Shown: in pieces, positions 1 through 64,000 of the stretch
How positions within the stretch are numbered: position 1 is the stretch's first letter
How the letters are laid out: each line of letters opens with the position of its first letter
Assembly: GCF_013342145.1 (NCBI RefSeq)
Contig: NZ_JABUQZ010000001.1
Location: forward strand, 3,100,001 to 3,164,000
Direction: 5' to 3'
Length of the DNA: 64,000 bases
Origin: Haloterrigena gelatinilytica
Lineage (GTDB): Archaea; Halobacteriota; Halobacteria; Halobacteriales; Natrialbaceae
The notes under the pieces: generated by a model
Told to the model about the DNA's origin: nothing
Database searches by the model: none
Seen by the model: the letters and a program-made list of their open reading frames with translations, nothing else
Position numbers and translations under genes: made by a program

Positions 1-2
1 TC

Positions 3-1199
3 GTCGGGCTCGTTACCGTCTTCCTCCCCGCGCTCGCGCTCGTCTGGGCCGGACGCAAGCTCGTCCGGAGCGGTATCAGCCGCGACCGGTACGGGCGAGT
101 CGTTCGGTGGTCTTTCGGCGGCGCGATCGTCTTTCTGGCGGTCAACGGCTTCGTCATGGCGTTGTTCCCCTGGAACGGTCTCGCCGGTAACCTCGCCTGG
201 GCGCAGTTCTCGCTGAACGCGGGGGCCGGAGCCGGCTTTCTCGTCGGCTACGTCGAAGCGCGAGCGATCCAGCGGGAGGTCGAGGCGACGGCCGCGGTCG
301 CCCGCGCCGAGCAACTCGAGGAGGACCGCGAGTTGCTCACGTACCTCAGCGACCTCCTGCGCCACGAGGTGTTGAACAGCACCCAGATCATCGGCGGCCA
401 CGCGACGTTGCTCCTCGAGGAGGCCGACGATTCGACGCGAGGGTCGCTCGAGGCGATCGACCGCGAAAGCGAGAAGTTGACCGACGTGATCGACGATATC
501 CGCGCGATGTTGAACGCGACGCAGCCGTCGGCGGGCCGCGCCGTCGTCGCGCTCGACGACGTCCTGTCCGACGAGATAGCGGACGTAGAGCGGCGGTTCG
601 ACGACGTCGAGGTCGAAGCGTCGGTTCCGGACGGCGTGCGCGTCGAGGGGAACGAGGGGATCGGGTGGATCTTCGCGAACCTCCTCGAGAACGCCGTCGA
701 ACACAACGACGGCGAGTCGCCCCGCGTCGAGGTGACGGTCGCGACGACGGACGAAACCGTTACCGTCCGGATCGCGGACGACGGGCCCGGCATTCCGACG
801 CCCGTCCGAGAGGCGCTGTTCGACCGCCGGTCCGACAACCACGGGTTGGGGCTGTACCTCGTCCGGATTCTGGCGACGCGGTACGGCGGGCGCGTCGATC
901 TCGCGGAGACCGGACCCGACGGGAGCGTCTTCGCCGTGACGCTATCGCGGGCCGGCGGCGAGCGAACCACCGAGCCCCCGGATCGTCGTCGAACCGATTC
1001 GGATCCGGTGGCGGCGGCCGTCGGATCGCAGCGGACGGCCGACGCCGAAACGGCTGTCGTCGCCAGTGGGAGACGAAAACGGGAGTCGACGACGGAGACG
1101 ATCTCCGCCGATCGGGAACCGACCGAGACGAAACCGAACGAACGAGACGGGATCGACCGGACGCGGCCGACTTCGCCGCGGGACGGTCCCGAAATATAG
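3..1199 (+). CDS. Membrane sensor histidine kinase, 5'-truncated by window edge
   Basis: The frame is open from base 3, so the gene starts upstream of the window. The visible part begins with hydrophobic segments (about bases 3-50, 105-180 and 190-255) that look like membrane helices. Then come a linker helix, an H box LRHEVLNSTQIIGGH (phosphoacceptor His codon 363-365), an N box NLLENAVEHND, a G1 box DDGPGIP and a G2 box GLGLYLV. It should be a membrane-bound kinase that autophosphorylates on His and passes phosphate to a response regulator. The last 80 or so residues are Arg/Glu/Thr-rich and probably disordered. The ATG at 156 lies inside a membrane segment and is unlikely to be the start. 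No cognate regulator is adjacent. Stimulus unknown. Confidence 0.9.
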   Translation, partial: VGLVTVFLPALALVWAGRKLVRSGISRDRYGRVVRWSFGGAIVFLAVNGFVMALFPWNGLAGNLAWAQFSLNAGAGAGFLVGYVEARAIQREVEATAAVARAEQLEEDRELLTYLSDLLRHEVLNSTQIIGGHATLLLEEADDSTRGSLEAIDRESEKLTDVIDDIRAMLNATQPSAGRAVVALDDVLSDEIADVERRFDDVEVEASVPDGVRVEGNEGIGWIFANLLENAVEHNDGESPRVEVTVATTDETVTVRIADDGPGIPTPVREALFDRRSDNHGLGLYLVRILATRYGGRVDLAETGPDGSVFAVTLSRAGGERTTEPPDRRRTDSDPVAAAVGSQRTADAETAVVASGRRKRESTTETISADREPTETKPNERDGIDRTRPTSPRDGPEI

Positions 1200-1283
1200 T
1201 TGCCGCTGAACGGCGATACACACCCGATCGCATTCGTCCCTGCGATCGGTGTGTAAATCGTTTCGGCGGCGACTATCAGCCGA

Positions 1284-2195
1284 TCACCGCTCGTCGAGTC
1301 GCTCCTTCCACTCGCCGATCCCCGAGGGATCGAGGTGCACGTGGGCGTCCCCGACGTCCTCGAGGTCGCGCACCCGGTCGACCAGATCCGACTCGACGTC
1401 GTGGGCCTTCCGGAAGGGCATGTCGCCGTCGACCTCGACGTGGACCTCGACCTCGAGGACGGTGCCGTCGTAGAAGACGGTCAGGTCGTGGACGCCCTGA
1501 ACGTCGGGGTGGCTGCGGAGGGTCTCGACGATCTCCGTCCGTTTCTCGGGGCTCGCCGCGGCGCCGATGAGGTAGTCGACGTTCTCGCGGCCGATCTCGA
1601 CGCCCTGGTAGACGACCAGCAGGCTGACGAAGCCGCCGGCGATCGGATCGAGCAGCGGCTGGCCCAGCAGGACGCCGACGACGCCGACGACGGCGGCGAA
1701 GGAGGTGTAGATGTCGTTGAGGCAGTCGACCGCCAGCGCCTTGAGCGCGGTCGAGTTCAGCGCCTCGTTGATCGCCGTCGTGTAGCGGTAGACGAGGTAC
1801 ATGTCGGCGATCGAGAACGCGAGCGCCCCGAGCAGGAGCGGGCTGAACTCGACCTCGACGCCGTGGAGGATTCCCTGCGCGGACTCGTAGAGCAGGTTTA
1901 GCCCGAGGAGGGCGATAACGGCCCCGACGAACAGCGCCGTCAGCGGTTCGATCCGGTCGTGGCCGTGCGGATGGGTGTCGTCGGGCTCGTCGTAGGAACT
2001 GCGACCCCAAATGAGCACGACGAGGCTCGCGATCAGATCGGCGATCGAGTGGGCCGCGTCGGCCAGCAGGGCGACGCTACCGAAGAGCCACCCCGCGGCT
2101 CCCTCGACGACGATCTTCACCGCGTTCCCGAGGACGTTGACTACCGCCGCGCGCGTAAAGCCCCGCTGTCCGCTCCCGGCGCCGTCGGTGGCCAT
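1284..2195 (-). CDS. Cation diffusion facilitator (CDF) family efflux protein
   Basis: A 303-residue membrane protein that should export divalent metal (Zn, Co, Mn or Fe class) by proton antiport. Start chosen at the ATG giving MATDGAGSGQRGF; the longer upstream frame is Arg-rich and not protein-like. The core has ALLADAAHSIADLIAS in the second helix, where the Asp residues and His are the usual metal ligands, and a His/Asp-rich loop DDTHPHGHDRIEPL. The C-terminal 90 residues form the usual cytoplasmic ferredoxin-like domain (DLTVFYDGTVLEVEVHVEVD). It is divergent from the crcB pair. A second CDF gene lies at 44.4 kb but is of a different subfamily. The metal cannot be told from sequence. Confidence 0.92.
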   Translation of the reverse strand: MATDGAGSGQRGFTRAAVVNVLGNAVKIVVEGAAGWLFGSVALLADAAHSIADLIASLVVLIWGRSSYDEPDDTHPHGHDRIEPLTALFVGAVIALLGLNLLYESAQGILHGVEVEFSPLLLGALAFSIADMYLVYRYTTAINEALNSTALKALAVDCLNDIYTSFAAVVGVVGVLLGQPLLDPIAGGFVSLLVVYQGVEIGRENVDYLIGAAASPEKRTEIVETLRSHPDVQGVHDLTVFYDGTVLEVEVHVEVDGDMPFRKAHDVESDLVDRVRDLEDVGDAHVHLDPSGIGEWKERLDER

Positions 2196-2407
2196 GGCTC
2201 GGTCTAGAGCCAGTCTAACCTTGGCTCTTTTCCTTCCGTCGACGGCGGGGACGACGCGCCGCCGGTCCGAGCGCTCGAGGCGTCGTTTCGCAATCCTGAT
2301 ACCGATCGTGTGAGAACTCACACCGTCTTCGATTCGACGGTCGGACCGTTCGTCGATCGCTCGTCGGCTGACCGGGCTCGGCGACCGACCGTCCCTACCG
2401 ACCACTC

Positions 2408-2821
2408 ATGACCGCTGACAATCCGTTCGGTCGCCTCGAGACGCTCGCGTTGATCGCCGTCGGAGCGTTCGCCGGGGCGAATCTCCGCTTTTTCGCGATG
2501 GGGTTGGGGTCCGACGTTCGAGCGGTGCTCGCGGTCAACGCCCTCGGAAGCACCGCGCTCGGCTTCATCGTCTACGAGGCCGAGTACGCGGGACTGCTGG
2601 GCCGGCGGTCGCGGCTCTGTCTCTCCACCGGCTTGCTCTCGTCGCTGACGACCTACAGCACGTTCGCGCTCCAGGCCGCGCTGGCGGCCGACCCCGTCGT
2701 CCTCGTCGCCGTCGTCGCCGGCAACTACGGATTCGGCTTCGCGGGCGTCCTCGCGGGGCGAACCGTCGCGCGTCGACTCGGTTCGGTCCTCGAGCCCGGA
2801 ACGGGCGGTGAGACGGCGTGA
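2408..2821 (+). CDS. crcB1: Fluoride channel CrcB/Fluc, first subunit
   Basis: A 137-residue four-helix membrane protein of the CrcB/Fluc family, which exports fluoride as a dual-topology dimer. Visible family marks are GAFAGANLRFF near the N terminus and the Phe-box helix with TTYSTFALQ; the central AVNALGSTALGF matches the conserved Asn-Gly helix. It overlaps the next crcB gene by four bases (GTGA). Paired crcB genes of this kind usually encode two subunits of opposite membrane orientation that form a heterodimer; that is family knowledge applied here. Confidence 0.93.
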   Translation: MTADNPFGRLETLALIAVGAFAGANLRFFAMGLGSDVRAVLAVNALGSTALGFIVYEAEYAGLLGRRSRLCLSTGLLSSLTTYSTFALQAALAADPVVLVAVVAGNYGFGFAGVLAGRTVARRLGSVLEPGTGGETA

Positions 2822-3180
2822 GCCTCGAGCCGGCGTTGGTCGTTGGAATCGGCGGCGCGATCGGCGCCGTGCTCCGCCACTGGGTGTCGCTACAGCTAGC
2901 CAGCGAGCGGTTCCCGTGGCCCACGCTGGCCGTGAACGTCCTCGGGAGTTTCGGCTTCGCGCTCGCCCTCTTCGCGGGCGCCGGCGAATCGACGCTCCGA
3001 CTGGTCGGGACCGGGATCTGCGGCGCGTTCACTACGTTTTCGTCGTTTTCCGTCGAGACCGTCGGGTTGTACGAGCGCGGCGACCGGCGCCTCGCCGTCG
3101 TTAACGCGGCCGGCAACCTCGCGCTCTCGCTGTCGGCGATCGGTCTCGCGTGGGCGATCGTCGACGTCGGGCCGCTGTGA
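2818..3180 (+). CDS. crcB2: Fluoride channel CrcB/Fluc, second subunit
   Basis: A 120-residue CrcB paralogue starting with GTG inside the last codons of crcB1, so the two are translationally coupled. It has GGAIGAVLRHWVSL near the N terminus, TLAVNVLGSFGFAL in the central helix and FTTFSSFSVET in the Phe-box helix, the residues that line the fluoride pathway in the family. It probably pairs with the upstream subunit as an antiparallel heterodimer. In bacteria such genes are often under a fluoride riboswitch; I see no recognisable one in the 212 bases before crcB1. Confidence 0.93.
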   Translation: MSLEPALVVGIGGAIGAVLRHWVSLQLASERFPWPTLAVNVLGSFGFALALFAGAGESTLRLVGTGICGAFTTFSSFSVETVGLYERGDRRLAVVNAAGNLALSLSAIGLAWAIVDVGPL

Positions 3181-3225
3181 CCGACTCGAGGACGATCGGC
3201 GGCTCGAGAACGAGCGGTGCGACGG

Positions 3226-4341
3226 TCAGAGACGCGGCATCTCGAGGCGACGTTCCTCCGCGTCCGCTTCCGCTTCCGCTTTCGACGCCGACGCCGCGGC
3301 GTCGCGACTCGAGTCGCCGCCGTTACGCAGCAGTCTGTACCCCGCGTAGACGGCCCCCGCGACGAGTCCGGCACCGAGCGCGCTCGAGCCGGGGAGTTCC
3401 CGGCGCTGTCGGAGGCTCGTGTAGAGGCTCGTCTCGGCGACGTGACCCTCGTAGCCGCCGCGCTGCTCGAGGCTGCCGGTCGGCTCCTCGAGGCCGTCCG
3501 CGGCGTCGGGACGGGGCGGATCGCCGGTGCGCTGCTGGCGGTAGAAGACGGTCTCCATGACCCTGTCCAGCAGGCGTGCGGCGTGCTGTCCGAGGACGGT
3601 CATCTGCTTGCCGCCGGCGCCGACGGTCACCTCGTGCTGGGGGTTCTCGGCGGCGTGGAGGATGGCCCGGGCGACCGTCTCCGGCGCGTAGACCGGCGCC
3701 GGCAGCGTCGCTTCCTCGTCCATGTGATTCTTCGCGTGGTCGGGGAACGGCGTGTCGATCGCGCTCGGCTTGATCAGCGTCACCGAGACGGGCGCGCCCT
3801 CGCGCTCGAGTTCCATCCGGAGCGTCTCGGTGAAGCCCTTGACGGCGTGTTTGGAGGCCGAGTAGCTCCCCTGCAGGAGGATGGCGCGCTCGGAGACGAT
3901 GCTGCCGACGTTGACGATCGCACCCTCTCGGTCGCGGGATTTGAAGTGATCGGCGGCCTCGAGCGAGCCGTAGAGCAGCCCCCAGACGTTGACGTCGAAC
4001 TGGTCGCGCATCTCCTCGATCGGAACGTCCTCGAGCTCGCCGTAGATGGAGACGGCCGCGCCGTTGACCCAGGTGTCGAAGCCGCCGTACGCGTCCTCGG
4101 CGACTCGCCGGATCTCGCGGACGTCGTCGCGGTCGCTGACGTCGGCGACGACGGACGTCGCCTCGCCGCCGTCCGCCTGGATCTCCGCGGTCAACTGCCG
4201 GAGGGCCTCCTCGCTCCGGGCGGCGACGACGACGCTGGCGCCCCGGTCGGCGGCCATCCGCGCGGTCGTCAGCCCGATCCCCGAGGACGCGCCGGTGATC
4301 ACGATCACCTGCTCGTCGAGCGGCTTCAGCTCTGCGTTCAT
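3226..4341 (-). CDS. SDR-family oxidoreductase with C-terminal extension
   Basis: A 371-residue short-chain dehydrogenase/reductase. The cofactor loop TGASSGIG lies about 18 residues from the chosen start (MNAELKPLDEQ), an NVGSIVS strand follows, and the catalytic Tyr/Lys are in GSYSASKHAVKGF. After the usual Rossmann domain (about residues 1-260) there is a 100-residue extension ending in a hydrophobic segment ALGAGLVAGAVYAGYRLL and a charged tail, suggesting membrane attachment. The length exceeds a plain SDR (about 250) and fits the SDR group that carries this extension. The substrate cannot be named. Confidence 0.9.
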   Translation of the reverse strand: MNAELKPLDEQVIVITGASSGIGLTTARMAADRGASVVVAARSEEALRQLTAEIQADGGEATSVVADVSDRDDVREIRRVAEDAYGGFDTWVNGAAVSIYGELEDVPIEEMRDQFDVNVWGLLYGSLEAADHFKSRDREGAIVNVGSIVSERAILLQGSYSASKHAVKGFTETLRMELEREGAPVSVTLIKPSAIDTPFPDHAKNHMDEEATLPAPVYAPETVARAILHAAENPQHEVTVGAGGKQMTVLGQHAARLLDRVMETVFYRQQRTGDPPRPDAADGLEEPTGSLEQRGGYEGHVAETSLYTSLRQRRELPGSSALGAGLVAGAVYAGYRLLRNGGDSSRDAAASASKAEAEADAEERRLEMPRL

Positions 4342-4721
4342 GGTTCGTCCCCGTACTACGGGCTCGATCGGCCTTGCACTCGGCCCCTGTATTGGCATGG
4401 CCGCGGCCGCTGCAGTCGTTCCGGCGGGCTCGAGCGGCGACGTCGGCCTCGGTCGACATCGAGCCGGCGACGTCGGTCGGCCTCGAGCGACGGACTATCG
4501 GACGCGCCGCGAGTCCGACGTCGGGCCCGCGTCAGCTACGCGTCAGACCGTCAGTCGAACGTCTGACTGAATTTCAAGTGTCCGACCGTGGGCTCGGTCT
4601 GTATGGACCCTGCCCCACGACCCCGTCGAGATACCCGGCGCCGAACGGACCGAGACGCCCGTATCCCACCGCACCGAGACGCTCGCGCGCGAACCGAACG
4701 CCGCGAACGGAGGCCGGGTCG
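4342..4721. other. Gene-poor spacer with one candidate Arg-rich ORF
   Basis: This 380-base spacer separates the SDR gene from a 46-codon membrane ORF. A TATA-like ATTTCAAG at 4570-4577 lies about 30 bases before an ATG at 4603. That ATG opens a 40-codon Arg-rich frame ending in a TGA at 4722-4724 region that overlaps the ATG of the next gene. Nothing else recognisable is seen. Confidence 0.4.
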
Positions 4722-4862
4722 ATGATCGGCTTCCTCAGGACGATGCCGATTCGAAACGGGAGCGAGACGCTCGTCCCGTTCGCGCTGGCCGCGGTGATCG
4801 CCATCCTCGGGGCTCTCGTCTACCTCGAGCTCGTGACCGTGCTGCTCGAGTACGCCGACTGA
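4722..4862 (+). CDS. Small single-pass membrane protein, 46 residues
   Basis: A short ORF starting MIGFLRTMPIRNG followed by one strongly hydrophobic segment (about residues 18-43, FALAAVIAILGALVYLELV) and a short acidic end. A GGAGG-like stretch about 9 bases before the ATG supports the start. Codon use is typical for the chromosome. No function recognised. It converges with the PhoU/TrkA-C gene. Confidence 0.55.
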   Translation: MIGFLRTMPIRNGSETLVPFALAAVIAILGALVYLELVTVLLEYAD

Positions 4863-4875
4863 GCCGGCGGACCGA

Positions 4876-6084
4876 TCAGGACTGTGCGAGGTCCTCGAAC
4901 GCCGCCGCGGACGTCCGCGTCCCCTTCGAGATGAGGACGTCCCCGCCCTGTAGTTCGGCGTCGGCGTCGGTGACCAACAGCCAGCCCTCGCCGGGCCGCC
5001 GAATCGCGATCACCGACATGGTCGACTCGACGTTCGGAACGCCGCCGGTCACGGCGATGCCGTCGAGGTCGCTGCCGGGCTCGACCTCGACGCGCGTGAT
5101 GATCTCGTCGCTTTCCTGAACCGCCAGCTGAACGACCGGGTGGACGTCGATATCCCGGAGCACGCCCTCGCTGATGTCGATCGCCGCGTCGCTGATGGCC
5201 TCCGTGCTGGTTCCCAGGCGGATCAGGCCGCGCAACACGACGGGGTCGTCCGCGTCCGCGGCCGCCCGAAGCGTCCAGGCCTCGAACCGCGACTGCATGG
5301 CGTCGACCTCGACCTCGAGATTGCGCACCTCCTCGGCCAGTTCGGCGCTGTCGAACAGCACGCTGCTGTAAGCCAGGTCGACCGCCAGCTCCGAGAGGTT
5401 CTTCATGTGGATGATGGTGTCGACCGCCCGCTCGAGGTCGGGAATGCCGGGGTCGTCGACCGACGGCGACTCGTAGACGTCGCCGGTCAGCTCCTCGCAG
5501 ACGTCGCCGATCGACGGGTCCGGACCGCGAAGCAGCGCGACGTCATCGCTCTTGACGGTCGTGTTCGGACCGGGGTTGAGCAGCCACTCGTCTCCCCGGC
5601 GCAGGGCGATGACGCGGACGCCCGTCTCGGACTCGAGGTCGATGTCCTGGAGGGTGCGATCCGCGTAGACGGAGTCGGGATCGACGACGCCCCGGACCAG
5701 CGTCTCCGCCGCTTCGGGCAGCGCCGCGCGCATGGCCTCGGGCAGCCCCATCTCCTCCAAGACGATCTTGGCGATGTCGCCGGCCGCGTCGCTGATCTCG
5801 TCCGCGGCGGCGACGATCCCGAGGACGGGGGCTAACTCCTCCGCGTCGGCCGGCTTGCGGACGGCCATCATGAGGCTCATCCGCGCCCGGAGCTTGAGCA
5901 CGTCCATCCGCTCTTCCAAGCGGAGCACTTCCCGCGCGAGGTCGGCGTTGCGGTGGAGGACCGCCGAGTACGAGAGGTCGATGAGCAGCTCCGCCGTGTC
6001 CTTCATCTCGACGAGCACGTCCTTGACGCTGACCGGCTCGTACTCGATCGATACCGACGACGTTTCCCCCTCGAGCGGGTCCAT
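4876..6084 (-). CDS. PhoU-TrkA-C tandem-repeat potassium transport regulator
   Basis: A 402-residue soluble protein built of two repeats, each a PhoU-like helical module followed by a TrkA-C (RCK-C) ligand-binding module. Repeat 1 has MKDTAELLIDLSYSAVLHRN then VIALRRGDEWLLNPGPNTTV; repeat 2 has MKNLSELAVDLAYSSVLFDS then VIAIRRPGEGWLLVTDADAE. TrkA-C modules bind nucleotides or c-di-AMP in potassium transport systems, so a role in gating or regulating a K+ channel or antiporter is likely, but no membrane partner is adjacent. Start set at MDPLEGETSSV; the longer frame reads Arg-rich noise upstream. Confidence 0.85.
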   Translation of the reverse strand: MDPLEGETSSVSIEYEPVSVKDVLVEMKDTAELLIDLSYSAVLHRNADLAREVLRLEERMDVLKLRARMSLMMAVRKPADAEELAPVLGIVAAADEISDAAGDIAKIVLEEMGLPEAMRAALPEAAETLVRGVVDPDSVYADRTLQDIDLESETGVRVIALRRGDEWLLNPGPNTTVKSDDVALLRGPDPSIGDVCEELTGDVYESPSVDDPGIPDLERAVDTIIHMKNLSELAVDLAYSSVLFDSAELAEEVRNLEVEVDAMQSRFEAWTLRAAADADDPVVLRGLIRLGTSTEAISDAAIDISEGVLRDIDVHPVVQLAVQESDEIITRVEVEPGSDLDGIAVTGGVPNVESTMSVIAIRRPGEGWLLVTDADAELQGGDVLISKGTRTSAAAFEDLAQS

Positions 6085-6215
6085 AGCACGAACTCGGTTA
6101 CGCGGCGAAAAAAGCGTTTCCCGAGGTGACCGTCCGCGAGTGAAACGAGCGGTTCTCCGCCGGAACGGCGACGCCCGTGACGGCGGCCTTTTTAGCGCAG
6201 ATTTTTGCGCCGAGA

Positions 6216-6237
6216 GATAGCTCCTTCGCGAGCTATC
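6216..6237. promoter_or_regulatory. Inverted repeat upstream of serS
   Basis: A perfect 8-base inverted repeat GATAGCTC/GAGCTATC with a 6-base loop. It lies 58 bases before the serS ATG and just upstream of a TATA-like GTAAAAAGG (6242-6250). It sits in the divergent interval between the PhoU/TrkA-C gene and serS. It could be an operator or the end of a transcript; no T-tract follows it. Confidence 0.35.
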
Positions 6238-6295
6238 CGAGGCGTAAAAAGGTACTTCGACACGGTTTTGGCGGGGCACAGAGAACCCACGGGCA

Positions 6296-7675
6296 ATGAT
6301 CGATCGGACCTATCTGCGCGAGAACCCCGAGGAGGTACGCGAGGCCCTCGACGACCGCGGCGCCGACGTCGACCTCGACGGGATCCTCGAGATCGACGAG
6401 CGCTGGCGCGAGCTGAAGGCCAAGGGCGACGAACTCCGCCACGAGCGCAACCAGATCACCCAGCAGATCGGGGAGCTGGTCGCCGAAGGGAAAGACGAGG
6501 AACGCGAGGAAGCGATCGAGCAGTCGAAGGAACTCAAGTCGGAGATCGAGGACGTCGAGACCGAAGCCGACGAGCTCAAGGACGAACTCGACGAGCGGCT
6601 GCTCGAGGTGCCCCAGATTCCCCACGAGAGCGTCCCGAAAGGGATCGACGAGCGCCACAACGTCGAGGACCGGCGCTGGGGCTTCGACGACCTGCGCGAC
6701 GTCCCCGACGACGTCGTCCCACACTACGATCTCGGCGAGGAGATGGACATCATCGACGAACAACGCGGCGCGAAGACGACCGGCGGCGGCTTCTACTTCC
6801 TCAAGGGCGACGGCGCCCGCCTTGAGCACGCGCTGATCCAGTTTATGCTCGACGTCCACCGCGAGCAGGACTACGTCGATATCTTCCCGCCGGTGCCGAT
6901 CAACAGCGAGTCGATGCAAGGGACCGGGCAGTTGCCGAAGTTCGCCGACGACGCCTACCGGCTGGGGGGCAGCAACGAGGAGGAGTACGAGGACGACGAT
7001 CTCTGGCTCTGTCCCACCGCGGAGGTGCCGGTCACCAACATGTACGCCGACGAGATCCTCCTGCAGGACGACCTTCCGCTCAAACACCAGGCCTACACGC
7101 CGAACTTCCGGCGCGAGGCCGGCGAGCACGGGACCGAGACTCGCGGCATCGTCCGCGTCCATCAGTTCAACAAGGTCGAACTCGTCAACTTCGTCGAACC
7201 CGAGGAGAGCTACGACCGCCTCGAGGAACTGCTCGGCGAGGCGGAGGAAGTCCTCCAGCGACTCGGCCTTCCCTACCGCGTGCTCGAGCTCTGTACCGGC
7301 GATCTCGGGTTCAAGGCCGCAAAACAGATCGACCTCGAGGTCTGGGCCCCCGCCGACGACATGGACGACGGCCCCGAGGAGGGCGGCCGCTGGCTCGAGG
7401 TCTCGACGGCCTCGAACTTCGAGGACTTCCAGGCCCGGCGGGCCGGCCTGCGCTACCGCCCCGAGCGCCACGAGTCGGCGGAGTACCTCCATACGCTGAA
7501 CGCCTCGGGCGTCGCGATTCCGCGCGTGATGGTGGCCATCCTCGAGTACTACCAGAACGACGACGGCACCGTGACGATTCCCGAGCCGCTGCGGCCGTAC
7601 ATGGGCGGTAAAGAAGTCATCGAGGGCCACGAGAAGGTCGGCGAGAGCGCGCTCGGTGCCGGCGAGCGGGAGTAA
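6296..7675 (+). CDS. serS: Seryl-tRNA synthetase
   Basis: A 459-residue class II aminoacyl-tRNA synthetase charging tRNA-Ser. The N-terminal 110 residues include a long charged coiled coil (about 35-105) that grips the tRNA-Ser variable arm. The catalytic core shows TAEVPVTNMYADEIL (serine-binding TxE), motif 2 in FRREAGEHGTETRGIVR, EVSTASNFEDFQARR and motif 3 in LNASGVAIPRVMVAILEYYQ. Length is normal for the bacterial/haloarchaeal type; it is not the rare methanogen SerRS. It starts at the ATG of MIDRTYLREN. Confidence 0.98.
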   Translation: MIDRTYLRENPEEVREALDDRGADVDLDGILEIDERWRELKAKGDELRHERNQITQQIGELVAEGKDEEREEAIEQSKELKSEIEDVETEADELKDELDERLLEVPQIPHESVPKGIDERHNVEDRRWGFDDLRDVPDDVVPHYDLGEEMDIIDEQRGAKTTGGGFYFLKGDGARLEHALIQFMLDVHREQDYVDIFPPVPINSESMQGTGQLPKFADDAYRLGGSNEEEYEDDDLWLCPTAEVPVTNMYADEILLQDDLPLKHQAYTPNFRREAGEHGTETRGIVRVHQFNKVELVNFVEPEESYDRLEELLGEAEEVLQRLGLPYRVLELCTGDLGFKAAKQIDLEVWAPADDMDDGPEEGGRWLEVSTASNFEDFQARRAGLRYRPERHESAEYLHTLNASGVAIPRVMVAILEYYQNDDGTVTIPEPLRPYMGGKEVIEGHEKVGESALGAGERE

Positions 7676-7856
7676 CGGCGTCGTCCAATCCGCTGGACTC
7701 GTCTTAAACTGCCGTCTTGCTCCGAGCGACGATTCGGTGTCACATAACTGGCTCGGTGTGGCAATAAATAGCGTTGTTCGGGAGCAGATAGCTTGAGACT
7801 GACCGTAGTAACGCGAAAAATAGCGTACTGAGTCCGGAATGTTCCTCAACCGTCGA

Positions 7857-8699
7857 TCAGGATTCCATCGGATTTTCGTTCTCTGAAATATCGACGTAGT
7901 TTTTCACTGAACTGAGGTTAACTGCGTCCCCATCGCCGCCGTAATGGTACTCTAGGATCGAGTGAGCGGTACACTGCGTGAGCAGAGGAGTGGGATCGGG
8001 ATACCATTCCAACTGCGAACCCCAATCAGTCCCGTCACACGCGGTATCGGGGACATCGTCCGAGAGGTAGGACGTGTATCCGGTAGCCATGATCGTCGGA
8101 TCACCATTCCGCGGATCCCCCATCTGATGATCCAAAGGCCACTCATCGTCGTGAAGCGTCTGACCGTGGATCATTTCGTGAATCACGAAATTATACCCGT
8201 GGTCGTATCTGGTGGCAATTGAACCGCCGGTATGGTTCGTGTTAACGAACAGAACCGAGCCGCCTGAGTCGTAGAGCTGGTGTCGATCGTCATAGCGACC
8301 GGCAGGGCGATCGGAATTCGTCGTGACGATTATGTTGATCTTGCCCGGACTCGTATCTATTATCGAGAGGTCTTCCCGAATTGGATCGAAGTCGCTGAAG
8401 TCACTTGTACCCGAATCAGGAACGGGATCGACGTCCGAACCAGAGGTGTCGATGTAGTCATTAATTGAGTAGTCGTCGACGTACGCGCACCACGTGTTCA
8501 TCCATTCCAAGTAGTCGTCCACACCGTCTCGAACGCCGTCCACGAAACGACTGTCGTGCGAATCCGTCCCGTCACTTCGAAGCGTTACATCAATATCCTC
8601 GTGATCGGAGGAACCATTATCGGCAGTGGCGAGTCCGCTGAAAGCGACCGAACCGGTGGCTGCCACACTGGCGCCTTTCAGGAATTTTCTGCGTTCCAT
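7857..8699 (-). CDS. Tat-exported zincin-like putative metalloprotease
   Basis: A 280-residue protein with a Tat signal at its start (ERRKFLKGASVAATGSVAF, twin Arg then a hydrophobic run). The mature part is acidic. The only functional mark is HEMIHGQTLHDDE, an HExxH zinc motif with Asp at the third-ligand position (H+10), as in snapalysin-type zincins. It is followed about 25 residues later by TIMATGY, which could be a metzincin Met-turn. I infer a secreted metallopeptidase. No propeptide is obvious and several Cys could form disulfides. The gene and the AT-rich 120 bases upstream have clearly lower GC than the neighbours, suggesting transfer. Confidence 0.65.
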   Translation of the reverse strand: MERRKFLKGASVAATGSVAFSGLATADNGSSDHEDIDVTLRSDGTDSHDSRFVDGVRDGVDDYLEWMNTWCAYVDDYSINDYIDTSGSDVDPVPDSGTSDFSDFDPIREDLSIIDTSPGKINIIVTTNSDRPAGRYDDRHQLYDSGGSVLFVNTNHTGGSIATRYDHGYNFVIHEMIHGQTLHDDEWPLDHQMGDPRNGDPTIMATGYTSYLSDDVPDTACDGTDWGSQLEWYPDPTPLLTQCTAHSILEYHYGGDGDAVNLSSVKNYVDISENENPMES

Positions 8700-8880
8700 T
8701 GCGTTGCAGGCAACAACAATTCTAACGATAAAATTTTGTGTAGAAGAATAAAATTAAATGATGTAAATAAAACATAATACTAAATACACTGAGGAGTGAT
8801 TAGCGGCAGACATTATTAAATCGGAGCGAGATTACAGCAAGAGTGACGATTGGCCAGAGAAGCAACCGATTTGGCCATTT

Positions 8881-8898
8881 CGTATTCGGTCGAATACG
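8881..8898 (-). terminator. Hairpin downstream of EF-2 gene
   Basis: A perfect inverted repeat CGTATTCG/CGAATACG lies about 40 bases beyond the EF-2 stop. On the EF-2 strand a short T-tract (about 8908-8913) precedes it. Archaeal termination depends mainly on T-tracts, so the hairpin's part in ending the transcript is a guess. Confidence 0.35.
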
Positions 8899-8936
8899 GC
8901 AGTGGCAAAAAGGAATTTCGGGACCGCGAGTCGACC

Positions 8937-11123
8937 TTACAGGTAGTCGATGCTCGGCGGCAGCTCGAGCTTCATGCCCTTGCGCTCGCGGATCTCCATG
9001 ATCTTGTCGCGCTGGAGGGAGTCGGACATGACCTCGAAGCCGGCGTTCTCGGTGTTCCAGGAGGCACGACCCTCGGTCGCGGAGCGGATGTCGGACGCGA
9101 AGCCGATCATCTCGCCGACGGGCGCGATACCCTCGACGACCATGAGGTCCCCTTCCTGGTACATGTCGTCGACGCGGCCACGACGACCCTGGATCTCGCC
9201 GGAAGCGGCGCCCATGTGGTCGTTGGGCACGTCGATGCGGACGTCCTGCATCGGCTCGAGCATCTTGATCTTCCCGTCGATCAGGGCCTTATGGACGGCC
9301 TCGCGGGTCGCCGGGATGACCTGTGCCGGACCGCGGTGGATGGTGTCCTCGTGGAGCCGGGCGTCGTGGAGGCGGATGAGCGTCCCCTGGACCGGCTCGT
9401 TGGCCAGCGGACCGTTGTCGAGGGCCTCCTCGAGACCCTCGACGACGAGTTCCATCGTCTCGTTCAGGTGCTGGATACCCTTCGTGTCGTCGATGAGGAT
9501 GTTCGTCCCGTGGATGTGCTCGACGTTCTGGGACGTGTCCTTGTCCATGCCGGCTTCCTGCAGGGCCTCGCGGCGTTCCTGCTCGGGCATGTCCATCGAG
9601 GCCTCGCCGAGCTTGATGGTGTCGACGAGTTCGTCCGTCATCGGCTCGATGGAGATGTAGAAGCGGTTGTGGCGGTTCGGCGAGATGCCCTCGACCTCGT
9701 CGCTGGGGTTCTGGGGCTGCTCGCGGTAGACGACGATCGGCTCACCGGTGTTGACCGGAATGCCCTGGTTCTTCTCGATACGCTGGGTGATGACCTCGAG
9801 GTGGAGCTCACCCTGTCCGGAGATCAGGTGTTCGCCGGTGTCCTCGTTGATGTTGATCTGGATCGTCGGGTCCTCCTTGGAGACCTGTCGAAGCGTCTCG
9901 ATCAGCTTCGGCAGGTCGTCCATGTTCTGGGCCTCGACGGACTTCGTAATGACCGGCTCGGAGATGTGCTCGATCGACTCGAACGGCGTCATCTCGACGC
10001 TCGAGACGGTCGAGCCGGCGATGGCGTCCTTGAGCCCGGTGACGGCGGCGATGTTCCCCGCCGGAACCTCTTCGACTTCCTCGCGCTCGCCACCCATGTA
10101 GATGCCGACGGACTGGACGCGGTTCTTGCCCGCCGTCCCGGAGACGTACAGCTCCTGGCCCTTCTCGAGGGAGCCCGAGAAGACGCGGCCGGAGGCGATC
10201 TCGCCGGCGTGGGGGTCCATCGAGATGTCGGTGACCATGAAGACGACCTCGCCGTCCTCGTTGACGAGGCGCATCTGCTCGGCGAGTTCGGACTCGTCGT
10301 CGCCGCGCCAGATGCGCGGGATACGACGCGGCTGCGCGTCGACCGGGTTCGGGAAGTGCTCACAGACCATGTCGAGCACGACGTCCGACAGCGGCGTCCG
10401 CTCGTGGAGCTCCTGGCGCTTGTCGTTGCGCTCGAGTTCCATGATCTCGCCGAAGTCCATCCCGGTGCGCTGCATCGAGGGCATCGAAACGCCCCACTTG
10501 TAGAGCGCGGATCCGAACCCGACGGTGCCGTCCTCGACGGAGACGGTCCAGTCGTCGATGTCGTCCATGTCCTGGGTCATCCCGCGGATGAGCTCGTTGA
10601 CGTCGTGGATGACCGACAGCAGACGCTGCTGCATCTCTTCGGGACCCTCCTGCAGTTCGGAGATCAGGCGGTCGACCTTGTTGATGAACAGGGTCGGCTT
10701 GACGCCCTCGCGAAGGGCCTGTCGCAGCACCGTCTCGGTCTGGGGCATGGCCCCTTCGACGGCGTCGACGACGACCAGCGCACCGTCGACGGCGCGCATC
10801 GCGCGGGTGACGTCGCCACCGAAGTCGACGTGGCCCGGCGTGTCGATGAGGTTGATGAGGTGGTTGGTCCCCTCGTACTCGTGGGTCATCGAAACGTTCG
10901 CCGCGTCGATGGTGATCCCGCGTTCCTGCTCGTCTTCCTCCGTGTCCATCGCGAGCTGTTCGCCGGCAGTCTCGTCGGAGATCATGCCTGCACCCGCGAG
11001 GAGGTTGTCAGAAAGCGTCGTTTTCCCGTGGTCGACGTGAGCGGCGATGGCGATGTTCCGGATGTTCTCCGGTTCGTCCATCAACCGTTCACACTCTTGG
11101 ACGATCTTCTTGCGTCGGCCCAT
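8937..11123 (-). CDS. fusA: Translation elongation factor EF-2
   Basis: A 728-residue archaeal EF-2, the GTPase that moves tRNAs and mRNA through the ribosome after peptide bond formation. G1 is [12 protein letters not shown] (residues 28-39), G3 [10 protein letters not shown] (94-103) and G4 NKVDRL (149-153). Domain IV contains TIHRGPAQV, whose His596 is the expected diphthamide site. Length and ends ([10 protein letters not shown] to PPSIDYL) are normal. It normally follows rps7 directly in haloarchaea; here about 7 kb separates them and the gene seems to have its own promoter (weak TATA at 11149-11156, 29 bases before the ATG). Confidence 0.99.
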
Positions 11124-11460
11124 ATACCCCCCATTACCGCCAGCGGGGTCAAAAGGGTAGTGTTTCGTCGCCGCCGGAATTCGTCGCGTTTCCCGGTTCC
11201 AACGGTGGAATATCCAATTTGAGTGAGTGAATCCCTCGCATAATTTGGTCGCCGTCGACCGGCCCGTCTACCGCCGAACCCCTCGTTCTACGCAACGATC
11301 GTCAGCGAACCGTCTGATCCCGCCTACTCGTCCCCGCGAACCTGCCCGATTCCAAACCGGTTCGGGGCCGCAGCCGCGCGCTGCGTGGCACGCCAGGGTC
11401 GTCCGCCGCACGCGAACGCACAAAAGAGTCAAATCCTTCGACCCCTTGCTATCCGTACAC
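11124..11460. other. Divergent promoter interval between EF-2 and HExxH protein
   Basis: These 337 bases separate two divergent genes. A weak TATA-like stretch for EF-2 lies at 11149-11156 on the minus strand. The ORF upstream of 11461 on the plus strand is Arg/Pro-rich and is not taken as part of the next gene. No RNA gene or repeat is seen. Confidence 0.4.
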
Positions 11461-12231
11461 ATGAATATACGCGTACAGGGACCGGGACCGACTTCTCCAT
11501 TCCTCAGCGCCCGCGACCTCTTCGAGACCGAGCACGACCTCTCGCTGCCGGTCGACGTCCGGCTCCGGGACGACCCCGACGAACGCACCTGGGCCGGTCA
11601 CTACGACGATCGCCACGTTCTGAACATCTCGAGACAGGCCGCCTCGAGCGCCATGGCCCGCGAACTGGCCCTCCACGAGTTCGCCCACATGGCCCGACAC
11701 GAACAGAAACACCCCTCGCACACCCAGTCGACCGAGGAAGTGCTCTTCCTCGCGCTGGCCGGCAAGAGCGTCGAGCGGCGGAAGCTCTCCCACTGTTACC
11801 AGATCGCCAATCACATGAAAGACATCTACGCCGACGACATCACGCTCGCGGTCGGCCCCGGCGAGAAACTCCTCTCCTTTCTCGAGTCGAGCCTCGCGAT
11901 GGCCGTCGCCGACCGTCCCGAAACTCCGTCGCGGCCCGGTTTCGAGCGCCTCTCGGCGAGTTCGGATCCCGAGATCACGGCCGTCAACGCCGCGTTCGCG
12001 CTGGCGCTGGCCGAACGCCACGACTTAGTCGCCGACGACCACCGGCTGTACGACCTCGCACACGCCGCCGCGATGGACGCCCCCGACGTCGATTTCGAGG
12101 GCTTCAAACGCCGCTTTCGGGAACTCGCCCGCGACCCGGATCCGAGTACCTACCGCCAGGTTCTCGTCGATGCCACTCGCTCGTACGTCAGTAGCCCGGA
12201 GTCGCGAGCGGACGGTCCGGCGGCGGACTGA
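11461..12231 (+). CDS. DUF5781-like protein with HExxH motif
   Basis: A 256-residue soluble protein that I recall as a haloarchaeal conserved family (DUF5781); the name is from memory. It carries LALHEFAHMARHEQKHPSH around residues 72-90, an HExxH motif followed by further His residues, as in zinc-dependent peptidases. The rest is helical and acidic with no signal peptide, so it would act in the cytoplasm. The start at MNIRVQGPGPTSPF is chosen because the upstream frame is low-complexity Arg-rich sequence. It is divergent from EF-2. Enzyme activity is untested inference. Confidence 0.75.
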   Translation: MNIRVQGPGPTSPFLSARDLFETEHDLSLPVDVRLRDDPDERTWAGHYDDRHVLNISRQAASSAMARELALHEFAHMARHEQKHPSHTQSTEEVLFLALAGKSVERRKLSHCYQIANHMKDIYADDITLAVGPGEKLLSFLESSLAMAVADRPETPSRPGFERLSASSDPEITAVNAAFALALAERHDLVADDHRLYDLAHAAAMDAPDVDFEGFKRRFRELARDPDPSTYRQVLVDATRSYVSSPESRADGPAAD

Positions 12232-12321
12232 CCGACACCGACGCCCCGGCCGTAAAACCGGTAGCCGGTAGGGAGGCCGGTTCGGGCCGATTCCTCGCAC
12301 GTCCAGCTTCGCTTCAACCCG

Positions 12322-12334
12322 AACATTTAATGTT
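12322..12334. promoter_or_regulatory. Palindrome/TATA before DUF7504-like gene
   Basis: AACATT-T-AATGTT is a perfect dyad containing a TTTAA core, 30-42 bases before the ATG at 12364. It may combine the TATA box with a repressor site. A second AT stretch, ACATATATTG, abuts the start codon. Confidence 0.4.
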
Positions 12335-12363
12335 TGATCCCGCTAACGGTCTAACATATATTG

Positions 12364-13089
12364 ATGTTTTCGCGCAAGGGCTGGGGTAGCGGGTCCGGGG
12401 ACGAGCAGTTCACGGCGGAGCTATCGCAGCTGAAACGCCGGGGAGCGAGCGTGCTCGTTGTCGGAGCCGTCCGAACGGAACAGCGCCAGGAGGTCAGTCG
12501 ACGCCTGCTGGGGCAGACAACGTCCCAGCCGCGCCGACGCGTCCTCGTCTCGACGACCGGCGAAAGCCACACCATGTCTCACCTCGCCGACGGCGACGAC
12601 GCCGAGTCAGCGACGACCGCACTCGTCAACTACGAGACGCAGTCTCGGGGTGCTGCCGCCGCTAATAACGACTCGCAGTCGATGGAATCCGTCTCCGTGC
12701 AGTCCGACGACTCCCCGACGACCGCCGCCACGCTCGCCGACCTCGGGATCGCCGTCTCCGACGCCATCGAGGAGTTCGAACGCGACGCCACCAGCCTCGC
12801 ACCGGGTGAGCTCCGCATCGCCGTCGACTCGCTCGTTCCGCTCCTCGAGGAGTACGGCGCCGAACGCGTCTTCAAATTCGCTCACCTGACCAACGGCCGC
12901 ACCCGAGACGCCGACGGCATGATCCACTATCATCTCCCGCTGGACCGCGACTCCGACGTCGTTTCGGTCCTGACGCCGGTGTTCGATATCGTCATCGAAC
13001 TCCGCGATCGAAACGGCCTCTTCCAGGAACGTTGGACGATCAACGACGGCGACTACAGCTCCGGCTGGCTCTCGATCGGACAGTCGTAA
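12364..13089 (+). CDS. DUF7504-like conserved haloarchaeal protein
   Basis: A 241-residue protein of unknown function. The N-terminal 80 residues (LKRRGASVLVVGAV, later RRRVLVSTTGE) look like the alternating strands and helices of a Rossmann or degenerate P-loop fold without a Walker A. An acidic Ser/Thr-rich linker follows, and the C-terminal 110 residues (ELRIAVDSLVPLLEEYG, then HYHLPLDRDSDVVSVL) form a second domain. I recall such proteins under DUF7504, often near HalX regulators; that is from memory. A TTG at 12361 precedes the ATG chosen. It lies 78 bases upstream of CHAT1 on the same strand and may be co-transcribed with it. Confidence 0.7.
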   Translation: MFSRKGWGSGSGDEQFTAELSQLKRRGASVLVVGAVRTEQRQEVSRRLLGQTTSQPRRRVLVSTTGESHTMSHLADGDDAESATTALVNYETQSRGAAAANNDSQSMESVSVQSDDSPTTAATLADLGIAVSDAIEEFERDATSLAPGELRIAVDSLVPLLEEYGAERVFKFAHLTNGRTRDADGMIHYHLPLDRDSDVVSVLTPVFDIVIELRDRNGLFQERWTINDGDYSSGWLSIGQS

Positions 13090-13167
13090 CGCCTATCGAC
13101 CGCTCGAGCGTCACGTCCATTATCTCCCGGACGATCAGCCATAGTCCCCCTCTCACTTGCCGATGCT

Positions 13168-15237
13168 ATGAAACCGAAATTCGAACCCCTCGACGACGGC
13201 CTCGAAATTATCGATCCGATCGAACGTCACCGGTATCGGCTGACGACTCACGAGCGAGTAGACCCGGTGCCGATAAGCACTGATGAGATTCCGTTTCCAG
13301 TTGATTCGACTGCTGAGATTTCGACTGAAACGATAACGCTCCCGTCAAGCGACCTTCTTTATATTCGGGATCAGGATGGGTTGATGATCACCGAAGTTCA
13401 GCCGGACGAACAAGCTTCATTACCGGAAGATCAGTATATCATAGACTTGTCCGGGCCTATGAAGATATACGCGTACGTCGATTCGACAGTTAATGTTTAT
13501 TCAGACAGCGAGCACACCTACATTTCCTTTGACGATTTAACGGCGGTTACTATCGGAGCGAGATCTTTCCATACGAGACCCGCAGAAACAATCGTAACAA
13601 CGTCTGATCCGAGCGACGTAATGCGTGCAGTCACAGCGTTCGGGTCCGCCCTGAAGACGACAACCCCAGAGCGATCGTACCCGACGCTACGAGGCCATCC
13701 ACCAAAAATCGAAATTGGAGAGGAGTTCAAAGCCCCTCACCGGTTAGAAGACCGTAATCCAACTGTTCGGATCGAAATACCGCCGACACTACGCCATATA
13801 TTCGTTATCTCCTCACTCGCGTACTATCTTGGCGCGGAGGTTATCCCTGGAAAGAGAGCACGAATCCTCACTGACGATGGTAAGTCACATCCATTAGATG
13901 ACAAAAATTTCGAGGAAAGCGTTGAACGAGTGCTTAAGAAGCTGTTCTTTTTAGATTGTATTGTCCGAACAGAAGGCTCAACGCCGTTACCGCTATACGA
14001 ACGACAGAAAGTCGAACAGAAACTGGACTTCGATATCGCACACGTATATAGTCAGCCACTTTCTCAACAACTTAAGACCTATCTCGAAGTGCCATTTGAA
14101 ACGATAGAGTCATGTCTTCCGGAGTGGAGATTGAGCGTTCATATTGAACCCACCACAGAAATTATTGAATTTCTTCCCTTCATCGCTAATGACCTTGCAA
14201 TAGTCAAAATACAAAATGAAGACGAGCGATTAACGCCCTCATCAAAAGGACAGAGTGAAGCGATCGAAGAATTCGTACGGGGTGGTGTCGATCAGCCGTC
14301 GGTTAAGATTCGAAGCTCAGAGACTCATAGTGGGGGTGAATGGCAATCATCGACACCGACGGTACGCCAGACGTGGAAACTAGGCGGAAATTCTGCCGTT
14401 AAAAGCACGACACCGCTCTCTGCATACCAGAATAATATCGGTCGGAGTCCGCGGGAGGACCCAATTGAAATTAAAGTTGTTTGTAATGATCCGAGTATGC
14501 GTGAGGAATTGGAGAACGTCAATGGTGTCTACGGTACTCGCAAGGAGCTACCATTCGATGTTACTATTTACTACGATCTATCAATAGAAGACCTTGAATT
14601 TATATTAGCAAGTAAAAGTGATTTTCTCCACTATATTGGTCATATCGATGGAGACGGATTCCAGTGCTCCGACGGTAAATTAGACGGTGCATCGATCGAC
14701 TCTGTAGGAATGAAGGCGTTCCTACTTAATGCGTGTCAATCATACGAACAGGGATTACACTTAGTCAACTCCGGAAGTATCGGCGGAATAGTCACCTTTG
14801 ATGAAATCGTTAATACCGGTGCAGTTAGTGTCGGTAGTATAATTGCACGACTCTTGAATCGAGGCTACCCCCTTCACGCTGCGTTAGATGTTGCACGACA
14901 CAAAAACGTGATCGGCAACCAATACCGGCTCGTTGGAAACGGGAAGACGACAATAACTCAATCAAAAACGGGAGGCCCTACCGTATGTTCAATAGACCGG
15001 TCGAAAAAAGAAACTCGTGTTACTATAAACACGTATACGACTTCGTGGGCAGGGAACGGGAGTATCTTCACACCCCACATAAATTCGGTAGACAAATATT
15101 ACTTGAGTCCGAGAGAAACAGATCAAATTACAGTATCTGATGGGGAATTAGCGGACTATCTTGCTAGAGAGCAAATACCAGTTATAACTAAGACTGGCGT
15201 TCGATGGAGCAAAAATCTCGCTGAAGAGTTATTCTAG
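13168..15237 (+). CDS. CHAT-domain (caspase-like) putative protease, copy 1
   Basis: A 689-residue protein. The last 230 residues carry a CHAT-type caspase fold: the His motif FLHYIGHIDGDG (His492) and, 31 residues on, the Cys motif FLLNACQSYEQG (Cys523), then GSIGGIVTF and a helix typical of CHAT ends. This predicts a cysteine endopeptidase. Residues 1-440 form an unfamiliar module, beta-rich at first (PLDDGLEIIDPIERHRYRL), then RSYPTLRGHPP and IEIPPTLRHIFVISSLAYYLGAEV. A variable Ser/Thr-rich stretch (about 355-425) could be a linker. GC is distinctly lower than in flanking genes. It is a close paralogue of the gene at 16282. Tail-to-tail, only 3 bases away, is a micropeptide gene. Substrate unknown. 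Confidence 0.8.
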   Translation: MKPKFEPLDDGLEIIDPIERHRYRLTTHERVDPVPISTDEIPFPVDSTAEISTETITLPSSDLLYIRDQDGLMITEVQPDEQASLPEDQYIIDLSGPMKIYAYVDSTVNVYSDSEHTYISFDDLTAVTIGARSFHTRPAETIVTTSDPSDVMRAVTAFGSALKTTTPERSYPTLRGHPPKIEIGEEFKAPHRLEDRNPTVRIEIPPTLRHIFVISSLAYYLGAEVIPGKRARILTDDGKSHPLDDKNFEESVERVLKKLFFLDCIVRTEGSTPLPLYERQKVEQKLDFDIAHVYSQPLSQQLKTYLEVPFETIESCLPEWRLSVHIEPTTEIIEFLPFIANDLAIVKIQNEDERLTPSSKGQSEAIEEFVRGGVDQPSVKIRSSETHSGGEWQSSTPTVRQTWKLGGNSAVKSTTPLSAYQNNIGRSPREDPIEIKVVCNDPSMREELENVNGVYGTRKELPFDVTIYYDLSIEDLEFILASKSDFLHYIGHIDGDGFQCSDGKLDGASIDSVGMKAFLLNACQSYEQGLHLVNSGSIGGIVTFDEIVNTGAVSVGSIIARLLNRGYPLHAALDVARHKNVIGNQYRLVGNGKTTITQSKTGGPTVCSIDRSKKETRVTINTYTTSWAGNGSIFTPHINSVDKYYLSPRETDQITVSDGELADYLAREQIPVITKTGVRWSKNLAEELF

Positions 15238-15240
15238 CGT

Positions 15241-15366
15241 CTACGGCCCGTGGTAGAATCCGCTAGAGGCGGCAGCGGAACCTGCTTGTGAAATCGCTAG
15301 CATGATGGTGAACAAAACGCCGATCATTCGTGGGTGGTTCTTCAGGTACTGGGTTAGGTCGTCCAT
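15241..15366 (-). CDS. 41-residue single-pass membrane micropeptide (DUF7503-like)
   Basis: Too short for most gene callers. The frame starts MDDLTQYLKNHPRMIGVLF, continues as one hydrophobic segment with the small-residue stretch SQAGSAAAS, and ends FYHGP before TAG. It predicts a short cytoplasmic N terminus, one membrane helix and a short external tail; a signal peptide is the alternative. I recall similar haloarchaeal peptides (pattern YLxNHPR-(I/M)-GxLF) under DUF7503. A TATA-like AT-rich box at 15396-15406 supports transcription. Its stop lies 3 bases from the CHAT1 stop, and the HalX gene lies 147 bases upstream on the same strand. Confidence 0.7.
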   Translation of the reverse strand: MDDLTQYLKNHPRMIGVLFTIMLAISQAGSAAASSGFYHGP

Positions 15367-15395
15367 GGTACACCTTAGACATATCCGCCTGGTAC

Positions 15396-15406
15396 CATAA
15401 ATTTAT
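15396..15406 (-). promoter_or_regulatory. TATA-like box of the micropeptide gene
   Basis: On the minus strand this reads as an ATAAATTTATGG-type sequence 30-40 bases before the micropeptide ATG, inside an AT-rich stretch (15393-15465) that stands out in this GC-rich chromosome. Confidence 0.4.
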
Positions 15407-15513
15407 TTTAATATATCAGATGAATAAATAATAGTGTTATTGATTAACATATCTGTTGGAAAATACCTAAGAGTTGACTATAACTACGAAAGCGCTACTA
15501 AGGCTAAAAGAGG

Positions 15514-16080
15514 TTACTCGAGCAACTGTCGAAGAGCCTGATCGAACTCATCGCTCGAGAGTTTGTCGCGAATCGCGGCTGCCCGTGCACGGGAGTTATA
15601 GAGTTCAGAAACGACGGACTGGTACCGGTCGCCGACGTCGAGTCCAGATTGAAGTTCGCTCTCGAGCAGCGCTCGTTCGGTCGAAAGACGGAAGAACTCG
15701 TCCATCGCCGTCTCGTAGGCTTGCTGGAGAAGCAGGCGTTCGATCGTCGACTGTAAGACTTCATCCGAGAGGGGCCGAACGAGGAGTTCGTCTGCACCGC
15801 GATCGACGGGGTCGTCGGTGGGAACGTCGTCAGCAAGCGCGAGTATCTGGGTGTTCGGAGCCCGTTGACGAAACGCATCGAGAACGCCACGCGCGTCCGG
15901 GGTCTCGAGTTCCCAATCGAGAATGAGAAGATCGTAGCTCTCGTCGATCTGATCGAGGATCGACCGATCGAAGTCGGCCTGTCGAACCGTTGCCGCGATT
16001 CGTGCCTGATCGGTACCCAGATCGGGAAGGGAAAGGGTAGGATGGACGACGAACAGTCGAGAGGTAGATTTCAGCAACAC
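15514..16080 (-). CDS. HalX-type response regulator with degenerate receiver
   Basis: About 188 residues: a receiver-like domain (1-115) followed by a HalX domain (about 120-185). The HalX part is recognised by YETAMDEFFRLSTERALLES and the Tyr-rich helix up to DQALRQLLE. In the receiver the phosphoacceptor strand LLILDWELE keeps its Asp, but the acidic pair after strand 1 is missing (LFVVHPTLS) and the conserved Lys is Arg (LLVRPLS). Phosphorylation may therefore be altered or lost. Start set at GTG 16080, fitting a leaderless transcript from the TATA at 16111-16118; TTG at 16092 is an alternative. It sits between the two CHAT genes, divergent from CHAT2. No kinase is adjacent. Confidence 0.8.
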   Translation of the reverse strand: MLLKSTSRLFVVHPTLSLPDLGTDQARIAATVRQADFDRSILDQIDESYDLLILDWELETPDARGVLDAFRQRAPNTQILALADDVPTDDPVDRGADELLVRPLSDEVLQSTIERLLLQQAYETAMDEFFRLSTERALLESELQSGLDVGDRYQSVVSELYNSRARAAAIRDKLSSDEFDQALRQLLE

Positions 16081-16110
16081 AGTACCTACCAATACTGGGA
16101 GGGCAGATAC

Positions 16111-16118
16111 TATTAAAT
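16111..16118 (-). promoter_or_regulatory. TATA box of the HalX gene
   Basis: On the minus strand the sequence reads ATTTAATA, centred about 26 bases before the TTG at 16092 and 35 before the GTG at 16080. Confidence 0.45.
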
Positions 16119-16281
16119 GTGATTAGGTACGAACGTGGACTCCGAGTACGTACTCGAATATATGAGTTAACAACCAGTGAAATATATAGAACAGCCGTAA
16201 CTTATACTGTATCTAGTCGATATCCAATTCGATACGGAAGATGGCGAGTTTCCGAGCATCTTTCACCAAACTTCACGACCG

Positions 16282-18348
16282 ATGAAACCGAGATTCAAAG
16301 CAGTTGAAAAAGGATTGGAAATTATCGACCCAATCGAGCGAAAACGCTATCCACTAGAGACAACGACACCGGCCACACCGGCAGTTGGTAATGCAGATCG
16401 GATACCGTTTCCGGTGGACTCAACGATAGAGATCAGAACGAGCAGAGTGACGCTTCCGGAGAATCCATATATCTACGTTCGTGGCCCTGATGGGACACTG
16501 TGTGCCGAAGTCGGTCCGGGAGAGAACATCACTCTTCCAGAAGAAGAATATATTCTCGATCTATCCGGTCCGCTGAAGGTTTATGCACACGTCAACGATC
16601 CCGTTCAGATTTGTGTAGGAAAAGCGAGAGCAGAAGTTGCTTTTGAAAAGCCCGCTCGAGTAACACTTAGCGCACGGTCCTTTCACCGCCGCCCAGGTGA
16701 GACAGTGACAACGACTGATGATCCGGCCGATATAATGCGGGTACTCTCAACGTTCGGAGCGACGTTGAAGACAACGACATCGGGACGTTCGTATCCGACG
16801 CTCCGTGGCCATCCACCGGCAATCGAACTAGCCGACGAGGTATCCATTCCGGATACCCTAAATCAGCCTCAGACCGGGATCAGAATCGAAATCCCGCCGA
16901 CGCTCGATCATATCTTTGCTATTACGGCCTTAGCGTATTATCTCGGAGCAGAAGTCGTTCCAGGGTCGACACCACGACTGACAACGGAAACGGGATATTC
17001 TTACTCACTCGATGGTCGAGATGACTTCGAAACGACGGTTGAGCGGGTTCTCAGACAGATTTTCTTCCTCGACTGCATCGTACAAACTGAAGGAGAAACG
17101 CCAAGTTCACTGTACGAGCGACAGGCAGTCGAACCACTACTCGAGTTCGATATCGAAGAGGTATACGAGCAATCGATGGTCGAACAGCTCGAAACGTATC
17201 TCGAGGTCCCCTTCGAGCGGATAGAACCACAGGTTCCACCGTGGTATTCCGAGATTCGTCTCGAGCCGACGGATGATCATATCGAGTTTCTCCCCTTCAT
17301 TGCGAACGACCTCGCAAGTGTTAACGTTAGAAATACTGCGAGTGATCCGACAGAGCCGCTACAGGAACGACGGCGAACGACTACAGAACCGACGCGGGTA
17401 ACTGAATCCCGGATCACCAACTTAGGCCCCACAGATTCCGAAACGGATGCGGAATCTCTTCCATCTAGTCCAGTACTTCAGCAATGCTGGAAAAACCACG
17501 ATGGTAGTACTACCGTAAGCACGAAACCGCTATCGGCCTCTCGAAATAGCATCACGCGAACGCCGCGAGAGGAACCGCTCCGGATCGAAGTTATCTGTAA
17601 CGATCCGAGTATGAACGATGAACTCGTAACCGTCCACAGTACGTATCAGGATTCCACCGTCCCGTTTGACGTTACTGTTCACCACGACCTTTCGAAGCGG
17701 GAACTACGAGAAGTCTTCACGAAAGAGAGCGGCTTTCTTCACTACATCGGCCACATCGATTCGGATGGCTTCCGGTGTTCGGATGGAACGCTGGATGCCG
17801 CGGATCTCGAGTCCGTCGGTACGAAGACGTTCTTTCTTAACGCCTGTCGGTCGTACGAACAGGGACTCCATCTCATCGAGGCGGGGAGTATTGGTGGAAT
17901 CGTAACGCTCGTCGAGATCACAAATCAGACCGCAGTCAGTACCGGAAATACAATCGCACAGTTATTGAATAGCGGGGTACCGCTCTATGCAGCACTAAAA
18001 CTACTCCAGCAGACGACGGACAACGATCAGCAGTATCACCTCCTTGGCGATGAGGGACTCGCGATCACCCAGCTAGAGACGAGCCCACCGCTCTCCGTTG
18101 AGATAACGAGGACCGAATCGAACTACGAAGTGACCGTAATAGTGTATAAGAACTCGAGAATGAAACCTGGCTCCGTCTATACACCGTACCTCTCGGGTGT
18201 GGACTCGTATTATCTCGTTCCCGGTGAGATGTCATTTCAGCACGTCTCGAGAGCGGACCTCATCGAGTTCCTCAACACGGAAGAGTTCCCCGTGCTCCTC
18301 GAGGGAGAACTCCGCTGGAGTACGCAGATCAAGACCGGCGAACTGTAA
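16282..18348 (+). CDS. CHAT-domain (caspase-like) putative protease, copy 2
   Basis: A 688-residue paralogue of the gene at 13168, collinear from MKPRFKAVEKGLEIIDPIER to the end; by eye more than half of positions match. The catalytic pair is His491 in FLHYIGHIDSDG and Cys522 in FFLNACRSYEQG. The N-terminal module, RSYPTLRGHPP and the IEIPPTL helix are conserved, while the Ser/Thr-rich linker around 350-420 differs most. GC is intermediate, higher than copy 1 but below the chromosome. A TATA-like AAATATATAG at about 16180 lies roughly 100 bases upstream. No micropeptide follows this copy. It should be a cysteine protease of unknown substrate; retained catalytic residues in both copies argue against a pseudogene. 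Confidence 0.8.
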   Translation: MKPRFKAVEKGLEIIDPIERKRYPLETTTPATPAVGNADRIPFPVDSTIEIRTSRVTLPENPYIYVRGPDGTLCAEVGPGENITLPEEEYILDLSGPLKVYAHVNDPVQICVGKARAEVAFEKPARVTLSARSFHRRPGETVTTTDDPADIMRVLSTFGATLKTTTSGRSYPTLRGHPPAIELADEVSIPDTLNQPQTGIRIEIPPTLDHIFAITALAYYLGAEVVPGSTPRLTTETGYSYSLDGRDDFETTVERVLRQIFFLDCIVQTEGETPSSLYERQAVEPLLEFDIEEVYEQSMVEQLETYLEVPFERIEPQVPPWYSEIRLEPTDDHIEFLPFIANDLASVNVRNTASDPTEPLQERRRTTTEPTRVTESRITNLGPTDSETDAESLPSSPVLQQCWKNHDGSTTVSTKPLSASRNSITRTPREEPLRIEVICNDPSMNDELVTVHSTYQDSTVPFDVTVHHDLSKRELREVFTKESGFLHYIGHIDSDGFRCSDGTLDAADLESVGTKTFFLNACRSYEQGLHLIEAGSIGGIVTLVEITNQTAVSTGNTIAQLLNSGVPLYAALKLLQQTTDNDQQYHLLGDEGLAITQLETSPPLSVEITRTESNYEVTVIVYKNSRMKPGSVYTPYLSGVDSYYLVPGEMSFQHVSRADLIEFLNTEEFPVLLEGELRWSTQIKTGEL

Positions 18349-18414
18349 CCGGCCGTCTCGAGTCCTGCCGCTGGACGGTCGGAGAGAATCGAAAAGAAAC
18401 GAGTCGGCGATCGC

Positions 18415-19023
18415 TTAGCGTGCAGCCGCTGCGACGCGCTCTTTCTCTTCTTTCTGGCTGACTGCGTAGGTCTGGACGTCGTAGTTGGCCGCGCCGACGA
18501 GCTGGTTGGCGATAGCCTCTTCGACGGGCGTGGGCGTCTTGAACGAGTCGTTGTAGACGCCTTCCGCGAGGAACTTCAGGGCCTGGTCGACGCGACGCTG
18601 GGGTGCGACGTCGACGGCTTTGGGGACCGAGATGCCACCGTACTTCAGGCGGACGGTCTCCTCGCGCGGAGCCGCGTTCTCGACGGCGGTCACGAGCACC
18701 TGAACGGGGTTCTCGTCGGCACGCTCGTCGATGAGCTCGAACGCGTCGCGGACGTGGTTGAGCGTCTTCTGTTTCTTGCCCGTGTTCTCCTCGGTCTGCA
18801 TGAGACGGTTGATGAACCGCTCGACGATGGAGATCTGGGACTTCTTGAACTGCTTGCTGGCGTGACGGCCGGCGGTGTGTGCGACCGGCGTCACCGTGAT
18901 GTAGCGTTCGGTCGAGGGATCCTCGTAGGCGATCTCGTCGATCTCCCAGGTGCCGAACAGCTTCGCACCGACGTCGGCTCCGCCCGCGGGGGCGTCGGGG
19001 TCTGGTTGGTCTTCTGCCGCCAT
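18415..19023 (-). CDS. rps7: 30S ribosomal protein uS7
   Basis: A 202-residue archaeal uS7, which nucleates assembly of the 3' domain of 16S rRNA and lies at the E site. Family marks include ERFINRLMQTEENTGKKQKT and RVDQALKFLAEGVYNDSFK. An acidic N-terminal extension (MAAEDQPDPDAPAGG) is typical of halophilic versions. It starts 2 bases after rps12 ends and is surely co-transcribed with it. EF-2, its usual downstream partner, is displaced by about 7 kb. Confidence 0.98.
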   Translation of the reverse strand: MAAEDQPDPDAPAGGADVGAKLFGTWEIDEIAYEDPSTERYITVTPVAHTAGRHASKQFKKSQISIVERFINRLMQTEENTGKKQKTLNHVRDAFELIDERADENPVQVLVTAVENAAPREETVRLKYGGISVPKAVDVAPQRRVDQALKFLAEGVYNDSFKTPTPVEEAIANQLVGAANYDVQTYAVSQKEEKERVAAAAR

Positions 19024-19025
19024 GG

Positions 19026-19454
19026 TTATCGCACCGGTTTCTCCGCGTTTCCGCGAACGAGTTCCTTCAGTGCGACGCCGTTGACCTTGTCGACCTTGTA
19101 GTTGACGCCGGAGAGGTCGCCCATCGCACGACCCTTCGCCCCGCCGATCCCGGCGATGGTGACTTCGTCGTGTTCGTCGATGAACGAGATTGCGCCGTCA
19201 CCGGGACAGAACGCGGTGACCTGTTTGCCGTTCTTGATCAGCTGCACTCGGACGCACTTTCGGATCGCCGAGTTGGGCTGTTTCGCTTCGATACCGACTT
19301 TTTCGAGGACGATACCGCGGCCCTGCGGAGCACCCTCGAGCGGGTCGGACTTCTCGCGGAGGCCTCGTGCGCGGCGCGCGTAGTCAGAGTCGGACCACCG
19401 CTGGTTCTGGCGGTCCTTCTTGAGTTTGCGCGCGGCGTATTTGCCGTTTGCCAT
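19026..19454 (-). CDS. rps12: 30S ribosomal protein uS12
   Basis: A 142-residue archaeal uS12, which contributes to decoding at the A site. [20 protein letters not shown] and [17 protein letters not shown] are family signatures. It starts at [14 protein letters not shown]; the ORF can be read further upstream, but that part is not ribosomal-protein-like. A TATA box (CTTAAG, 19479-19484) about 27 bases upstream suggests a leaderless mRNA, so rps12-rps7 have their own promoter separate from the RNA polymerase operon. Confidence 0.98.
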
Positions 19455-19830
19455 GGGCGTCGCTATCCGACGAAGGCACTTAAGCGACCCGTTTCGAATC
19501 GGCGTTACGGCACGAGAGCCCTCAATCGGGGTCGACGAAGGACTCTGAGAGCGTTTCACCACCGCGCAATAGTTCTCGAGCCGTCCGTACCGATACGACG
19601 CGCTAGCGCCTCCGAACGAGTGTTCGAACGGAGGTAACCGGATTTGACCCAGCATCGAGTCCGTACGGAGTGTCGAAGGGACGATGACTCGATAGACGAT
19701 TATAGCGAACTCGGTTGGCGGCGGTTATCGATCGCCGACCGTTTCGGTTCGAGGATGACGAATTAGGGGCCATTGAACATTCACGAATTCCTAGGAGTTA
19801 TTAGTCTGGTGGGTGCATTCTGCATACGGT
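19455..19830. other. Intergenic interval between rps12 and V4R-like gene
   Basis: About 376 bases holding the rps12 promoter at its left end. The rest has no credible ORF, repeat or RNA gene. The AT-richer right end (19760-19830) probably contains the promoter of the next gene. Confidence 0.35.
19478..19485 (-). promoter_or_regulatory. TATA box of rps12-rps7
   Basis: CTTAAG centred 27 bases before the rps12 ATG. This spacing puts the transcript start at or next to the start codon. It matters because rps12 is usually read from the upstream polymerase operon. Confidence 0.5.
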
Positions 19831-20484
19831 ATGACTGCAATTAATACAGTGTTCATCACTGCCTCGTGGTTCAAGCGACTCATCGGTTCGTCCGACGGGG
19901 AAGTTCAATCGGGTGATAAGATACCGAAAGTAGACGATCGCATGGGGTTCGATGGAGCGCTCGAGGACTCGGAAGTGATCGGTCGAAGTCCCCTCTCGTA
20001 TATCGCTGCAGGCGAATCGGTCTCGTCGTTCGTGGGGAAACAGATCGCCAATAAACTCGCCGAGTACGGACTCGAGGACATCGAGCCCGACGAGTGGTAT
20101 CCGCTCGAAATCCCACTCGCCATGCTGTACGATATGAACGAAGAGTACGGTGACGTCAGAATGCGGAATATGGGACAGAACGTCCCCCAACACGTCGAAT
20201 TCCCACCGGAGCTTTCCGAGGTCGATAACGCGCTACGAGCGATCGATACGGCGTATCACCAGAACCACCGTGGCAGCGAAATCGGTTCCTACGAGTTCCA
20301 GCAGGAGGGGGAGAGCGCGGGCGTGATGACCTGTGAGAACCCCTACCCGTGTGAATTCGATAAGGGACTCATCAGGGGCGTCGCGAAGAAGTTCGCAAAC
20401 AATCCCGTCGAAGTCGAGGAAATCGGCGAGCAGTGTCGGTCAGACGGCGGGCAGCGCTGTGAGTATCGCGTCGAGTGGCTCTGA
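19831..20484 (+). CDS. V4R-like domain protein of unknown function
   Basis: A 217-residue protein (start MTAINTVFITASWF; an in-frame ATG lies 18 bases upstream). The C-terminal half shows MTCENPYPCEFDKGLIRG and ends EQCRSDGGQRCEYRVEWL. This spaced-Cys ending resembles V4R/4-vinyl-reductase or haem-NO-binding-associated small-molecule domains, in which Cys residues bind metal or ligand. The match is by pattern only. The N-terminal half has no recognised domain. It converges with the aldehyde dehydrogenase gene, and both sit between rps12 and nusA. Confidence 0.55.
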   Translation: MTAINTVFITASWFKRLIGSSDGEVQSGDKIPKVDDRMGFDGALEDSEVIGRSPLSYIAAGESVSSFVGKQIANKLAEYGLEDIEPDEWYPLEIPLAMLYDMNEEYGDVRMRNMGQNVPQHVEFPPELSEVDNALRAIDTAYHQNHRGSEIGSYEFQQEGESAGVMTCENPYPCEFDKGLIRGVAKKFANNPVEVEEIGEQCRSDGGQRCEYRVEWL

Positions 20485-20554
20485 GTAGAAAGCGACTATC
20501 GTGACTAGCGTCAAAGACCGGCGAAACGTGTTCTAAACCGGGGAGCTACCCGGT

Positions 20555-22066
20555 TCAGTACGGATACTCTCGCGGCTCGCGCTGGATCGAGATCCACTTC
20601 AACGTCGTCAAGGTTTCCAGTATCCACTCGTCGTTGTATCGGCCGAGTCCCGATGCGCCAACGCCACCGAACGCGACGTGCGGTTCGTCGTTCAGCGGCT
20701 GGTCGTTGATGTGGACCATCCCCGTCTCCATCGCGTCGGCCACGTCGCGCGCCCGGGCCACGTCCGTCGAGTGAACCGATCCCGACAGGCCGTACTCGGT
20801 GTCGTTGGCGATCCGGATCGCCTCCTCGTCGCTCTCGAAGGGGATGACCGGCGCGATCGGTCCGAAGTGTTCGTTACAGGCGATCGGCATATCGCCGGTG
20901 ACGTCCGACAGCACCGTCGGCTCGACGAACAGGCCGTCGTGGTCGCCGCCGGTCTCGACCGTCGCGCCGCGCGCCACCGATTCCTCGACGAACCCGACGA
21001 TCTTGTCGCGCTGGCTCTCGTTAATGACCGGTCCGACGAGGGTCCCCTCCTCGAGCGGATTACCGATGGGAAGCTGCTCGGCGCGATCGGCCAGCCCCGC
21101 CACGTACTCGTCGTACAGGGATTCGTGGACTAGATGGCGATTGATCGAGATGCACTCCTGACCCTGGTGGGTGAACGACCCGAACGCGCCGGCGTCGACC
21201 GCACGCTCGAGGTCGGCGTCTTCGAGCACGATGTGCGCGTTGTTTCCGCCCAGTTCGAGTGCGGGCTCCGTGTACGAGCCGACGGCACGCTGGCCGACGC
21301 CGCGTCCGACTTCCGAGGAGCCGGTAAACGACATCACCGACGGAACCGAATGTCCCGAGAAGTGGTCCCCGATCTCGTGGCCGTATCCGGGGACGACATT
21401 CAGGATCCCGTCCGGGAGGCCCGCCTCTTCGAACGCCTTCGCGAGCACGAGCCCGCCCGTCAATGGGGTGTTCTCGTCCGGTTTCAACACCACACTGTTG
21501 CCCAGCGCGATTGCGGGTGCGACGACTCGGCTAGTGAGGTACAGCGGGAAGTTCCACGGTGTAATGACGCCGACGACGCCGGCCGGTTCGCGCACGAGCA
21601 GGTTCTCCTTGCCGGGCGTAACCGAATCCTTGCGTCGGCCGCCGTCGCGCATCGCTAGCCCGGCGCCGACGTCCATCGTGCCCTGTGCGAGTTGGATCTC
21701 GAAATCGGCCTTCAGCTGGACGCCGCCACACTCGACCGCGAACAGCGTCGCGAGGTCGTCGGCGTACTCACCCAGCAGTTCGCAGGCCGCGGACACGATC
21801 GCGGCCCGCTCTTGAGGCGGTCGCTCCGCCCACTCCGCCTGTGCCTCCTCCGCGGTCGCGTACGCCTCGTCGACGTCGTCCTCGGTCCCTGAGGGGACCC
21901 TCGTCACTGTCGTTCGCGTCGCGGGATTTTCGACGTCGATCAGCTCCCGATCGCCGGCGGGAACCCACTCCCCGTCGAGATACAGAGCGTTCCACCCGTT
22001 TTCCGGCGCGATCTCGAGTTCGTCCACGTCTCTCCCCCTGGCGGCTGAGTTGCTCGGTGCCGTCAT
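20555..22066 (-). CDS. NAD(P)-dependent aldehyde dehydrogenase
   Basis: A 503-residue ALDH-superfamily enzyme oxidising an aldehyde to its acid. Seen are TPWNFPLYLTSRVVAPAIA, the cofactor loop SFTGSSEVGRGVG, the catalytic Glu271 in ALELGGNNAHIV and the catalytic Cys305 in THQGQECISINRHL. HINDQPLNDEPHVAFGG near the end is also typical. By overall pattern it is nearest to the benzaldehyde/vanillin type, but the substrate cannot be fixed. It has its own AT-rich promoter region upstream (22067-22130). It interrupts the usual nusA-rps12 linkage. Confidence 0.92.
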   Translation of the reverse strand: MTAPSNSAARGRDVDELEIAPENGWNALYLDGEWVPAGDRELIDVENPATRTTVTRVPSGTEDDVDEAYATAEEAQAEWAERPPQERAAIVSAACELLGEYADDLATLFAVECGGVQLKADFEIQLAQGTMDVGAGLAMRDGGRRKDSVTPGKENLLVREPAGVVGVITPWNFPLYLTSRVVAPAIALGNSVVLKPDENTPLTGGLVLAKAFEEAGLPDGILNVVPGYGHEIGDHFSGHSVPSVMSFTGSSEVGRGVGQRAVGSYTEPALELGGNNAHIVLEDADLERAVDAGAFGSFTHQGQECISINRHLVHESLYDEYVAGLADRAEQLPIGNPLEEGTLVGPVINESQRDKIVGFVEESVARGATVETGGDHDGLFVEPTVLSDVTGDMPIACNEHFGPIAPVIPFESDEEAIRIANDTEYGLSGSVHSTDVARARDVADAMETGMVHINDQPLNDEPHVAFGGVGASGLGRYNDEWILETLTTLKWISIQREPREYPY

Positions 22067-22272
22067 ACGAACCTCCCTACCGATGGGATCTTTTTATTTA
22101 TTTGGATGTGAAATTCTCTATCGCTAACGTTCCCTCGCCGCTCTCAGAGATCGATTGGGAAGAGACACACTCTTCTCGTGGGGAGGTGCTAACACAGTCC
22201 CTTAGCGACTGAGTTCGTGTGGTACGCGCCGCGTGTGGAGAATTGAGAAACCAAGAGGGCGTCGAAAGACGG

Positions 22273-22719
22273 TTAAATGAGCTGTACGTCGTCGATCCCG
22301 AAGTGACGCCGTGCGAGCGTCCGCGCGGCCTCGATCGTCTGCCCGTTCGAACCGATGGCGACGCCGCGGTCCTCGTCGGCGACCTCGACGTAGGCGACGG
22401 TGTCGTCGTTTTCGCTGATCGTGACGTTGTACACCGCCGCCGGCGAGAGCGCGTTGGCGACGAACGCCTCCGGATCGTCGGCGTCTTCGACGAGTCTGAC
22501 GGGTTTCCCGACGCGCTCCTCGTACTGCCTGACGGTCCGCCCACCGGGACCGATCGCCTCGCTCATCCGGCCGCTCGAGACGACGACGATCAGTCGTTCG
22601 TCGGCGTCGGCGTCGGCCGTCGGCGCGTCGGTGACCAGACAGTCCTGGCCGCTGACGTCGGTGACGTCCTCGAAGGCGGCCAGGTACTGACGGGCGTCGT
22701 CGTCGAGGGTGACGCCCAT
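22273..22719 (-). CDS. nusA: NusA-like transcription factor
   Basis: A 148-residue archaeal NusA consisting of two KH domains without the bacterial N-terminal and S1 parts. The GxxG loops are GPGGRTVRQYEERVG (KH1) and GSNGQTIEAARTLAR (KH2). It is thought to bind nascent RNA at elongating polymerase. It follows rpoA'' by 3 bases in the same operon, the usual archaeal position. Confidence 0.95.
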   Translation of the reverse strand: MGVTLDDDARQYLAAFEDVTDVSGQDCLVTDAPTADADADERLIVVVSSGRMSEAIGPGGRTVRQYEERVGKPVRLVEDADDPEAFVANALSPAAVYNVTISENDDTVAYVEVADEDRGVAIGSNGQTIEAARTLARRHFGIDDVQLI

Positions 22720-22722
22720 CGA

Positions 22723-23916
22723 TCAGTCGGCCTGACTGCCGCTGGATTTCGTCGACCCCATCCGGAGGTCGACGTCGCCGGTGCCGAGCTTGATCGGTTT
22801 CCCGACGATGACGTTCTCCGTGACGCCGTCGAGTTCGTCGGTTTCGCCGTGGATCGCGGCGTTGAGCAGGTGGTTGACCGTGACCTCGAAAGCCGCGCGG
22901 GCGAGCACGGATTCCTTCGATCCCGAGATACCGTGGCGGCCGATCGACTCGATCTCGCCGCGGTTGGTCATCATGTCCGCGACCAGCATGAGGTGCCGGA
23001 CGTTCACGTCGTCGAGCCCCTGCTCGGCGAGCGTGTTGTTCGTCTCCTCGATGATCGCTTCGCGGGCGGCCTCGATGCCGAGGTTGCGGTGGATCTCGTG
23101 GATGTTGTTACACGTCGTTCGCGAGGCGTCGACGCCCTCGATCTCCAGGACGTCGCCGAAGGCGGATCCCTCGGTGTAGAGGACGAACTGCTCGCCCTCC
23201 TCGAGTTCCTCGCGGCGAATGACGACGCGGGAGATCTCTTCGATCCCCTTGAACGTGATATCGCGCAGTTCCTCGACCAGCTGGAGCAGATCCCGGTAGG
23301 ACGGCTCCTCGGGGCCGAACTGGATCTCGGTCCCCTGTTGGACCGTGCTCACGCCGAGGTTGTCCTCGATGATTTCGGCGACTTCTTCGGGCGTGATCAT
23401 CCGCTCGCGGAGCGTGTCCTCGTTGAGCGAGATCTGGACGCGCATGTCCGCGACGTTGGTCGAGACGTCACCGAGCGCGAGGATCTTGGTGGCCTCGATG
23501 TTCCAGACGACCTCGTGGGCCTTCTCGCGTTCGGCGGCGTACTCGTCCTCTAAGTAGACGGTCATCATCGGCGTGTCCGGGGTCTTCCGGGCGTCGACCA
23601 GCTCGATCAGCCGCGGCAGCCCCTGGGTCACGTCGATCTCCGCGACTCCCGCGTAGTGGAACGTGTTCATCGTCAGCTGCGTCCCGGGCTCTCCGATCGA
23701 CTGGGCCGAGACGGTCCCGACGGGGTCGAGCGGATCGACGCGGGTGTCGAGGTAGCGGGACTCGACGGCCCTCGCGAGCTCGTCGGCGTCCTGGACGGTG
23801 GCGTCGCCGCGGTCCTCGAGGGTCTCGTAGACCTCGTCCTTGAGCCGGCGGGGGAGGTCGGTGTCCTCGACGACCGCGATCATGTCGTCGGTGACGTCGT
23901 AGTCGACGTTAGTCAT
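22723..23916 (-). CDS. rpoA2: DNA-directed RNA polymerase subunit A''
   Basis: A 397-residue A'' subunit, the C-terminal part of the largest polymerase subunit in archaea. It carries the trigger loop ([19 protein letters not shown]) and the jaw region ([19 protein letters not shown]). [20 protein letters not shown] near the end is also conserved. It overlaps rpoA' by 8 bases, so the two halves are coupled in translation. No intein is present. Confidence 0.98.
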
Positions 23917-26833
23917 CGGAGGTCACCTCCGAGCCCTCGACCAGGCGATTGTCCGCGTGCTCCGAGAGGTTCGTCAGCTCGGAGCTCGTGCTGAGGAACT
24001 CGTTTTTGGCCGCCTCGGACTCGAACTCGGTGTCGAGGACGCGGTCGGCGATCTGGGCGACGTCGATGTCGTTGTCGTCGCCCGACGATACCTTCACCGG
24101 ACTGGTGCCGTCCTCGCCGAACTCGAACTGGATGATGGTGTCGCTGGAGTCCCGGACGGTGCCGTCGTACTGGGTTTCCAGCTCGTGGAGGGCGTTGATC
24201 AGCCGGCGCTGCAGGTAACCGGACTTCGAGGTTCGGACTGCGGTGTCGACCAGGCCCTCGCGGCCGCCCATCGCGTGGAAGAAGAACTCACGCGGGGTCA
24301 GGCCGCTGGTGTAGGAGTTCTCGACGAAGCCGTGGGCCTCCGCCGAGAGGTCGTTTTGCTCGTAGTGGCTGAGGGTCCGATCCTCGTAGCCGCGGTTGAT
24401 GCGTTCGCCCCGAACCGCCTGCTGACCGACGGCGCCGGCCATCTGGGTCAGGTTGAGCATCGACCCACGCGCACCGGAGTTGGCCATGACGACGGCGGGG
24501 TTCTCATCGTCGAAGTGCTCGTCTGCGATGTTCCCCGCGTTGTCACGCGCACGCGAGAGCGTCTGCATGATCTTCATCTCGAGGGTCTCGTCGATCGTCC
24601 GGCCGGGGAGACTCTCGAGTTCGTTGTTCTCGTAGGCCTCGATGAGCTCCTCGACGCGGTCGTTGGCGTCCTCGATGGTCTCGTCGATGCGGGACTGGGC
24701 CTCCTCCGGGATCGTTTCGTCGTCGATCCCGATCGAGAACCCGAAGTGCATGATCGCGCGCATCGCCAGCGTCGAGACCTCGTTGATGAAGATCCGGGCG
24801 CGGGTGTTGCCGTAGACCTTCGTGATCGTGTCGACGATCTCGCCGCCGAACTCGCCGACCTCGTCCTCGGCGATGGTACCCTCGATCAGCTGGCCGTCCT
24901 CGATGACGACCGGTTCGCCGACGGTGCCCGTGAACTCGAGGTCCAGATCGTCGGGCAGCAGTTCGGAGAAGACGTCGTAGCCGGTCCAGAACGGCTCGCC
25001 CTCGTCGTCGATGCCGCTGGGTTCGGGCAGTTCGTCGATCCGGGTCGCACGCAGCAGGTCCAGCGCCTGCGTCTCGTTGAATCGAGGGTTGTCGGCGGTC
25101 AGCAGGTACATCCCGGAGATGTGGTCCTGAATGGCGCCGATGATGTTCTCGCCGAAGCGCGGCGAGAGGATCTGTTCCTGCACGCGCATGAGCACGCGAG
25201 CCTCGGCGCGGGCCTCCTCGTTCTGGAGGGCGTGCATGTTCATCTCGTCGCCGTCGAAGTCGGCGTTGTACGGGGGACAGACGACGGTGTTCAGCCGGAA
25301 GGTCTTGTACGGCATGACCACGACCTCGTGGGCCATGATCGACATCCGGTGGAGCGACGGCTGGCGGTTGAAGATGACGATGTCGCCGTCGATGAGGTGG
25401 CGGTTGACCTCCCAGCCGGCCTCGACCTTCTCGGCGAGCTGCTCGCAGTTCTTCTCGGTCACCTTCAGCCGGCGGCCGTCCGGTCGGCGGACGTAGTTCG
25501 CGCCGGGGTGGCCTTCGGGGCCGTTCGAGACGAACCGGCGGGCCTCATCGAGGTTCCGCTCGGTGACGTTCATCGTCTGGGTCATCTCCTTGGCGACCCG
25601 GTCCGGAACGCCGACCTCGTTCAGGCTCAGGGTCGGGTCAGGCGAGATGACGGTACGAGCCGAGAAGTTCACGCGCTTCCCGGACAGGGAGCCGCGGAAG
25701 CGACCCTCCTTGCCCTTCAGGCGCTGGGAGAGAGTCTTGAGCGGCCGGCCGGAGCGGTGGCGGGCCGGCGGCGTGCCCGAAATCTCGTTGTCCATGAAGG
25801 TGGTGACGTGGTACTGGAGCAGCTCCCAGAGGTCCTCGATGATCAGCTGGGGCGCGCCGGCCTCGCGGTTCTCCATGAACCGCTGGTTGATCCGGATGAT
25901 GTCGACCAGCTTGTGGGTCAGGTCGTCCTCGGAGCGCTGGCCGTTGTCGAGCGTGATCGACGGCCGCGCGGTGACCGGCGGAACGGGCAGCACCGTCAGG
26001 ATCATCCACTCCGGTCGGGACTTCGCGGGATCGATCCCGAGTACCTTGATGTCCTCGTCCGGGATGTTCTCGAACCAGTCCCGGATGTCGCTTGGCATCA
26101 GCTTGTTCGTGTCCTCCTCGGTGAGGTCGATGTCCAGGGCCTTCTCGATGGCCTTGCGCTGGCTCTCGCGAGGACGGAACGAGCCGGATAGGATCTCGTT
26201 GATCCGGGTGAGGTCGATATCGGTCTGCTCGGCGAGTTCGTCGGGCGACATCCGCTCCGCGTCCTCGCCCTCTCCCTGCATCGCGGCCGCGATCTCCTGG
26301 GAGTACTCGCTGGTCAGGACCTGCTGGACCTCGTAGTAGGTGGTCGGCTTCTCGTGGTCGATGTCGTACTGAATTTCGCCACAGAACGGACAGCGATCCT
26401 TCTTGCGAGCCTGCCGGATCGCGGCCTTGGTGACGTCGTTTAGGTCTCGGCCGAGCTTGCGCGACTCCGTGATATCCTCGCGGAACTCGTCGCGCTCGTC
26501 CTCGGTGAGCAGGAGCTTCGAACACTCCCGACAGGTCCCCCGCAGGAGCCGGCGGATGAGCTTCGTGAAGCCGACGTGGATGACCGGCGCGGCCAGTTCG
26601 ATGTGTCCGAAGTGGCCGTTACACGATCCCGAGTGTTTGCCGCAGGTCTTGCACTCGAGGCCGGGGTCGATGACGCCGAGTCGGGGGTCCATCAGCCCCA
26701 TGTCGATGGGGAACCCGTCGTCGTCGTAGGTGTCGGCGGTGATGATCTTCGTCGCGCTCATCTCCCGATACTCCTCGGGCTGCATGAGCCCGAAGGAGAG
26801 TTGTCCGATGTCTTTGGGTGTACTGTTTTGCAT
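23909..26833 (-). CDS. rpoA1: DNA-directed RNA polymerase subunit A'
   Basis: A 974-residue A' subunit. The N-terminal clamp has zinc ligands in [20 protein letters not shown], a second zinc site spans CRECSKLL to CPFCGE, and the catalytic Mg2+ loop is [12 protein letters not shown]. The bridge-helix region is intact ([19 protein letters not shown]). Length is normal and no intein is present. The gene overlaps rpoA'' and starts 3 bases after rpoB' ends. Confidence 0.99.
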
Positions 26834-26836
26834 TGT

Positions 26837-28666
26837 TTAGACGGCGTCTTCCAGTTCGAGTCGCGGTGCGATACCCAGCGCTTTCATCTCGTCGAGCAGG
26901 AGCTTGAACGCGTAGCTCATCTCGATCTCGTGGATATCGGTTTCCTCGTCGCAGTTCGGACAGTAGACGCGCCGTTGTTCGACGTTCTCGACCGCGCTCA
27001 TCCCGCAGTTCGCACAGATGTGGATGAACTCGCGGTCGGACTCGTCCAGCAGTCGTTCTTTCAGCGTCATCGCGGCCCCGTGGCCGATGAACACGTCGCG
27101 TTCCATCTCCCCGATACGGAGCCCGCCCTCGCGGGCGCGTCCCTCCGTCGGCTGGCGGGTCAGCACCTGCACCGGCCCGCGCGAGCGGGCGTGCAGCTTG
27201 TTCGAGACCATGTGGTAGAGCTTCTGGTAGAAAATCACGCCGACGAAGATCTCGGCCTCGATCTTTTCGCCGGTGACCCCGGAGTACATGGTCTCCTTGC
27301 CGGCCGAATCGAAGCCGGCGTCCTCGAGGCCCTCGCGGAGTTCGTCCTCGTCCTCGCCGAGGAACGGCGTCCCGTCGACGCGGCGGCCCTCCATCGAGCC
27401 GAGTTTGCCGCCGATCATCTCGAGGATGTGTCCGACGGTCATCCGCGACGGCAGCGCGTGGGGATTCAGGACGAGGTCGGGGACGACGCCCTCCTCGGTG
27501 AAGGGCATGTCCTCCTGGGGTGCGAGGTGGCCCACGACACCCTTCTGGCCGTGCCGGCTGGCGAACTTGTCCCCGAGTTCGGGGATCCGTTCGTCGCGCA
27601 CGGAGACCTTCGAGAGCTTCGAGCCGTCCTCGCCCTCCATGAGGGTGACGGTGTCGACGACGCCCGATTCGCCCGAGCGCATCGTCACAGAGGTCTCACG
27701 GCGCTTCTGGGGCGAGAGACCGCCCATGTCGTCGGGTTCCTCGAGGAATCGCGGCGGGCTCGTCTTCCCGAGGAGAACGGAGTTTTCGTCGACCTCCGTC
27801 TCGGGGTTCACGAGACCGTCCTCGTCCAAGTGGTTGTACGCGTCCTCGCCGCGGGCGCCGCGGACGTCCTGGGAGGGGATCTCGAAGCGGTCCTCCTGGC
27901 CGCCGGGGTAGCGACGTTCCTCGCCCTCGTAGGTCCGGAAGAAGTGCGATCGGGCGAGCGCGCGCTCGACGCTGGCCTTGTTCATGACCAGCGCGTCCTC
28001 GATGTTGAACCCCTCGTAGCTCATCACGGCGACGACGAAGTTCTGCGCCGCGGGGCGCTCGTCGTAGCCGATCTGTTCGGTGGTCTGGGTCTTGACCATC
28101 GAGAGCTGGGGGTAGTGCAGCAGGTGCTGGCGCGTGTCCGGCCGGATCCGGTAATTGGCCGACGGGAGCCCCAGCGACTGCTTGATCATCCCCGCCCCCA
28201 TCGTAATACGCGGCGAGGCGTTGTGCTCGGGGTAGGGGATCATCCCCGCACCGATCGAGAAGATCAGCGACGGGTCGATCTCGAGGTGGGTGTGTTTCTC
28301 GGTGAGGTGCTCCTCGTCGACGGCCACGAGGATGTCCTCTTCCTCCTCGGCGTCGATGAACTCGACGTAGCCGTGCTCGACGAGATCGTCGAACTCGAGG
28401 TCGCCGTCCTGCAGCGCCTCGATCTCCTGGTCGGAGATGCGCGGTTCGCCGTCCTCGACGACCAGCAGGGGTCGTCGCGCGCGGCCGGCGTCGGCGTTGA
28501 CGATCACTTCGCGAGTGCGCTCTTTCACCGAGACGTTGACCATCTCGGAAACGTCGCCGATGCGTCGCGCTTCGCGGATCTGTTCGGCCAGCTCGTGCGG
28601 ATCGGGATGGGTCCCCACCAGCGACCCGTTGACGTATACTTTCGCGTCTCGTTGTTGGCTGCTCAT
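26837..28666 (-). CDS. rpoB1: DNA-directed RNA polymerase subunit B'
   Basis: A 609-residue B', the C-terminal half of the beta-like subunit, split from B'' as in haloarchaea and many methanogens. [37 protein letters not shown] and a C-terminal zinc site (CANCGMS and CPNCDEE) are conserved. It forms the wall and the nucleotide-binding face of the active site. It is preceded by rpoB'' with a 6-base gap. Confidence 0.98.
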
Positions 28667-28672
28667 GATTGA

Positions 28673-30247
28673 TCAGTCGTCTGCGGTCGATCGTTCGATG
28701 CCCTCGAGGCCGGGAATCCCCTCGACGCCCATCGATGCCAGTTCGCGTTTGAGTTCCTGTTCGTCCTCGACGTTCTGGGAGAGCTCCATCGACTGCGCGA
28801 AGTTCTTCACCAGTCCGCAGTTCGGTCCCTCGGGCGTCTCCGAGGGGCCGATGCGACCCCACTGGGTCGCGTGTAAGTCCCGCGCCTCGAAGTGCGGCTG
28901 CGAGCGCGAAAGCGGGCTCCGAAGGCGGCGCAGGTGCGACAGAACGCCCATGAAGTCGGTTCGGTCGACCAGCTGCGAGACGCCGGAGCGGCCGCCGACC
29001 CAGTTGCCCGTCGCGATCGGGTGCTCCAGGCGCTCGGTCAGGACGTCCGAACGGACGACCGTCGAGACCGAGAGGTTCCGGTTTCGCATGTTGGCGCGCT
29101 CGAGTTGGTACTTCACGTCCCGGGCCAGCTTGTTCAGCGCGGTCCGGAACAGGTCCTTCATCAGATCGCCGCTGACCTTCAGCCGCTTGTTCGCGTAGTG
29201 GTCCTTGTCGTCCGAGTCGCGCCGACCCAGCGCGAGTTCGAAGCAGGCCTCGGCCATCCGGCAGAGGTAGTGGGCCTTGTTGATCCGGACGTCCTCCTCC
29301 TCGACGCCGTCCTCGTGGAGGTGGGGCAGCAGGTAGCGGTCGATGACGTAATTCGCGCGCTTGAGCTGGTAGTTTTTCCCCTGCCCGGAGGCGACGCGCT
29401 TCCCGAGTTCCTCGATGGCCTCCTCCTCGCTCTGGACCTCGGCGGCCTCGAGGTTCTCGAGCATGTACTTGACGACCTCGGGGTCGTTCGAGACCTTGTG
29501 GACGATCTCCTCGTCGCTCTCCAGCCCCAGCGCGCGGACGAGCGTGACGAAGTTGATCGAGCCCGATACCGACGGGAACGAAACCTCGAGCAGCCCCTCG
29601 CGGTTCCGTTCGCAGAGAACGAGCGCGCGGTAGCCACGGCGCTGGGAGAAGGTCTTGGCGACCTGGATCTCGTCGCCGTACTTGGTGTCGTACTCGGCGA
29701 GGATCTTGTTGGGCGCGAGGTCCTCGCTGGTCATCAGGACTCGCTCGGAGCCGTTGACGATGAAGTAGCCGCCCGGGTCGGCGGGGTCTTCGCCGATTTC
29801 GACGAGCTCCTCGTCGGAGAAGCCGGCGATGTTACACTTGTCGGAGCCGACCATGATCGGCATCCGACCGATCTTCGTCTCGGTGGAGTCGACGACCCGC
29901 TGGTCGCCCTCCTCGCCCTTGACGATAGACATCTCCATGAAGACCGGCGCGGAGTACGTAATGTTACGCAGCCGAGCTTCCTGCGGATAGAGCAACTCTT
30001 CCGAGCCGTCTGCCTCCCTGACGCGGGGCGTCACGACGCGGACGTCGCCGAGTTTGACGTGAACGGGTTCCTCCCCTTCCTTGTCGCCGATGTCCGTGTC
30101 GATCGTCTCCTTCTCGTCGACGACTTCCTGCATTCCGCGGTTGAGGAAGGCGTTGAACGATCGGTAGTGGTGTTCGGCGATCCGTTCCTTCGCGAAGTAT
30201 TCGCGCGAGATCTCTCGCCGTTTCTCGCGATTGAGTTCCATTGACAT
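28673..30247 (-). CDS. rpoB2: DNA-directed RNA polymerase subunit B''
   Basis: A 524-residue B'', the N-terminal half of the beta-like subunit (protrusion, lobe and fork). Conserved stretches are GGYFIVNGSERVLMTSEDLA, RLEHPIATGNWVGGRSGVSQ and THATQWGRIGPSETPEGPNC (written here without its first residues, the fork loop region). Two close start codons exist: ATG at 30247, abutting the rpoH stop, and ATG at 30241. It is the second gene of the polymerase operon. Confidence 0.97.
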   Translation of the reverse strand: MSMELNREKRREISREYFAKERIAEHHYRSFNAFLNRGMQEVVDEKETIDTDIGDKEGEEPVHVKLGDVRVVTPRVREADGSEELLYPQEARLRNITYSAPVFMEMSIVKGEEGDQRVVDSTETKIGRMPIMVGSDKCNIAGFSDEELVEIGEDPADPGGYFIVNGSERVLMTSEDLAPNKILAEYDTKYGDEIQVAKTFSQRRGYRALVLCERNREGLLEVSFPSVSGSINFVTLVRALGLESDEEIVHKVSNDPEVVKYMLENLEAAEVQSEEEAIEELGKRVASGQGKNYQLKRANYVIDRYLLPHLHEDGVEEEDVRINKAHYLCRMAEACFELALGRRDSDDKDHYANKRLKVSGDLMKDLFRTALNKLARDVKYQLERANMRNRNLSVSTVVRSDVLTERLEHPIATGNWVGGRSGVSQLVDRTDFMGVLSHLRRLRSPLSRSQPHFEARDLHATQWGRIGPSETPEGPNCGLVKNFAQSMELSQNVEDEQELKRELASMGVEGIPGLEGIERSTADD

Positions 30248-30475
30248 TTATTCCACCACGAGTCGGTATACGACTGCCTGGTCGGCTGTCCGTGAGTTCC
30301 GAACGATCTTGATAACGTCGCCGATCTCCGCCTCGTCCGGGAGGGCGGGATCGCTGCGCTTGATTTTCGGCAGGTCTGTGCGGTCGATGTCGTACTCCTC
30401 GAGGACCTCGTCGAGCGCGTCCTCGTCGAGTACGGTGTGCTCCGGAACGAGTTCGTGTTGGCTTACGTCTACCAT
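30248..30475 (-). CDS. rpoH: DNA-directed RNA polymerase subunit H
   Basis: A 75-residue subunit H (Rpb5 C-terminal domain homologue), starting [16 protein letters not shown] and ending [11 protein letters not shown]. It sits at the downstream DNA entry of the polymerase. First gene of the operon rpoH-rpoB''-rpoB'-rpoA'-rpoA''-nusA. The likely promoter is the TATA-like GTTAAATG at about 30555-30562 on the minus strand, giving a leader of roughly 55 bases. Confidence 0.97.
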
Positions 30476-30792
30476 GTGTTGGGGTTGGTGTGCGTGTCGG
30501 CTATCGGGAGAGAAGCGGCTGTCACGAGATACTACAGCAGAATACCGCCGGGACGCATTTAACGGTTACTAACTCGAGCGGGTAGCGCGGCTACCCGACC
30601 GGAGCGGCCCTGACCGGAGGCACCGATCACGTGCGATAGTACCCCGGTATCAGTTAAATTCCTTGTGGAGCGTGTGGTGGTGTATCACAGCGGGGGCTCG
30701 AGGCGGTCTCCATGTTTCGATTCGCCGTACCACACGGTGATCGATTGGAAAGCCTTAATACTATCTCCGGGAAAGGATGAGTTGCGTTGGAA
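30476..30792. promoter_or_regulatory. Polymerase operon leader and tRNA-Asp promoter region
   Basis: These 317 bases contain the divergent promoters of rpoH (TATA near 30555-30562, minus strand) and of tRNA-Asp (CCTTAATAC near 30753, plus strand). Between them is a perfect inverted repeat CGGGTAGC-GCG-GCTACCCG (30579-30597) and a direct repeat GACCGGAG. A second TATA-like AATTTAAC on the minus strand lies near 30655. No ORF is credible. Confidence 0.45.
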
Positions 30793-30865
30793 GCCCGGAT
30801 GGTGTAGTGGCCCATCATACAACCCTGTCACGGTTGTGACGCGGGTTCAAATCCCGCTCCGGGCG
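30793..30865 (+). tRNA. tRNA-Asp (anticodon GTC), copy 1
   Basis: A complete 73-base cloverleaf without encoded CCA. The acceptor stem is GCCCGGA paired with TCCGGGC, the discriminator is G, the anticodon stem/loop is CAACC-CTGTCAC-GGTTG with anticodon GTC, and the T arm is GCGGG-TTCAAAT-CCCGC. A TATA-like CCTTAATAC lies about 40 bases upstream. Confidence 0.97.
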
Positions 30866-31149
30866 TCTTCTTCCGCGAACAACAATCGACGAGCACCGCG
30901 TAGCGTATGCTCGTCAGCCAACAGGCCGTTCTGGAGCGAACGGGTCAGGCAGTGTGCGTAGATCAAATATCGATGGCGCAATAGCATCTGTTCTCGACAG
31001 TCTACGATCTCGATTCAGCTCATTCGGATACGAGAAGTCGCTAAGAGCGCTGTACACCAAACGACCGTCGGCCAATGATAAGGTAATTGAATAATATCCA
31101 GAACACAACCCTTAATACCGTCACGGGGAAACGATGAGTTGCGTTGGAA

Positions 31150-31222
31150 GCCCGGATGGTGTAGTGGCCCATCATACAACCCTGTCACGGTTGTGACGCG
31201 GGTTCAAATCCCGCTCCGGGCG
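31150..31222 (+). tRNA. tRNA-Asp (anticodon GTC), copy 2
   Basis: Identical over 73 bases to copy 1, exactly 357 bases downstream. Similarity extends about 40 bases upstream (including the TATA-like CCTTAATAC) and 55 bases downstream (TCTTCTTCCGCG and beyond), so promoter and 3' flank were duplicated with it. Both copies look functional. Confidence 0.96.
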
Positions 31223-31280
31223 TCTTCTTCCGCGAATAACAACCGACGAGCATTGCATAGCGTATACTTGTCACTAATGA

Positions 31281-31310
31281 GCGGAAGACGGAAATAAGGG
31301 ATTTGAACTA
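31281..31310 (-). repeat. Degenerate inverted copy of the tRNA-Asp 3' end
   Basis: The minus strand reads GTTCAAATCCC followed by a gapped CGTCTTCCGC, matching the T-loop end of tRNA-Asp and its 3' flank, in the opposite orientation to the fragment at 31345. Confidence 0.5.
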
Positions 31311-31344
31311 CGGAACGAGCGAACCAACGTGAGCGAGTTCAGGT

Positions 31345-31376
31345 GGTTCAAATCCCGCTCCGGGCGTCTTCTTCCG
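31345..31376 (+). repeat. tRNA-Asp 3' fragment (att-like)
   Basis: Thirty-two bases identical to the 3' end of tRNA-Asp (from the T loop, GGTTCAAATCCCGC) plus the adjoining TCTTCTTCCG flank. A duplicated tRNA 3' end is the usual scar of a site-specific integrase. The stretch between copy 2 and this fragment is only about 120 bases and has no integrase, so the element, if there was one, is lost. Confidence 0.75.
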
Positions 31377-31446
31377 TAATAAATCTCGAGACAGCGTAGA
31401 CTATCGATCAGCTGAGTTTTTATTCGATAACGGAACCACGTGCCGT

Positions 31447-31902
31447 GTGCGCAACTCGAAGGAGATCGGCGATACGACTGAGTCGAGGGCACTCTCGATG
31501 TTAGTCGCCTACGGATACAGCGTCTCGATTCCGTTCGGGGATAACGATAGATACGATCTCGTCGTCGACGACGGGGAGACACTCTATCGTCTTCAGTGCA
31601 AAACGGCGTGGTCTAACAAGGACCGGACGATACGGTTCAATACCCACTCCCAAACGACAAAAAATGGAACGTACCACGAACAGCCGTATCGGAACGATAT
31701 CGATGCGTTTCTGGTCTATTATCCGGGAAACGAACAGTTCTATTGGATTGATGTAGCCGATGCAACCGAACAGAAGATGGAACTTCGATTCGCGGCAGAA
31801 ATCGACCATCCCTCGATAAACTGGGCGGAGACGTACGAGTTCGACGGAACGATCCCCGAACGGTCGAGATCGGAGAACGCTACCAGCCGTAGCGACGACT
31901 AG
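31447..31902 (+). CDS. PD-(D/E)XK nuclease-like protein
   Basis: A 151-residue protein starting with GTG (MRNSKEIGDTTESRALSML). The core is YGYSVSIPFGDNDRYDLVVD then LYRLQCKTAW, i.e. an E/D...D...(Q)xK arrangement typical of the PD-(D/E)XK superfamily, resembling the group I intron-homing endonuclease-like family PDDEXK_5 common in haloarchaea. GC is lower than in the surroundings. It lies 70 bases after the tRNA-Asp fragment, which suggests it came with the integrated element. It could be a nuclease of a defence or mobile system; activity is not shown. Confidence 0.7.
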   Translation: MRNSKEIGDTTESRALSMLVAYGYSVSIPFGDNDRYDLVVDDGETLYRLQCKTAWSNKDRTIRFNTHSQTTKNGTYHEQPYRNDIDAFLVYYPGNEQFYWIDVADATEQKMELRFAAEIDHPSINWAETYEFDGTIPERSRSENATSRSDD

Positions 31903-31986
31903 CGTTCGCCACGGAAGAACCTAATTATTTAGTACCCACTCGGACATCCCTCAGTGGACTGCAGCGACTTGCGCTACTGGTACCCA

Positions 31987-34089
31987 ATGACGAAACCGAT
32001 CACCGTTCTCATCGTCGACAACGAACCGGGGTTCGCCGATCTCGCCGGCGAGATGCTCGAGCGCGAACGCGATGCGATCGTCGCCGAGGCGGCGACGGAC
32101 GCGACGGCGGCGCTGGAGGTCCTCGAGCAGCGAGAGATCGATTGCATCGTCAGCGATTACGAGATGCCCCGGATGACGGGGTTGGAGCTGTTGGAGCGAG
32201 TTCGCGAGGACGATCCGGATCTGCCGTTCATTCTGTTTACGGGGCGGGGCTCCGAGGAGATCGCCAGCGAGGCGATCGCGGCGGGCGTGACCCAGTACCT
32301 GCAGAAGGAGTCCGGCAAGGAGCAGTACGCGCTGTTGGCGAACCAGATCACGAACGCGGTCTCCCAGTATCGGACCGAAACGGAACTGCGGGAGAGCGAG
32401 CGACGGTACGAGCGGACGCTGACGACGTTACACGAGACGACGCGGGATCTGATGCGTGCGGGCACGAAACGGGAGATCTACCAGTCGGCGGTCGATACGG
32501 CGGGCGAGATCCTCGACGTGCCCGTCGCCGCGGCGTACACGTTCGAGCCGACGGACGGGATCTTAGCGCACGCGGCGTCGATGCGAGAGTCGCGGGAACT
32601 CGTCGATCCGGAGATGCAGTTCGAGCAGGGCGAGGGCCACGTCTGGGAGGTGTTCTCGGAGGGGGAGAGCGCCTACTACGAGGACGTGACGCGGGACGCC
32701 GACACCAAGACGCTGAGCCGGAGCGAGCTGATCGTCCCGCTCGGGACCCACGGCGTGTTGGTCGCGGGCACCGAGGACGTCGACGGCTTCGACGAGACGA
32801 TGACGGAACTGCTGCACATTCTGGCGGCCAACACCGAGGCGGCGCTCGATCGGGCCGAGCGCGAGCAACTGCTCCGGGACCACGATCGGACGCTCACCCA
32901 GCAAAACGAGGAGCTGACGCGGCTCAACCACACCAACGAGATCGTCCGGGAGATCAATCACGGCGTGGCCCAGGCCTCGACGCGGACCGAAATCGAGACG
33001 ACGGTGTGCGAGCGGTTGGCCGACACCGAGCGATACTGCTTCGCCTGGATCGCCTCGAGCGACGACGAGCCGTCCGAGCCGACGGCCTGGGCCGGCATCG
33101 ACGCGGCCTTTATCGACCGCGTTCGCGACGACGGTGAGTGCGCGCCCGAACTCTCCCTGGTTGCGGAGACCCTCGAAACCGGCCGCGTGCAGATCGTGCG
33201 GAACGTCCTCGAGACCGACGGCTGGGATCGGCGCCGAAAGGAGGCGTTGACCTACGGCTATCAGACGATACTGGCGGTCCCGCTGACCGATACCGAACGC
33301 CACTACGGCGTCTTGCTCGTCCACGTGGCGGGGGTCGACTCGGTCGGCGACAGCGAACTGGAGGTGCTCGGCGAACTCGGCGAGACGATCGGCCACGCGA
33401 TTCGATCGGTCGAGCGGACGCGAGCCATGCTGACGGACAGCCGACTCGAGCTCGAACTCGCCGTTCACGATTCGCGACTGCTCTTGAACCGATTCACCGA
33501 GCACGTCGAGGGGGCGGTGACCATCGAGGGGATCATCGAACGGGACGACGACGTCGTCATGTTTGTCAGCACGCCTGAAACCGCCGATATCACGCCGCTC
33601 GAGGAATGGGCGTCGCTCGAGACGATCTCGATCGTCTCGGAAGGCGACGACGAGATCCTCTTCGAGGTGACGGTCACCTCGTCGCCGATCTTGGAGATCC
33701 TGCGGACCTTCGACGTCCAGTTGCGGACCGCGACCGCGCAGAACGGGTCGACGACGCTCGTCCTCGAGGTCCCCCAGCGGGTCGAAACCCGGTCGCTGGT
33801 CGAGGCGATCAGGGAGGGGTATCCCGAGACGGAACTCGAGGCGCGACGCGAGACGACGAGCACGCGGTCGGCCCGACAGCTCGACACGCACCTCGAGGAG
33901 CGGCTCACCGACAAGCAGTTCGAAGCGTTACAGGCGGCCCACTACAGCGGCTTCTTCGAGTGGCCCCGAGAGAGCACCGGCGAGGAGCTCGCCGACGCCC
34001 TCGACGTCACGCCGCCAACGTACCATTATCACCTGCGAGCGGCCGAGCGAAAGCTCGTCACGCTGGCGTTCGACGGCCAGTCTAATTAA
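31987..34089 (+). CDS. Bat-type regulator: receiver, two GAF domains, BAT and HTH_10
   Basis: A 700-residue transcription regulator. Residues 1-125 are a receiver (VLIVDNEPG, phosphoacceptor Asp57 in IVSDYEMP, LQKESG). A coiled coil follows, then two GAF-like sensor domains (about 160-300 and 320-460), a BAT domain (about 470-620, LELELAVHDSRLLLNR onward) and a bacterio-opsin-activator HTH_10 at the end (LTDKQFEALQAAHYSGFFEW). It is expected to integrate a phosphorylation and a small-molecule or redox signal and to bind DNA. Start taken at MTKPITVLIVD. No kinase or opsin gene is adjacent, so the target is unknown. Confidence 0.92.
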   Translation: MTKPITVLIVDNEPGFADLAGEMLERERDAIVAEAATDATAALEVLEQREIDCIVSDYEMPRMTGLELLERVREDDPDLPFILFTGRGSEEIASEAIAAGVTQYLQKESGKEQYALLANQITNAVSQYRTETELRESERRYERTLTTLHETTRDLMRAGTKREIYQSAVDTAGEILDVPVAAAYTFEPTDGILAHAASMRESRELVDPEMQFEQGEGHVWEVFSEGESAYYEDVTRDADTKTLSRSELIVPLGTHGVLVAGTEDVDGFDETMTELLHILAANTEAALDRAEREQLLRDHDRTLTQQNEELTRLNHTNEIVREINHGVAQASTRTEIETTVCERLADTERYCFAWIASSDDEPSEPTAWAGIDAAFIDRVRDDGECAPELSLVAETLETGRVQIVRNVLETDGWDRRRKEALTYGYQTILAVPLTDTERHYGVLLVHVAGVDSVGDSELEVLGELGETIGHAIRSVERTRAMLTDSRLELELAVHDSRLLLNRFTEHVEGAVTIEGIIERDDDVVMFVSTPETADITPLEEWASLETISIVSEGDDEILFEVTVTSSPILEILRTFDVQLRTATAQNGSTTLVLEVPQRVETRSLVEAIREGYPETELEARRETTSTRSARQLDTHLEERLTDKQFEALQAAHYSGFFEWPRESTGEELADALDVTPPTYHYHLRAAERKLVTLAFDGQSN

Positions 34090-34128
34090 TTAGCATCTGG
34101 TTCTGAGGACCTCTAATAGATTAGAAGC

Positions 34129-34136
34129 TATACTTA
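34129..34136 (+). promoter_or_regulatory. TATA-like box before C-rich element 1
   Basis: TATACTTA centred 29 bases before position 34161, the first base of the repeated element. Confidence 0.4.
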
Positions 34137-34160
34137 CCACCTCCCGGTACATACGGGTAA

Positions 34161-34220
34161 ATGGCGATCTGCGATAGTCTATCGCCACCCCCAATCCCCC
34201 CACCCCCAACTTTCCCCCCT
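34161..34220 (+). repeat. Hairpin plus C-tract element, copy 1
   Basis: About 60 bases nearly identical to 34572-34630; the first 38 differ at one base. It begins ATGGCGATCTGCGAT, contains GGCGAT and GCGAT that can each pair with the single ATCGCC, and continues with runs of C (CCACCCCCAATCCCCCC and on). A TATA-like box lies at the right distance for transcription to begin at its first base. It could be a small RNA, a short leaderless ORF (49 codons, Pro-rich start) or a small mobile repeat. Confidence 0.6.
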
Positions 34221-34539
34221 GACCTACCGTCCGAGAGCCATCAGCGCAGTTCGCTGTCGGCGCTCGACCAGCGGCATCGTCGATCAGTCCCCGTTGTACG
34301 GATCGATTGACTGTTCTCGTGAGCCCCGCGTTCGAACTGAGTCCGGCCGAGCGCGGACAGTTCTCGACGCGAGACGGACGCCGGCCGCCGTGAGTGAGGG
34401 AAATCGATCGCTACGCGCCTCGATAGTCATCGATCGCGTCGGACTCGAGGATCGCTCCGACGGATGCGTCTCGGCGACCCGCCTCCGGAATCTAAGTAAT
34501 TAGATGAAAGGATCATTATCGCACTAATTACATAGTAAG
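34221..34539. other. Intergenic interval between the two C-rich elements
   Basis: About 320 bases without a convincing gene. A 69-codon ORF (34294-34503) is Arg-rich and has no supporting signal. The right end (34490-34550) becomes AT-rich, leading into the TATA box of the second element. Confidence 0.35.
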
Positions 34540-34548
34540 TATATTTAA
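34540..34548 (+). promoter_or_regulatory. TATA box before C-rich element 2
   Basis: TATATTTAA centred 28 bases before position 34572, a good haloarchaeal TATA match within an AT-rich stretch. Confidence 0.5.
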
Positions 34549-34571
34549 TCCCCCGCAGCGCGTACGAATTG

Positions 34572-34630
34572 ATGGCGATCTGCGATACTCTATCGCCACC
34601 CCCAATCCCCCCCACCCCCCACTTTTCCCC
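34572..34630 (+). repeat. Hairpin plus C-tract element, copy 2
   Basis: Second copy of the element at 34161. The only change in the first 38 bases (G to C) lies in the apical loop of the short hairpin GCGAT-ACTCT-ATCGC, so pairing is kept. After the C-tract it ends in ACTTTTCCCC. The shared reading frame diverges at once beyond the repeat and runs antisense to pcm, which favours an RNA or DNA element over a conserved protein. Confidence 0.6.
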
Positions 34631-34674
34631 GGAACGACGTCGGAAGCGGCGGCTGTACGGTCGGACCGGCGACC

Positions 34675-35424
34675 TCACTGCGAGCCGATCGACTCCTCCC
34701 ACTCGATCCAGTCTTGTTCCCAGCCGCGCCGGGATTCGGCGCGGCGAACGGCGTGTTCCCGATCTTCGCGGGCCGTCCGGTTTCGTTCGACGGCGCCCGA
34801 CTGTTCGCCCTCGACCAACAGCGGCGCAAGCGAGACGGGATCGAACTGCGAGCGGCCGCCGTCGGCGGAGACCGCCTCGAGTCGCTGCCGCTGGGTTCCC
34901 CGCGGGAACACCAGTCGGCCGTCGTCGGTCAGCTGCTCGAGCAGGGCTCGCGGCGGTTCGACGGCGGCGGCTTCGAGGAGCACGCGATCGAACGGCGCGT
35001 ACTCCGGGAGGCCGTCGGCGCCGTCGCGGCGGTCGACGAGGACGCCGTCGTAGCCCGCCCGAGCGAGGTTCTGGCGGGCTTCGACGACCAGCGGTCGGGA
35101 GATATCGACCGCGTGGACGTTGGTCTCGCCGACGACTTCGGCCACGACGGCGGCCGTGTAGCCGACCCCGGCGCCGACGATCAGCACTTCGTGATCGTCC
35201 TCGAGGGCCAGCGCTTGCAGCAATCGGGCGGCCGTGCTCGGAGCGAGGACGCGCGTCCCCAACACCTCGTGTTCCCGGTCGGCGTAGGCCGACCGGTCGT
35301 CCTCGAGGAATTCGTGGCGGGGGACGTCCCGCATCGCGACGGCGACGACCTCGTCGTGGAGGACGTCCTTGGCGGCGGACTCGAGGCCGTCGACCATATC
35401 CTCGCGCAGTACCGCAGGGTCCAT
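34675..35424 (-). CDS. Divergent protein-L-isoaspartate O-methyltransferase family protein
   Basis: A 249-residue SAM-dependent methyltransferase of the Pcm family, which repairs isoaspartyl residues in aged proteins. The start is MDPAVLREDMVDGLE. RDVPRHEFLEDDRSAYADRE matches the family's substrate loop, but the SAM loop reads VLIVGAGVGYTAAV instead of the usual GTGCGY. A 40-residue charged C-terminal tail is extra. It follows a regular Pcm gene on the same strand with a 64-base gap, so it may be a specialised paralogue. Confidence 0.8.
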   Translation of the reverse strand: MDPAVLREDMVDGLESAAKDVLHDEVVAVAMRDVPRHEFLEDDRSAYADREHEVLGTRVLAPSTAARLLQALALEDDHEVLIVGAGVGYTAAVVAEVVGETNVHAVDISRPLVVEARQNLARAGYDGVLVDRRDGADGLPEYAPFDRVLLEAAAVEPPRALLEQLTDDGRLVFPRGTQRQRLEAVSADGGRSQFDPVSLAPLLVEGEQSGAVERNRTAREDREHAVRRAESRRGWEQDWIEWEESIGSQ

Positions 35425-35488
35425 ACTCGAGGTATCGCTCGGGTCGTTATCAATGGCGCGCTTGCGCCGCCCGGCGGTCGATCCGTCG

Positions 35489-36154
35489 TTACCGTCCGCG
35501 CATTTCCACGAATCGGACCCCGCCGTGCTCGGTGCGCTCGAGACTGCCGTCCTCTCGTTTCGTCGCCTCGACGAGGGTCTGGAACCCGGACCCGATCGGC
35601 GCGAGGAGCGTGCCGCCGGGCCGCACCTGCTCGACGACGGGATCGGGGAACGACGCGGCCGCACACGTGAAGTACGCGGCGTCGTAGGGCGCGTGCTCGG
35701 GCCAGCCCTCGCGACCGTCGCCCGTCCGAACGTCGACCCCGTCGTACCCGAGTTCGGCGAGTCGCTCGCGGGCTCGGTTGGCGAGGTCGGCGCTGTACTC
35801 GACGGTCGCGACCGACTCGTCGCCGACGAGTTCGGCCGTGACCGCGGCGTGGTAGCCGCAGCCGGTGCCGATCTCGAGGACCTCGTCGCCGGGTTCGACT
35901 TCGAGCAGATCCGCCATCACGGCGACCATGTGGGGCGCGCTGATCGTCTGGCCGTCCCCGATCGGGAGGGGTCGGTCCGCGTACGCCCGATCCCGTCGGT
36001 CCGGCGGGACGAAGGCGTGTCGGGGGACCGATTCCATGGCCTCGAGAACGCGGTCGTCGTCGACGCGAGACGCGACGGTCCGGACCATGCGCTCGCGTGC
36101 GGCTTCGTAGTCGTCGGAGTCGGACTCGGCGTCGGAACCGAAGTTGCGGAACAT
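35489..36154 (-). CDS. pcm: Protein-L-isoaspartate O-methyltransferase
   Basis: A 221-residue methyltransferase that uses SAM to methylate L-isoaspartyl residues and so starts their repair. The motifs are complete: VPRHAFVPPDRRDRAYADRP, GDGQTISAPHMVAVM, the SAM loop VLEIGTGCGYHAAV and VRPGGTLLAPIG. Start at MFRNFGSDAESDSDD; longer upstream frames are shadow sequence. The divergent paralogue lies just downstream. Confidence 0.93.
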   Translation of the reverse strand: MFRNFGSDAESDSDDYEAARERMVRTVASRVDDDRVLEAMESVPRHAFVPPDRRDRAYADRPLPIGDGQTISAPHMVAVMADLLEVEPGDEVLEIGTGCGYHAAVTAELVGDESVATVEYSADLANRARERLAELGYDGVDVRTGDGREGWPEHAPYDAAYFTCAAASFPDPVVEQVRPGGTLLAPIGSGFQTLVEATKREDGSLERTEHGGVRFVEMRGR

Positions 36155-36264
36155 GGTCCGACGTACCGTCTCGCAAGCAATAGGCGGTGGGTGGCGAGTG
36201 CCGGCACCTCCGAGCGAGCGTCGACTGCCGGACGAACGGCGTCCGATCGATCGGCTACCTCTAC

Positions 36265-36918
36265 CTACCAGGCCGACCAGGCGCTGGTCTGCTGGTCGTA
36301 GGCGTAGATGCGCTTCGCGTCCTTCGCGAGGATGGAGTCGCCCTCCATCTCGTAGCGATCCCGGTCGTAGTCCGCGGCGTCGTCGCGGACGACGAACGCG
36401 TCGATCTCGAACTCGTCGTCGCCGAACTGTTCGACCTCGCCGACCTCGAACTCGTAGTCGCCGGGCACGTGGACCGTGATACTGCGGCTGTCGTCGCGCG
36501 AGCCGTCCTGCGGGTGGACCGTGACGTTGACCGCGACGTTGTCGACCTCGCGGGTCCAGACGGTCTCGACGTCCTCGGCGGCCGCTTCCTCGCGTCGCCT
36601 GTGACCGTCGAGTTCGACACTCGTGACGCGAACCGTCGAGAGGACCTCCTCGGTCTCGAGGATGAACTCGTCGCCGACCTCGACGGTCTCGTCTTCGGGG
36701 GTCGTCACGTTCGCGGTGAAGGACTCCCCGCCCTGGGAGACGACCACGTCGAGGGTGACCTCTCGCTCGCGCTCGGGCTGGATCTTGTGGACGTGACTGC
36801 ACTCGCTACAACGAACCGTGAGGGTGCCGGCGCCTTCCGTGAGTACCTCGTGGACCGTCTCGAGGTCCGGCGAGCACGAAGGACAGGGCGTCGGAACCCG
36901 ATCCGGAATTTCGCTCAT
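36265..36918 (-). CDS. HVO_0476-like zinc finger protein
   Basis: A 217-residue protein with an N-terminal zinc ribbon (CPSC at about residue 12 and CSEC at about 37), followed by a beta-rich body (EVTLDVVVSQGGESFTANV and VGDEFILETEEVLSTVRVTS) and a short C-terminal tail ending SAWSAW. I recall this as the haloarchaeal HVO_0476 family; function unknown. The ribbon could bind RNA, DNA or protein. It stands alone with small gaps on both sides. Confidence 0.8.
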   Translation of the reverse strand: MSEIPDRVPTPCPSCSPDLETVHEVLTEGAGTLTVRCSECSHVHKIQPEREREVTLDVVVSQGGESFTANVTTPEDETVEVGDEFILETEEVLSTVRVTSVELDGHRRREEAAAEDVETVWTREVDNVAVNVTVHPQDGSRDDSRSITVHVPGDYEFEVGEVEQFGDDEFEIDAFVVRDDAADYDRDRYEMEGDSILAKDAKRIYAYDQQTSAWSAW

Positions 36919-37034
36919 AACCGTTCTAGACGCTACGCACCTAAAAAGCGATTGAAGCCGTCGTCACGCCGAGAGCCGGAGTCGATCGAGACGGCCTCGA
37001 GTTCGGTTCGACCCGCTTCCTGTCCCGAAACGAG

Positions 37035-37619
37035 CTAGTTCCCCTGGATCGCGTCGATGACCATCGCCGCGGCGACGATGGGCTCTTTCGGGACGGTGCT
37101 GGCGTCGTCGATCGTGATATCGTAGCGGTCGCGCAGCGAGAAGAGTCGGCCGCTGATCGAGCCGACGTGAGCGCCCGACGCGTCGGTGATCTCGTACTTG
37201 TGCGGGATCCATCCACCGAACGGAACGATGTTCCGGGCCAGCGTCACCAGCCCGCCCCGAGAGTTGATCTCGGCCAGTTTCTCCTCGGTGGTCGCGTCGC
37301 GGATCGTCCACGTATCCTGTAGCAGCGAGTAGTCGTTGTCCAGCACGACGAGGTTCTCGCCGGTCTGGGCGTCCGAGAGCACGTAGTTACCCGCGACGTC
37401 GATGATCCCCCCGGCGTTCACGGTGAACACCTCGTTGCCCTCGCCGTCGGTGAAGGGGAACTCATCTTTCATCTTGAACATCTTCTGTTTCCCCTCGAGG
37501 ACGGTGTCGCCGCCGGCGTCGAGCGCCTTGTACTTGTTTCGAACGAACCCCTGCTCGACCGTATACCGGTCGTCGACGAGCTCGATCCCCTGAATATCGT
37601 ACTCCCGAGTGTTACGCAT
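37035..37619 (-). CDS. LURP-one-related (tubby-like fold) protein
   Basis: A 194-residue protein of the LURP-one/YxjI family, a 12-strand barrel around a central helix, like tubby and scramblase C termini. VEQGFVRNKYKALDAGGDTV, GKQKMFKMKDEFPFTDGEG and SLRDRYDITIDD fit the family. Molecular role unknown; possibly binds lipid. No signal peptide. Confidence 0.8.
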   Translation of the reverse strand: MRNTREYDIQGIELVDDRYTVEQGFVRNKYKALDAGGDTVLEGKQKMFKMKDEFPFTDGEGNEVFTVNAGGIIDVAGNYVLSDAQTGENLVVLDNDYSLLQDTWTIRDATTEEKLAEINSRGGLVTLARNIVPFGGWIPHKYEITDASGAHVGSISGRLFSLRDRYDITIDDASTVPKEPIVAAAMVIDAIQGN

Positions 37620-37748
37620 CGGTCCGAACTATCCCCGGCATCACTTGAAACCACTAGGTACACACATGTACTCGGAATATTTCACCAGTAGTGTGGCGGT
37701 ATTTCGGGGAGAGTGTAGAAGACTCGGCTCGCTCGAGTCGCGCCGCGA

Positions 37749-38705
37749 TCAGGCGTCGGTCGCGGTCGGAAGGTCGATCGGCTCGCCGTCGGCGTACACC
37801 GTCGGTTCCAGCAGGATTCCGTCGAGGTGGATCGGCGCCTCCGTCTCGCCGCCGATCCCCGCGTCGTCGCCGATCGCGATGTGGACGGTGCCGCCGGCCT
37901 TCTCGTCCAACAGGACGGAGCCGACGAGGTCGGTGACGGCCACGTTCGTACCGATCCCCAGTTCCGCGAGGTTGTAGGCGGCGTCGCCGACCTCTTCGGC
38001 AGCGTCCGCCACCGTTTTCCGTATCTCGTCGTCAGAGATCCGCGTGACCAGTCCGTCCTCGACCTCGAAGGCGAGTTCCTGACCGTCCTCGAGCAGGCCG
38101 TGGGGCCGCATCGTCCCGTCGACGACGAACGTCCCGTCGGCGGTTTCGGGGCTGACGAACACCTCGCCGGCGGGCAGGTTCGACATCTGACCGGCCTCGT
38201 GGACGATCCCGGTGTCCGAGAGCCACTCCCGATCACCGATCCCGAACGCGATGTCGGTGCCGGCGGGGGTCGTCACGCGGATCTCGTCGGCGTCGGCCAC
38301 CTGCTCTAAGACCTCCTCACAGTGGGTGGCGATCGACTCGTAGTCGGCGTCCAGTCCCGTCGTGAAGACCGCCTCGGTGATCCCCGGCAGCGTCGCGACG
38401 CGGGCCCCGGCCTCGTTGGCTTCGGTGCGGGCGCGCGTGTGACTCAAACTCTTCGTCGTCGGCGCGAGGACGACGTCCGCGCCGGCCATCGCGGCCGCGA
38501 CGGGTTGGGGCGGTTCGCTCCCGTGGGTTTCGCCGGGCGGGTAGCGGACGACGACCGCGTCGTCGGTGATCTCGCCGGCGACCTCGTAGAGGGCCTCCCC
38601 GATCGGTTCGCGCTCGTCGTCTGTGACGATGGCACACGATTCGTCGCTCTCGAGGGCCAGACACTGCCGCACGGCCGTCTCGGCGGCACCGCGCAGTTCG
38701 GACAT
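37749..38705 (-). CDS. Aminopeptidase, M29-like family
   Basis: A 318-residue protein of the thermophilic-metallopeptidase-like family, annotated in haloarchaea as aminopeptidase. NLPAGEVFVSPETADGTFVV and LGIGTNVAVTD are its most typical stretches; HIAIGDDAGIGGETEAPIHL near the end holds His and Glu candidates for metal binding. Some relatives are dioxygenases of the NicX type, so peptidase activity is probable but not certain. It is a single gene, divergent in sequence from M17 and M42 enzymes. Confidence 0.75.
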   Translation of the reverse strand: MSELRGAAETAVRQCLALESDESCAIVTDDEREPIGEALYEVAGEITDDAVVVRYPPGETHGSEPPQPVAAAMAGADVVLAPTTKSLSHTRARTEANEAGARVATLPGITEAVFTTGLDADYESIATHCEEVLEQVADADEIRVTTPAGTDIAFGIGDREWLSDTGIVHEAGQMSNLPAGEVFVSPETADGTFVVDGTMRPHGLLEDGQELAFEVEDGLVTRISDDEIRKTVADAAEEVGDAAYNLAELGIGTNVAVTDLVGSVLLDEKAGGTVHIAIGDDAGIGGETEAPIHLDGILLEPTVYADGEPIDLPTATDA

Positions 38706-38833
38706 ACGCGCATATTGTCTCAGGGGGTCGAAAGCTATTGCCCTTGGCGTCCGGCCGGCCCGCGGTTCGGAATCGCCGGCAGCGAACGCGTCTCCCGGCT
38801 GCGGTCACCGCCTCGATCGGACGGAGCCGGCCG

Positions 38834-40096
38834 TCAGTCCGCCGTCTGCGGCGTCGCTTCCGGCGGTTCGTCCGCGTCCGCCTCCACCGTCGAGTCGTCC
38901 GCGTTCGAGGGCGACGCCGCGAGTTCGTCGGGCGTCCCGAAGACGTGGAGCGTGTCGCCGGCCTCGAGCGGTTCCTTGTCGGCCGGCAGCGAGACGATCT
39001 CGTCGCCGCGCTCGACCGCGAGCGCGCGGCCCGGCACCCAGCCGGCGAACTCGTTCTCGAGCGGGCCGCCGTCCTCGACCGCGGTCGCCGTCACCGTCTC
39101 GTCGCTGGCCCTGATCGCCGCGACGAGCGCGTGACCGGCGCTCGGCGTCTCCGGACGCGTCGTGAGGCGATACCGCCGGCCGGGATCGAACGCCTCGGCG
39201 TCGTCCGCGTCGACGAGCAGCGTCGTGATCGATCCCGCGCTCGCTCGCAGCGTCCCCGTCGCGACGTACTGTCGGGCGTCGGCGCCGCCGGTCCAGACCT
39301 CGACCGGATCGCCGGTGCTCGCCCGCGCGGGCGGATCGCCGGCGATGGCGACGGCGACCCGGTCAGGTCCGAGCGTAGGGCTGATTCCGGGCCGGCGATC
39401 GCCGACCGCGACGGCCTCGACGGCGCCGTCCGCGGAGAGGTCCGCGCGGACGTAGCCGATGTCGAAGTCGGACTCGAGGCGCGCCTCGAGTCGGGATCGA
39501 AGCTCGGGCACCGACAGGTCGTTGGGGAACAGGAATCGCCGTCCCGCGAGGTCCCGTTTGACGCCGTCGTCGACGGCGGGGTACCCCTCGGCGTCGTCGA
39601 TCGACCCGGGGAGCGCGACCGCGACGGCGAGTCCGGCCGACCGGACGAGGTCGGCCGCCGGCCCGTCGGACTCGAGTCGCGTCACGTCGTAAACGCCGCA
39701 CGCGAGCCGGTCGCCGAGCCGGTGGCCGGCGGTCGCGGCGAGGGCGCCCGCGGTCACCAGCCCGAGGAGGTAACTGCCGGACGTGTAGTGGACCAGCGGC
39801 GAATCGACGACGACCTCGCCGCGGCGGATCGCCTCGAGGAGGAGCCGGCCGGACGGGAGTGCGAGCCCGGCGAGGACGGCCGCTCCGCGCGGTAGTTTGC
39901 GAACGGTCGCTCCCCGATAGCCGAACGCGACCGCGAGCGCGCCGACGCCCGCCAGCAGTCCGTACCCGAGGATGCCGAGCAGGGCCGTCCGCGTCCATTC
40001 GACCGTCGTCGAGCCGCCGAACGCGTCGCCGCTCTGCAGGAGTTCGACCGCGAGCAGCGCGTCCGGGAGCGCCTCGAGCGGCATCGCGACCGTCAT
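38834..40096 (-). CDS. Membrane TrkA-C domain protein (second of pair)
   Basis: A 420-residue protein with three or so N-terminal membrane helices (about residues 36-62, 70-90, 108-128), a long soluble region and a C-terminal TrkA-C module (about 340-400: VTATAVEDGGPLENEF, ALAVERGDEIVSLPAD, LEAGDTLHVFGTPDEL). TrkA-C binds small ligands to gate K+ transport; here the module is joined to its own membrane anchor without a recognisable ion pore. It starts 1 base after the upstream gene ends, so the pair probably works together. Ends in an acidic tail. Confidence 0.75.
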   Translation of the reverse strand: MTVAMPLEALPDALLAVELLQSGDAFGGSTTVEWTRTALLGILGYGLLAGVGALAVAFGYRGATVRKLPRGAAVLAGLALPSGRLLLEAIRRGEVVVDSPLVHYTSGSYLLGLVTAGALAATAGHRLGDRLACGVYDVTRLESDGPAADLVRSAGLAVAVALPGSIDDAEGYPAVDDGVKRDLAGRRFLFPNDLSVPELRSRLEARLESDFDIGYVRADLSADGAVEAVAVGDRRPGISPTLGPDRVAVAIAGDPPARASTGDPVEVWTGGADARQYVATGTLRASAGSITTLLVDADDAEAFDPGRRYRLTTRPETPSAGHALVAAIRASDETVTATAVEDGGPLENEFAGWVPGRALAVERGDEIVSLPADKEPLEAGDTLHVFGTPDELAASPSNADDSTVEADADEPPEATPQTAD

Positions 40097-40097
40097 C

Positions 40098-41402
40098 TCA
40101 GTCGCTCACCTCGATTGCTCGTCGGTCGGGGTCGTCCGAGTCCGTCCGTTTCTCGAGGGCCTCCCCGTCGGTTCCGAGGAGGATCGCCTCCGCGCCGACC
40201 GAAATCGCGGCCGGGTCGGGATCGAACCGCCACGTCCCCTCGTTCGTCGCCGCGTCGGGACGGGCGGCGTCGGAGTCGCCGCTGTCGTCGCGTTCCGCCC
40301 GCCGGACCGCGAACACCTCGAGATCGACCGCGTCGTCGTCGATCACCGCCAGTATCGGTTCGGACCACCACACCTTCCGGATCGCCGTCCCGTCGCGTTC
40401 GAGCAGCGAGACGGCGTCGAACTCGCGGGTGGTCTCGCCCGATACGACGGCGATCCGCGCCCGCTCGGCCTCGAGCAGCGCCTCCGCGTCCGTCGTCGGC
40501 ACGGCGACGGTGACCCGTCCCTCGCCGCCGCGAGCCACGGTCGCCGACGACCGGGTCGCTCCGCCGGTACCGTCGCCGTCGGCTGCGGGCGTCGCGGTCG
40601 CGTCCGGCGCGGCGCGTCCGCCGTCCGCGACGACGTCGTCGCGGACGCTGGTGCCGAGTACGGTCCCGGCGACCGTCGTCGCCTCGGTCATCGCGAGAAC
40701 GTCGTCGCCCGGCGCGAGCCCGGTCGGGAGGAGCGTCCGCACCGACACGGCGCGCCAGCCGTCCGGAACCCGCTTCGCGACGCCGTTGGTCGGCGGCGCC
40801 GCCGCGATCGACGCCCGCCCCCGACCGTCGACGGCGACCGAGGCCGCCTCGAGATCGAAGGTCGTCTCGAGTCGGTCCTCGAGGCGGGTTTCGAGTGCCG
40901 CGAGCGGAAGGTCCGCCGGTAGCCGCCACGCGCCGCCCTCGAGGGCCGCCCGGAGGTCGGGGTCGAGCGGCGGATAGCCGTCGAACGCGCGGACGTCGCC
41001 GCTCGCGCGGATCGTCACCTGCCCCATCGCGTCGACTGCGTCGATCGCGTCGCCGGACAGCGTCCGACCGCGCTCGACGGGCAGCGTCGTCTTCCGCGGG
41101 AGTTCGGTCGCGAGTCGCCAGCCGAGGCTGTCCGCGTAGGCGGCGATCACCCCGACGGCGAACAGCGCCGTGGCGATCCGCACCGCCTGCTCCGACAGGG
41201 GGTCGACGTCGAAGACGCCGATCGCGTAGCCGATTCCACCGGCCAGCGCGATTGCGATCGGGACCGACGCGGCCCGCGGCAGTCGTCGCCGGCGGACGTA
41301 GCCGAGGCCGAGCGCGACCGCCGCGACGAGGGACGCCGTCACGACGGCGATCAACAGACCGTACGCGACTCCGATCACCGATTCGTACGCTACCGTATCC
41401 AT
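40098..41402 (-). CDS. Membrane TrkA-C-like protein (first of pair)
   Basis: A 434-residue protein with the same plan as its neighbour: N-terminal hydrophobic helices (about 8-35, 45-63, 75-92), then soluble modules. FDGYPPLDPDLRAAL and WRLPADLPLAALETRLEDRL match EGYPAVDDGVKRDL and FLFPNDLSVPELRSRLEARL in the second protein, showing they are distant paralogues. The C-terminal part (IRKVWWSEPILAVIDDDAVD, ISVGAEAILLGTDGEAL) lies where TrkA-C sits in the partner but is less typical. A Thr/Asp-rich linker separates the halves. Likely transport regulator; substrate unknown. Confidence 0.65.
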   Translation of the reverse strand: MDTVAYESVIGVAYGLLIAVVTASLVAAVALGLGYVRRRRLPRAASVPIAIALAGGIGYAIGVFDVDPLSEQAVRIATALFAVGVIAAYADSLGWRLATELPRKTTLPVERGRTLSGDAIDAVDAMGQVTIRASGDVRAFDGYPPLDPDLRAALEGGAWRLPADLPLAALETRLEDRLETTFDLEAASVAVDGRGRASIAAAPPTNGVAKRVPDGWRAVSVRTLLPTGLAPGDDVLAMTEATTVAGTVLGTSVRDDVVADGGRAAPDATATPAADGDGTGGATRSSATVARGGEGRVTVAVPTTDAEALLEAERARIAVVSGETTREFDAVSLLERDGTAIRKVWWSEPILAVIDDDAVDLEVFAVRRAERDDSGDSDAARPDAATNEGTWRFDPDPAAISVGAEAILLGTDGEALEKRTDSDDPDRRAIEVSD

Positions 41403-41661
41403 AGCGTCTCAACTCGTGTCGCCGTACCGGTTCGATGCCCCGTCTTTCTCGAGGGGGCGCCGGATATCACCCGTCGCTTCCCGGCGGATCGCCGACTCGT
41501 CCGTCCCGCGATCGTCCTGGCGTCCCGACGGAAGCGACTGCTCGATCCGCGATCAGCGCCGTCAGTTTGCATCTCCTTGCGGAGCATGCCGCTATTCCCC
41601 CATCCTTTCTACTTAAACTGTAGTGAGAGATTATAATTTGCATAGCGAACATGGTATTCCC

Positions 41662-42741
41662 ATGAGTTTCGTAATTGGGCGCGGCGACGAGCTGGCAGAG
41701 GGACCCGCGGGACGGCTCGGCCGATACCGGGCGCTCGACGGGAGCGAAGGGGCCGACCTCTTTCTCGACCTCGACGGCCCGCACGCCGCGCTCGTCGTCG
41801 GCAAGCGCGGGTACGGGAAGTCGTTCACGATGGGCGTCATCGCGGAGGAACTCGCGCGATCGCGGGGCGTCGCGCCCGTGATCGTCGATCCGATGGGCGT
41901 CTTCGACACGCTCGCCGACGGCGCCGAGGGCGATCCGGTCCCCGCCGAGGTCGTCGCGTCCCCGGCGGTCGACGCGACCTCGCTCGACCCGCAATCGTGG
42001 TGTGCGCTGCTGGATCTCTCGCCGGAAAGCGGCGCCGGGAGCCTCGTCTGGCAGGCCGCGACCGAATCGGCGACCATCGCCGCCATGCGCGACCACGTCG
42101 AGGCGACCGACGCGCCCGACGCGGACAGGCGGGCCGCGATCAACCACCTGAACCTCGCGGCGTCGTGGGACGTCTTCGATCCCGACGGCCTCTCGGCGGC
42201 CGACCTCGGCGGGCCGGAGATGACGATCGTCGACGTCTCCGGCCTCGAGGCCCGAGCCATGAACGCCGTCTGTCGCGGCGTCGGCGAGGCGCTCTACCGG
42301 GCTCGAGTCCGCGAGACGATCGATCGGCTCCCCTGGCTGTTGCTCGACGAGGCCCACACGTTCTTCGAGGGCGTGGCCGAGCCGGCCCTTCAGACGATTC
42401 TTACGCGCGGCCGCGCGCCGGGAGTCAGCCTCGTAGCCGCGACCCAGCGGCCCGGCGCCGTCCCGCCGGTCGGCATCTCCCAGTCGGACGTCCTCGTCTC
42501 CCACCGGCTCACCTCCGAGGCCGACCTCGAGGCGCTCGAGAGCGCCCAGCCGACGTACATGAACGGGTCGCTCGACGACCGGATGCCGACGGAGCCCGGC
42601 GAAGCGGTGGTCATCGACGACGCCACGGAGACCGTCCACGCCGCGCAGGTCCGGTGGCGGGATACGCCCCACGGCGGCGACAGCCCGCGGGCGAGCGATT
42701 ACAGTGACTCTGACGCCGCTCCGACGGCCGGCACCGACTGA
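41662..42741 (+). CDS. HerA-like (DUF87) ATPase
   Basis: A 359-residue hexameric-type P-loop ATPase of the HerA/FtsK group. Walker A is VVGKRGYGKSFTMG and Walker B is LPWLLLDEAHTFF; ILTRGRAPGVSLVAATQRP is the usual sensor region, and SDVLVSHRLTSEADLEAL follows. The N-terminal HAS-like barrel is short. Start set at MSFVIGRGDELAEG; 13 further codons can be read upstream. HerA with NurA resects DNA ends, but no nurA is here, and related ATPases also serve plasmid or pilus systems. Next gene on the strand is a coiled-coil protein. Confidence 0.85.
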   Translation: MSFVIGRGDELAEGPAGRLGRYRALDGSEGADLFLDLDGPHAALVVGKRGYGKSFTMGVIAEELARSRGVAPVIVDPMGVFDTLADGAEGDPVPAEVVASPAVDATSLDPQSWCALLDLSPESGAGSLVWQAATESATIAAMRDHVEATDAPDADRRAAINHLNLAASWDVFDPDGLSAADLGGPEMTIVDVSGLEARAMNAVCRGVGEALYRARVRETIDRLPWLLLDEAHTFFEGVAEPALQTILTRGRAPGVSLVAATQRPGAVPPVGISQSDVLVSHRLTSEADLEALESAQPTYMNGSLDDRMPTEPGEAVVIDDATETVHAAQVRWRDTPHGGDSPRASDYSDSDAAPTAGTD

Positions 42742-42905
42742 ATCGACGTTCGGGCCGTTCCGTCCCGGACGACCGGCCGCTGGTCGACGACATCGGTCCC
42801 GTCGCGCTGACTGAACCGCACATCTGCCGCTCTAGGGAGTCAGCTTCCGCTATTGGCCCCTTCCTCGTGTTGAGGTTTAAATGGGAACGAGCGGGCAGAT
42901 AGCCT

Positions 42906-43688
42906 ATGGCCGATATCGATCGAATCGACCATCGTCTCGCCGCCGTCGAACGGGCCGTCATCGACGGCGACTACGAGGTCGATGAGTTGGTGGATCTGGC
43001 GACGCTCACCGAGACCGTCGACCGCCTCGAGACGCGGGTCGACGAACAGGAACGGCGACTCGCGGCCCTCGAGGCGGAGACGGAGTCGCTGACCGGGTTC
43101 GTCGACAACGTCGAGTCGGTCAACGACGACGTCGAGCGGCAGGCCGCGACGGCCGTCGCGACCGTCGACCGCCTCGAGGATCGGATCGGCGAACTCGAGT
43201 CGGCCCTCGAGGCGATTCGACAGGACCCCGCCGACGCCGAAGCGGCGACCGGGCGGTCGAAAGCGCTGGCCGGCGACGACCCCGACGACGCCGATCGACG
43301 GAACGCGACGTCGACGGCGACCGAAGTTCCAGTCGCCGAACGGGAGACGGCGCCGGACGACGACGGAGCGAAGTCGCCGGAAAACGCGGTCTCGGAGATC
43401 GTCAGCGGTGTCAGCAGTGACGGTGATGGCAGCGGTGTCGACGACGGTTTCGAGTGGGGCGCCGAGGAATCGGCCACCGACGGGAGGGCCGCGGCATCGG
43501 CGGCCGACGAGTCCAGTGTGGCCGGGATGGACGCGGCCGAACAGGAGTCCGTCGACCGACTGCTCGCCGACTCGAAGCGCGATCGATCCGAATCGGTGGT
43601 CGGCGAGGCGGCGGCCGAGGATGTCGGCGACGAGGAACCGGTCGACTCGGGCGGGTTCCTCTCGTCGGTTCGCTCCAAACTGCCGTGA
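42906..43688 (+). CDS. Coiled-coil protein (DUF7310-like)
   Basis: A 260-residue acidic protein. The first 105 residues are a predicted coiled coil with regular heptads (LTETVDRLETRVDEQERRLA), residues 110-225 are a disordered Asp/Ser/Ala-rich stretch, and the end has SVDRLLADSKRDRSES and GGFLSSVRSKLP. I recall the family as DUF7310, found near secretion or pilus-type ATPases; that is memory, not shown here. It lies 164 bases after the HerA-like gene, so a shared function is possible. Confidence 0.7.
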   Translation: MADIDRIDHRLAAVERAVIDGDYEVDELVDLATLTETVDRLETRVDEQERRLAALEAETESLTGFVDNVESVNDDVERQAATAVATVDRLEDRIGELESALEAIRQDPADAEAATGRSKALAGDDPDDADRRNATSTATEVPVAERETAPDDDGAKSPENAVSEIVSGVSSDGDGSGVDDGFEWGAEESATDGRAAASAADESSVAGMDAAEQESVDRLLADSKRDRSESVVGEAAAEDVGDEEPVDSGGFLSSVRSKLP

Positions 43689-43784
43689 TCCGATAGCTCG
43701 TCGACCGACGGCGCCGCCGTGGTCGTGCTTCGACTCGGCGACCGACGTCGAACCGGAACAGCGCCGTCAACGCAGTGATCTTCG

Positions 43785-44312
43785 CTACCGTTCGTGTTGG
43801 ACCGCGAGTTCGAACGACTCGAGGACCGTTCCGTCCGGTTCGCGGATCTCGCCCTCGAGACCCGCTCCGTTCGCTCGCTCCTCGAGGACGGCGAAGCCGG
43901 GCCGGTTTCCGCGCGGATCGGCGTGACTGCCGGGGTTCAACAGGAGAAGGTCCTCGGTCTCGGTCACGGTCGGCCGATGGCTGTGGCCGAAGACGACGAC
44001 GTCGGCGTCCCGCGAGCGGCCGAACATCGCCAGTCCCGTCTCGCCGCCGTCGCGGCGATGGGTGACGGCGAAGCGGACCCCGCCGGCCGCGACCGTGCGG
44101 GCCGTCGGCAGGCGCTCTCGGACGGCCGCGCTGTCGGCGTTGCCGTGGACGGCGTAGAGGAGTTCGCACTCGGATTGAACGGCCTCGAGGGCCGACTCGC
44201 TCGTGAAGTCTCCGGCGTGGATCACGGTGTCGGCCTCGCGGGCCGCGGTCAGGGCCTCGCCCTCGAGTTCGTGGCCGTCGCCGCTGTGCGTGTCCGAGAA
44301 AATCGCGATCAT
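43785..44312 (-). CDS. YfcE/MJ0936-type metallophosphoesterase
   Basis: A 175-residue calcineurin-like phosphodiesterase. All metal motifs are present: FSDTHSGDG (DxH), IHAGDFTS (GD), VHGNADSAA (GN), FAVTHRRDG (H) and VVFGHSHRP (GHxH), and LLNPGSHADPRG closes the site. It should hydrolyse a phosphodiester using Mn2+ or similar. The natural substrate is unknown for the family. Confidence 0.92.
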   Translation of the reverse strand: MIAIFSDTHSGDGHELEGEALTAAREADTVIHAGDFTSESALEAVQSECELLYAVHGNADSAAVRERLPTARTVAAGGVRFAVTHRRDGGETGLAMFGRSRDADVVVFGHSHRPTVTETEDLLLLNPGSHADPRGNRPGFAVLEERANGAGLEGEIREPDGTVLESFELAVQHER

Positions 44313-44409
44313 GGTCGCCCTTCGGGCGGCGCCGACAGGTTCCTTTCGAAGTCGAACACTGTCGTCGCGCGGTCGACACTTTTAACGAATCCGCTCGAAG
44401 GGGACGACG

Positions 44410-45354
44410 ATGGCCAGTAGCACCTCCGTCGTCCTCGCCGCACTGTTCGCGAACGGTGCGATCGCGATGTTGAAGTTCGGCGGGTATCTGCTGACGGGCA
44501 GCCCCGCGATGCTGTCGGAGACGTACCACTCGATCTCGGACACGGGCAACCAGATCTTCCTGCTGGTCGGGATCAAGTACGGCGCCCAGGAGGCGACTCG
44601 AAGTCATCCGTTCGGCCACGGGAAGGCGCAGTTCTTCTACAGTCTGCTGGTCAGCATCATGCTCTTCGGCATCGCCGGCTGGGAGAGCGCGAAACACGGT
44701 TACGACGCGCTGACCCACGGCGGCGTCCACCGCGCCAGCGGAGACGTCACGCTGTTCGGAACGCAGTTCGACCCGATCCTCGTCAACTACGCCGTGCTGA
44801 TCGGTGCGATCCTCTTCGAGTCCTACGCGCTCTGGAAGGCCTACCAGGGAATCAGCCGCCAGATGGACGAGCACGGCTGGACGAGTCTCCGCGAGGCGTT
44901 CCGGAAGACCAGCGACGTGACGACCCTGACCGCGCTCACCGAGGACTCCATCGCGCTCGCCGGCGCGGGGATCGCCCTCCTCGGGATCTACCTTCGTCGG
45001 GTCACCGGAAACCCGATGTACGACGCCGGCGCCGCGCTCATCATCGGGATCATGCTCATGGGCTTCGCCGTCGCACTCGCCTGGGAGAATAAGCGTCTCA
45101 TCCTCGGCGAGAGCCTGCCGAAAGCGGACGAGGACGAACTCCGCGCGATCGTTACCGACTGGGACGGCGTCACCGAACTCGTCGACCTTCGAACCGTCTA
45201 CTTCGGGGCCGAGGAACTGCTGCTCACGGCCGACGTCGCGTTCGATGCCGACCTCGACACCGACGAGATCGACGAGCGCATCACGGCGCTTGAACGCGCG
45301 CTGATGGAGCACGACGATCAGGTGCAGAAGGTCTACATCGAGCCCGAAACCTAA
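44410..45354 (+). CDS. Cation diffusion facilitator, SLC30A9/ZitB-like
   Basis: A 314-residue metal/proton antiporter with six membrane helices. Metal ligands are expected in ETYHSISDTGNQIFLL and in the fifth helix (LTEDSIALAGAGIALLG), and a His motif occurs in RSHPFGHGKAQFF. The C-terminal cytoplasmic domain includes VDLRTVYFGAEELLLTADV. It belongs to a different branch from the CDF at 1284 and keeps a longer loop between helices. Metal not predictable. Confidence 0.92.
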   Translation: MASSTSVVLAALFANGAIAMLKFGGYLLTGSPAMLSETYHSISDTGNQIFLLVGIKYGAQEATRSHPFGHGKAQFFYSLLVSIMLFGIAGWESAKHGYDALTHGGVHRASGDVTLFGTQFDPILVNYAVLIGAILFESYALWKAYQGISRQMDEHGWTSLREAFRKTSDVTTLTALTEDSIALAGAGIALLGIYLRRVTGNPMYDAGAALIIGIMLMGFAVALAWENKRLILGESLPKADEDELRAIVTDWDGVTELVDLRTVYFGAEELLLTADVAFDADLDTDEIDERITALERALMEHDDQVQKVYIEPET

Positions 45355-45366
45355 GCGTCGGTCGCG

Positions 45367-45831
45367 TTACGCGGTCGTCCCGCCGGATTCGTCGTCCCGA
45401 TCGTCGTACCCCGCGACGACCGTCGACCCCGGCGGGCGGTCGTTGAGCAGGGCCGTTACCGTCGTCTCCTCGAGGTCGACCGTCGACTCGAGCGGTTCCC
45501 ATCCCTCATCGTCGACGGCTTCGCCGTCTGCTCGTTGCGTCGGAGACGCAACGCTGGTGTCGACGGCGACCGCGACGTCCGTCGGACTCGCGCCCGGCGG
45601 GAGCCGCGACGGATCGTAAACGAGCGTGATCTCGACGGCCTCGACGGCTTTCAGGTCGTCGACGGCCCGCAGTTCGACGGGATCGCCGAGGGCGTCGACC
45701 GGCGCCTCGTCCCCGCTCTTTTCGAGTCCGAACGCGTCGGGGACGACGCCCGCGACGACGGCGACGCGGGCGCCGACCTGCTCGAGTGTGTACTCCGCGA
45801 CGTTGCTCGAATCGTACCCCGGGATGGCCAT
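45367..45831 (-). CDS. Hypothetical protein, possibly a fragment
   Basis: A 154-residue acidic ORF starting MAIPGYDSSNVAEY. It contains VEAVEITLVYDPSRLPPGAS and GWEPLESTVDLEETTVTALL, a pattern I associate with extracellular beta domains of haloarchaeal surface proteins, but there is no signal peptide here and the N terminus is abrupt. It may be the 3' remnant of a larger surface-protein gene, or a small intact gene. It lies 80 bases downstream of a frameshifted methyltransferase, so this stretch may be decaying. Confidence 0.5.
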   Translation of the reverse strand: MAIPGYDSSNVAEYTLEQVGARVAVVAGVVPDAFGLEKSGDEAPVDALGDPVELRAVDDLKAVEAVEITLVYDPSRLPPGASPTDVAVAVDTSVASPTQRADGEAVDDEGWEPLESTVDLEETTVTALLNDRPPGSTVVAGYDDRDDESGGTTA

Positions 45832-45910
45832 GTTCGAGGCGATGGACTCGAGACGTTTGTCGCTGTACCCCGCGATAGCCGGCCGACGGAGACCGCGCGA
45901 TGCCGTGGGG

Positions 45911-46526
45911 TCACGGTGATCGCTCCAGATCGCCGGCTGTTCGGGTGGCTTCGGTCGTTCCGACGCGCGCCAGTGCCCGGATCCAGTTCTCCTCGGTCTC
46001 GACGCGCACTGGCTCGAACGCCGCCCTCTCGAGGAGCGCGCGGATCTCGTCCGGACGATAGTACTCGAAGTGCCTGTCGCGTGACTCGTCGGGCGTCGTC
46101 GGGGCGCTTGACCAGACAGAAGACGACGCCGTCGGGACGGAGCACGCGACGGAACTCCCGCAACGTCGCGGTCGCGTCGGACCGGGGCACGTGCAGAAAG
46201 GACGCGGAACTCCAGACGCCGTCGAAGGCGCCGTCCTCGAACGGCAGGTCGCGCATGTCGCCCCGGACGAACGGCGCGGTCGGTTCGCGGTCGCGGGCCG
46301 CTCGCAGGAACGAGGCCGTCAGGTCGAGTCCGACCGCGTCGTAGCCGGCGTCGAACGTCGAGACGTCCGACCCGGGACCGCAGCCGACGTCCAGCAGTCG
46401 ATCGCCGGCGAGGGCGTCGAAAAAGGGGTCGCCGTACAGGGCGGCGACGGACTCGGCGCAGTACTTCCGAACGTAGGCGTCTGCGTCGGACTCGTATTCC
46501 TCGAGCGTGCGTGAGAGCTCGTCCAT
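45911..46526 (-). pseudogene. SAM-dependent methyltransferase with a frameshift
   Basis: The first frame reads a class I methyltransferase: MDELSRTLEEYESDADAY, SAM loop RLLDVGCGPGSDVSTF, PFEDGAFDGVWSSASFLHV and LRPDGVVFCLVKRPDD, then turns into Arg-rich noise. The neighbouring frame continues the fold exactly from there: DESRDRHFEYYRPDEIRALL, then EENWIRALARVG, ending at TGA 45911-45913. One extra base (or two missing) between about 46091 and 46101 explains this; repaired, the protein would be 204 residues. It may be a true pseudogene or a sequencing error. Start MDELSRT at 46526. Substrate unknown. Confidence 0.8.
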
Positions 46527-46621
46527 GGTCGCGCGTTCGACCGGTTCCGACGGCCCCTATGTAGTTGTTTCGGTGACATAATGGACGCCGACGCGGAGTC
46601 GGGCGGCGAATCGAGACGAAC

Positions 46622-46630
46622 GCTTTTATC
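46622..46630 (+). promoter_or_regulatory. TATA box of the helicase gene
   Basis: CTTTTATC centred about 28 bases before the GTG at 46654, giving a leaderless transcript and supporting that GTG start. Confidence 0.5.
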
Positions 46631-46653
46631 GGATCGGGAACTGATCGTCTAGC

Positions 46654-48825
46654 GTGTCCGAGACAACCGGGTACATGCGCTTTTTCCCGTACGACCAGCC
46701 GTACGAGAACCAGCGCGAGGCGATGGACCGCATCCACAACTCCCTGCAACGGGGACAGGACGTCCTCTTCGAGGGAGCCTGCGGGACCGGGAAGACCCTC
46801 TCGTCGCTGGTCCCCGCCCTCGAGGTGGCCCGCGAGCAGGACAAGACGGTCGTCATCACGACCAACGTCCACCAGCAGATGCGCCAGTTCGTCGCCGAAG
46901 CCCGCGCGATCACCCGCGAGGAGGACATTCGGGCGATCGTGTTCAAGGGGAAATCCTCCATGTGTCACATCGACGTCGGCTACGAGGAGTGTCAGGCGCT
47001 GCGCGACAACACCCGCGCCGTCGTCGACGCCGAACGCGACAAGCGACAGCTCGAGCGCCGCCAGCGCGAACTACTGGAGGAGAGTCAGGAGGGCGACGGC
47101 GGCGCGGCCGACGCCCGCTCGGCGGTGATGGACGAACTCGAGTCGATCGAGGAGCGCCTCGAGGACTTAGAAGAGCAGAACGTCTGCGACTACTACCGGA
47201 ATAATCTCACCCGGGATACGGACGACTTCTTCGCGTGGCTCTTCGAGGACGTCCGGACGCCGGAGGAGATCTACGAGTACGCCGAGCGGGAGGGCTTTTG
47301 CGGCTACGAACTGCTGAAGGAGGGGATCGAGGGCGTCGACCTGGTCGTCTGTAACTACCACCACCTGCTGGACTCGACGATCCGCGAGCAGTTCTTCCGG
47401 TGGCTCGGCCGGGATCCGGAGGACGTCATCGCCGTCTTCGACGAGGCCCACAACGTCGAGGACGCGGCCCGAGAGCACGCCACCCGGACCTGCTCCGAGC
47501 GGACCTTCGACTCCGCGCTCGACGAGTTGGCCGACGCCGACGACCCGCGATCCGAGGACGCCGCCAACGTCCTCTCGGCCTTTCACCGCGCGCTCGTCGA
47601 GACCTACGAGGACTCCTTCGGCTTCGGCGAGCGCGAGCGGATCGGCGAGAACTGGGAGGACGTCCCCATCGCCAACGAGGACCGGAAGGACGACCTCACG
47701 CTCGAGTTCCTCCAGCGCTACTCGGGCCGGGGGATCGAGGACGACCTGGAGGCCGCGATGAAGCTCGGCCAGGAGTTAGACGAACAGTACGAGGAGGCCT
47801 ACCGGGAGGGCGAGACCGCCACGCGGACCGAGTGTCAGACCCTGCAGGCCGCCGCGTTCGTCAGCGCCTGGATGAACGAGGGGAGCAAGGAGGGGCTCTA
47901 CCCCGTCGTCTCCGTCACTCGAGACGCGGGCACCGACGAGATCTACGGCCGCGCGGAGCTGTACACCTGTCTCCCCCGCCAGGTCACGGGTCAACTGTTC
48001 GAGGAGGTGTACGGGACGATCCTGATGAGCGCGACGCTGCAGCCCTTCGACGTCACCGAGGACGTGCTCGGCCTCGAGGACCCCGTCACCATGGCCTACG
48101 GGCTCCAGTTCCCCGAAGAGCATCGGCGCACCTACGCCGTCGAGACGCCGCCGCTGTTCTCGTCGGACCGTGACGATCCCGCGGTCCAGACGGCGGTGAC
48201 CGACACGATCCACGACGCCGTCCGGATGACGCCGGGGAACACGCTCGCCTTCTTCCCCAACTACGGCGAGGCGAGTCGCTACGCCGAGCGACTCGAGGGG
48301 CGGACCGAAAAGACGGTCTATCTGGACGAGCCCGGAACCGCCGTCGAGGAGTTACGCCAGCAGTTCGTCGCGGACGACGGCGCCGTGCTCTGTACCTCGT
48401 TGTGGGGAACGCTGGCGGAGGGCGTCAGCTTCGACGGCGACGACGCACACACCGTGCTGGTCGTCGGCGTCCCGTACCCCCACCTCGACGACCGCGCCGA
48501 GGCGGTTCAAGAGGCCTACGACGCGGCGTTCGACGGGACCGAGACGGGCTGGCGGTACGCCGTCGAGATCCCGACGGTTCGCAAGACGAGACAGGCGCTC
48601 GGTCGGGTCATCCGCTCGCCGGAGGACGTCGGCGTCCGGGCCCTGCTCGACCGGCGCTACTCGCGGTCGGCGAAGTCGGACCTGGGCCGGTACAGCGTCA
48701 ACGGCACCTTCCCCCACGAGGAGCGCGAGGAACTGATCGACATCGACCCCGAGAAGCTGAAGTTTTCGATGCTGAACTTCTACGGCGATCGCGACGCCTA
48801 CGACGGCGAGACGCCGGCGCCCTAG
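46654..48825 (+). CDS. XPD/Rad3-like superfamily 2 DNA helicase
   Basis: A 723-residue ATP-dependent 5'-3' DNA helicase. Walker A is FEGACGTGKTLSSLVPAL, the DEAH box is AVFDEAHNVED, and motif VI is RQALGRVIRSPEDVG. Between motifs Ia and II there are Cys residues (CHIDVGYEEC, NVCDYY, GFCGYELL) suited to a 4Fe-4S cluster as in XPD. Archaeal XPD is tied to nucleotide excision repair; paralogues of DinG type also exist, so the exact role is open. It starts with GTG (MSETTGYMRFFPYD). Length is slightly more than archaeal XPD owing to an acidic insert around 130-170. Confidence 0.92.
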   Translation: MSETTGYMRFFPYDQPYENQREAMDRIHNSLQRGQDVLFEGACGTGKTLSSLVPALEVAREQDKTVVITTNVHQQMRQFVAEARAITREEDIRAIVFKGKSSMCHIDVGYEECQALRDNTRAVVDAERDKRQLERRQRELLEESQEGDGGAADARSAVMDELESIEERLEDLEEQNVCDYYRNNLTRDTDDFFAWLFEDVRTPEEIYEYAEREGFCGYELLKEGIEGVDLVVCNYHHLLDSTIREQFFRWLGRDPEDVIAVFDEAHNVEDAAREHATRTCSERTFDSALDELADADDPRSEDAANVLSAFHRALVETYEDSFGFGERERIGENWEDVPIANEDRKDDLTLEFLQRYSGRGIEDDLEAAMKLGQELDEQYEEAYREGETATRTECQTLQAAAFVSAWMNEGSKEGLYPVVSVTRDAGTDEIYGRAELYTCLPRQVTGQLFEEVYGTILMSATLQPFDVTEDVLGLEDPVTMAYGLQFPEEHRRTYAVETPPLFSSDRDDPAVQTAVTDTIHDAVRMTPGNTLAFFPNYGEASRYAERLEGRTEKTVYLDEPGTAVEELRQQFVADDGAVLCTSLWGTLAEGVSFDGDDAHTVLVVGVPYPHLDDRAEAVQEAYDAAFDGTETGWRYAVEIPTVRKTRQALGRVIRSPEDVGVRALLDRRYSRSAKSDLGRYSVNGTFPHEEREELIDIDPEKLKFSMLNFYGDRDAYDGETPAP

Positions 48826-48868
48826 GCTCGAAGCGACCCGTTCGGACGCTTGCGATACCGACAAGCGG

Positions 48869-49240
48869 TCACTCGCTCGGTTCGACCGTAACGTCGGCGG
48901 CGCCGTTCGTGACGATGACGACGTGCGCGCCGCCGGTTTCGATCGTCACGTCGAACGCGGTCGGTTCCGAGATCGACTCCGTCATGACCGGGCCCTCCTC
49001 GGCGTGGTCGAGCCGAAAGCTGATCGCGTCCGGCTGGACGGTCGACTCGTTGTCGGCCTCGGCGACGTCGATATTCTCGACCGTGACGGTCAGTTCTTCG
49101 CCGGCGTCGGCGTCGAACCCTGCCGTCTGTTCGTCCTGTACCGTCTGGTCGACGTACCCGTCACCCATCAGACTCGTTACCTCACTACAGCCCGCAAACA
49201 GTATCGTCGTCGAACTCGCGAGTAACGCGCGGCGGTGCAT
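48869..49240 (-). CDS. Small secreted lipoprotein
   Basis: A 123-residue protein with a twin-Arg start (MHRRALLASS), a hydrophobic run and a lipobox LFAGC, so it is probably exported by Tat and lipid-anchored at Cys18. The mature part is acidic and beta-rich (LTVTVENIDVAEADN, FDVTIETGGAHVVIV) with no known domain. Function unknown. Confidence 0.7.
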   Translation of the reverse strand: MHRRALLASSTTILFAGCSEVTSLMGDGYVDQTVQDEQTAGFDADAGEELTVTVENIDVAEADNESTVQPDAISFRLDHAEEGPVMTESISEPTAFDVTIETGGAHVVIVTNGAADVTVEPSE

Positions 49241-49304
49241 GACCGGAGGTTCCGAGAGCGTCGAGTAATAGCTACCGGGCGACTCACCGTTCGATTCGAG
49301 CCGT

Positions 49305-49805
49305 TCACGCGGGCAGCGAGACGCGGCTCACCGGCAGTTTGTACGTCCCGTCCCAGAACTCGAGTTCGCTGACCGTCCACCGGATCGGTTCGATCTCGCG
49401 GTCGGTCACCCGTTTTGCGGCCTCGAGGTCGCCGCCGCGGGCCAGCGTGACGTGGGGGACGTAGTCGCTGCCCTCGAGCCCCTCGACGGTCTCGAAGGAG
49501 TCGGTCAGGTCGGCGTGGATCGACTCGAGGCCGGGGCTCTCGACGGCGAGGTAGACGACGGGGGCGGTCCCGAGCGGCGGGTCCTCGAAGTAGTCGATGC
49601 CCGTAATCCGGGCCTCGACGGCGGGCGCGCCCTCGAGCGCGCGGTGGGCGCGGTGTTGCAGCTGGGCGACGTGGTCGGCCTCGCCGAGGCGTTTGAGCAG
49701 ACACGAGTGGTCCTCGCGGACGCGGTCGAAGTCGACGAGTTCGGGGTAGAGCTCGTCGGCGAGCCGGCGGACGCGTCCGGGGACCGGAACGTTGACGCTG
49801 TACAC
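49305..49805 (-). CDS. 2H phosphoesterase / 2'-5' RNA ligase family protein
   Basis: A 166-residue protein of the 2H superfamily, whose members have two HxT/S motifs. The second is clear (YVPHVTLARG). The first lies in REDHSCLLKRL and reads His-Ser-Cys, so Cys stands where Thr or Ser is usual. It could be a 2'-5' RNA ligase or cyclic phosphodiesterase acting on RNA ends. Starts MYSVNVPVPGRVR. Confidence 0.8.
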   Translation of the reverse strand: MYSVNVPVPGRVRRLADELYPELVDFDRVREDHSCLLKRLGEADHVAQLQHRAHRALEGAPAVEARITGIDYFEDPPLGTAPVVYLAVESPGLESIHADLTDSFETVEGLEGSDYVPHVTLARGGDLEAAKRVTDREIEPIRWTVSELEFWDGTYKLPVSRVSLPA

Positions 49806-49858
49806 TTCGGTCGACGTAGGGCGCGTTCGCGTATCAGTGTGATGGTCGCCGGACCCGT

Positions 49859-50053
49859 TCAGATCCGCTCGAGGAGCCAGAGGACGACGACGACGGCGAC
49901 GCCCAACTGGACGAGGACGAAGAACGGGCCGAGCAGGCTCGCGATACTGCCGATGACCGTCTGCAGGATCTGAAACGCCAGAAAGACGGCGAGCAGTGCG
50001 AGGACGATCTTCAGGAGGGTCTCGACCTCGAGTTCGCCGCGCGAGTCGTGCAT
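49859..50053 (-). CDS. Small two-helix membrane protein
   Basis: A 64-residue protein starting MHDSRGELEVETLLK with two hydrophobic helices (about residues 13-35 and 42-61) and a short basic end (ERI). Conserved in haloarchaea as far as I recall (DUF7554-like). Function unknown. Divergent from the following membrane wHTH gene with 85 bases between them. Confidence 0.65.
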   Translation of the reverse strand: MHDSRGELEVETLLKIVLALLAVFLAFQILQTVIGSIASLLGPFFVLVQLGVAVVVVLWLLERI

Positions 50054-50138
50054 ACAGTCACGGTTGCCTGACTGTGTGAAAAGTCCACCGTTGCGCGCTC
50101 GGAAAGACCTATCTGGGCGGCTATGGGATGTATCTACA

Positions 50139-51275
50139 ATGGACCTGAGAGAGCAGGGGCGCTTGGCCCTGTTCTGGGTGCTCGTGGGAATCGGGTGCAT
50201 GCTCGTGGCGACCGTTGCGGTTCCGATCGGTGCGGCCGCCGACGCTGGAGCACAGGGGACAGCCCTGCAGGACGAGGCCAGCGCGAGCGACCGCCTCGAC
50301 GAGGCCGACGAGATACACATCGACGTCTTCGTTCACGAAAACGGGTCGGCGACGTTCGTCGTCGACTACCGGTTCGAGAACCAGAGCGACGAGGAGTGGG
50401 GGGAACTCAGTAGCGACGTCCAGTCGAATCGGGAGGTGTACGCCGACAGCCAGGAGGCTCGGTGGAACGAGATCCTCCGCGAAGGGGAGAACGCGACCGA
50501 CCGGGACATGGCGATCGAGAACGTCACCGTCTCGACGGACAACAGTTCCGCGCCGCGGGAGATGGGCCACGTCGTGGTGACCTTCGAGTGGGATTCGTTC
50601 GCCTACCCGCAACTGACTCAAATCGAGGCGGGTTCGGCGCTCGTCGACCTCTCCCTGCCCAGCGGAACCTGGTTGCAGGTGTACGCGCCCGAAGGGTACA
50701 CCATCGACGAGGTGAGCCCCGAACCCGAAGGGAACGACGGATCGGTAACCGGCGGCACCGAGGACAGCGAGCGGGAGTCGGTTCGATGGGGCGACTCCGG
50801 CGATCCGTTCTCGTCGACGCCGCCGACCATCGTGATGATCGAGGAGAGCAACGAGACCGACCCGGCGGCCGAAGCCGACCCCGGAACCGACGGGCCGGCG
50901 CCGTGGCTGCTCGTGCTCGGCGCCCTCGCCCTGCTCGCGACCGTCGGCGCGGCCGGCTGGTGGCTCAGGGGCGATCGAACCGGCGACCGGACCGCCAGCG
51001 CGACGAATGGGGGATCGACGACGAACGAGAACGCAGCCGCGCCCGAGGCGGAGACGCCGCCCCCGGAACTGCTGAGCAACGAGGAACGGGTCCTACAGTT
51101 GCTCGAGGAGCGGGGCGGCCGGATCAAACAGCAGGAAGTCGTCTCGGAACTGGACTGGACCGAGGCGAAGACGAGTCAGGTCGTCAGCGGTTTGCGCGAG
51201 GACGGGGAGATCGACGTCTTCCGGATCGGTCGGGAGAACGTTCTGGCGTTGCCCGACGGGGAAGACGAAGAGTGA
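50139..51275 (+). CDS. Membrane-anchored winged-helix protein with external sensor domain
   Basis: A 378-residue protein in four parts: a signal or anchor helix (about 13-36, ALFWVLVGIGCMLVATVAV), an external domain (60-230, IHIDVFVHENGSATFVVDYR), a membrane helix (about 256-278, WLLVLGALALLATVGAAGWW) and a cytoplasmic winged helix (about 310-372, LLSNEERVLQLLEERGGRIK). The layout (I recall DUF7345 plus DUF7343) suggests an outside signal coupled to DNA binding at the membrane. Start at MDLREQGRLALF. It directly precedes the arginine operon, but nothing ties it to arginine. Confidence 0.8.
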   Translation: MDLREQGRLALFWVLVGIGCMLVATVAVPIGAAADAGAQGTALQDEASASDRLDEADEIHIDVFVHENGSATFVVDYRFENQSDEEWGELSSDVQSNREVYADSQEARWNEILREGENATDRDMAIENVTVSTDNSSAPREMGHVVVTFEWDSFAYPQLTQIEAGSALVDLSLPSGTWLQVYAPEGYTIDEVSPEPEGNDGSVTGGTEDSERESVRWGDSGDPFSSTPPTIVMIEESNETDPAAEADPGTDGPAPWLLVLGALALLATVGAAGWWLRGDRTGDRTASATNGGSTTNENAAAPEAETPPPELLSNEERVLQLLEERGGRIKQQEVVSELDWTEAKTSQVVSGLREDGEIDVFRIGRENVLALPDGEDEE

Positions 51276-51415
51276 CCACCGGCGCCGGTCTCAACCCGTT
51301 CGCACTGCTCGCTTTCATGCGATGTGATACCACCCCACAGCCGCCTCGCAGCCTGATACCCGCGATATTTGCGAGGTAGCAGGATTTAATACCGATGCTG
51401 CCCATAGCACCACCA
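51276..51415 (+). promoter_or_regulatory. argG operon upstream promoter region
   Basis: TTTAATA at 51385-51391 is a good TATA box, centred 28 bases before the ATG at 51416. Just upstream an inverted repeat CCTCGCA (51344-51350) and TGCGAGG (51370-51376) could be an operator. Transcription from here would begin at the leader ORF and run 240 bases before argG. Confidence 0.5.
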
Positions 51416-51508
51416 ATGAGTCACACCGTCGGCGCCACGACCGCCGTACCCGGTACCGACGGGGCTGTTTCTCCGCGGCGACCGCGACGACGACGGCCGG
51501 GCCGTTGA
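51416..51508 (+). CDS. Candidate Arg-rich leader peptide of the arginine operon
   Basis: A 30-codon ORF, ATG to TGA, placed 28 bases after a TATA box and therefore probably leaderless. The first 20 residues (MSHTVGATTAVPGTDGAVSP) are unremarkable; the last ten (RRPRRRRPGR) contain seven Arg codons, using CGG, CGA and CGT. Its position before argG suggests a sensor of charged tRNA-Arg, like amino-acid leader peptides in bacteria. This is inference: high-GC DNA makes Arg-rich frames by chance, and archaeal attenuation is little documented. Confidence 0.45.
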   Translation: MSHTVGATTAVPGTDGAVSPRRPRRRRPGR

Positions 51509-51656
51509 GCCCGATTACTACCTACCTCCCCTCGAACCGGTTCGTTCCAACGATCCATCAAACGCAGAATTTTCGGTTAGCAGCCGCTCTACCGTTAATT
51601 TACGCAACTTAAACCAATGAGCTTAAGTCCCTCCTTCCGCTTCCCTCGCATACGAC
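51509..51656 (+). promoter_or_regulatory. argG proximal leader with dyads
   Basis: Between the leader ORF and argG lie a perfect palindrome CGAACCGGTTCG (51533-51544) and an inverted repeat ACTTAA (51607-51612) / TTAAGT (51623-51628), 29-50 bases before argG. The second could be both a TATA region and an operator. A C/T-rich tract (about 51629-51648) follows. Confidence 0.4.
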
Positions 51657-52901
51657 ATGACCCGCGTGGCACTTGCGTTCTCGGGCGGCCTGGACACGAC
51701 TGTCTGTGTCCCGTTGCTCGAGGAAGAGTACGGATACGACGACGTTATCGGCGTCACGGTTGACGTCGGCCAGCCGGCTTCCGAGTTCGAGGAAGCCGAA
51801 GAGACCGCCGACGCGCTCGGCTTAGAGCACTACGTCGTCGACGCGAAAGAAGAGTTCGCCGACCTCTGTCTCGAGGGCGTTCGCGCGAACGCGACCTACC
51901 AGGGCTACCCGCTGGGGACGGCCCTGGCTCGCCCGGTGATCGCCGAAGCGATCCTCGAGGTCGCCGAAGAACAGGACTGTACCGGCATCGCCCACGGCTG
52001 TACCGGCAAGGGCAACGACCAGCTCCGCTTCGAAGCGGTCTGGCGCGACTCCGACCTCGAGGTCATCGCCCCCGTGCGCGAGCTCGGCCTGACCCGCGAG
52101 TGGGAACAGGAGTACGCCGCGGAGAAGGACCTGCCCGTCGAGGGCGGCAGCGGCGGTGACTGGTCGATCGACACCAACCTCTGGAGCCGCTCCGTCGAGG
52201 GCGACGAGCTCGAGGACCCCAACTACGTCCCGCCGGAGGACATCTACGCCTGGACCCAGGCGCCGACGGGCGAGACCCAGGAGATCGAGATCGAGTTCGA
52301 GAAGGGCTACCCCGTCGCCGTCGACGGCGTCGAGTACGAGCCCGTCGACCTCATCGAGCACTTGAACGGCGTGGCCGGGGCCTACGGCGTCGGCCGCACG
52401 GACACGATGGAAGACCGCATGCTCGGCCTGAAGGTTCGCGAGAACTACGAGCACCCGGCGGCGACGACGCTGCTCAACGCCCACGAGGCGCTGGAAGGAC
52501 TCGTGCTCACCCAGGAGGAGCGCCAGTTTAAACAGCAGATCGACCAGCAGTGGGCCCAGAAGGGCTACGAAGGTCTGATCGACGCGCCGCTCGTGGACGC
52601 GCTCGAAGGCTTCATCGCGGAGAGCCAGAAGCGCGTCACCGGGACCGTCACGATCCGCTTCGAGGGCGGCCAGGCCCGCGCGGTCGCACGCGACAGCAAG
52701 TTCGCGGCCTACTCCGCCGAGCACGCTTCCTTCGACACCGAGACCGTCGGCAAGATCAAGCAGGAGGACGCCACCGGCGTCGCGAAGTACCACGGCTTCC
52801 AGCGCCGCCTCGCCAACGAGGCGATCGCGGCCAACGCCGAGGACGTCGAGAAGCCGGAACTCGCCACCGACGGCAGCGGCAGTAACGAGGACGAGGAATA
52901 A
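51657..52901 (+). CDS. argG: Argininosuccinate synthase
   Basis: A 414-residue enzyme joining citrulline and aspartate with ATP. The N-terminal PP-loop is AFSGGLDTTVCVPL; IAHGCTGKGNDQLRFE and VEGGSGGDWSIDTNLWSRS are diagnostic. Starts MTRVALAFSGG. Acidic C-terminal tail. First enzyme gene of the operon; argH follows after 2 bases. Confidence 0.98.
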   Translation: MTRVALAFSGGLDTTVCVPLLEEEYGYDDVIGVTVDVGQPASEFEEAEETADALGLEHYVVDAKEEFADLCLEGVRANATYQGYPLGTALARPVIAEAILEVAEEQDCTGIAHGCTGKGNDQLRFEAVWRDSDLEVIAPVRELGLTREWEQEYAAEKDLPVEGGSGGDWSIDTNLWSRSVEGDELEDPNYVPPEDIYAWTQAPTGETQEIEIEFEKGYPVAVDGVEYEPVDLIEHLNGVAGAYGVGRTDTMEDRMLGLKVRENYEHPAATTLLNAHEALEGLVLTQEERQFKQQIDQQWAQKGYEGLIDAPLVDALEGFIAESQKRVTGTVTIRFEGGQARAVARDSKFAAYSAEHASFDTETVGKIKQEDATGVAKYHGFQRRLANEAIAANAEDVEKPELATDGSGSNEDEE

Positions 52902-52903
52902 CG

Positions 52904-54403
52904 ATGACCGAGGAGAGCGCTCACGACGGCGGTTCGGATCTCCGATCCGACGGTGGTAACGCGGGCGACGAGAGCGTCGTCCGACGGGACCGCTTCAGCG
53001 GCGGCCCCGCCCGGAGCTTCCTCTCCTCGCTCGCAGCCGACGAACGGATCTTCGAGGCCGACCTCGAGGTCGACCGCGCGCACACGGTGATGCTCGCCGA
53101 ACAGGGGATCGTCGAAGACGACGTGGCCGGGCAGATTCTGACCGCGCTGGACGCCATCGAGGTCGACGGCCACGGCTCCCTGCCCGACGGCGAAGACGTC
53201 CACGAAGCCATCGAGACGGCCGTCATCGAGCGCATCGGCGCCGAGGGCGGCAAGATGCACACCGCGCGCTCGCGCAACGACGAGGTCGCGGCCTGCATCC
53301 GGTATCGCCTGCGCGAGGACGTCCTCGAGGCCGTCGAGACGACGCTGGCGCTGCGCGAGTCGCTGGTCGCGGTCGCCGAGGCCCACGCGGAGACGATCAT
53401 GCCCGGCTACACCCACCTCCAGCCGGCCCAGCCGACCACCGTCGCCCACTGGGCGCTTGCCTACGAGGGCGCGGTGGGTCGCGACACGGCGCGGCTCCTC
53501 GAGGCCTACGATCGGATCAACGAATCGCCGCTGGGCGGCGCCGCGTTCGCGGGGACGACGTTCGATATCGACCGCGAGCGGACAGCCGAGTTGCTCGGCT
53601 TCGAAGGGGTCGTCGAGAACTCGATGGACGCCTCCTCGAGCCGAGACTTCCTGCTCGAGGCGACGCAGGCGCTGTCGACGCACGCGACGACGCTGTCGGG
53701 GCTCGCCGAAGACGTCGTCATCTTCGCGAACCGCGGCTTCGTCGACCTCTCGGACGACTACTCCTCGACGTCGTCGATCATGCCCCAGAAGAAGAACCCC
53801 GACACGCTGGAACTCGTCCGCGCGGTCGCGGGCGACGCGGCCGGCGGGGTGCAGGGGCTGACGACGACGCTCAAGGGACTGCCCCGCGCGTACAACCGCG
53901 ACCTCCAGCGGGCGACGACCCACGCCTGGGAGACCGTCGACGCCGTGACGGAGGCCAGCGAGGTCGCCGCCGGCGCGGTCGCGACCGCCGACTGGAACGA
54001 GGAGACGCTGGCCGCCGAGGCCGGCGAGGGGTTCTCGACGGCGACCGGCGTCGCCGACCTCCTGGCCGCGAACGGCCTCCCGTTCCGGACGGCCCACGAG
54101 ATGGTGGCCCACGCGGCCGAAAACGGGGCCGACTACGACGCCCTCGAGGCCGCCGCCCGGGAGGTCCTGGGCGACCCCCTCGAGTCGCTGGTCGACCCCG
54201 ACGCCGTCGAGGAGGCCCTCGATCCCGCCGCGAGCGTCGCGAGCCGCGACTCGCAGGGCGGCCCCGCCCCCGAGGCGGTCGCCGACCAACTCGAACTCGC
54301 TCGCGAGTCGCAGTCGGACGACCGCGCAACCCTCGAGGAACTGGACGCGGCGCTCGAGGCGGCCCACGAGTCGCTCCGCGAGGAGGTGAACGGCTATGTC
54401 TGA
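52904..54403 (+). CDS. argH: Argininosuccinate lyase
   Basis: A 499-residue fumarase/aspartase-superfamily enzyme releasing arginine and fumarate. GGKMHTARSRNDEVA, GYTHLQPAQPTTVAHW and the signature STSSIMPQKKNPDTLEL (the mobile loop with the catalytic Ser) are intact. A 25-residue acidic N-terminal extension is typical of halophiles. Its last codons contain GGAGG and the ATG of an overlapping Arg/Pro-rich ORF. Confidence 0.98.
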   Translation: MTEESAHDGGSDLRSDGGNAGDESVVRRDRFSGGPARSFLSSLAADERIFEADLEVDRAHTVMLAEQGIVEDDVAGQILTALDAIEVDGHGSLPDGEDVHEAIETAVIERIGAEGGKMHTARSRNDEVAACIRYRLREDVLEAVETTLALRESLVAVAEAHAETIMPGYTHLQPAQPTTVAHWALAYEGAVGRDTARLLEAYDRINESPLGGAAFAGTTFDIDRERTAELLGFEGVVENSMDASSSRDFLLEATQALSTHATTLSGLAEDVVIFANRGFVDLSDDYSSTSSIMPQKKNPDTLELVRAVAGDAAGGVQGLTTTLKGLPRAYNRDLQRATTHAWETVDAVTEASEVAAGAVATADWNEETLAAEAGEGFSTATGVADLLAANGLPFRTAHEMVAHAAENGADYDALEAAAREVLGDPLESLVDPDAVEEALDPAASVASRDSQGGPAPEAVADQLELARESQSDDRATLEELDAALEAAHESLREEVNGYV

Positions 54404-54539
54404 GGCCGTTCCCGCCGTCGCTCCGCGCCGTCCGCGACCGCCGCGACTACCGCGATTACCGCCGTCCGTAGGTGAGGGACGAACCTTCGGGCGAGCGGGA
54501 GCACCGCTCCCGCCGCCGTCCCCGCGAGGGGACAAATAA
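54396..54539 (+). CDS. Candidate Arg/Pro-rich coupled ORF at argH end
   Basis: A 47-codon frame whose ATG overlaps the argH stop by 8 bases and has GGAGG (54382-54386) 9 bases upstream, the best ribosome-binding site spacing in this operon. It reads MSEAVPAVAPRRPRPPRLPR and continues Pro/Gly-rich. No family match; it may be translated by coupling, perhaps as a second Arg-dependent element, or be fortuitous. Confidence 0.3.
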   Translation: MSEAVPAVAPRRPRPPRLPRLPPSVGEGRTFGRAGAPLPPPSPRGDK

Positions 54540-54640
54540 CCTACCAGATGATATGTCAAATTAAAATTGCGGTGTGCTGGCGTCAGCGGCCCGTTAGCGG
54601 ACAGTGCAGTTAATGTAATTTTGCTGTTAATTTCGAAGGC

Positions 54641-54647
54641 TTTAAGG
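54641..54647 (+). promoter_or_regulatory. Internal TATA box before argW
   Basis: TTTAAGG about 30 bases before the argW ATG, at the end of an AT-richer stretch (54545-54650). It suggests that argW-argF can be transcribed separately from argGH. Confidence 0.5.
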
Positions 54648-54673
54648 GATACCGGCTCCCAGTTGCAGGTACA

Positions 54674-54838
54674 ATGACCGAATGCGTCGAGTGTGGGGCT
54701 GAGGTGTCCCTGCACGACGATCTGGAAGTGGGAGAGATCGTTGACTGTACCACGTGCGGAGCAGAGCTGGAAGTCGTCGACACCGAGCCGCCAGTCCTCG
54801 AGCGAGCCCCGGAGCTCGAAGAGGACTGGGGTGAGTGA
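54674..54838 (+). CDS. argW: LysW/ArgW-type amino-group carrier protein
   Basis: A 54-residue zinc-ribbon protein (CVEC near residue 4 and CTTC near 25) that carries biosynthetic intermediates on the gamma-carboxyl of its C-terminal Glu. The C terminus EEDWGE is the LysW signature, with the conjugation Glu as last residue. Glutamate is attached by ArgX and the adduct passed to ArgB, ArgC, ArgD and ArgE. The acidic surface guides these enzymes. It overlaps argX by four bases. Confidence 0.95.
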   Translation: MTECVECGAEVSLHDDLEVGEIVDCTTCGAELEVVDTEPPVLERAPELEEDWGE

Positions 54839-55725
54839 CCTTGCAAGTAGGAATACTCTATTCCCGGATCCGCAAGGACGAGAAGCTCCTCCTGAACGAG
54901 CTTCGCGAGCGCGACCACGAAGTCGAGAAGATCGACGTCCGCAAGCAGACCTTCGACATCAGCGAGGCGCCCGCGGAGTTCGCGGACCTCGACATCGTCG
55001 TCGACCGCTGTCTCGCCACGAGCCGGAGCCTGTACGCCACGCAGTTCTTCGAGGCGTACGGTATCCCCGTGGTCAACAGCCACGAGACCGCGGACATCTG
55101 CGCCGATAAGGTGAAAAACAGCCTCGCGCTCGAGAAGGCTGGCGTGCCCACGCCCGCGACGAAGGTCGCGTTCACCAAGGAGACCGCGATGGAAGCCATC
55201 GAGGAGTTCGGGTATCCCTGCGTCCTCAAACCCGTCGTGGGCTCGTGGGGGCGCCTGATGGCCAAGATCGACTCGAAGGACGCTGCGGAGGCGATCCTAG
55301 AGCACAAGGCGACGCTCGGCCACTACGAGCACAAGGTCTTCTACGTCCAGGAGTTCGTCGAGAAGCCCGGACGGGACATCCGCGTGCTCGCGACCGACGG
55401 CGAGCCCATCGCCGGCATGGTCCGATCCTCCGACCACTGGATCACCAACGCCGCGAAGGGCGCCGAGACGGACGTCTTCGAGCCCGACGAGGAGGCGAAA
55501 GCGCTGGTCCGAAAGGCCAGCGACGCCGTCGGCGGCGGCCTGCTCGGCATCGACCTCATGGAGACCGAGGACGGATATACGGTCCACGAGGTCAACCACA
55601 CGGTCGAGTTCAAGGCCCTCGACGGCGCCGTCGAGACCGATATCGCCGGCACCGTCGTCGACTGGCTCGAGTCGAAAGCCGAAGCCGCGACCGAAGATGA
55701 AGACGAACTCGAGGTGAGCGCCTGA
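54835..55725 (+). CDS. argX: Glutamate-ArgW ligase (LysX/ArgX)
   Basis: A 296-residue ATP-grasp ligase coupling the alpha-amino group of glutamate (or alpha-aminoadipate in lysine makers) to the C-terminal Glu of the carrier. VLKPVVGSWGRLMAKI is the ATP-grasp lid and VHEVNHTVEFKALDGAV includes the catalytic Asn region. Substrate choice follows from the argG/argH/argF context. Start is GTG inside the argW stop. An acidic tail ends the protein. Confidence 0.95.
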   Translation: MTLQVGILYSRIRKDEKLLLNELRERDHEVEKIDVRKQTFDISEAPAEFADLDIVVDRCLATSRSLYATQFFEAYGIPVVNSHETADICADKVKNSLALEKAGVPTPATKVAFTKETAMEAIEEFGYPCVLKPVVGSWGRLMAKIDSKDAAEAILEHKATLGHYEHKVFYVQEFVEKPGRDIRVLATDGEPIAGMVRSSDHWITNAAKGAETDVFEPDEEAKALVRKASDAVGGGLLGIDLMETEDGYTVHEVNHTVEFKALDGAVETDIAGTVVDWLESKAEAATEDEDELEVSA

Positions 55726-56801
55726 TGGCGGTCGGCACCGAGACCGGCGCCGACGCGAACGCCGAGACCGTCACCGCGACGGTCATCGGCGGGAGCGGTT
55801 TCACGGGCGGCGAACTCCTTCGCCTGCTCGCGGGCCACCCGAACTTCGAGCTCACGGAGGTCACCAGCCGCTCGAAGGCCGGCAAGAGCGTCGGCTCCGT
55901 CCACCCGCCGCTTCGCGGGACGGACCTGCGCTTCACCGAACCCGACGATCTCGAGAGCGTCGACGTCCTGTTCGCGGCGACGCCTCACGGCGTCTCCATG
56001 GGCCAGATCGACGAGTTCTTCGAGATCGCCGACACCGTCGTCGACCTCTCGGCGGACTTCCGCCTCGAGAGCGAGGAACAGTACGACGAGTGGTACGACG
56101 GCCACGAGGCGCCCGAGTACCTAGAGAAGGCCGAGTACGCGCTCCCGGAGATCAACCGCGAGAACCTCAAAGGCGCGGGCCTGATCGCCGGCGGCGGCTG
56201 TAACGCCACCGCAACCATTCTGGGGCTGTACCCGCTGTTCGAGCACGACATCCTCGAGGGCGGCGAGCAGATCGTCGTCGACGTCAAAGTCGGCTCCTCG
56301 GAAGGGGGCGCCGGGGGCGGCGAGGCGTCCTCGCATCCCGAGCGCTCGGGCGTCGTCCGCCCCTACGCGCCGACGGGCCACCGCCACGAGGCCGAGATCG
56401 AGCAGTTCCTCGACACGAGCGTCTCCTTTACCTGCCACGCCGTGGACATGATCCGCGGCGCCAGCGCGACGAACCACGTCTTCCCGTCGGGGCCGGTCTC
56501 GAAGGGCGACCTCTGGCAGGCCTACCGCAGTTGTTACGAGGACGAGCCGTTCGTCCGGATGGCCGCCGGCGGCTCCGGCGTGTATCGGTATCCGGAACCG
56601 AAGTCCGTCGCGGGAACGAACCTCGCCGAGGTCGGCTTCGAACTCGACCCCTCGAACAAGCGCATCGTCGTCTTCTCGGCGATCGACAACATGATGAAGG
56701 GATCGGCCGGACAGGCCGTCCACGCCGCCAACATCGCGCTCGGTCTCGAGGAGACGGCCGGACTCGAGTTTACGGGGATGCACCCCGTGGGGGCACCCTG
56801 A
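55725..56801 (+). CDS. argC: [ArgW]-glutamyl-phosphate reductase (LysY/ArgC)
   Basis: A 358-residue NADPH-dependent reductase turning the carrier-bound acyl phosphate into the semialdehyde. The nucleotide loop is VIGGSGFTGGELLRLLAG and the active-site Cys is in AGGGCNATATILGLYPL. The ATG overlaps the argX stop (TGATGG). Acidic N-terminal 10 residues are extra. Third step of the pathway. Confidence 0.96.
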   Translation: MAVGTETGADANAETVTATVIGGSGFTGGELLRLLAGHPNFELTEVTSRSKAGKSVGSVHPPLRGTDLRFTEPDDLESVDVLFAATPHGVSMGQIDEFFEIADTVVDLSADFRLESEEQYDEWYDGHEAPEYLEKAEYALPEINRENLKGAGLIAGGGCNATATILGLYPLFEHDILEGGEQIVVDVKVGSSEGGAGGGEASSHPERSGVVRPYAPTGHRHEAEIEQFLDTSVSFTCHAVDMIRGASATNHVFPSGPVSKGDLWQAYRSCYEDEPFVRMAAGGSGVYRYPEPKSVAGTNLAEVGFELDPSNKRIVVFSAIDNMMKGSAGQAVHAANIALGLEETAGLEFTGMHPVGAP

Positions 56802-56858
56802 GATGACAGTATTCACGAGAGCCCCTGCGATCGTGAGCAGGGAACGGAGGTGTCCGGA

Positions 56859-57716
56859 GTGACCGTGGTGGTCAAGATCGGCGGCGCTCGCGCCGTCGAC
56901 CCCGAAGGAGCGCTCGCCGACGTCGCGAGTCTCGTCGAGGACGGCGAGGACGTCGTGCTGACCCACGGCGGCTCGACGGCGGTCGACGAGACGCTCGAGG
57001 ACCTCGGGGAGGAGCCCACCTACGTCGAGACCCCCGGCGGCGTCGTCGGGCGCTTTACCGACGAGGAGACGATGGACGTCTTCAAGATGGTCATGCCGGG
57101 CAAGCTCAACACCGATCTGGTCGAGAGCCTGCACAACGAGGGCGTCGACGCCGTCGGCCTCTCTGGCACGGACGGCAAGCTGCTGGAAGGCAAGCGCAAG
57201 TCGGCCGTCCGCGTCAAGGAGGACGGCAAGAAGAAGATCAAGCGCGGCGACCACTCGGGCAAGATCGAGTCCGTCAACGCGGACCTGCTCGAGACGACCC
57301 TCGCGGGCGGCTACACGCCCGTCGTCTCCGTCCCAATGCTGGGCAAGGAGAAATCCGGCGGGTACACCGCCGTCAACGCCGACGCCGACCGCGCGGCCGC
57401 AGCCATTGCGGGCGCGCTCGAGGCCGACCTCGTCGTGCTGACCGACGTCTCGGGGATCTACGAGGACCCCGACGACGAGTCGACGAAGATCGACTCGGCC
57501 GCGACCCCCGAAGAGTTCGCGGCCGTCAAGGACGCCGCGGAAGGGTTCATGACGAAGAAGGTCATGGCCGCCGAAGAAGCCCTCGAGGGCGGCGCCGCGA
57601 GCGTGACCGTCGCGACCGCCAACGCGGACGCACCGATTACGAGCGCACTCGACGGCGAGGGAACGACGCTCGAGCCCGGCGTGCTCGCCGCTGAAGAAAC
57701 GGAGGCCGCAGAATGA
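56859..57716 (+). CDS. argB: [ArgW]-glutamate kinase (LysZ/ArgB)
   Basis: A 285-residue amino-acid kinase phosphorylating the gamma-carboxyl of carrier-bound glutamate. TVVVKIGGARAVDP (phosphate loop), LTHGGSTAVDETL and GGYTPVVSVPML are typical, with DLVVLTDVSGIYEDP at the nucleotide site. Two GTG starts compete: 56850 and 56859. The latter is preferred because GGAGG lies 8 bases before it. The 57 bases after argC hold a short 19-codon frame only. Confidence 0.95.
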   Translation: MTVVVKIGGARAVDPEGALADVASLVEDGEDVVLTHGGSTAVDETLEDLGEEPTYVETPGGVVGRFTDEETMDVFKMVMPGKLNTDLVESLHNEGVDAVGLSGTDGKLLEGKRKSAVRVKEDGKKKIKRGDHSGKIESVNADLLETTLAGGYTPVVSVPMLGKEKSGGYTAVNADADRAAAAIAGALEADLVVLTDVSGIYEDPDDESTKIDSAATPEEFAAVKDAAEGFMTKKVMAAEEALEGGAASVTVATANADAPITSALDGEGTTLEPGVLAAEETEAAE

Positions 57717-58867
57717 GCGACCTCGATTTCGTCTCCGGCAGCAAGCCGATCGGGATCGAGCGCGGCGAGGGGGCGTTCCTCTACACCGCCGACGGCACGG
57801 AGTACATCGACGCCGGCGCGAGTTTCGCGTGTACGCCGCTGGGCCACAGCCATCCCGCGGTCGTCGAGGCCGTCCAGGAGCAGGTCGGCGACCTGACGTT
57901 CGTCGACTCATCCTATCCCGTCGAGGCCCGCGAGAACGCCTACGCCTCGTTCGTCGCGTCGACGCCGGACGGACTCGAGGGCGCCTGGTTCTGTAACTCC
58001 GGAACCGAGGCCAACGAGGCCGCCCTGAAGTTCGCCCGGTCGGCGACCGGCGAGTCGAAGATCGTCGCGGCGACCCGTTCGTTCCACGGCCGGACGATGG
58101 GCGCGCTCGCGGCGACCTGGAAGGACAAGTACAAGAAGCCCTACGAGCCGCTGGCCGGCGACGTGGAGTTCGTCCCCTACGGGGACGGCGAGGAGCTCGC
58201 CGACGCCGTCGACGACGAGACCGCGGCCGTCATCCTCGAGCCGATCCAGGGCGAGGGCGGCATCAACGTCCCGCCGACGGGCTACCTCGAGACGGCTCGC
58301 GAACTCACCGACGAGGTCGGCGCGGCGCTCGTCTTGGACGAGGTCCAGACCGGCATGGGCCGGACGGGATCGATGTGGGCCTGCCAGAACGCGGGCGTCA
58401 CGCCCGACGTGCTTACGACGGCGAAGGGCCTGGGCAACGGCCTGCCCGTCGGCGCGGTCGCGGTGCAGGACTGGATCGCCGACGGCGCGGCCTCGCACAA
58501 CGCCACGTTCAGCGGCGGCCCCGTCGTCGCCGCGGCGGTCCACGCGACCGTCTCGACGCTGGTCGAGGAGGAGTACCCCGCCCACGCCGCCGAGATCGGC
58601 GACTACCTCACGACCGAACTCGAGTCCGCACTGGGCGATTCGGTCCGCGAGGTCCGCGGCGAGGGGCTGCTCGTCGGCCTCGAGTTGAAACGGGGGGCGA
58701 ACCGCGTCGCCCGCGATCTGGCGATGAACCACCAGGTCCTGGCGCTGCCCGCGGGCCGGACCGTCCTGCGCCTGCTGCCGCCGCTCGTGATCGACGAGGC
58801 GGACGCGGACCGGCTCGTGGACGCGCTGACCGCAGTCATCGCACCCGAAGCCGAGGCGGAATCATGA
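57713..58867 (+). CDS. argD: [ArgW]-ornithine aminotransferase (LysJ/ArgD)
   Basis: A 384-residue PLP-dependent class III aminotransferase. It aminates the carrier-bound semialdehyde with glutamate as donor. ALVLDEVQTGMGRTG holds the Asp that contacts PLP, and the Schiff-base Lys is in TTAKGLGNGLPVGA. WFCNSGTEANEAALKFAR is the family loop. Overlaps argB and argE by four bases (ATGA). Confidence 0.96.
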   Translation: MSDLDFVSGSKPIGIERGEGAFLYTADGTEYIDAGASFACTPLGHSHPAVVEAVQEQVGDLTFVDSSYPVEARENAYASFVASTPDGLEGAWFCNSGTEANEAALKFARSATGESKIVAATRSFHGRTMGALAATWKDKYKKPYEPLAGDVEFVPYGDGEELADAVDDETAAVILEPIQGEGGINVPPTGYLETARELTDEVGAALVLDEVQTGMGRTGSMWACQNAGVTPDVLTTAKGLGNGLPVGAVAVQDWIADGAASHNATFSGGPVVAAAVHATVSTLVEEEYPAHAAEIGDYLTTELESALGDSVREVRGEGLLVGLELKRGANRVARDLAMNHQVLALPAGRTVLRLLPPLVIDEADADRLVDALTAVIAPEAEAES

Positions 58868-59973
58868 GCGCGAGCGTGACCGAACCGGCCGACGTGTCGC
58901 TCGACGAAGCGCGGCAGCTACTGACCGACCTCGTCTCGATCCCGTCGCCGACCGGCGAGGAACGGAAGGCCGCCGAGCGGCTGGTGGCCTTCTTCGAACT
59001 CCACGACCGGGAGGCCTGGATCGACGAGGTCGGCAACGTCCGCGCGCCCGCGGACGACTCGGTCCTGCTCACGTCCCACGTCGATACCGTCCCCGGCGAG
59101 ATTCCGGTCGAAGTGCGGACGGCCGACGAGGACGACGTCGAGGCGGAGGTCGCGGACGAAACCGGCGAGGACGTGCTCTGGGGCCGCGGCAGCGTCGACG
59201 CCACGGGTCCGCTGGCCGCGATGGCCGTCGCCGCCGTCCGCACCGGCGTCTCCTTCGTCGGCGTCGTCGGCGAGGAGACGAACTCCCGCGGCGCCCGCCA
59301 CCTCGTCGCCGACCGCGACGAACCCGATGCAGTCATCAACGGCGAACCCAGCGGTGCGACGGGAATCACGCTGGGCTACCGCGGCTTCCTCGCGGGCACC
59401 TACGTGGCCACCAGCGAATCCGGGCACACCTCGCGTCCCGAACCCAACGCCATCCAGCACGCGACCGAGTGGTGGACGAGCGTCGAGGACGCCTTCGAGA
59501 ACGACGAGTACCAGGCCGTCTTCGAGCGCGTGACCGCAAAGCCCGTCGACATGGACGGCGGCATCAGCGACGACGGCCTCTCCGTCGAGGCGACGCTCGA
59601 CGTCCAACTGCGAATTCCGCCGTCGCTGGACGCCGAATCGGTCCGCGAGACCGCCGAGGCCGAACTCGAGATCGGCACCGTCTCCTGGGCCGAGCCGATC
59701 CCGCCGGTGATGGAGAGCCCCCGGACGGAGGTCGCCCGCGCGTTCCGCGCGGCGATCCGTAACGAGGGTGGCGACCCGCGGCTCCTGCGCAAGACCGGTA
59801 CCAGCGACATGAACCTCTACGCCGGCGCGTGGGACTGCCCGATGGTCACCTACGGCCCCGGCAACTCGGAACTCGATCACGCGCCCGACGAGCGGCTCTC
59901 GCTGTCGGAGTACGACCGGTCGGTGAAGGTCTTAGAGCGCGTCGCGACGACGCTGTCCGGAGGTGAGGAGTGA
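58864..59973 (+). CDS. argE: [ArgW]-ornithine hydrolase (LysK/ArgE)
   Basis: A 369-residue M20-family metallo-carboxypeptidase freeing ornithine from the carrier. Metal ligands are in TSHVDTVPG and GRGSVDATGPLAAM; the catalytic Glu is in VGEETNSRG, and GNSELDHAPDE closes the site. Start is the ATG at 58864 (MSASVTEPADVS) overlapping argD; the longer upstream frame is a shadow of argD. Confidence 0.95.
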   Translation: MSASVTEPADVSLDEARQLLTDLVSIPSPTGEERKAAERLVAFFELHDREAWIDEVGNVRAPADDSVLLTSHVDTVPGEIPVEVRTADEDDVEAEVADETGEDVLWGRGSVDATGPLAAMAVAAVRTGVSFVGVVGEETNSRGARHLVADRDEPDAVINGEPSGATGITLGYRGFLAGTYVATSESGHTSRPEPNAIQHATEWWTSVEDAFENDEYQAVFERVTAKPVDMDGGISDDGLSVEATLDVQLRIPPSLDAESVRETAEAELEIGTVSWAEPIPPVMESPRTEVARAFRAAIRNEGGDPRLLRKTGTSDMNLYAGAWDCPMVTYGPGNSELDHAPDERLSLSEYDRSVKVLERVATTLSGGEE

Positions 59974-60887
59974 TGACCGACGAACCCCGTCACTTCCTCG
60001 ACGTCGACGACGTGACGCCGGACGAACTCGAGACCATCCTCGAGCGCGCACAAGCGTACAAACGCGCCCAGCACGCCGGCGAGGACCACGAGGACCTCGA
60101 GGGCCAGACGCTGGGCATGATCTTCCAGAAGCCGAGCACCCGCACCCGCGTCTCCTTCGAGACGGGAATGACCCAGCTGGGCGGCCACGCCGTCTTCCTC
60201 GGGGAGGACGATATCCAGCTGGGACGGGGCGAACCGCTGAAGGACACCTCGCGGACGCTCTCGCGGTACGTCGACGCGGTGATGGCTCGGGTGTTCAAAC
60301 ACGGAAACATGGAGGTGTTAGCGGAGTACTCCTCCGTGCCGGTGGTCAACGGCCTCACCGACGACGCCCACCCCTGCCAGACGCTCGCCGATCTGCTGAC
60401 GATCCGCGAGCAGGAGGGCGGCTTCGAGGACGTCTCCGCGGCCTGGATCGGCGACGGCAACAACGTCGCCCAGTCGTTCGCGATCGGCGCCGCGCTGACC
60501 GATATCGACCTGACGGTCGCGACGCCGGAGGGGTACGGTATCGACGACGCGGTGCTCGAGCGCGCCCGCAATCTCGGCGGCGACCCGACGACGACCCACG
60601 ACCCCGTCGAGGCCGCCACGGACGCCGACATCATCTACACGGACGTCTGGATCAGCATGGGTCAGGAGGACGAACGCGACGTCCGGATGAACGACTTCGA
60701 GGGGTTCCAGATCGGCGCGGACCTCCTCGAGCACACCGCCGACGCCTCGGTGATGCACTGTCTGCCCGCCCACCGCGGCGAGGAGATCACCGACGACGTC
60801 ATCGAGAGCGACCGCTCGGTCGTCTTCGACCAGGCCGAGAACCGGCTCCACGCTCAGAAGGCGCTGCTGAGTTGGCTGCTCGAATAA
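59973..60887 (+). CDS. argF: Ornithine carbamoyltransferase
   Basis: A 304-residue OTCase joining carbamoyl phosphate and ornithine to citrulline. The carbamoyl-phosphate loop is FQKPSTRTRVSFE; HPCQTLADLLT and HCLPAHRGEE (ornithine loop with the active Cys) are intact. ATG 59973 overlaps the argE stop, and a purine-rich GGAGGTGAGGAG precedes it; GTG 59970 is a weaker alternative. Last gene of the operon. Carbamoyl phosphate synthase must lie elsewhere. Confidence 0.97.
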   Translation: MTDEPRHFLDVDDVTPDELETILERAQAYKRAQHAGEDHEDLEGQTLGMIFQKPSTRTRVSFETGMTQLGGHAVFLGEDDIQLGRGEPLKDTSRTLSRYVDAVMARVFKHGNMEVLAEYSSVPVVNGLTDDAHPCQTLADLLTIREQEGGFEDVSAAWIGDGNNVAQSFAIGAALTDIDLTVATPEGYGIDDAVLERARNLGGDPTTTHDPVEAATDADIIYTDVWISMGQEDERDVRMNDFEGFQIGADLLEHTADASVMHCLPAHRGEEITDDVIESDRSVVFDQAENRLHAQKALLSWLLE

Positions 60888-60930
60888 GCGACCGAACGCT
60901 CGCAGTGTTCGCGTTCGGAATTTTTTGGTC

Positions 60931-60992
60931 TCTCGCTGAACGAAGTGAAGCGACGGTCAGCGAGAGCTTCGCTCTCGACGAGCAGATTTTTT
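60931..60992 (+). terminator. Terminator region of the arginine operon
   Basis: An inverted repeat TCTCGCTGA (60931-60939) / TCAGCGAGA (60957-60965), then a second hairpin GAGAGC-TTC-GCTCTC (60962-60976). T-tracts flank them: six or more Ts just before (about 60920-60926) and six at 60987-60992. T-tracts are the main archaeal termination signal. Confidence 0.6.
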
Positions 60993-61142
60993 CGAGCGGT
61001 TCGAACGGGTGAGAGAGGATACGAAAAAAGGTGGCTGTGAAATCGACTCCACGCCCAACCGGCGCTGCTGCGTTGACTGCTCGAGCGATCCGACTGTGAC
61101 CGCGATCGTGGTCGGCATCGCGTTCAGGTCCGTCCGCTCGCG

Positions 61143-61613
61143 TTATCGCGCGAGCAGCGAGTACGCGACGCCGAGGACGAGGCCGTACGCGGCGTGACCG
61201 ACGAGGCTCTCGACGGCGACGTTAGGGACGGTGGGCGCCATCCCGAACCCGACCGCCGAGAGCCAGATCGGCATGACGACGACGGCGAGGACCGCCCAGA
61301 CTGCGATGCCGTAGACCAGACCGGCGACGAGGGCCGAACCCGCGTCGAGATGGGATCGACCCGCCGCGACCAGCAGCGCCGCGAAGACGACGCCGAGGAC
61401 GGCCCCGTGGGAGACGTGGAGTATCGTCCCCGCGAGCCCGCCCTCGAGGCCGTACATGGCCGGAATCGCGGCCTCGAGGACGGCGGGCGTCTGCATCGCC
61501 ATCATCGCCCCGAAGACGACGGCGCCGAGGATACCGCCGACGGTTCCCGCTTGCCACGGTGCGAGTGCGGTCGTCGCCCGTTCGTCGGTTCGAGTCGCCG
61601 TTTCTTGGCTCAT
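61143..61613 (-). CDS. Four-helix membrane protein
   Basis: A 156-residue protein with about four hydrophobic segments (about residues 22-45, 63-84, 92-118 and 133-155), Gly/Ala-rich, starting with 20 polar residues. No domain recognised; similar haloarchaeal proteins are of unknown function (possibly DUF6789-like). It faces the arginine operon terminator and is divergent from the small gene at 61737. Confidence 0.7.
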   Translation of the reverse strand: MSQETATRTDERATTALAPWQAGTVGGILGAVVFGAMMAMQTPAVLEAAIPAMYGLEGGLAGTILHVSHGAVLGVVFAALLVAAGRSHLDAGSALVAGLVYGIAVWAVLAVVVMPIWLSAVGFGMAPTVPNVAVESLVGHAAYGLVLGVAYSLLAR

Positions 61614-61736
61614 GTCCGATCGTAGGGCGCGAGTGTGTGTATCAGTATCTCTGTCGTGTATCGGTCACGCATACCCGTGATCGAATCACTGACGGCGGGA
61701 AAAGGCTCTTTGAAGTGGTCCGCGCAGTGGCGGACG

Positions 61737-61982
61737 ATGCCCGATCCGCTGCGGATCGACGCCGGGGAATGCACGGCCGACGAGATCATAACCGCGATTC
61801 GGGACGGCCGGCGGGTCGTGGTGACGACGACGATTCTCGACGACGAACACGAGGTGACGTTGCGGTACGACGGCTCGGTGTTCTACTGCGACACGCCGAC
61901 GCGGCTGCACCGACACGAGAGCGAACGCGAGATGCGAGCCTGTATTCGGAAGATGGGATACGGGGCGGTCGGGGACACGTGA
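61737..61982 (+). CDS. Small conserved haloarchaeal protein (HalOD1/DUF8001-like)
   Basis: An 81-residue protein starting MPDPLRIDAGECTADEI, with AIRDGRRVVVTTTILDDEHE and RYDGSVFYCDTPTRLHRHES. Compact alpha/beta pattern; the single Cys and two His near the end could bind metal. I recall near-identical sequences across haloarchaea (DUF8001) but no function. Upstream frame codons are not protein-like. Confidence 0.65.
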   Translation: MPDPLRIDAGECTADEIITAIRDGRRVVVTTTILDDEHEVTLRYDGSVFYCDTPTRLHRHESEREMRACIRKMGYGAVGDT

Positions 61983-62028
61983 ACGCCTCCCGGCGACTAT
62001 TTTCACCTCGCCGGTCGTACGGGCCGAT

Positions 62029-62412
62029 ATGACCGACCGTCCCCAGCACCGCCTCGGGGAGTTGATGGAGCAGTCCGATCCGCCGTTCGAGGAGGTGATG
62101 AGCTGCGTGTTCGGAGTCGAGAACCACGAAACGCGAACGTATCTCGTCCTCTGTGAACGGCCGGGTAGCACGATCGACGAACTGGCCGACGCGCTCGAGC
62201 GCGACCGGAGTACGGTCACGCGATCGCTGTCGACGTTGCGCGACCGCGGGCTCGTTCGGCGCGACAGACGATTGCTCGACGGCGGCGGCTACGTCTACCA
62301 GTTCACCGCGGTGCCCGTTGCCGAGACGAAGGCGATGCTCCACGAGGCGTTGGACGCGTGGGCGGCGACGGTACACGAGGTGATCGACGAGTTCGACGGC
62401 ACGCCGTCGTGA
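62029..62412 (+). CDS. TrmB/MarR-type winged-helix regulator
   Basis: A 127-residue DNA-binding protein. The winged helix spans about residues 25-85: TYLVLCERPGSTIDELADAL then RDRSTVTRSLSTLRDRGLVR (recognition helix), and a wing with DGGGYVYQF. The C-terminal helix (AMLHEALDAWAATVHEVIDE) probably dimerises. No ligand domain is present. Target unknown; thrC starts 53 bases downstream on the same strand. Confidence 0.88.
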   Translation: MTDRPQHRLGELMEQSDPPFEEVMSCVFGVENHETRTYLVLCERPGSTIDELADALERDRSTVTRSLSTLRDRGLVRRDRRLLDGGGYVYQFTAVPVAETKAMLHEALDAWAATVHEVIDEFDGTPS

Positions 62413-62465
62413 ATCCACTGTCGAATCCACTCACTTTTTCTCCCTTGCCTCCCTCTCGAGGCACA

Positions 62466-63743
62466 ATGAGTCTCAGCCTCTCCGCTGATCAGCCGGCCGT
62501 CCCGGACGACGCCGACGACGGCGTCTGGCTCGAGTGTATCGACTGCGGCGAGACGTTCGCGCCCTTCGACGACGTCCGCTACACCTGCGACGACTGCGAC
62601 AGCCTGCTCGAGGTCCGCTACGCCGACCTCCCGACGTTCGACGACTTCGAGGGCCAGGGTGTCTGGCGCTACGCCGACGCCCTGCCCTTCGAGTCGGGCG
62701 TCTCGATCCAGGAAGGTGCGACGCCGCTGTACGAGGTGCCGCGACTCGAGGAGGCGATCGGCGTCGAGGCCCTGCGAATCAAACACGAGGGGATGAACCC
62801 CACCGGCTCGTTCAAGGACCGCGGGATGACCGTCGGCGTCAAGGTCGCCGAGGAACTCGGCGTCGGCCGCCTCGCGTGCGCGTCGACGGGCAACACCAGC
62901 GCCGCGCTGGCCGCCTACGGCTCCCGCGGCGGGATGGAGACGCTCGTGCTCCTCCCCGCGGGGAAGGTCGCGGCGGGCAAGATCGCCCAGGCCAGCCTCC
63001 ACGGCGCCCGCATCCTCGAGGTCGACGGCAACTTCGACGCCTGCCTCGACATCGTCCAGGAGCTCGCGGGACAGGGCGAGGCCTACCTGCTGAACTCGCT
63101 GAACCCCTTCCGGCTGGAGGGCCAGAAGACGATCGGCCTCGAGATCCTCGAGGGCTTCCTCGCGGATTACGACGCCGTTCCGGACCGAATCGTCTTGCCG
63201 GTCGGCAACGCCGGCAACACCTCGGCGCTCTACAAGGCCTTCCGCGAACTCGTCCAGGCGGGCGAACTCGAGGAGGACGACGTCCCCAAGCTGACCGGCG
63301 TCCAGGCCGAGGGCGCGGCGCCGATGGTCGAGGCCGTCGAGAACGGAGCAGACGAGGTCCGGCGCTGGGAGGACGTCGAGACGCGAGCGACCGCGATCCG
63401 TATCGGCAACCCCGTCAACGCACCGAAGGCCCTCCCCGGGATCCGCGAAACGGGCGGCACCGCCGTCGCGGTCTCCGACGAGGAGATCACCGAGGCCCAA
63501 CGCGACATCGCGGCCGAGGGGATCGGCGTCGAACCCGCGTCCGCCGCCTCCGTCGCCGGGCTCCGAAAGCTCCGCGCGGAAGGGATCGTCGACGACGACG
63601 AGCGCGTCGCCTGTCTCACGACCGGCCACCTGCTCAAGGACCCCGACGCCGCCGCCGCGGCGGGGAGCGACCCCGAGCCCGTGCCGGCCGACACGCAAGG
63701 TGTTCTCGCGAGCCTTGCGAGTGAGAGCTCGTCGGATCGATAG
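62466..63743 (+). CDS. thrC: Threonine synthase
   Basis: A 425-residue PLP enzyme converting O-phosphohomoserine to threonine. An N-terminal zinc-ribbon-like part (CIDCGETFAPFD, CDDCDSLLEV) precedes the fold II core. The PLP Lys is in NPTGSFKDRGMTVGV, the phosphate loop is GNTSAALAAYGSRGG, and LPVGNAGNTSALYKAF follows. Start ATG 62466 (MSLSLSADQPAV). Normal length for the archaeal type. Homologues are also annotated as cysteate synthase, but context and motifs favour threonine. Confidence 0.95.
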   Translation: MSLSLSADQPAVPDDADDGVWLECIDCGETFAPFDDVRYTCDDCDSLLEVRYADLPTFDDFEGQGVWRYADALPFESGVSIQEGATPLYEVPRLEEAIGVEALRIKHEGMNPTGSFKDRGMTVGVKVAEELGVGRLACASTGNTSAALAAYGSRGGMETLVLLPAGKVAAGKIAQASLHGARILEVDGNFDACLDIVQELAGQGEAYLLNSLNPFRLEGQKTIGLEILEGFLADYDAVPDRIVLPVGNAGNTSALYKAFRELVQAGELEEDDVPKLTGVQAEGAAPMVEAVENGADEVRRWEDVETRATAIRIGNPVNAPKALPGIRETGGTAVAVSDEEITEAQRDIAAEGIGVEPASAASVAGLRKLRAEGIVDDDERVACLTTGHLLKDPDAAAAAGSDPEPVPADTQGVLASLASESSSDR

Positions 63744-63877
63744 ATCCGACGGCGTGCTCGAGCACCTGCAGGACTGAGACGACCGCGGGTCGGACGGTCG
63801 GACGACGCGCGTCGGACGCGTCTGACGGCCGACTGACTGAGCTTTTTCCGGGTCCGACTCGAACCGAACGGCGACTC

Positions 63878-64000
63878 ATGTCCGCCGACCGCCAGGGTAA
63901 CGACCCCACGCCCGCTCGCGTCGACCCGAGCGACCAGCGACCGTCCGTCCCGCTTTCCGCTCGCATCGAACGGACGCAACTCGAGTTGCGGGTCGCAGCC
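63878..64000 (+). CDS. Unknown protein, 3'-truncated by window edge
   Basis: An ORF open from ATG 63878 to the end of the window (41 codons seen), starting MSADRQGNDPTPARV. A weak T-rich box (GCTTTTTCC near 63841) lies about 31 bases upstream. The visible part is polar with no motif, so no function can be given. Confidence 0.45.
   Translation, partial: MSADRQGNDPTPARVDPSDQRPSVPLSARIERTQLELRVAA

What the first reader, a model, noticed from the sequence alone, without database searches (positions are those of the whole stretch)
12322..18348. Caspase-like CHAT protease pair with HalX regulator, DUF7504-like protein and membrane micropeptide
Five genes cluster here: a DUF7504-like protein, two paralogous CHAT proteins with intact His/Cys motifs, a HalX regulator with a damaged receiver, and a 41-residue membrane peptide. 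CHAT proteases elsewhere act as switches in cell-death or defence modules, often beside membrane-active effectors (for example proteases next to bacterial gasdermins, or Craspase). Here the N-terminal 440 residues would sense, the CHAT domain would cut, and the micropeptide is a candidate membrane effector or substrate. That wiring is inference; gene order and motifs are seen directly.
Basis: partly seen in the sequence, partly recalled or inferred. Interest (0 to 1): 0.85.

Follow-up and report, generated by a model that had tools for sequence, protein, structure and literature searches.

The report
CHAT protease paired with Gly-Pro micropeptide
Nearly every salt-loving archaeon sampled carries a caspase-like (CHAT) protease gene, and a tiny gene lies tail-to-tail behind most copies whose peptide usually ends in the same two residues, Gly-Pro; this looks like an undescribed protease-peptide partnership and a candidate for the archaeal 'caspase activity' whose gene is unknown.

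Summary
The five genes are real. Both large proteins are divergent CHAT (caspase-like) proteins: no Pfam hit alone, but profile-profile alignment to bona fide CHAT domains gives 97.4% (shuffled controls at most 1.4%), and the His/Cys dyad is kept in 151 of 153 haloarchaeal copies. The 41-residue peptide is Pfam DUF7503, the upstream gene DUF7504. The proteases occur in 365/391 Halobacteria genomes and not in phage or viral collections, so this is core-like, not a patchy defence island. All 111 DUF7503 hits collected (one genome per genus) lie convergent, tail-to-tail, behind a CHAT gene. DUF7504 is directly upstream in 42/109 pairs; HalX sits next to the peptide in only 9/109. New here: what the partner peptides share is an extreme C-terminal Gly-Pro, not the membrane segment. 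A second CHAT clade has a soluble partner, unknown to Pfam, ending AKRVSTYGGP; one locus has a sevenfold NGGGISGP repeat. All synonymous codons occur, so selection acts on protein. Best reading: the peptide is the protease's cognate partner, read through its Gly-Pro tail. Interaction, cleavage and a stress or death role are inferred. The window's second CHAT copy has no peptide.

The parts
12361..13089 (+). DUF7504 protein, 242 aa (TTG start), probably in one transcription unit with CHATa (78-bp gap)
   Evidence: PF24336 E 8e-58; directly upstream of the CHAT gene on the same strand in 42 of 109 pairs
13168..15237 (+). CHATa, 689 aa: N-terminal region about 1-425, C-terminal CHAT domain about 426-689
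   Evidence: CHAT domain by hhalign 97.4%
14641..14643 (+). codon of catalytic-type His492 of CHATa (HYIGH motif)
   Evidence: conserved in 151/153 haloarchaeal homologues
14734..14736 (+). codon of catalytic-type Cys523 of CHATa (LNAC motif)
   Evidence: conserved in 151/153 haloarchaeal homologues
15241..15366 (-). DUF7503 micropeptide, 41 aa, convergent with CHATa (stop codons 3 bp apart)
   Evidence: PF24335 E 2e-21; pN/pS median 0.23 over 88 pairs of relatives; 111/111 convergent with a CHAT gene
15244..15267 (-). exposed tail SSGFYHGP of the micropeptide, following the signal-peptidase-like Ala-Ala-Ala; ends in Gly-Pro
   Evidence: positions -3 A/V in 105/110 and -1 A/G in 108/110; Gly-Pro end in 93/110
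15244..15249 (-). C-terminal Gly-Pro codons, the feature shared by unrelated partner peptides
   Evidence: all synonymous codons and all three stops are used across relatives
15393..15413 (-). AT-rich TATA-type promoter of the micropeptide gene (AATAAATTTAT about 27-37 bp before the ATG)
   Evidence: AT 85-91% at most of positions -37 to -29 in 109 aligned upstream regions against 38% background
15514..16092 (-). HalX protein with a degenerate receiver, 192 aa, upstream of and co-directional with the micropeptide
   Evidence: PF08663 26 bits (cut-off 23.2), Response_reg 18.2 bits (cut-off 30.2); same place in 9/109 pairs
16282..18348 (+). CHATb, 688 aa, tandem paralogue without a micropeptide of its own
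   Evidence: groups with CHATa-clade members on the tree and is labelled 'none'
17752..17754 (+). codon of His491 of CHATb
17845..17847 (+). codon of Cys522 of CHATb

Best explanation
A core-like haloarchaeal two-gene module: a soluble-looking CHAT cysteine protease (N-terminal regulatory region plus C-terminal caspase-like domain) and a convergently encoded micropeptide that is its cognate partner. The part the protease system reads is the C-terminal 7-10 residues of the peptide, ending in Gly-Pro. That tail is presented on different carriers: a membrane or signal-peptide-like carrier (DUF7503), a small soluble carrier (AKRVSTYGGP type), or tandem repeats. The most likely working is that tail binding, or cleavage of the peptide, gates the protease, with DUF7504 and sometimes HalX or other response regulators feeding stress signals in, and that mutual antisense at the overlapping 3' ends helps to keep protease and peptide expression apart. 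Shown: gene pairing and orientation, CHAT homology, conserved dyad, purifying selection on the peptide, Gly-Pro end conserved at protein level, a promoter of its own. Inferred: physical contact, cleavage, direction of regulation, physiological output.
For: 365/391 Halobacteria genomes have the CHAT gene. 111/111 DUF7503 hits from one genome per genus are convergent behind a CHAT gene, most within 150 bp. 137 of 153 haloarchaeal CHAT genes have a convergent DUF7503 or Gly-Pro-ended peptide. Convergent ORFs within 300 bp that end in Gly-Pro: 108/367, same-strand ORFs 0/313, unassigned background ORFs 63/14210. The second CHAT clade has its own soluble partner ending KRVSTYGGP. Codon use shows selection on protein. 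Dyad kept in 151/153. Profile-profile match to CHAT 97.4%, E 1.1e-11, with ten shuffles and four unrelated profiles at 1.4% or less. pN/pS 0.23. Promoter of the peptide gene.
Against: No binding or cleavage evidence; columns of the CHAT alignment that track the Gly-Pro or non-Gly-Pro ending gave no clear binding site. 17 of 110 DUF7503 peptides lack Gly-Pro. If the DUF7503 tail is exported, a soluble CHAT protein would not meet it without re-import. 16 haloarchaeal CHAT genes, including CHATb of this window, have no recognised partner. One tandem CHAT pair has lost the dyad yet one of its members keeps a Gly-Pro DUF7503 partner (L169).
Confidence: 0.5

Rival explanations
1. Exported signalling peptide: DUF7503 is a Sec-type precursor cut after the AxA motif, releasing a 7-9 residue peptide ending in Gly-Pro that reports cell density or damage; the CHAT protein is its intracellular maturase or receptor.
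For: Signal-peptidase pattern at a fixed distance (-3 A/V 105/110, -1 A/G 108/110), a variable tail and a fixed Gly-Pro end; a sevenfold repeated NGGGISGP unit in L203 recalls multi-copy pheromone precursors.
Against: Partners of the second CHAT clade have no export signal. The hydrophobic segment is far more conserved (L, F, Q, G) than ordinary signal peptides. G-x-x-x-A also fits helix packing in the membrane.
Confidence: 0.2
2. Membrane effector under protease control: the CHAT protease cuts or releases the micropeptide, which permeabilises the membrane in a cell-death or antiviral response.
For: DUF7503 has one hydrophobic helix and is always beside a CHAT gene; CHAT proteases act in such modules elsewhere (established knowledge; Craspase, PMC9729208).
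Against: Soluble partners in the second clade; near-universal, chromosomal, absent from phages and viral contigs, no PADLOC match; strict conservation of the extreme C-terminus is not needed for a pore.
Confidence: 0.14
3. The Gly-Pro-stop is a ribosome-arrest signal: the peptide is a sensor whose stalled translation alters termination and antisense reading into the CHAT gene, so the micropeptide controls CHAT expression in cis.
For: Known arrest peptides end in or stall at Gly-Pro or Pro-stop (SecM, TnaC: own knowledge); short peptides with their own promoter placed head-on against CHAT at 2-200 bp.
Against: 17/110 DUF7503 lack Gly-Pro; purifying selection extends over the whole peptide; in L203 the Gly-Pro is repeated internally.
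Confidence: 0.08
4. Conserved synteny without direct functional contact.
For: No interaction evidence exists.
Against: Pairing holds in multi-copy genomes in different genomic contexts, with unrelated flanking genes, and with replaced carrier peptides that keep the Gly-Pro end.
Confidence: 0.05

Closest known systems
CHAT proteases in general (PF12770; clan CD caspase-like; TPR-CHAT of Craspase, SAVED-CHAT 8tl0)
   Same: C-terminal domain with HYIGH...LNAC dyad; aligns with bona fide CHAT domains; SAVED-CHAT is the only PDB sequence lead (E 0.85) and appears among low-scoring structure rows
   Different: No TPR or SAVED region recognised; own N-terminal region; below Pfam detection; partner is a convergent Gly-Pro micropeptide, not a CRISPR effector
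DUF7503 (PF24335) and DUF7504 (PF24336)
   Same: Window genes score 75.7 and 196.3 bits, far above the cut-off of 27
   Different: Function unknown; no paper in the library names them. The obligate pairing with CHAT, the Gly-Pro rule and the non-DUF7503 partners are reported here
Caspase-like activity of Haloferax volcanii (PMC3615174)
   Same: Same class of organisms; His/Cys caspase-like protease expected; DUF7503 is present in Haloferax volcanii (control)
   Different: Gene behind that activity unidentified; cleavage after Asp was measured there, CHAT specificity here is unknown
Short exported peptide precursors (arbitrium AimP and RRNPP peptides; own knowledge)
   Same: About 40-residue precursor with signal-like start and short variable C-terminal peptide with conserved last residues
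   Different: Receptor is not an RRNPP protein; soluble carriers in the second clade
SecM/TnaC-type arrest peptides (own knowledge)
   Same: Gly-Pro or Pro-stop at the end of a short peptide
   Different: Convergent, not upstream, of the gene it would control; not all end in Gly-Pro

Membership tests
CHAT (caspase-like) superfamily | His and Cys catalytic dyad in xHxxGH and xNAC contexts | tested here: met
   Present in both window proteins; 151/153 haloarchaeal homologues
CHAT (caspase-like) superfamily | Sequence-profile homology to established CHAT domains | tested here: met
   hhalign probability 97.4, E 1.1e-11, dyads aligned; 10 shuffles and HalX, DUF7504, rps7, N-terminal profiles all at 1.4% or less
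CHAT (caspase-like) superfamily | Direct Pfam PF12770 match of the single sequence | tested here: inconclusive
   Window proteins: none. 12 of 51 relatives match at E up to 1, best 5.7e-4
CHAT (caspase-like) superfamily | Caspase-type alpha/beta fold | tested here: inconclusive
   Model pLDDT 49; strand-helix order fits; caspases and SAVED-CHAT appear among rows but Z 4.0-4.9 only
CHAT (caspase-like) superfamily | Proteolytic activity | not testable with these tools
   No assay possible
DUF7503 | Score above the curated cut-off | tested here: met
   75.7 bits against 27
DUF7504 | Score above the curated cut-off | tested here: met
   196.3 bits against 27
Response regulator with HalX output | HalX domain above cut-off | tested here: met
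   26 bits against 23.2
Response regulator with HalX output | Functional receiver (acidic pair, phospho-Asp, Lys; Pfam cut-off) | tested here: not met
   18.2 bits against 30.2; acidic pair and Lys replaced, as in the syntenic copies L171, L096 and L088
Known anti-phage defence system | Match to PADLOC models | tested here: not met
   No match for any of the five proteins
Known anti-phage defence system | Patchy, mobile distribution | tested here: not met
   365/391 genomes; none in phages or IMG/VR contigs; plasmid copies only on non-mobilizable replicons
Secreted peptide precursor | Signal-peptidase (-3,-1) motif after a hydrophobic core | tested here: met
   105/110 and 108/110; cleavage itself not tested
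Secreted peptide precursor | Mature peptide outside the cell | not testable with these tools
   Needs peptidomics

The most novel reading that the evidence does not exclude
A new kind of archaeal peptide-protease signalling system: a caspase-like protease class and interchangeable micropeptide carriers whose common active element is a C-terminal Gly-Pro tail, ancestral to most Halobacteria and responsible for at least part of the long-known haloarchaeal caspase-like stress activity.
Probability: 0.3. Interest if true: 0.92.

Novelty: new variant of a known kind. Interest (0 to 1): 0.72.

Why it matters
Haloferax volcanii extracts have very high caspase-like activity tied to salt stress, and archaea were said to lack caspase genes (PMC3615174). 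A divergent CHAT family present in 93% of sampled Halobacteria, with its dyad conserved, gives concrete genes to test. The obligate partner micropeptides, two of their types outside any Pfam family, give a handle on how such a protease is controlled, and the Gly-Pro end is an easily mutated feature. DUF7503 is present in the genetically tractable Haloferax volcanii (control row), so the test is practical.

Tried and rejected
Terminator or DNA-motif origin of Gly-Pro: rejected, all four Gly and all four Pro codons and all three stops are used. Micropeptide as a chance ORF: rejected by pN/pS 0.23 and 111/111 synteny. CHAT assignment as a shared composition artefact: rejected by shuffled and unrelated controls. 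Structure route: whole-protein model pLDDT 51 with only residues 1-135 good (beta-rich; best matches glycoside hydrolase and YidC periplasmic domains at Z 7.4 or less, not above chance); CHAT domain alone pLDDT 49. Co-variation of CHAT columns with peptide ending: no interpretable signal. Viral contig scan for more homologues: none. Literature: nothing on DUF7503/DUF7504, no paper found linking CHAT domains with haloarchaea. The first hand-picked count of convergent pairs (66/68) was biased to genomes in both lists and was replaced by the genus-wide set.

Full report
What is there. The window lies at G000:C1:3100001-3164000 of a 4.55-Mb haloarchaeal genome, with Haloterrigena salina as the closest named relative (CHATb 93% identical). 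Between aEF-2 (8937-11123, -) and rps7/rps12 (18415-19655, -) sit DUF5781 (11227-12231, +), DUF7504 (12361-13089, +), CHATa (13168-15237, +), the DUF7503 micropeptide (15241-15366, -), HalX (15514-16092, -) and CHATb (16282-18348, +). The two CHAT proteins are 49% identical end to end. They match no Pfam, NCBIfam or PADLOC model alone.

Are they CHAT proteases? In 153 haloarchaeal homologues the His of HYIGH and the Cys of LNAC are kept in 151 (123 of 125 in the first set). A profile of 51 members finds one PDB lead, a CHAT protein (8tl0), at E 0.85 with the dyads aligned. Twelve of 51 members touch Pfam CHAT, best 5.7e-4. Profile-profile alignment of the C-terminal domain with CHAT domains taken from other genomes of the phylum gives 97.4% probability, E 1.1e-11, dyad on dyad. 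Ten column-shuffled controls and four unrelated profiles stay at 1.4% or less. NCBI names relatives 'caspase family protein' and 'CHAT domain-containing protein'. Structure prediction was too weak to show the fold (pLDDT 51 and 49); caspases and SAVED-CHAT appear only at Z 4-5.

Distribution. The CHAT family is in 365 of 391 Halobacteria genomes, 78 of 86 genera, and in four genomes of one other family of the phylum, one of which has lost both dyad residues. It is absent from phage records and IMG/VR contigs. On plasmids it occurs only on replicons typed non-mobilizable. This is the pattern of a core-like, often duplicated gene.

The micropeptide pairing. DUF7503 is in 335 of 391 genomes. Taking one genome for each of 78 genera, 106 of 111 DUF7503 genes were convergent with a listed CHAT gene, median gap about 30 bp. 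When the loci were read, all 111 DUF7503 hits were. DUF7503 peptides are under purifying selection (median pN/pS 0.23, 88 pairs) and have a strong AT-rich promoter of their own: AT 85-91% at most of positions -37 to -29 against a 38% background. Their pattern is x(10-15)-[HN]P[RK]MIGVLFTxxLLLSQAGxxAA, then a 7-9 residue tail; -3 is A/V in 105/110 and -1 is A/G in 108/110, like a signal-peptidase site.

The Gly-Pro rule. 93 of 110 DUF7503 peptides end in Gly-Pro at the very C-terminus. Searching behind the CHAT genes without DUF7503 showed other small convergent genes with the same end. The second CHAT clade, which includes the third copy of this genome at G000:C1:1525037-1527046, has a soluble 39-61 residue peptide ending AKRVSTYGGP or close variants (16 loci). 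One locus has a sevenfold YTADGNGGGISGP repeat (L203). Others are divergent membrane-type peptides (L130, L178, L204, L206-L208, L220, L223, L224, L229). Within 300 bp behind CHAT genes 108 of 367 convergent ORFs end in Gly-Pro but 0 of 313 same-strand ORFs; the rate among other ORFs is 63 of 14210. All Gly, Pro and stop codons are used, so this is protein-level selection. In all, 137 of 153 haloarchaeal CHAT genes have such a partner. The two CHAT clades are separated on the tree with support 99. The soluble peptides match no Pfam family.

Other neighbours. DUF7504 is directly upstream on the CHAT strand in 42 of 109 pairs; HalX is directly behind the peptide in 9 of 109. A Cdc6-like AAA protein takes the upstream place in 9 loci of the window's family. 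In the seven fetched loci that have rps7 beside the module (L065, L088, L096, L112, L123, L170, L171), all of the window's family, the module separates rps7 from aEF-2 or DUF5781. The HalX receiver is degenerate in the window and in syntenic copies but intact in other lineages.

Interpretation. What the partners share is the C-terminal tail, not a membrane segment, so a general gasdermin-like effector is unlikely. I consider it most likely that the tail is read by the CHAT protein, as substrate or regulator (0.5); an exported signal (0.2), a membrane effector (0.14) and a ribosome-arrest device (0.08) remain open. The link to the unexplained caspase-like activity of Haloferax volcanii (PMC3615174) is a hypothesis; DUF7503 is present in that organism (control row), and since all DUF7503 genes examined sit behind a CHAT gene, it very probably has the protease.

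Noticed in passing
window 16282-18348; L123:3665-5689: CHATb and the matching second copy in L123 form a tandem-duplicate lineage without any micropeptide although the dyad is intact.
   Followed up: partly
L169 (G346), 6125-8212 and 8303-10378: A tandem CHAT pair has lost both catalytic residues (HYIGE/DAD, HFIGQ/EAD), yet the copy next to it still has a DUF7503 peptide ending in Gly-Pro: a pseudo-protease that kept its partner.
   Followed up: partly
L203:6034-6363 (-): Partner peptide made of seven copies of YTADGNGGGISGP-type units, like a multi-copy precursor.
   Followed up: partly
L173, L174, L176, L177, L179, L180, L184, L210-L212, L214-L217, L225, L227: Small soluble protein family, unknown to Pfam, ending in (A)K(R)(V/I)S(T/S)Y(G)GP or SSPYTGP, convergent with the second CHAT clade.
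   Followed up: yes
L198-L201 (f19 genomes of the same phylum): Distant CHAT homologues outside Halobacteria; one has lost His and Cys; no Gly-Pro micropeptide of the haloarchaeal type was seen there.
   Followed up: partly
window 8937-19655: The module sits between rps7 and aEF-2, which I would expect to be adjacent in the str operon, together with a DUF5781 metallopeptidase-like gene; same arrangement in related genomes.
   Followed up: partly
L068:5989-6266: DUF7503 gene duplicated in tandem behind one CHAT gene.
   Followed up: no
17 DUF7503 peptides, e.g. L111, L119, L166, L168: Peptides without Gly-Pro mostly end NGGTIx, as if the last two residues of an NxxxISGP tail were lost; they fall in about five places on the CHAT tree, one of them a clade of ten.
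   Followed up: partly
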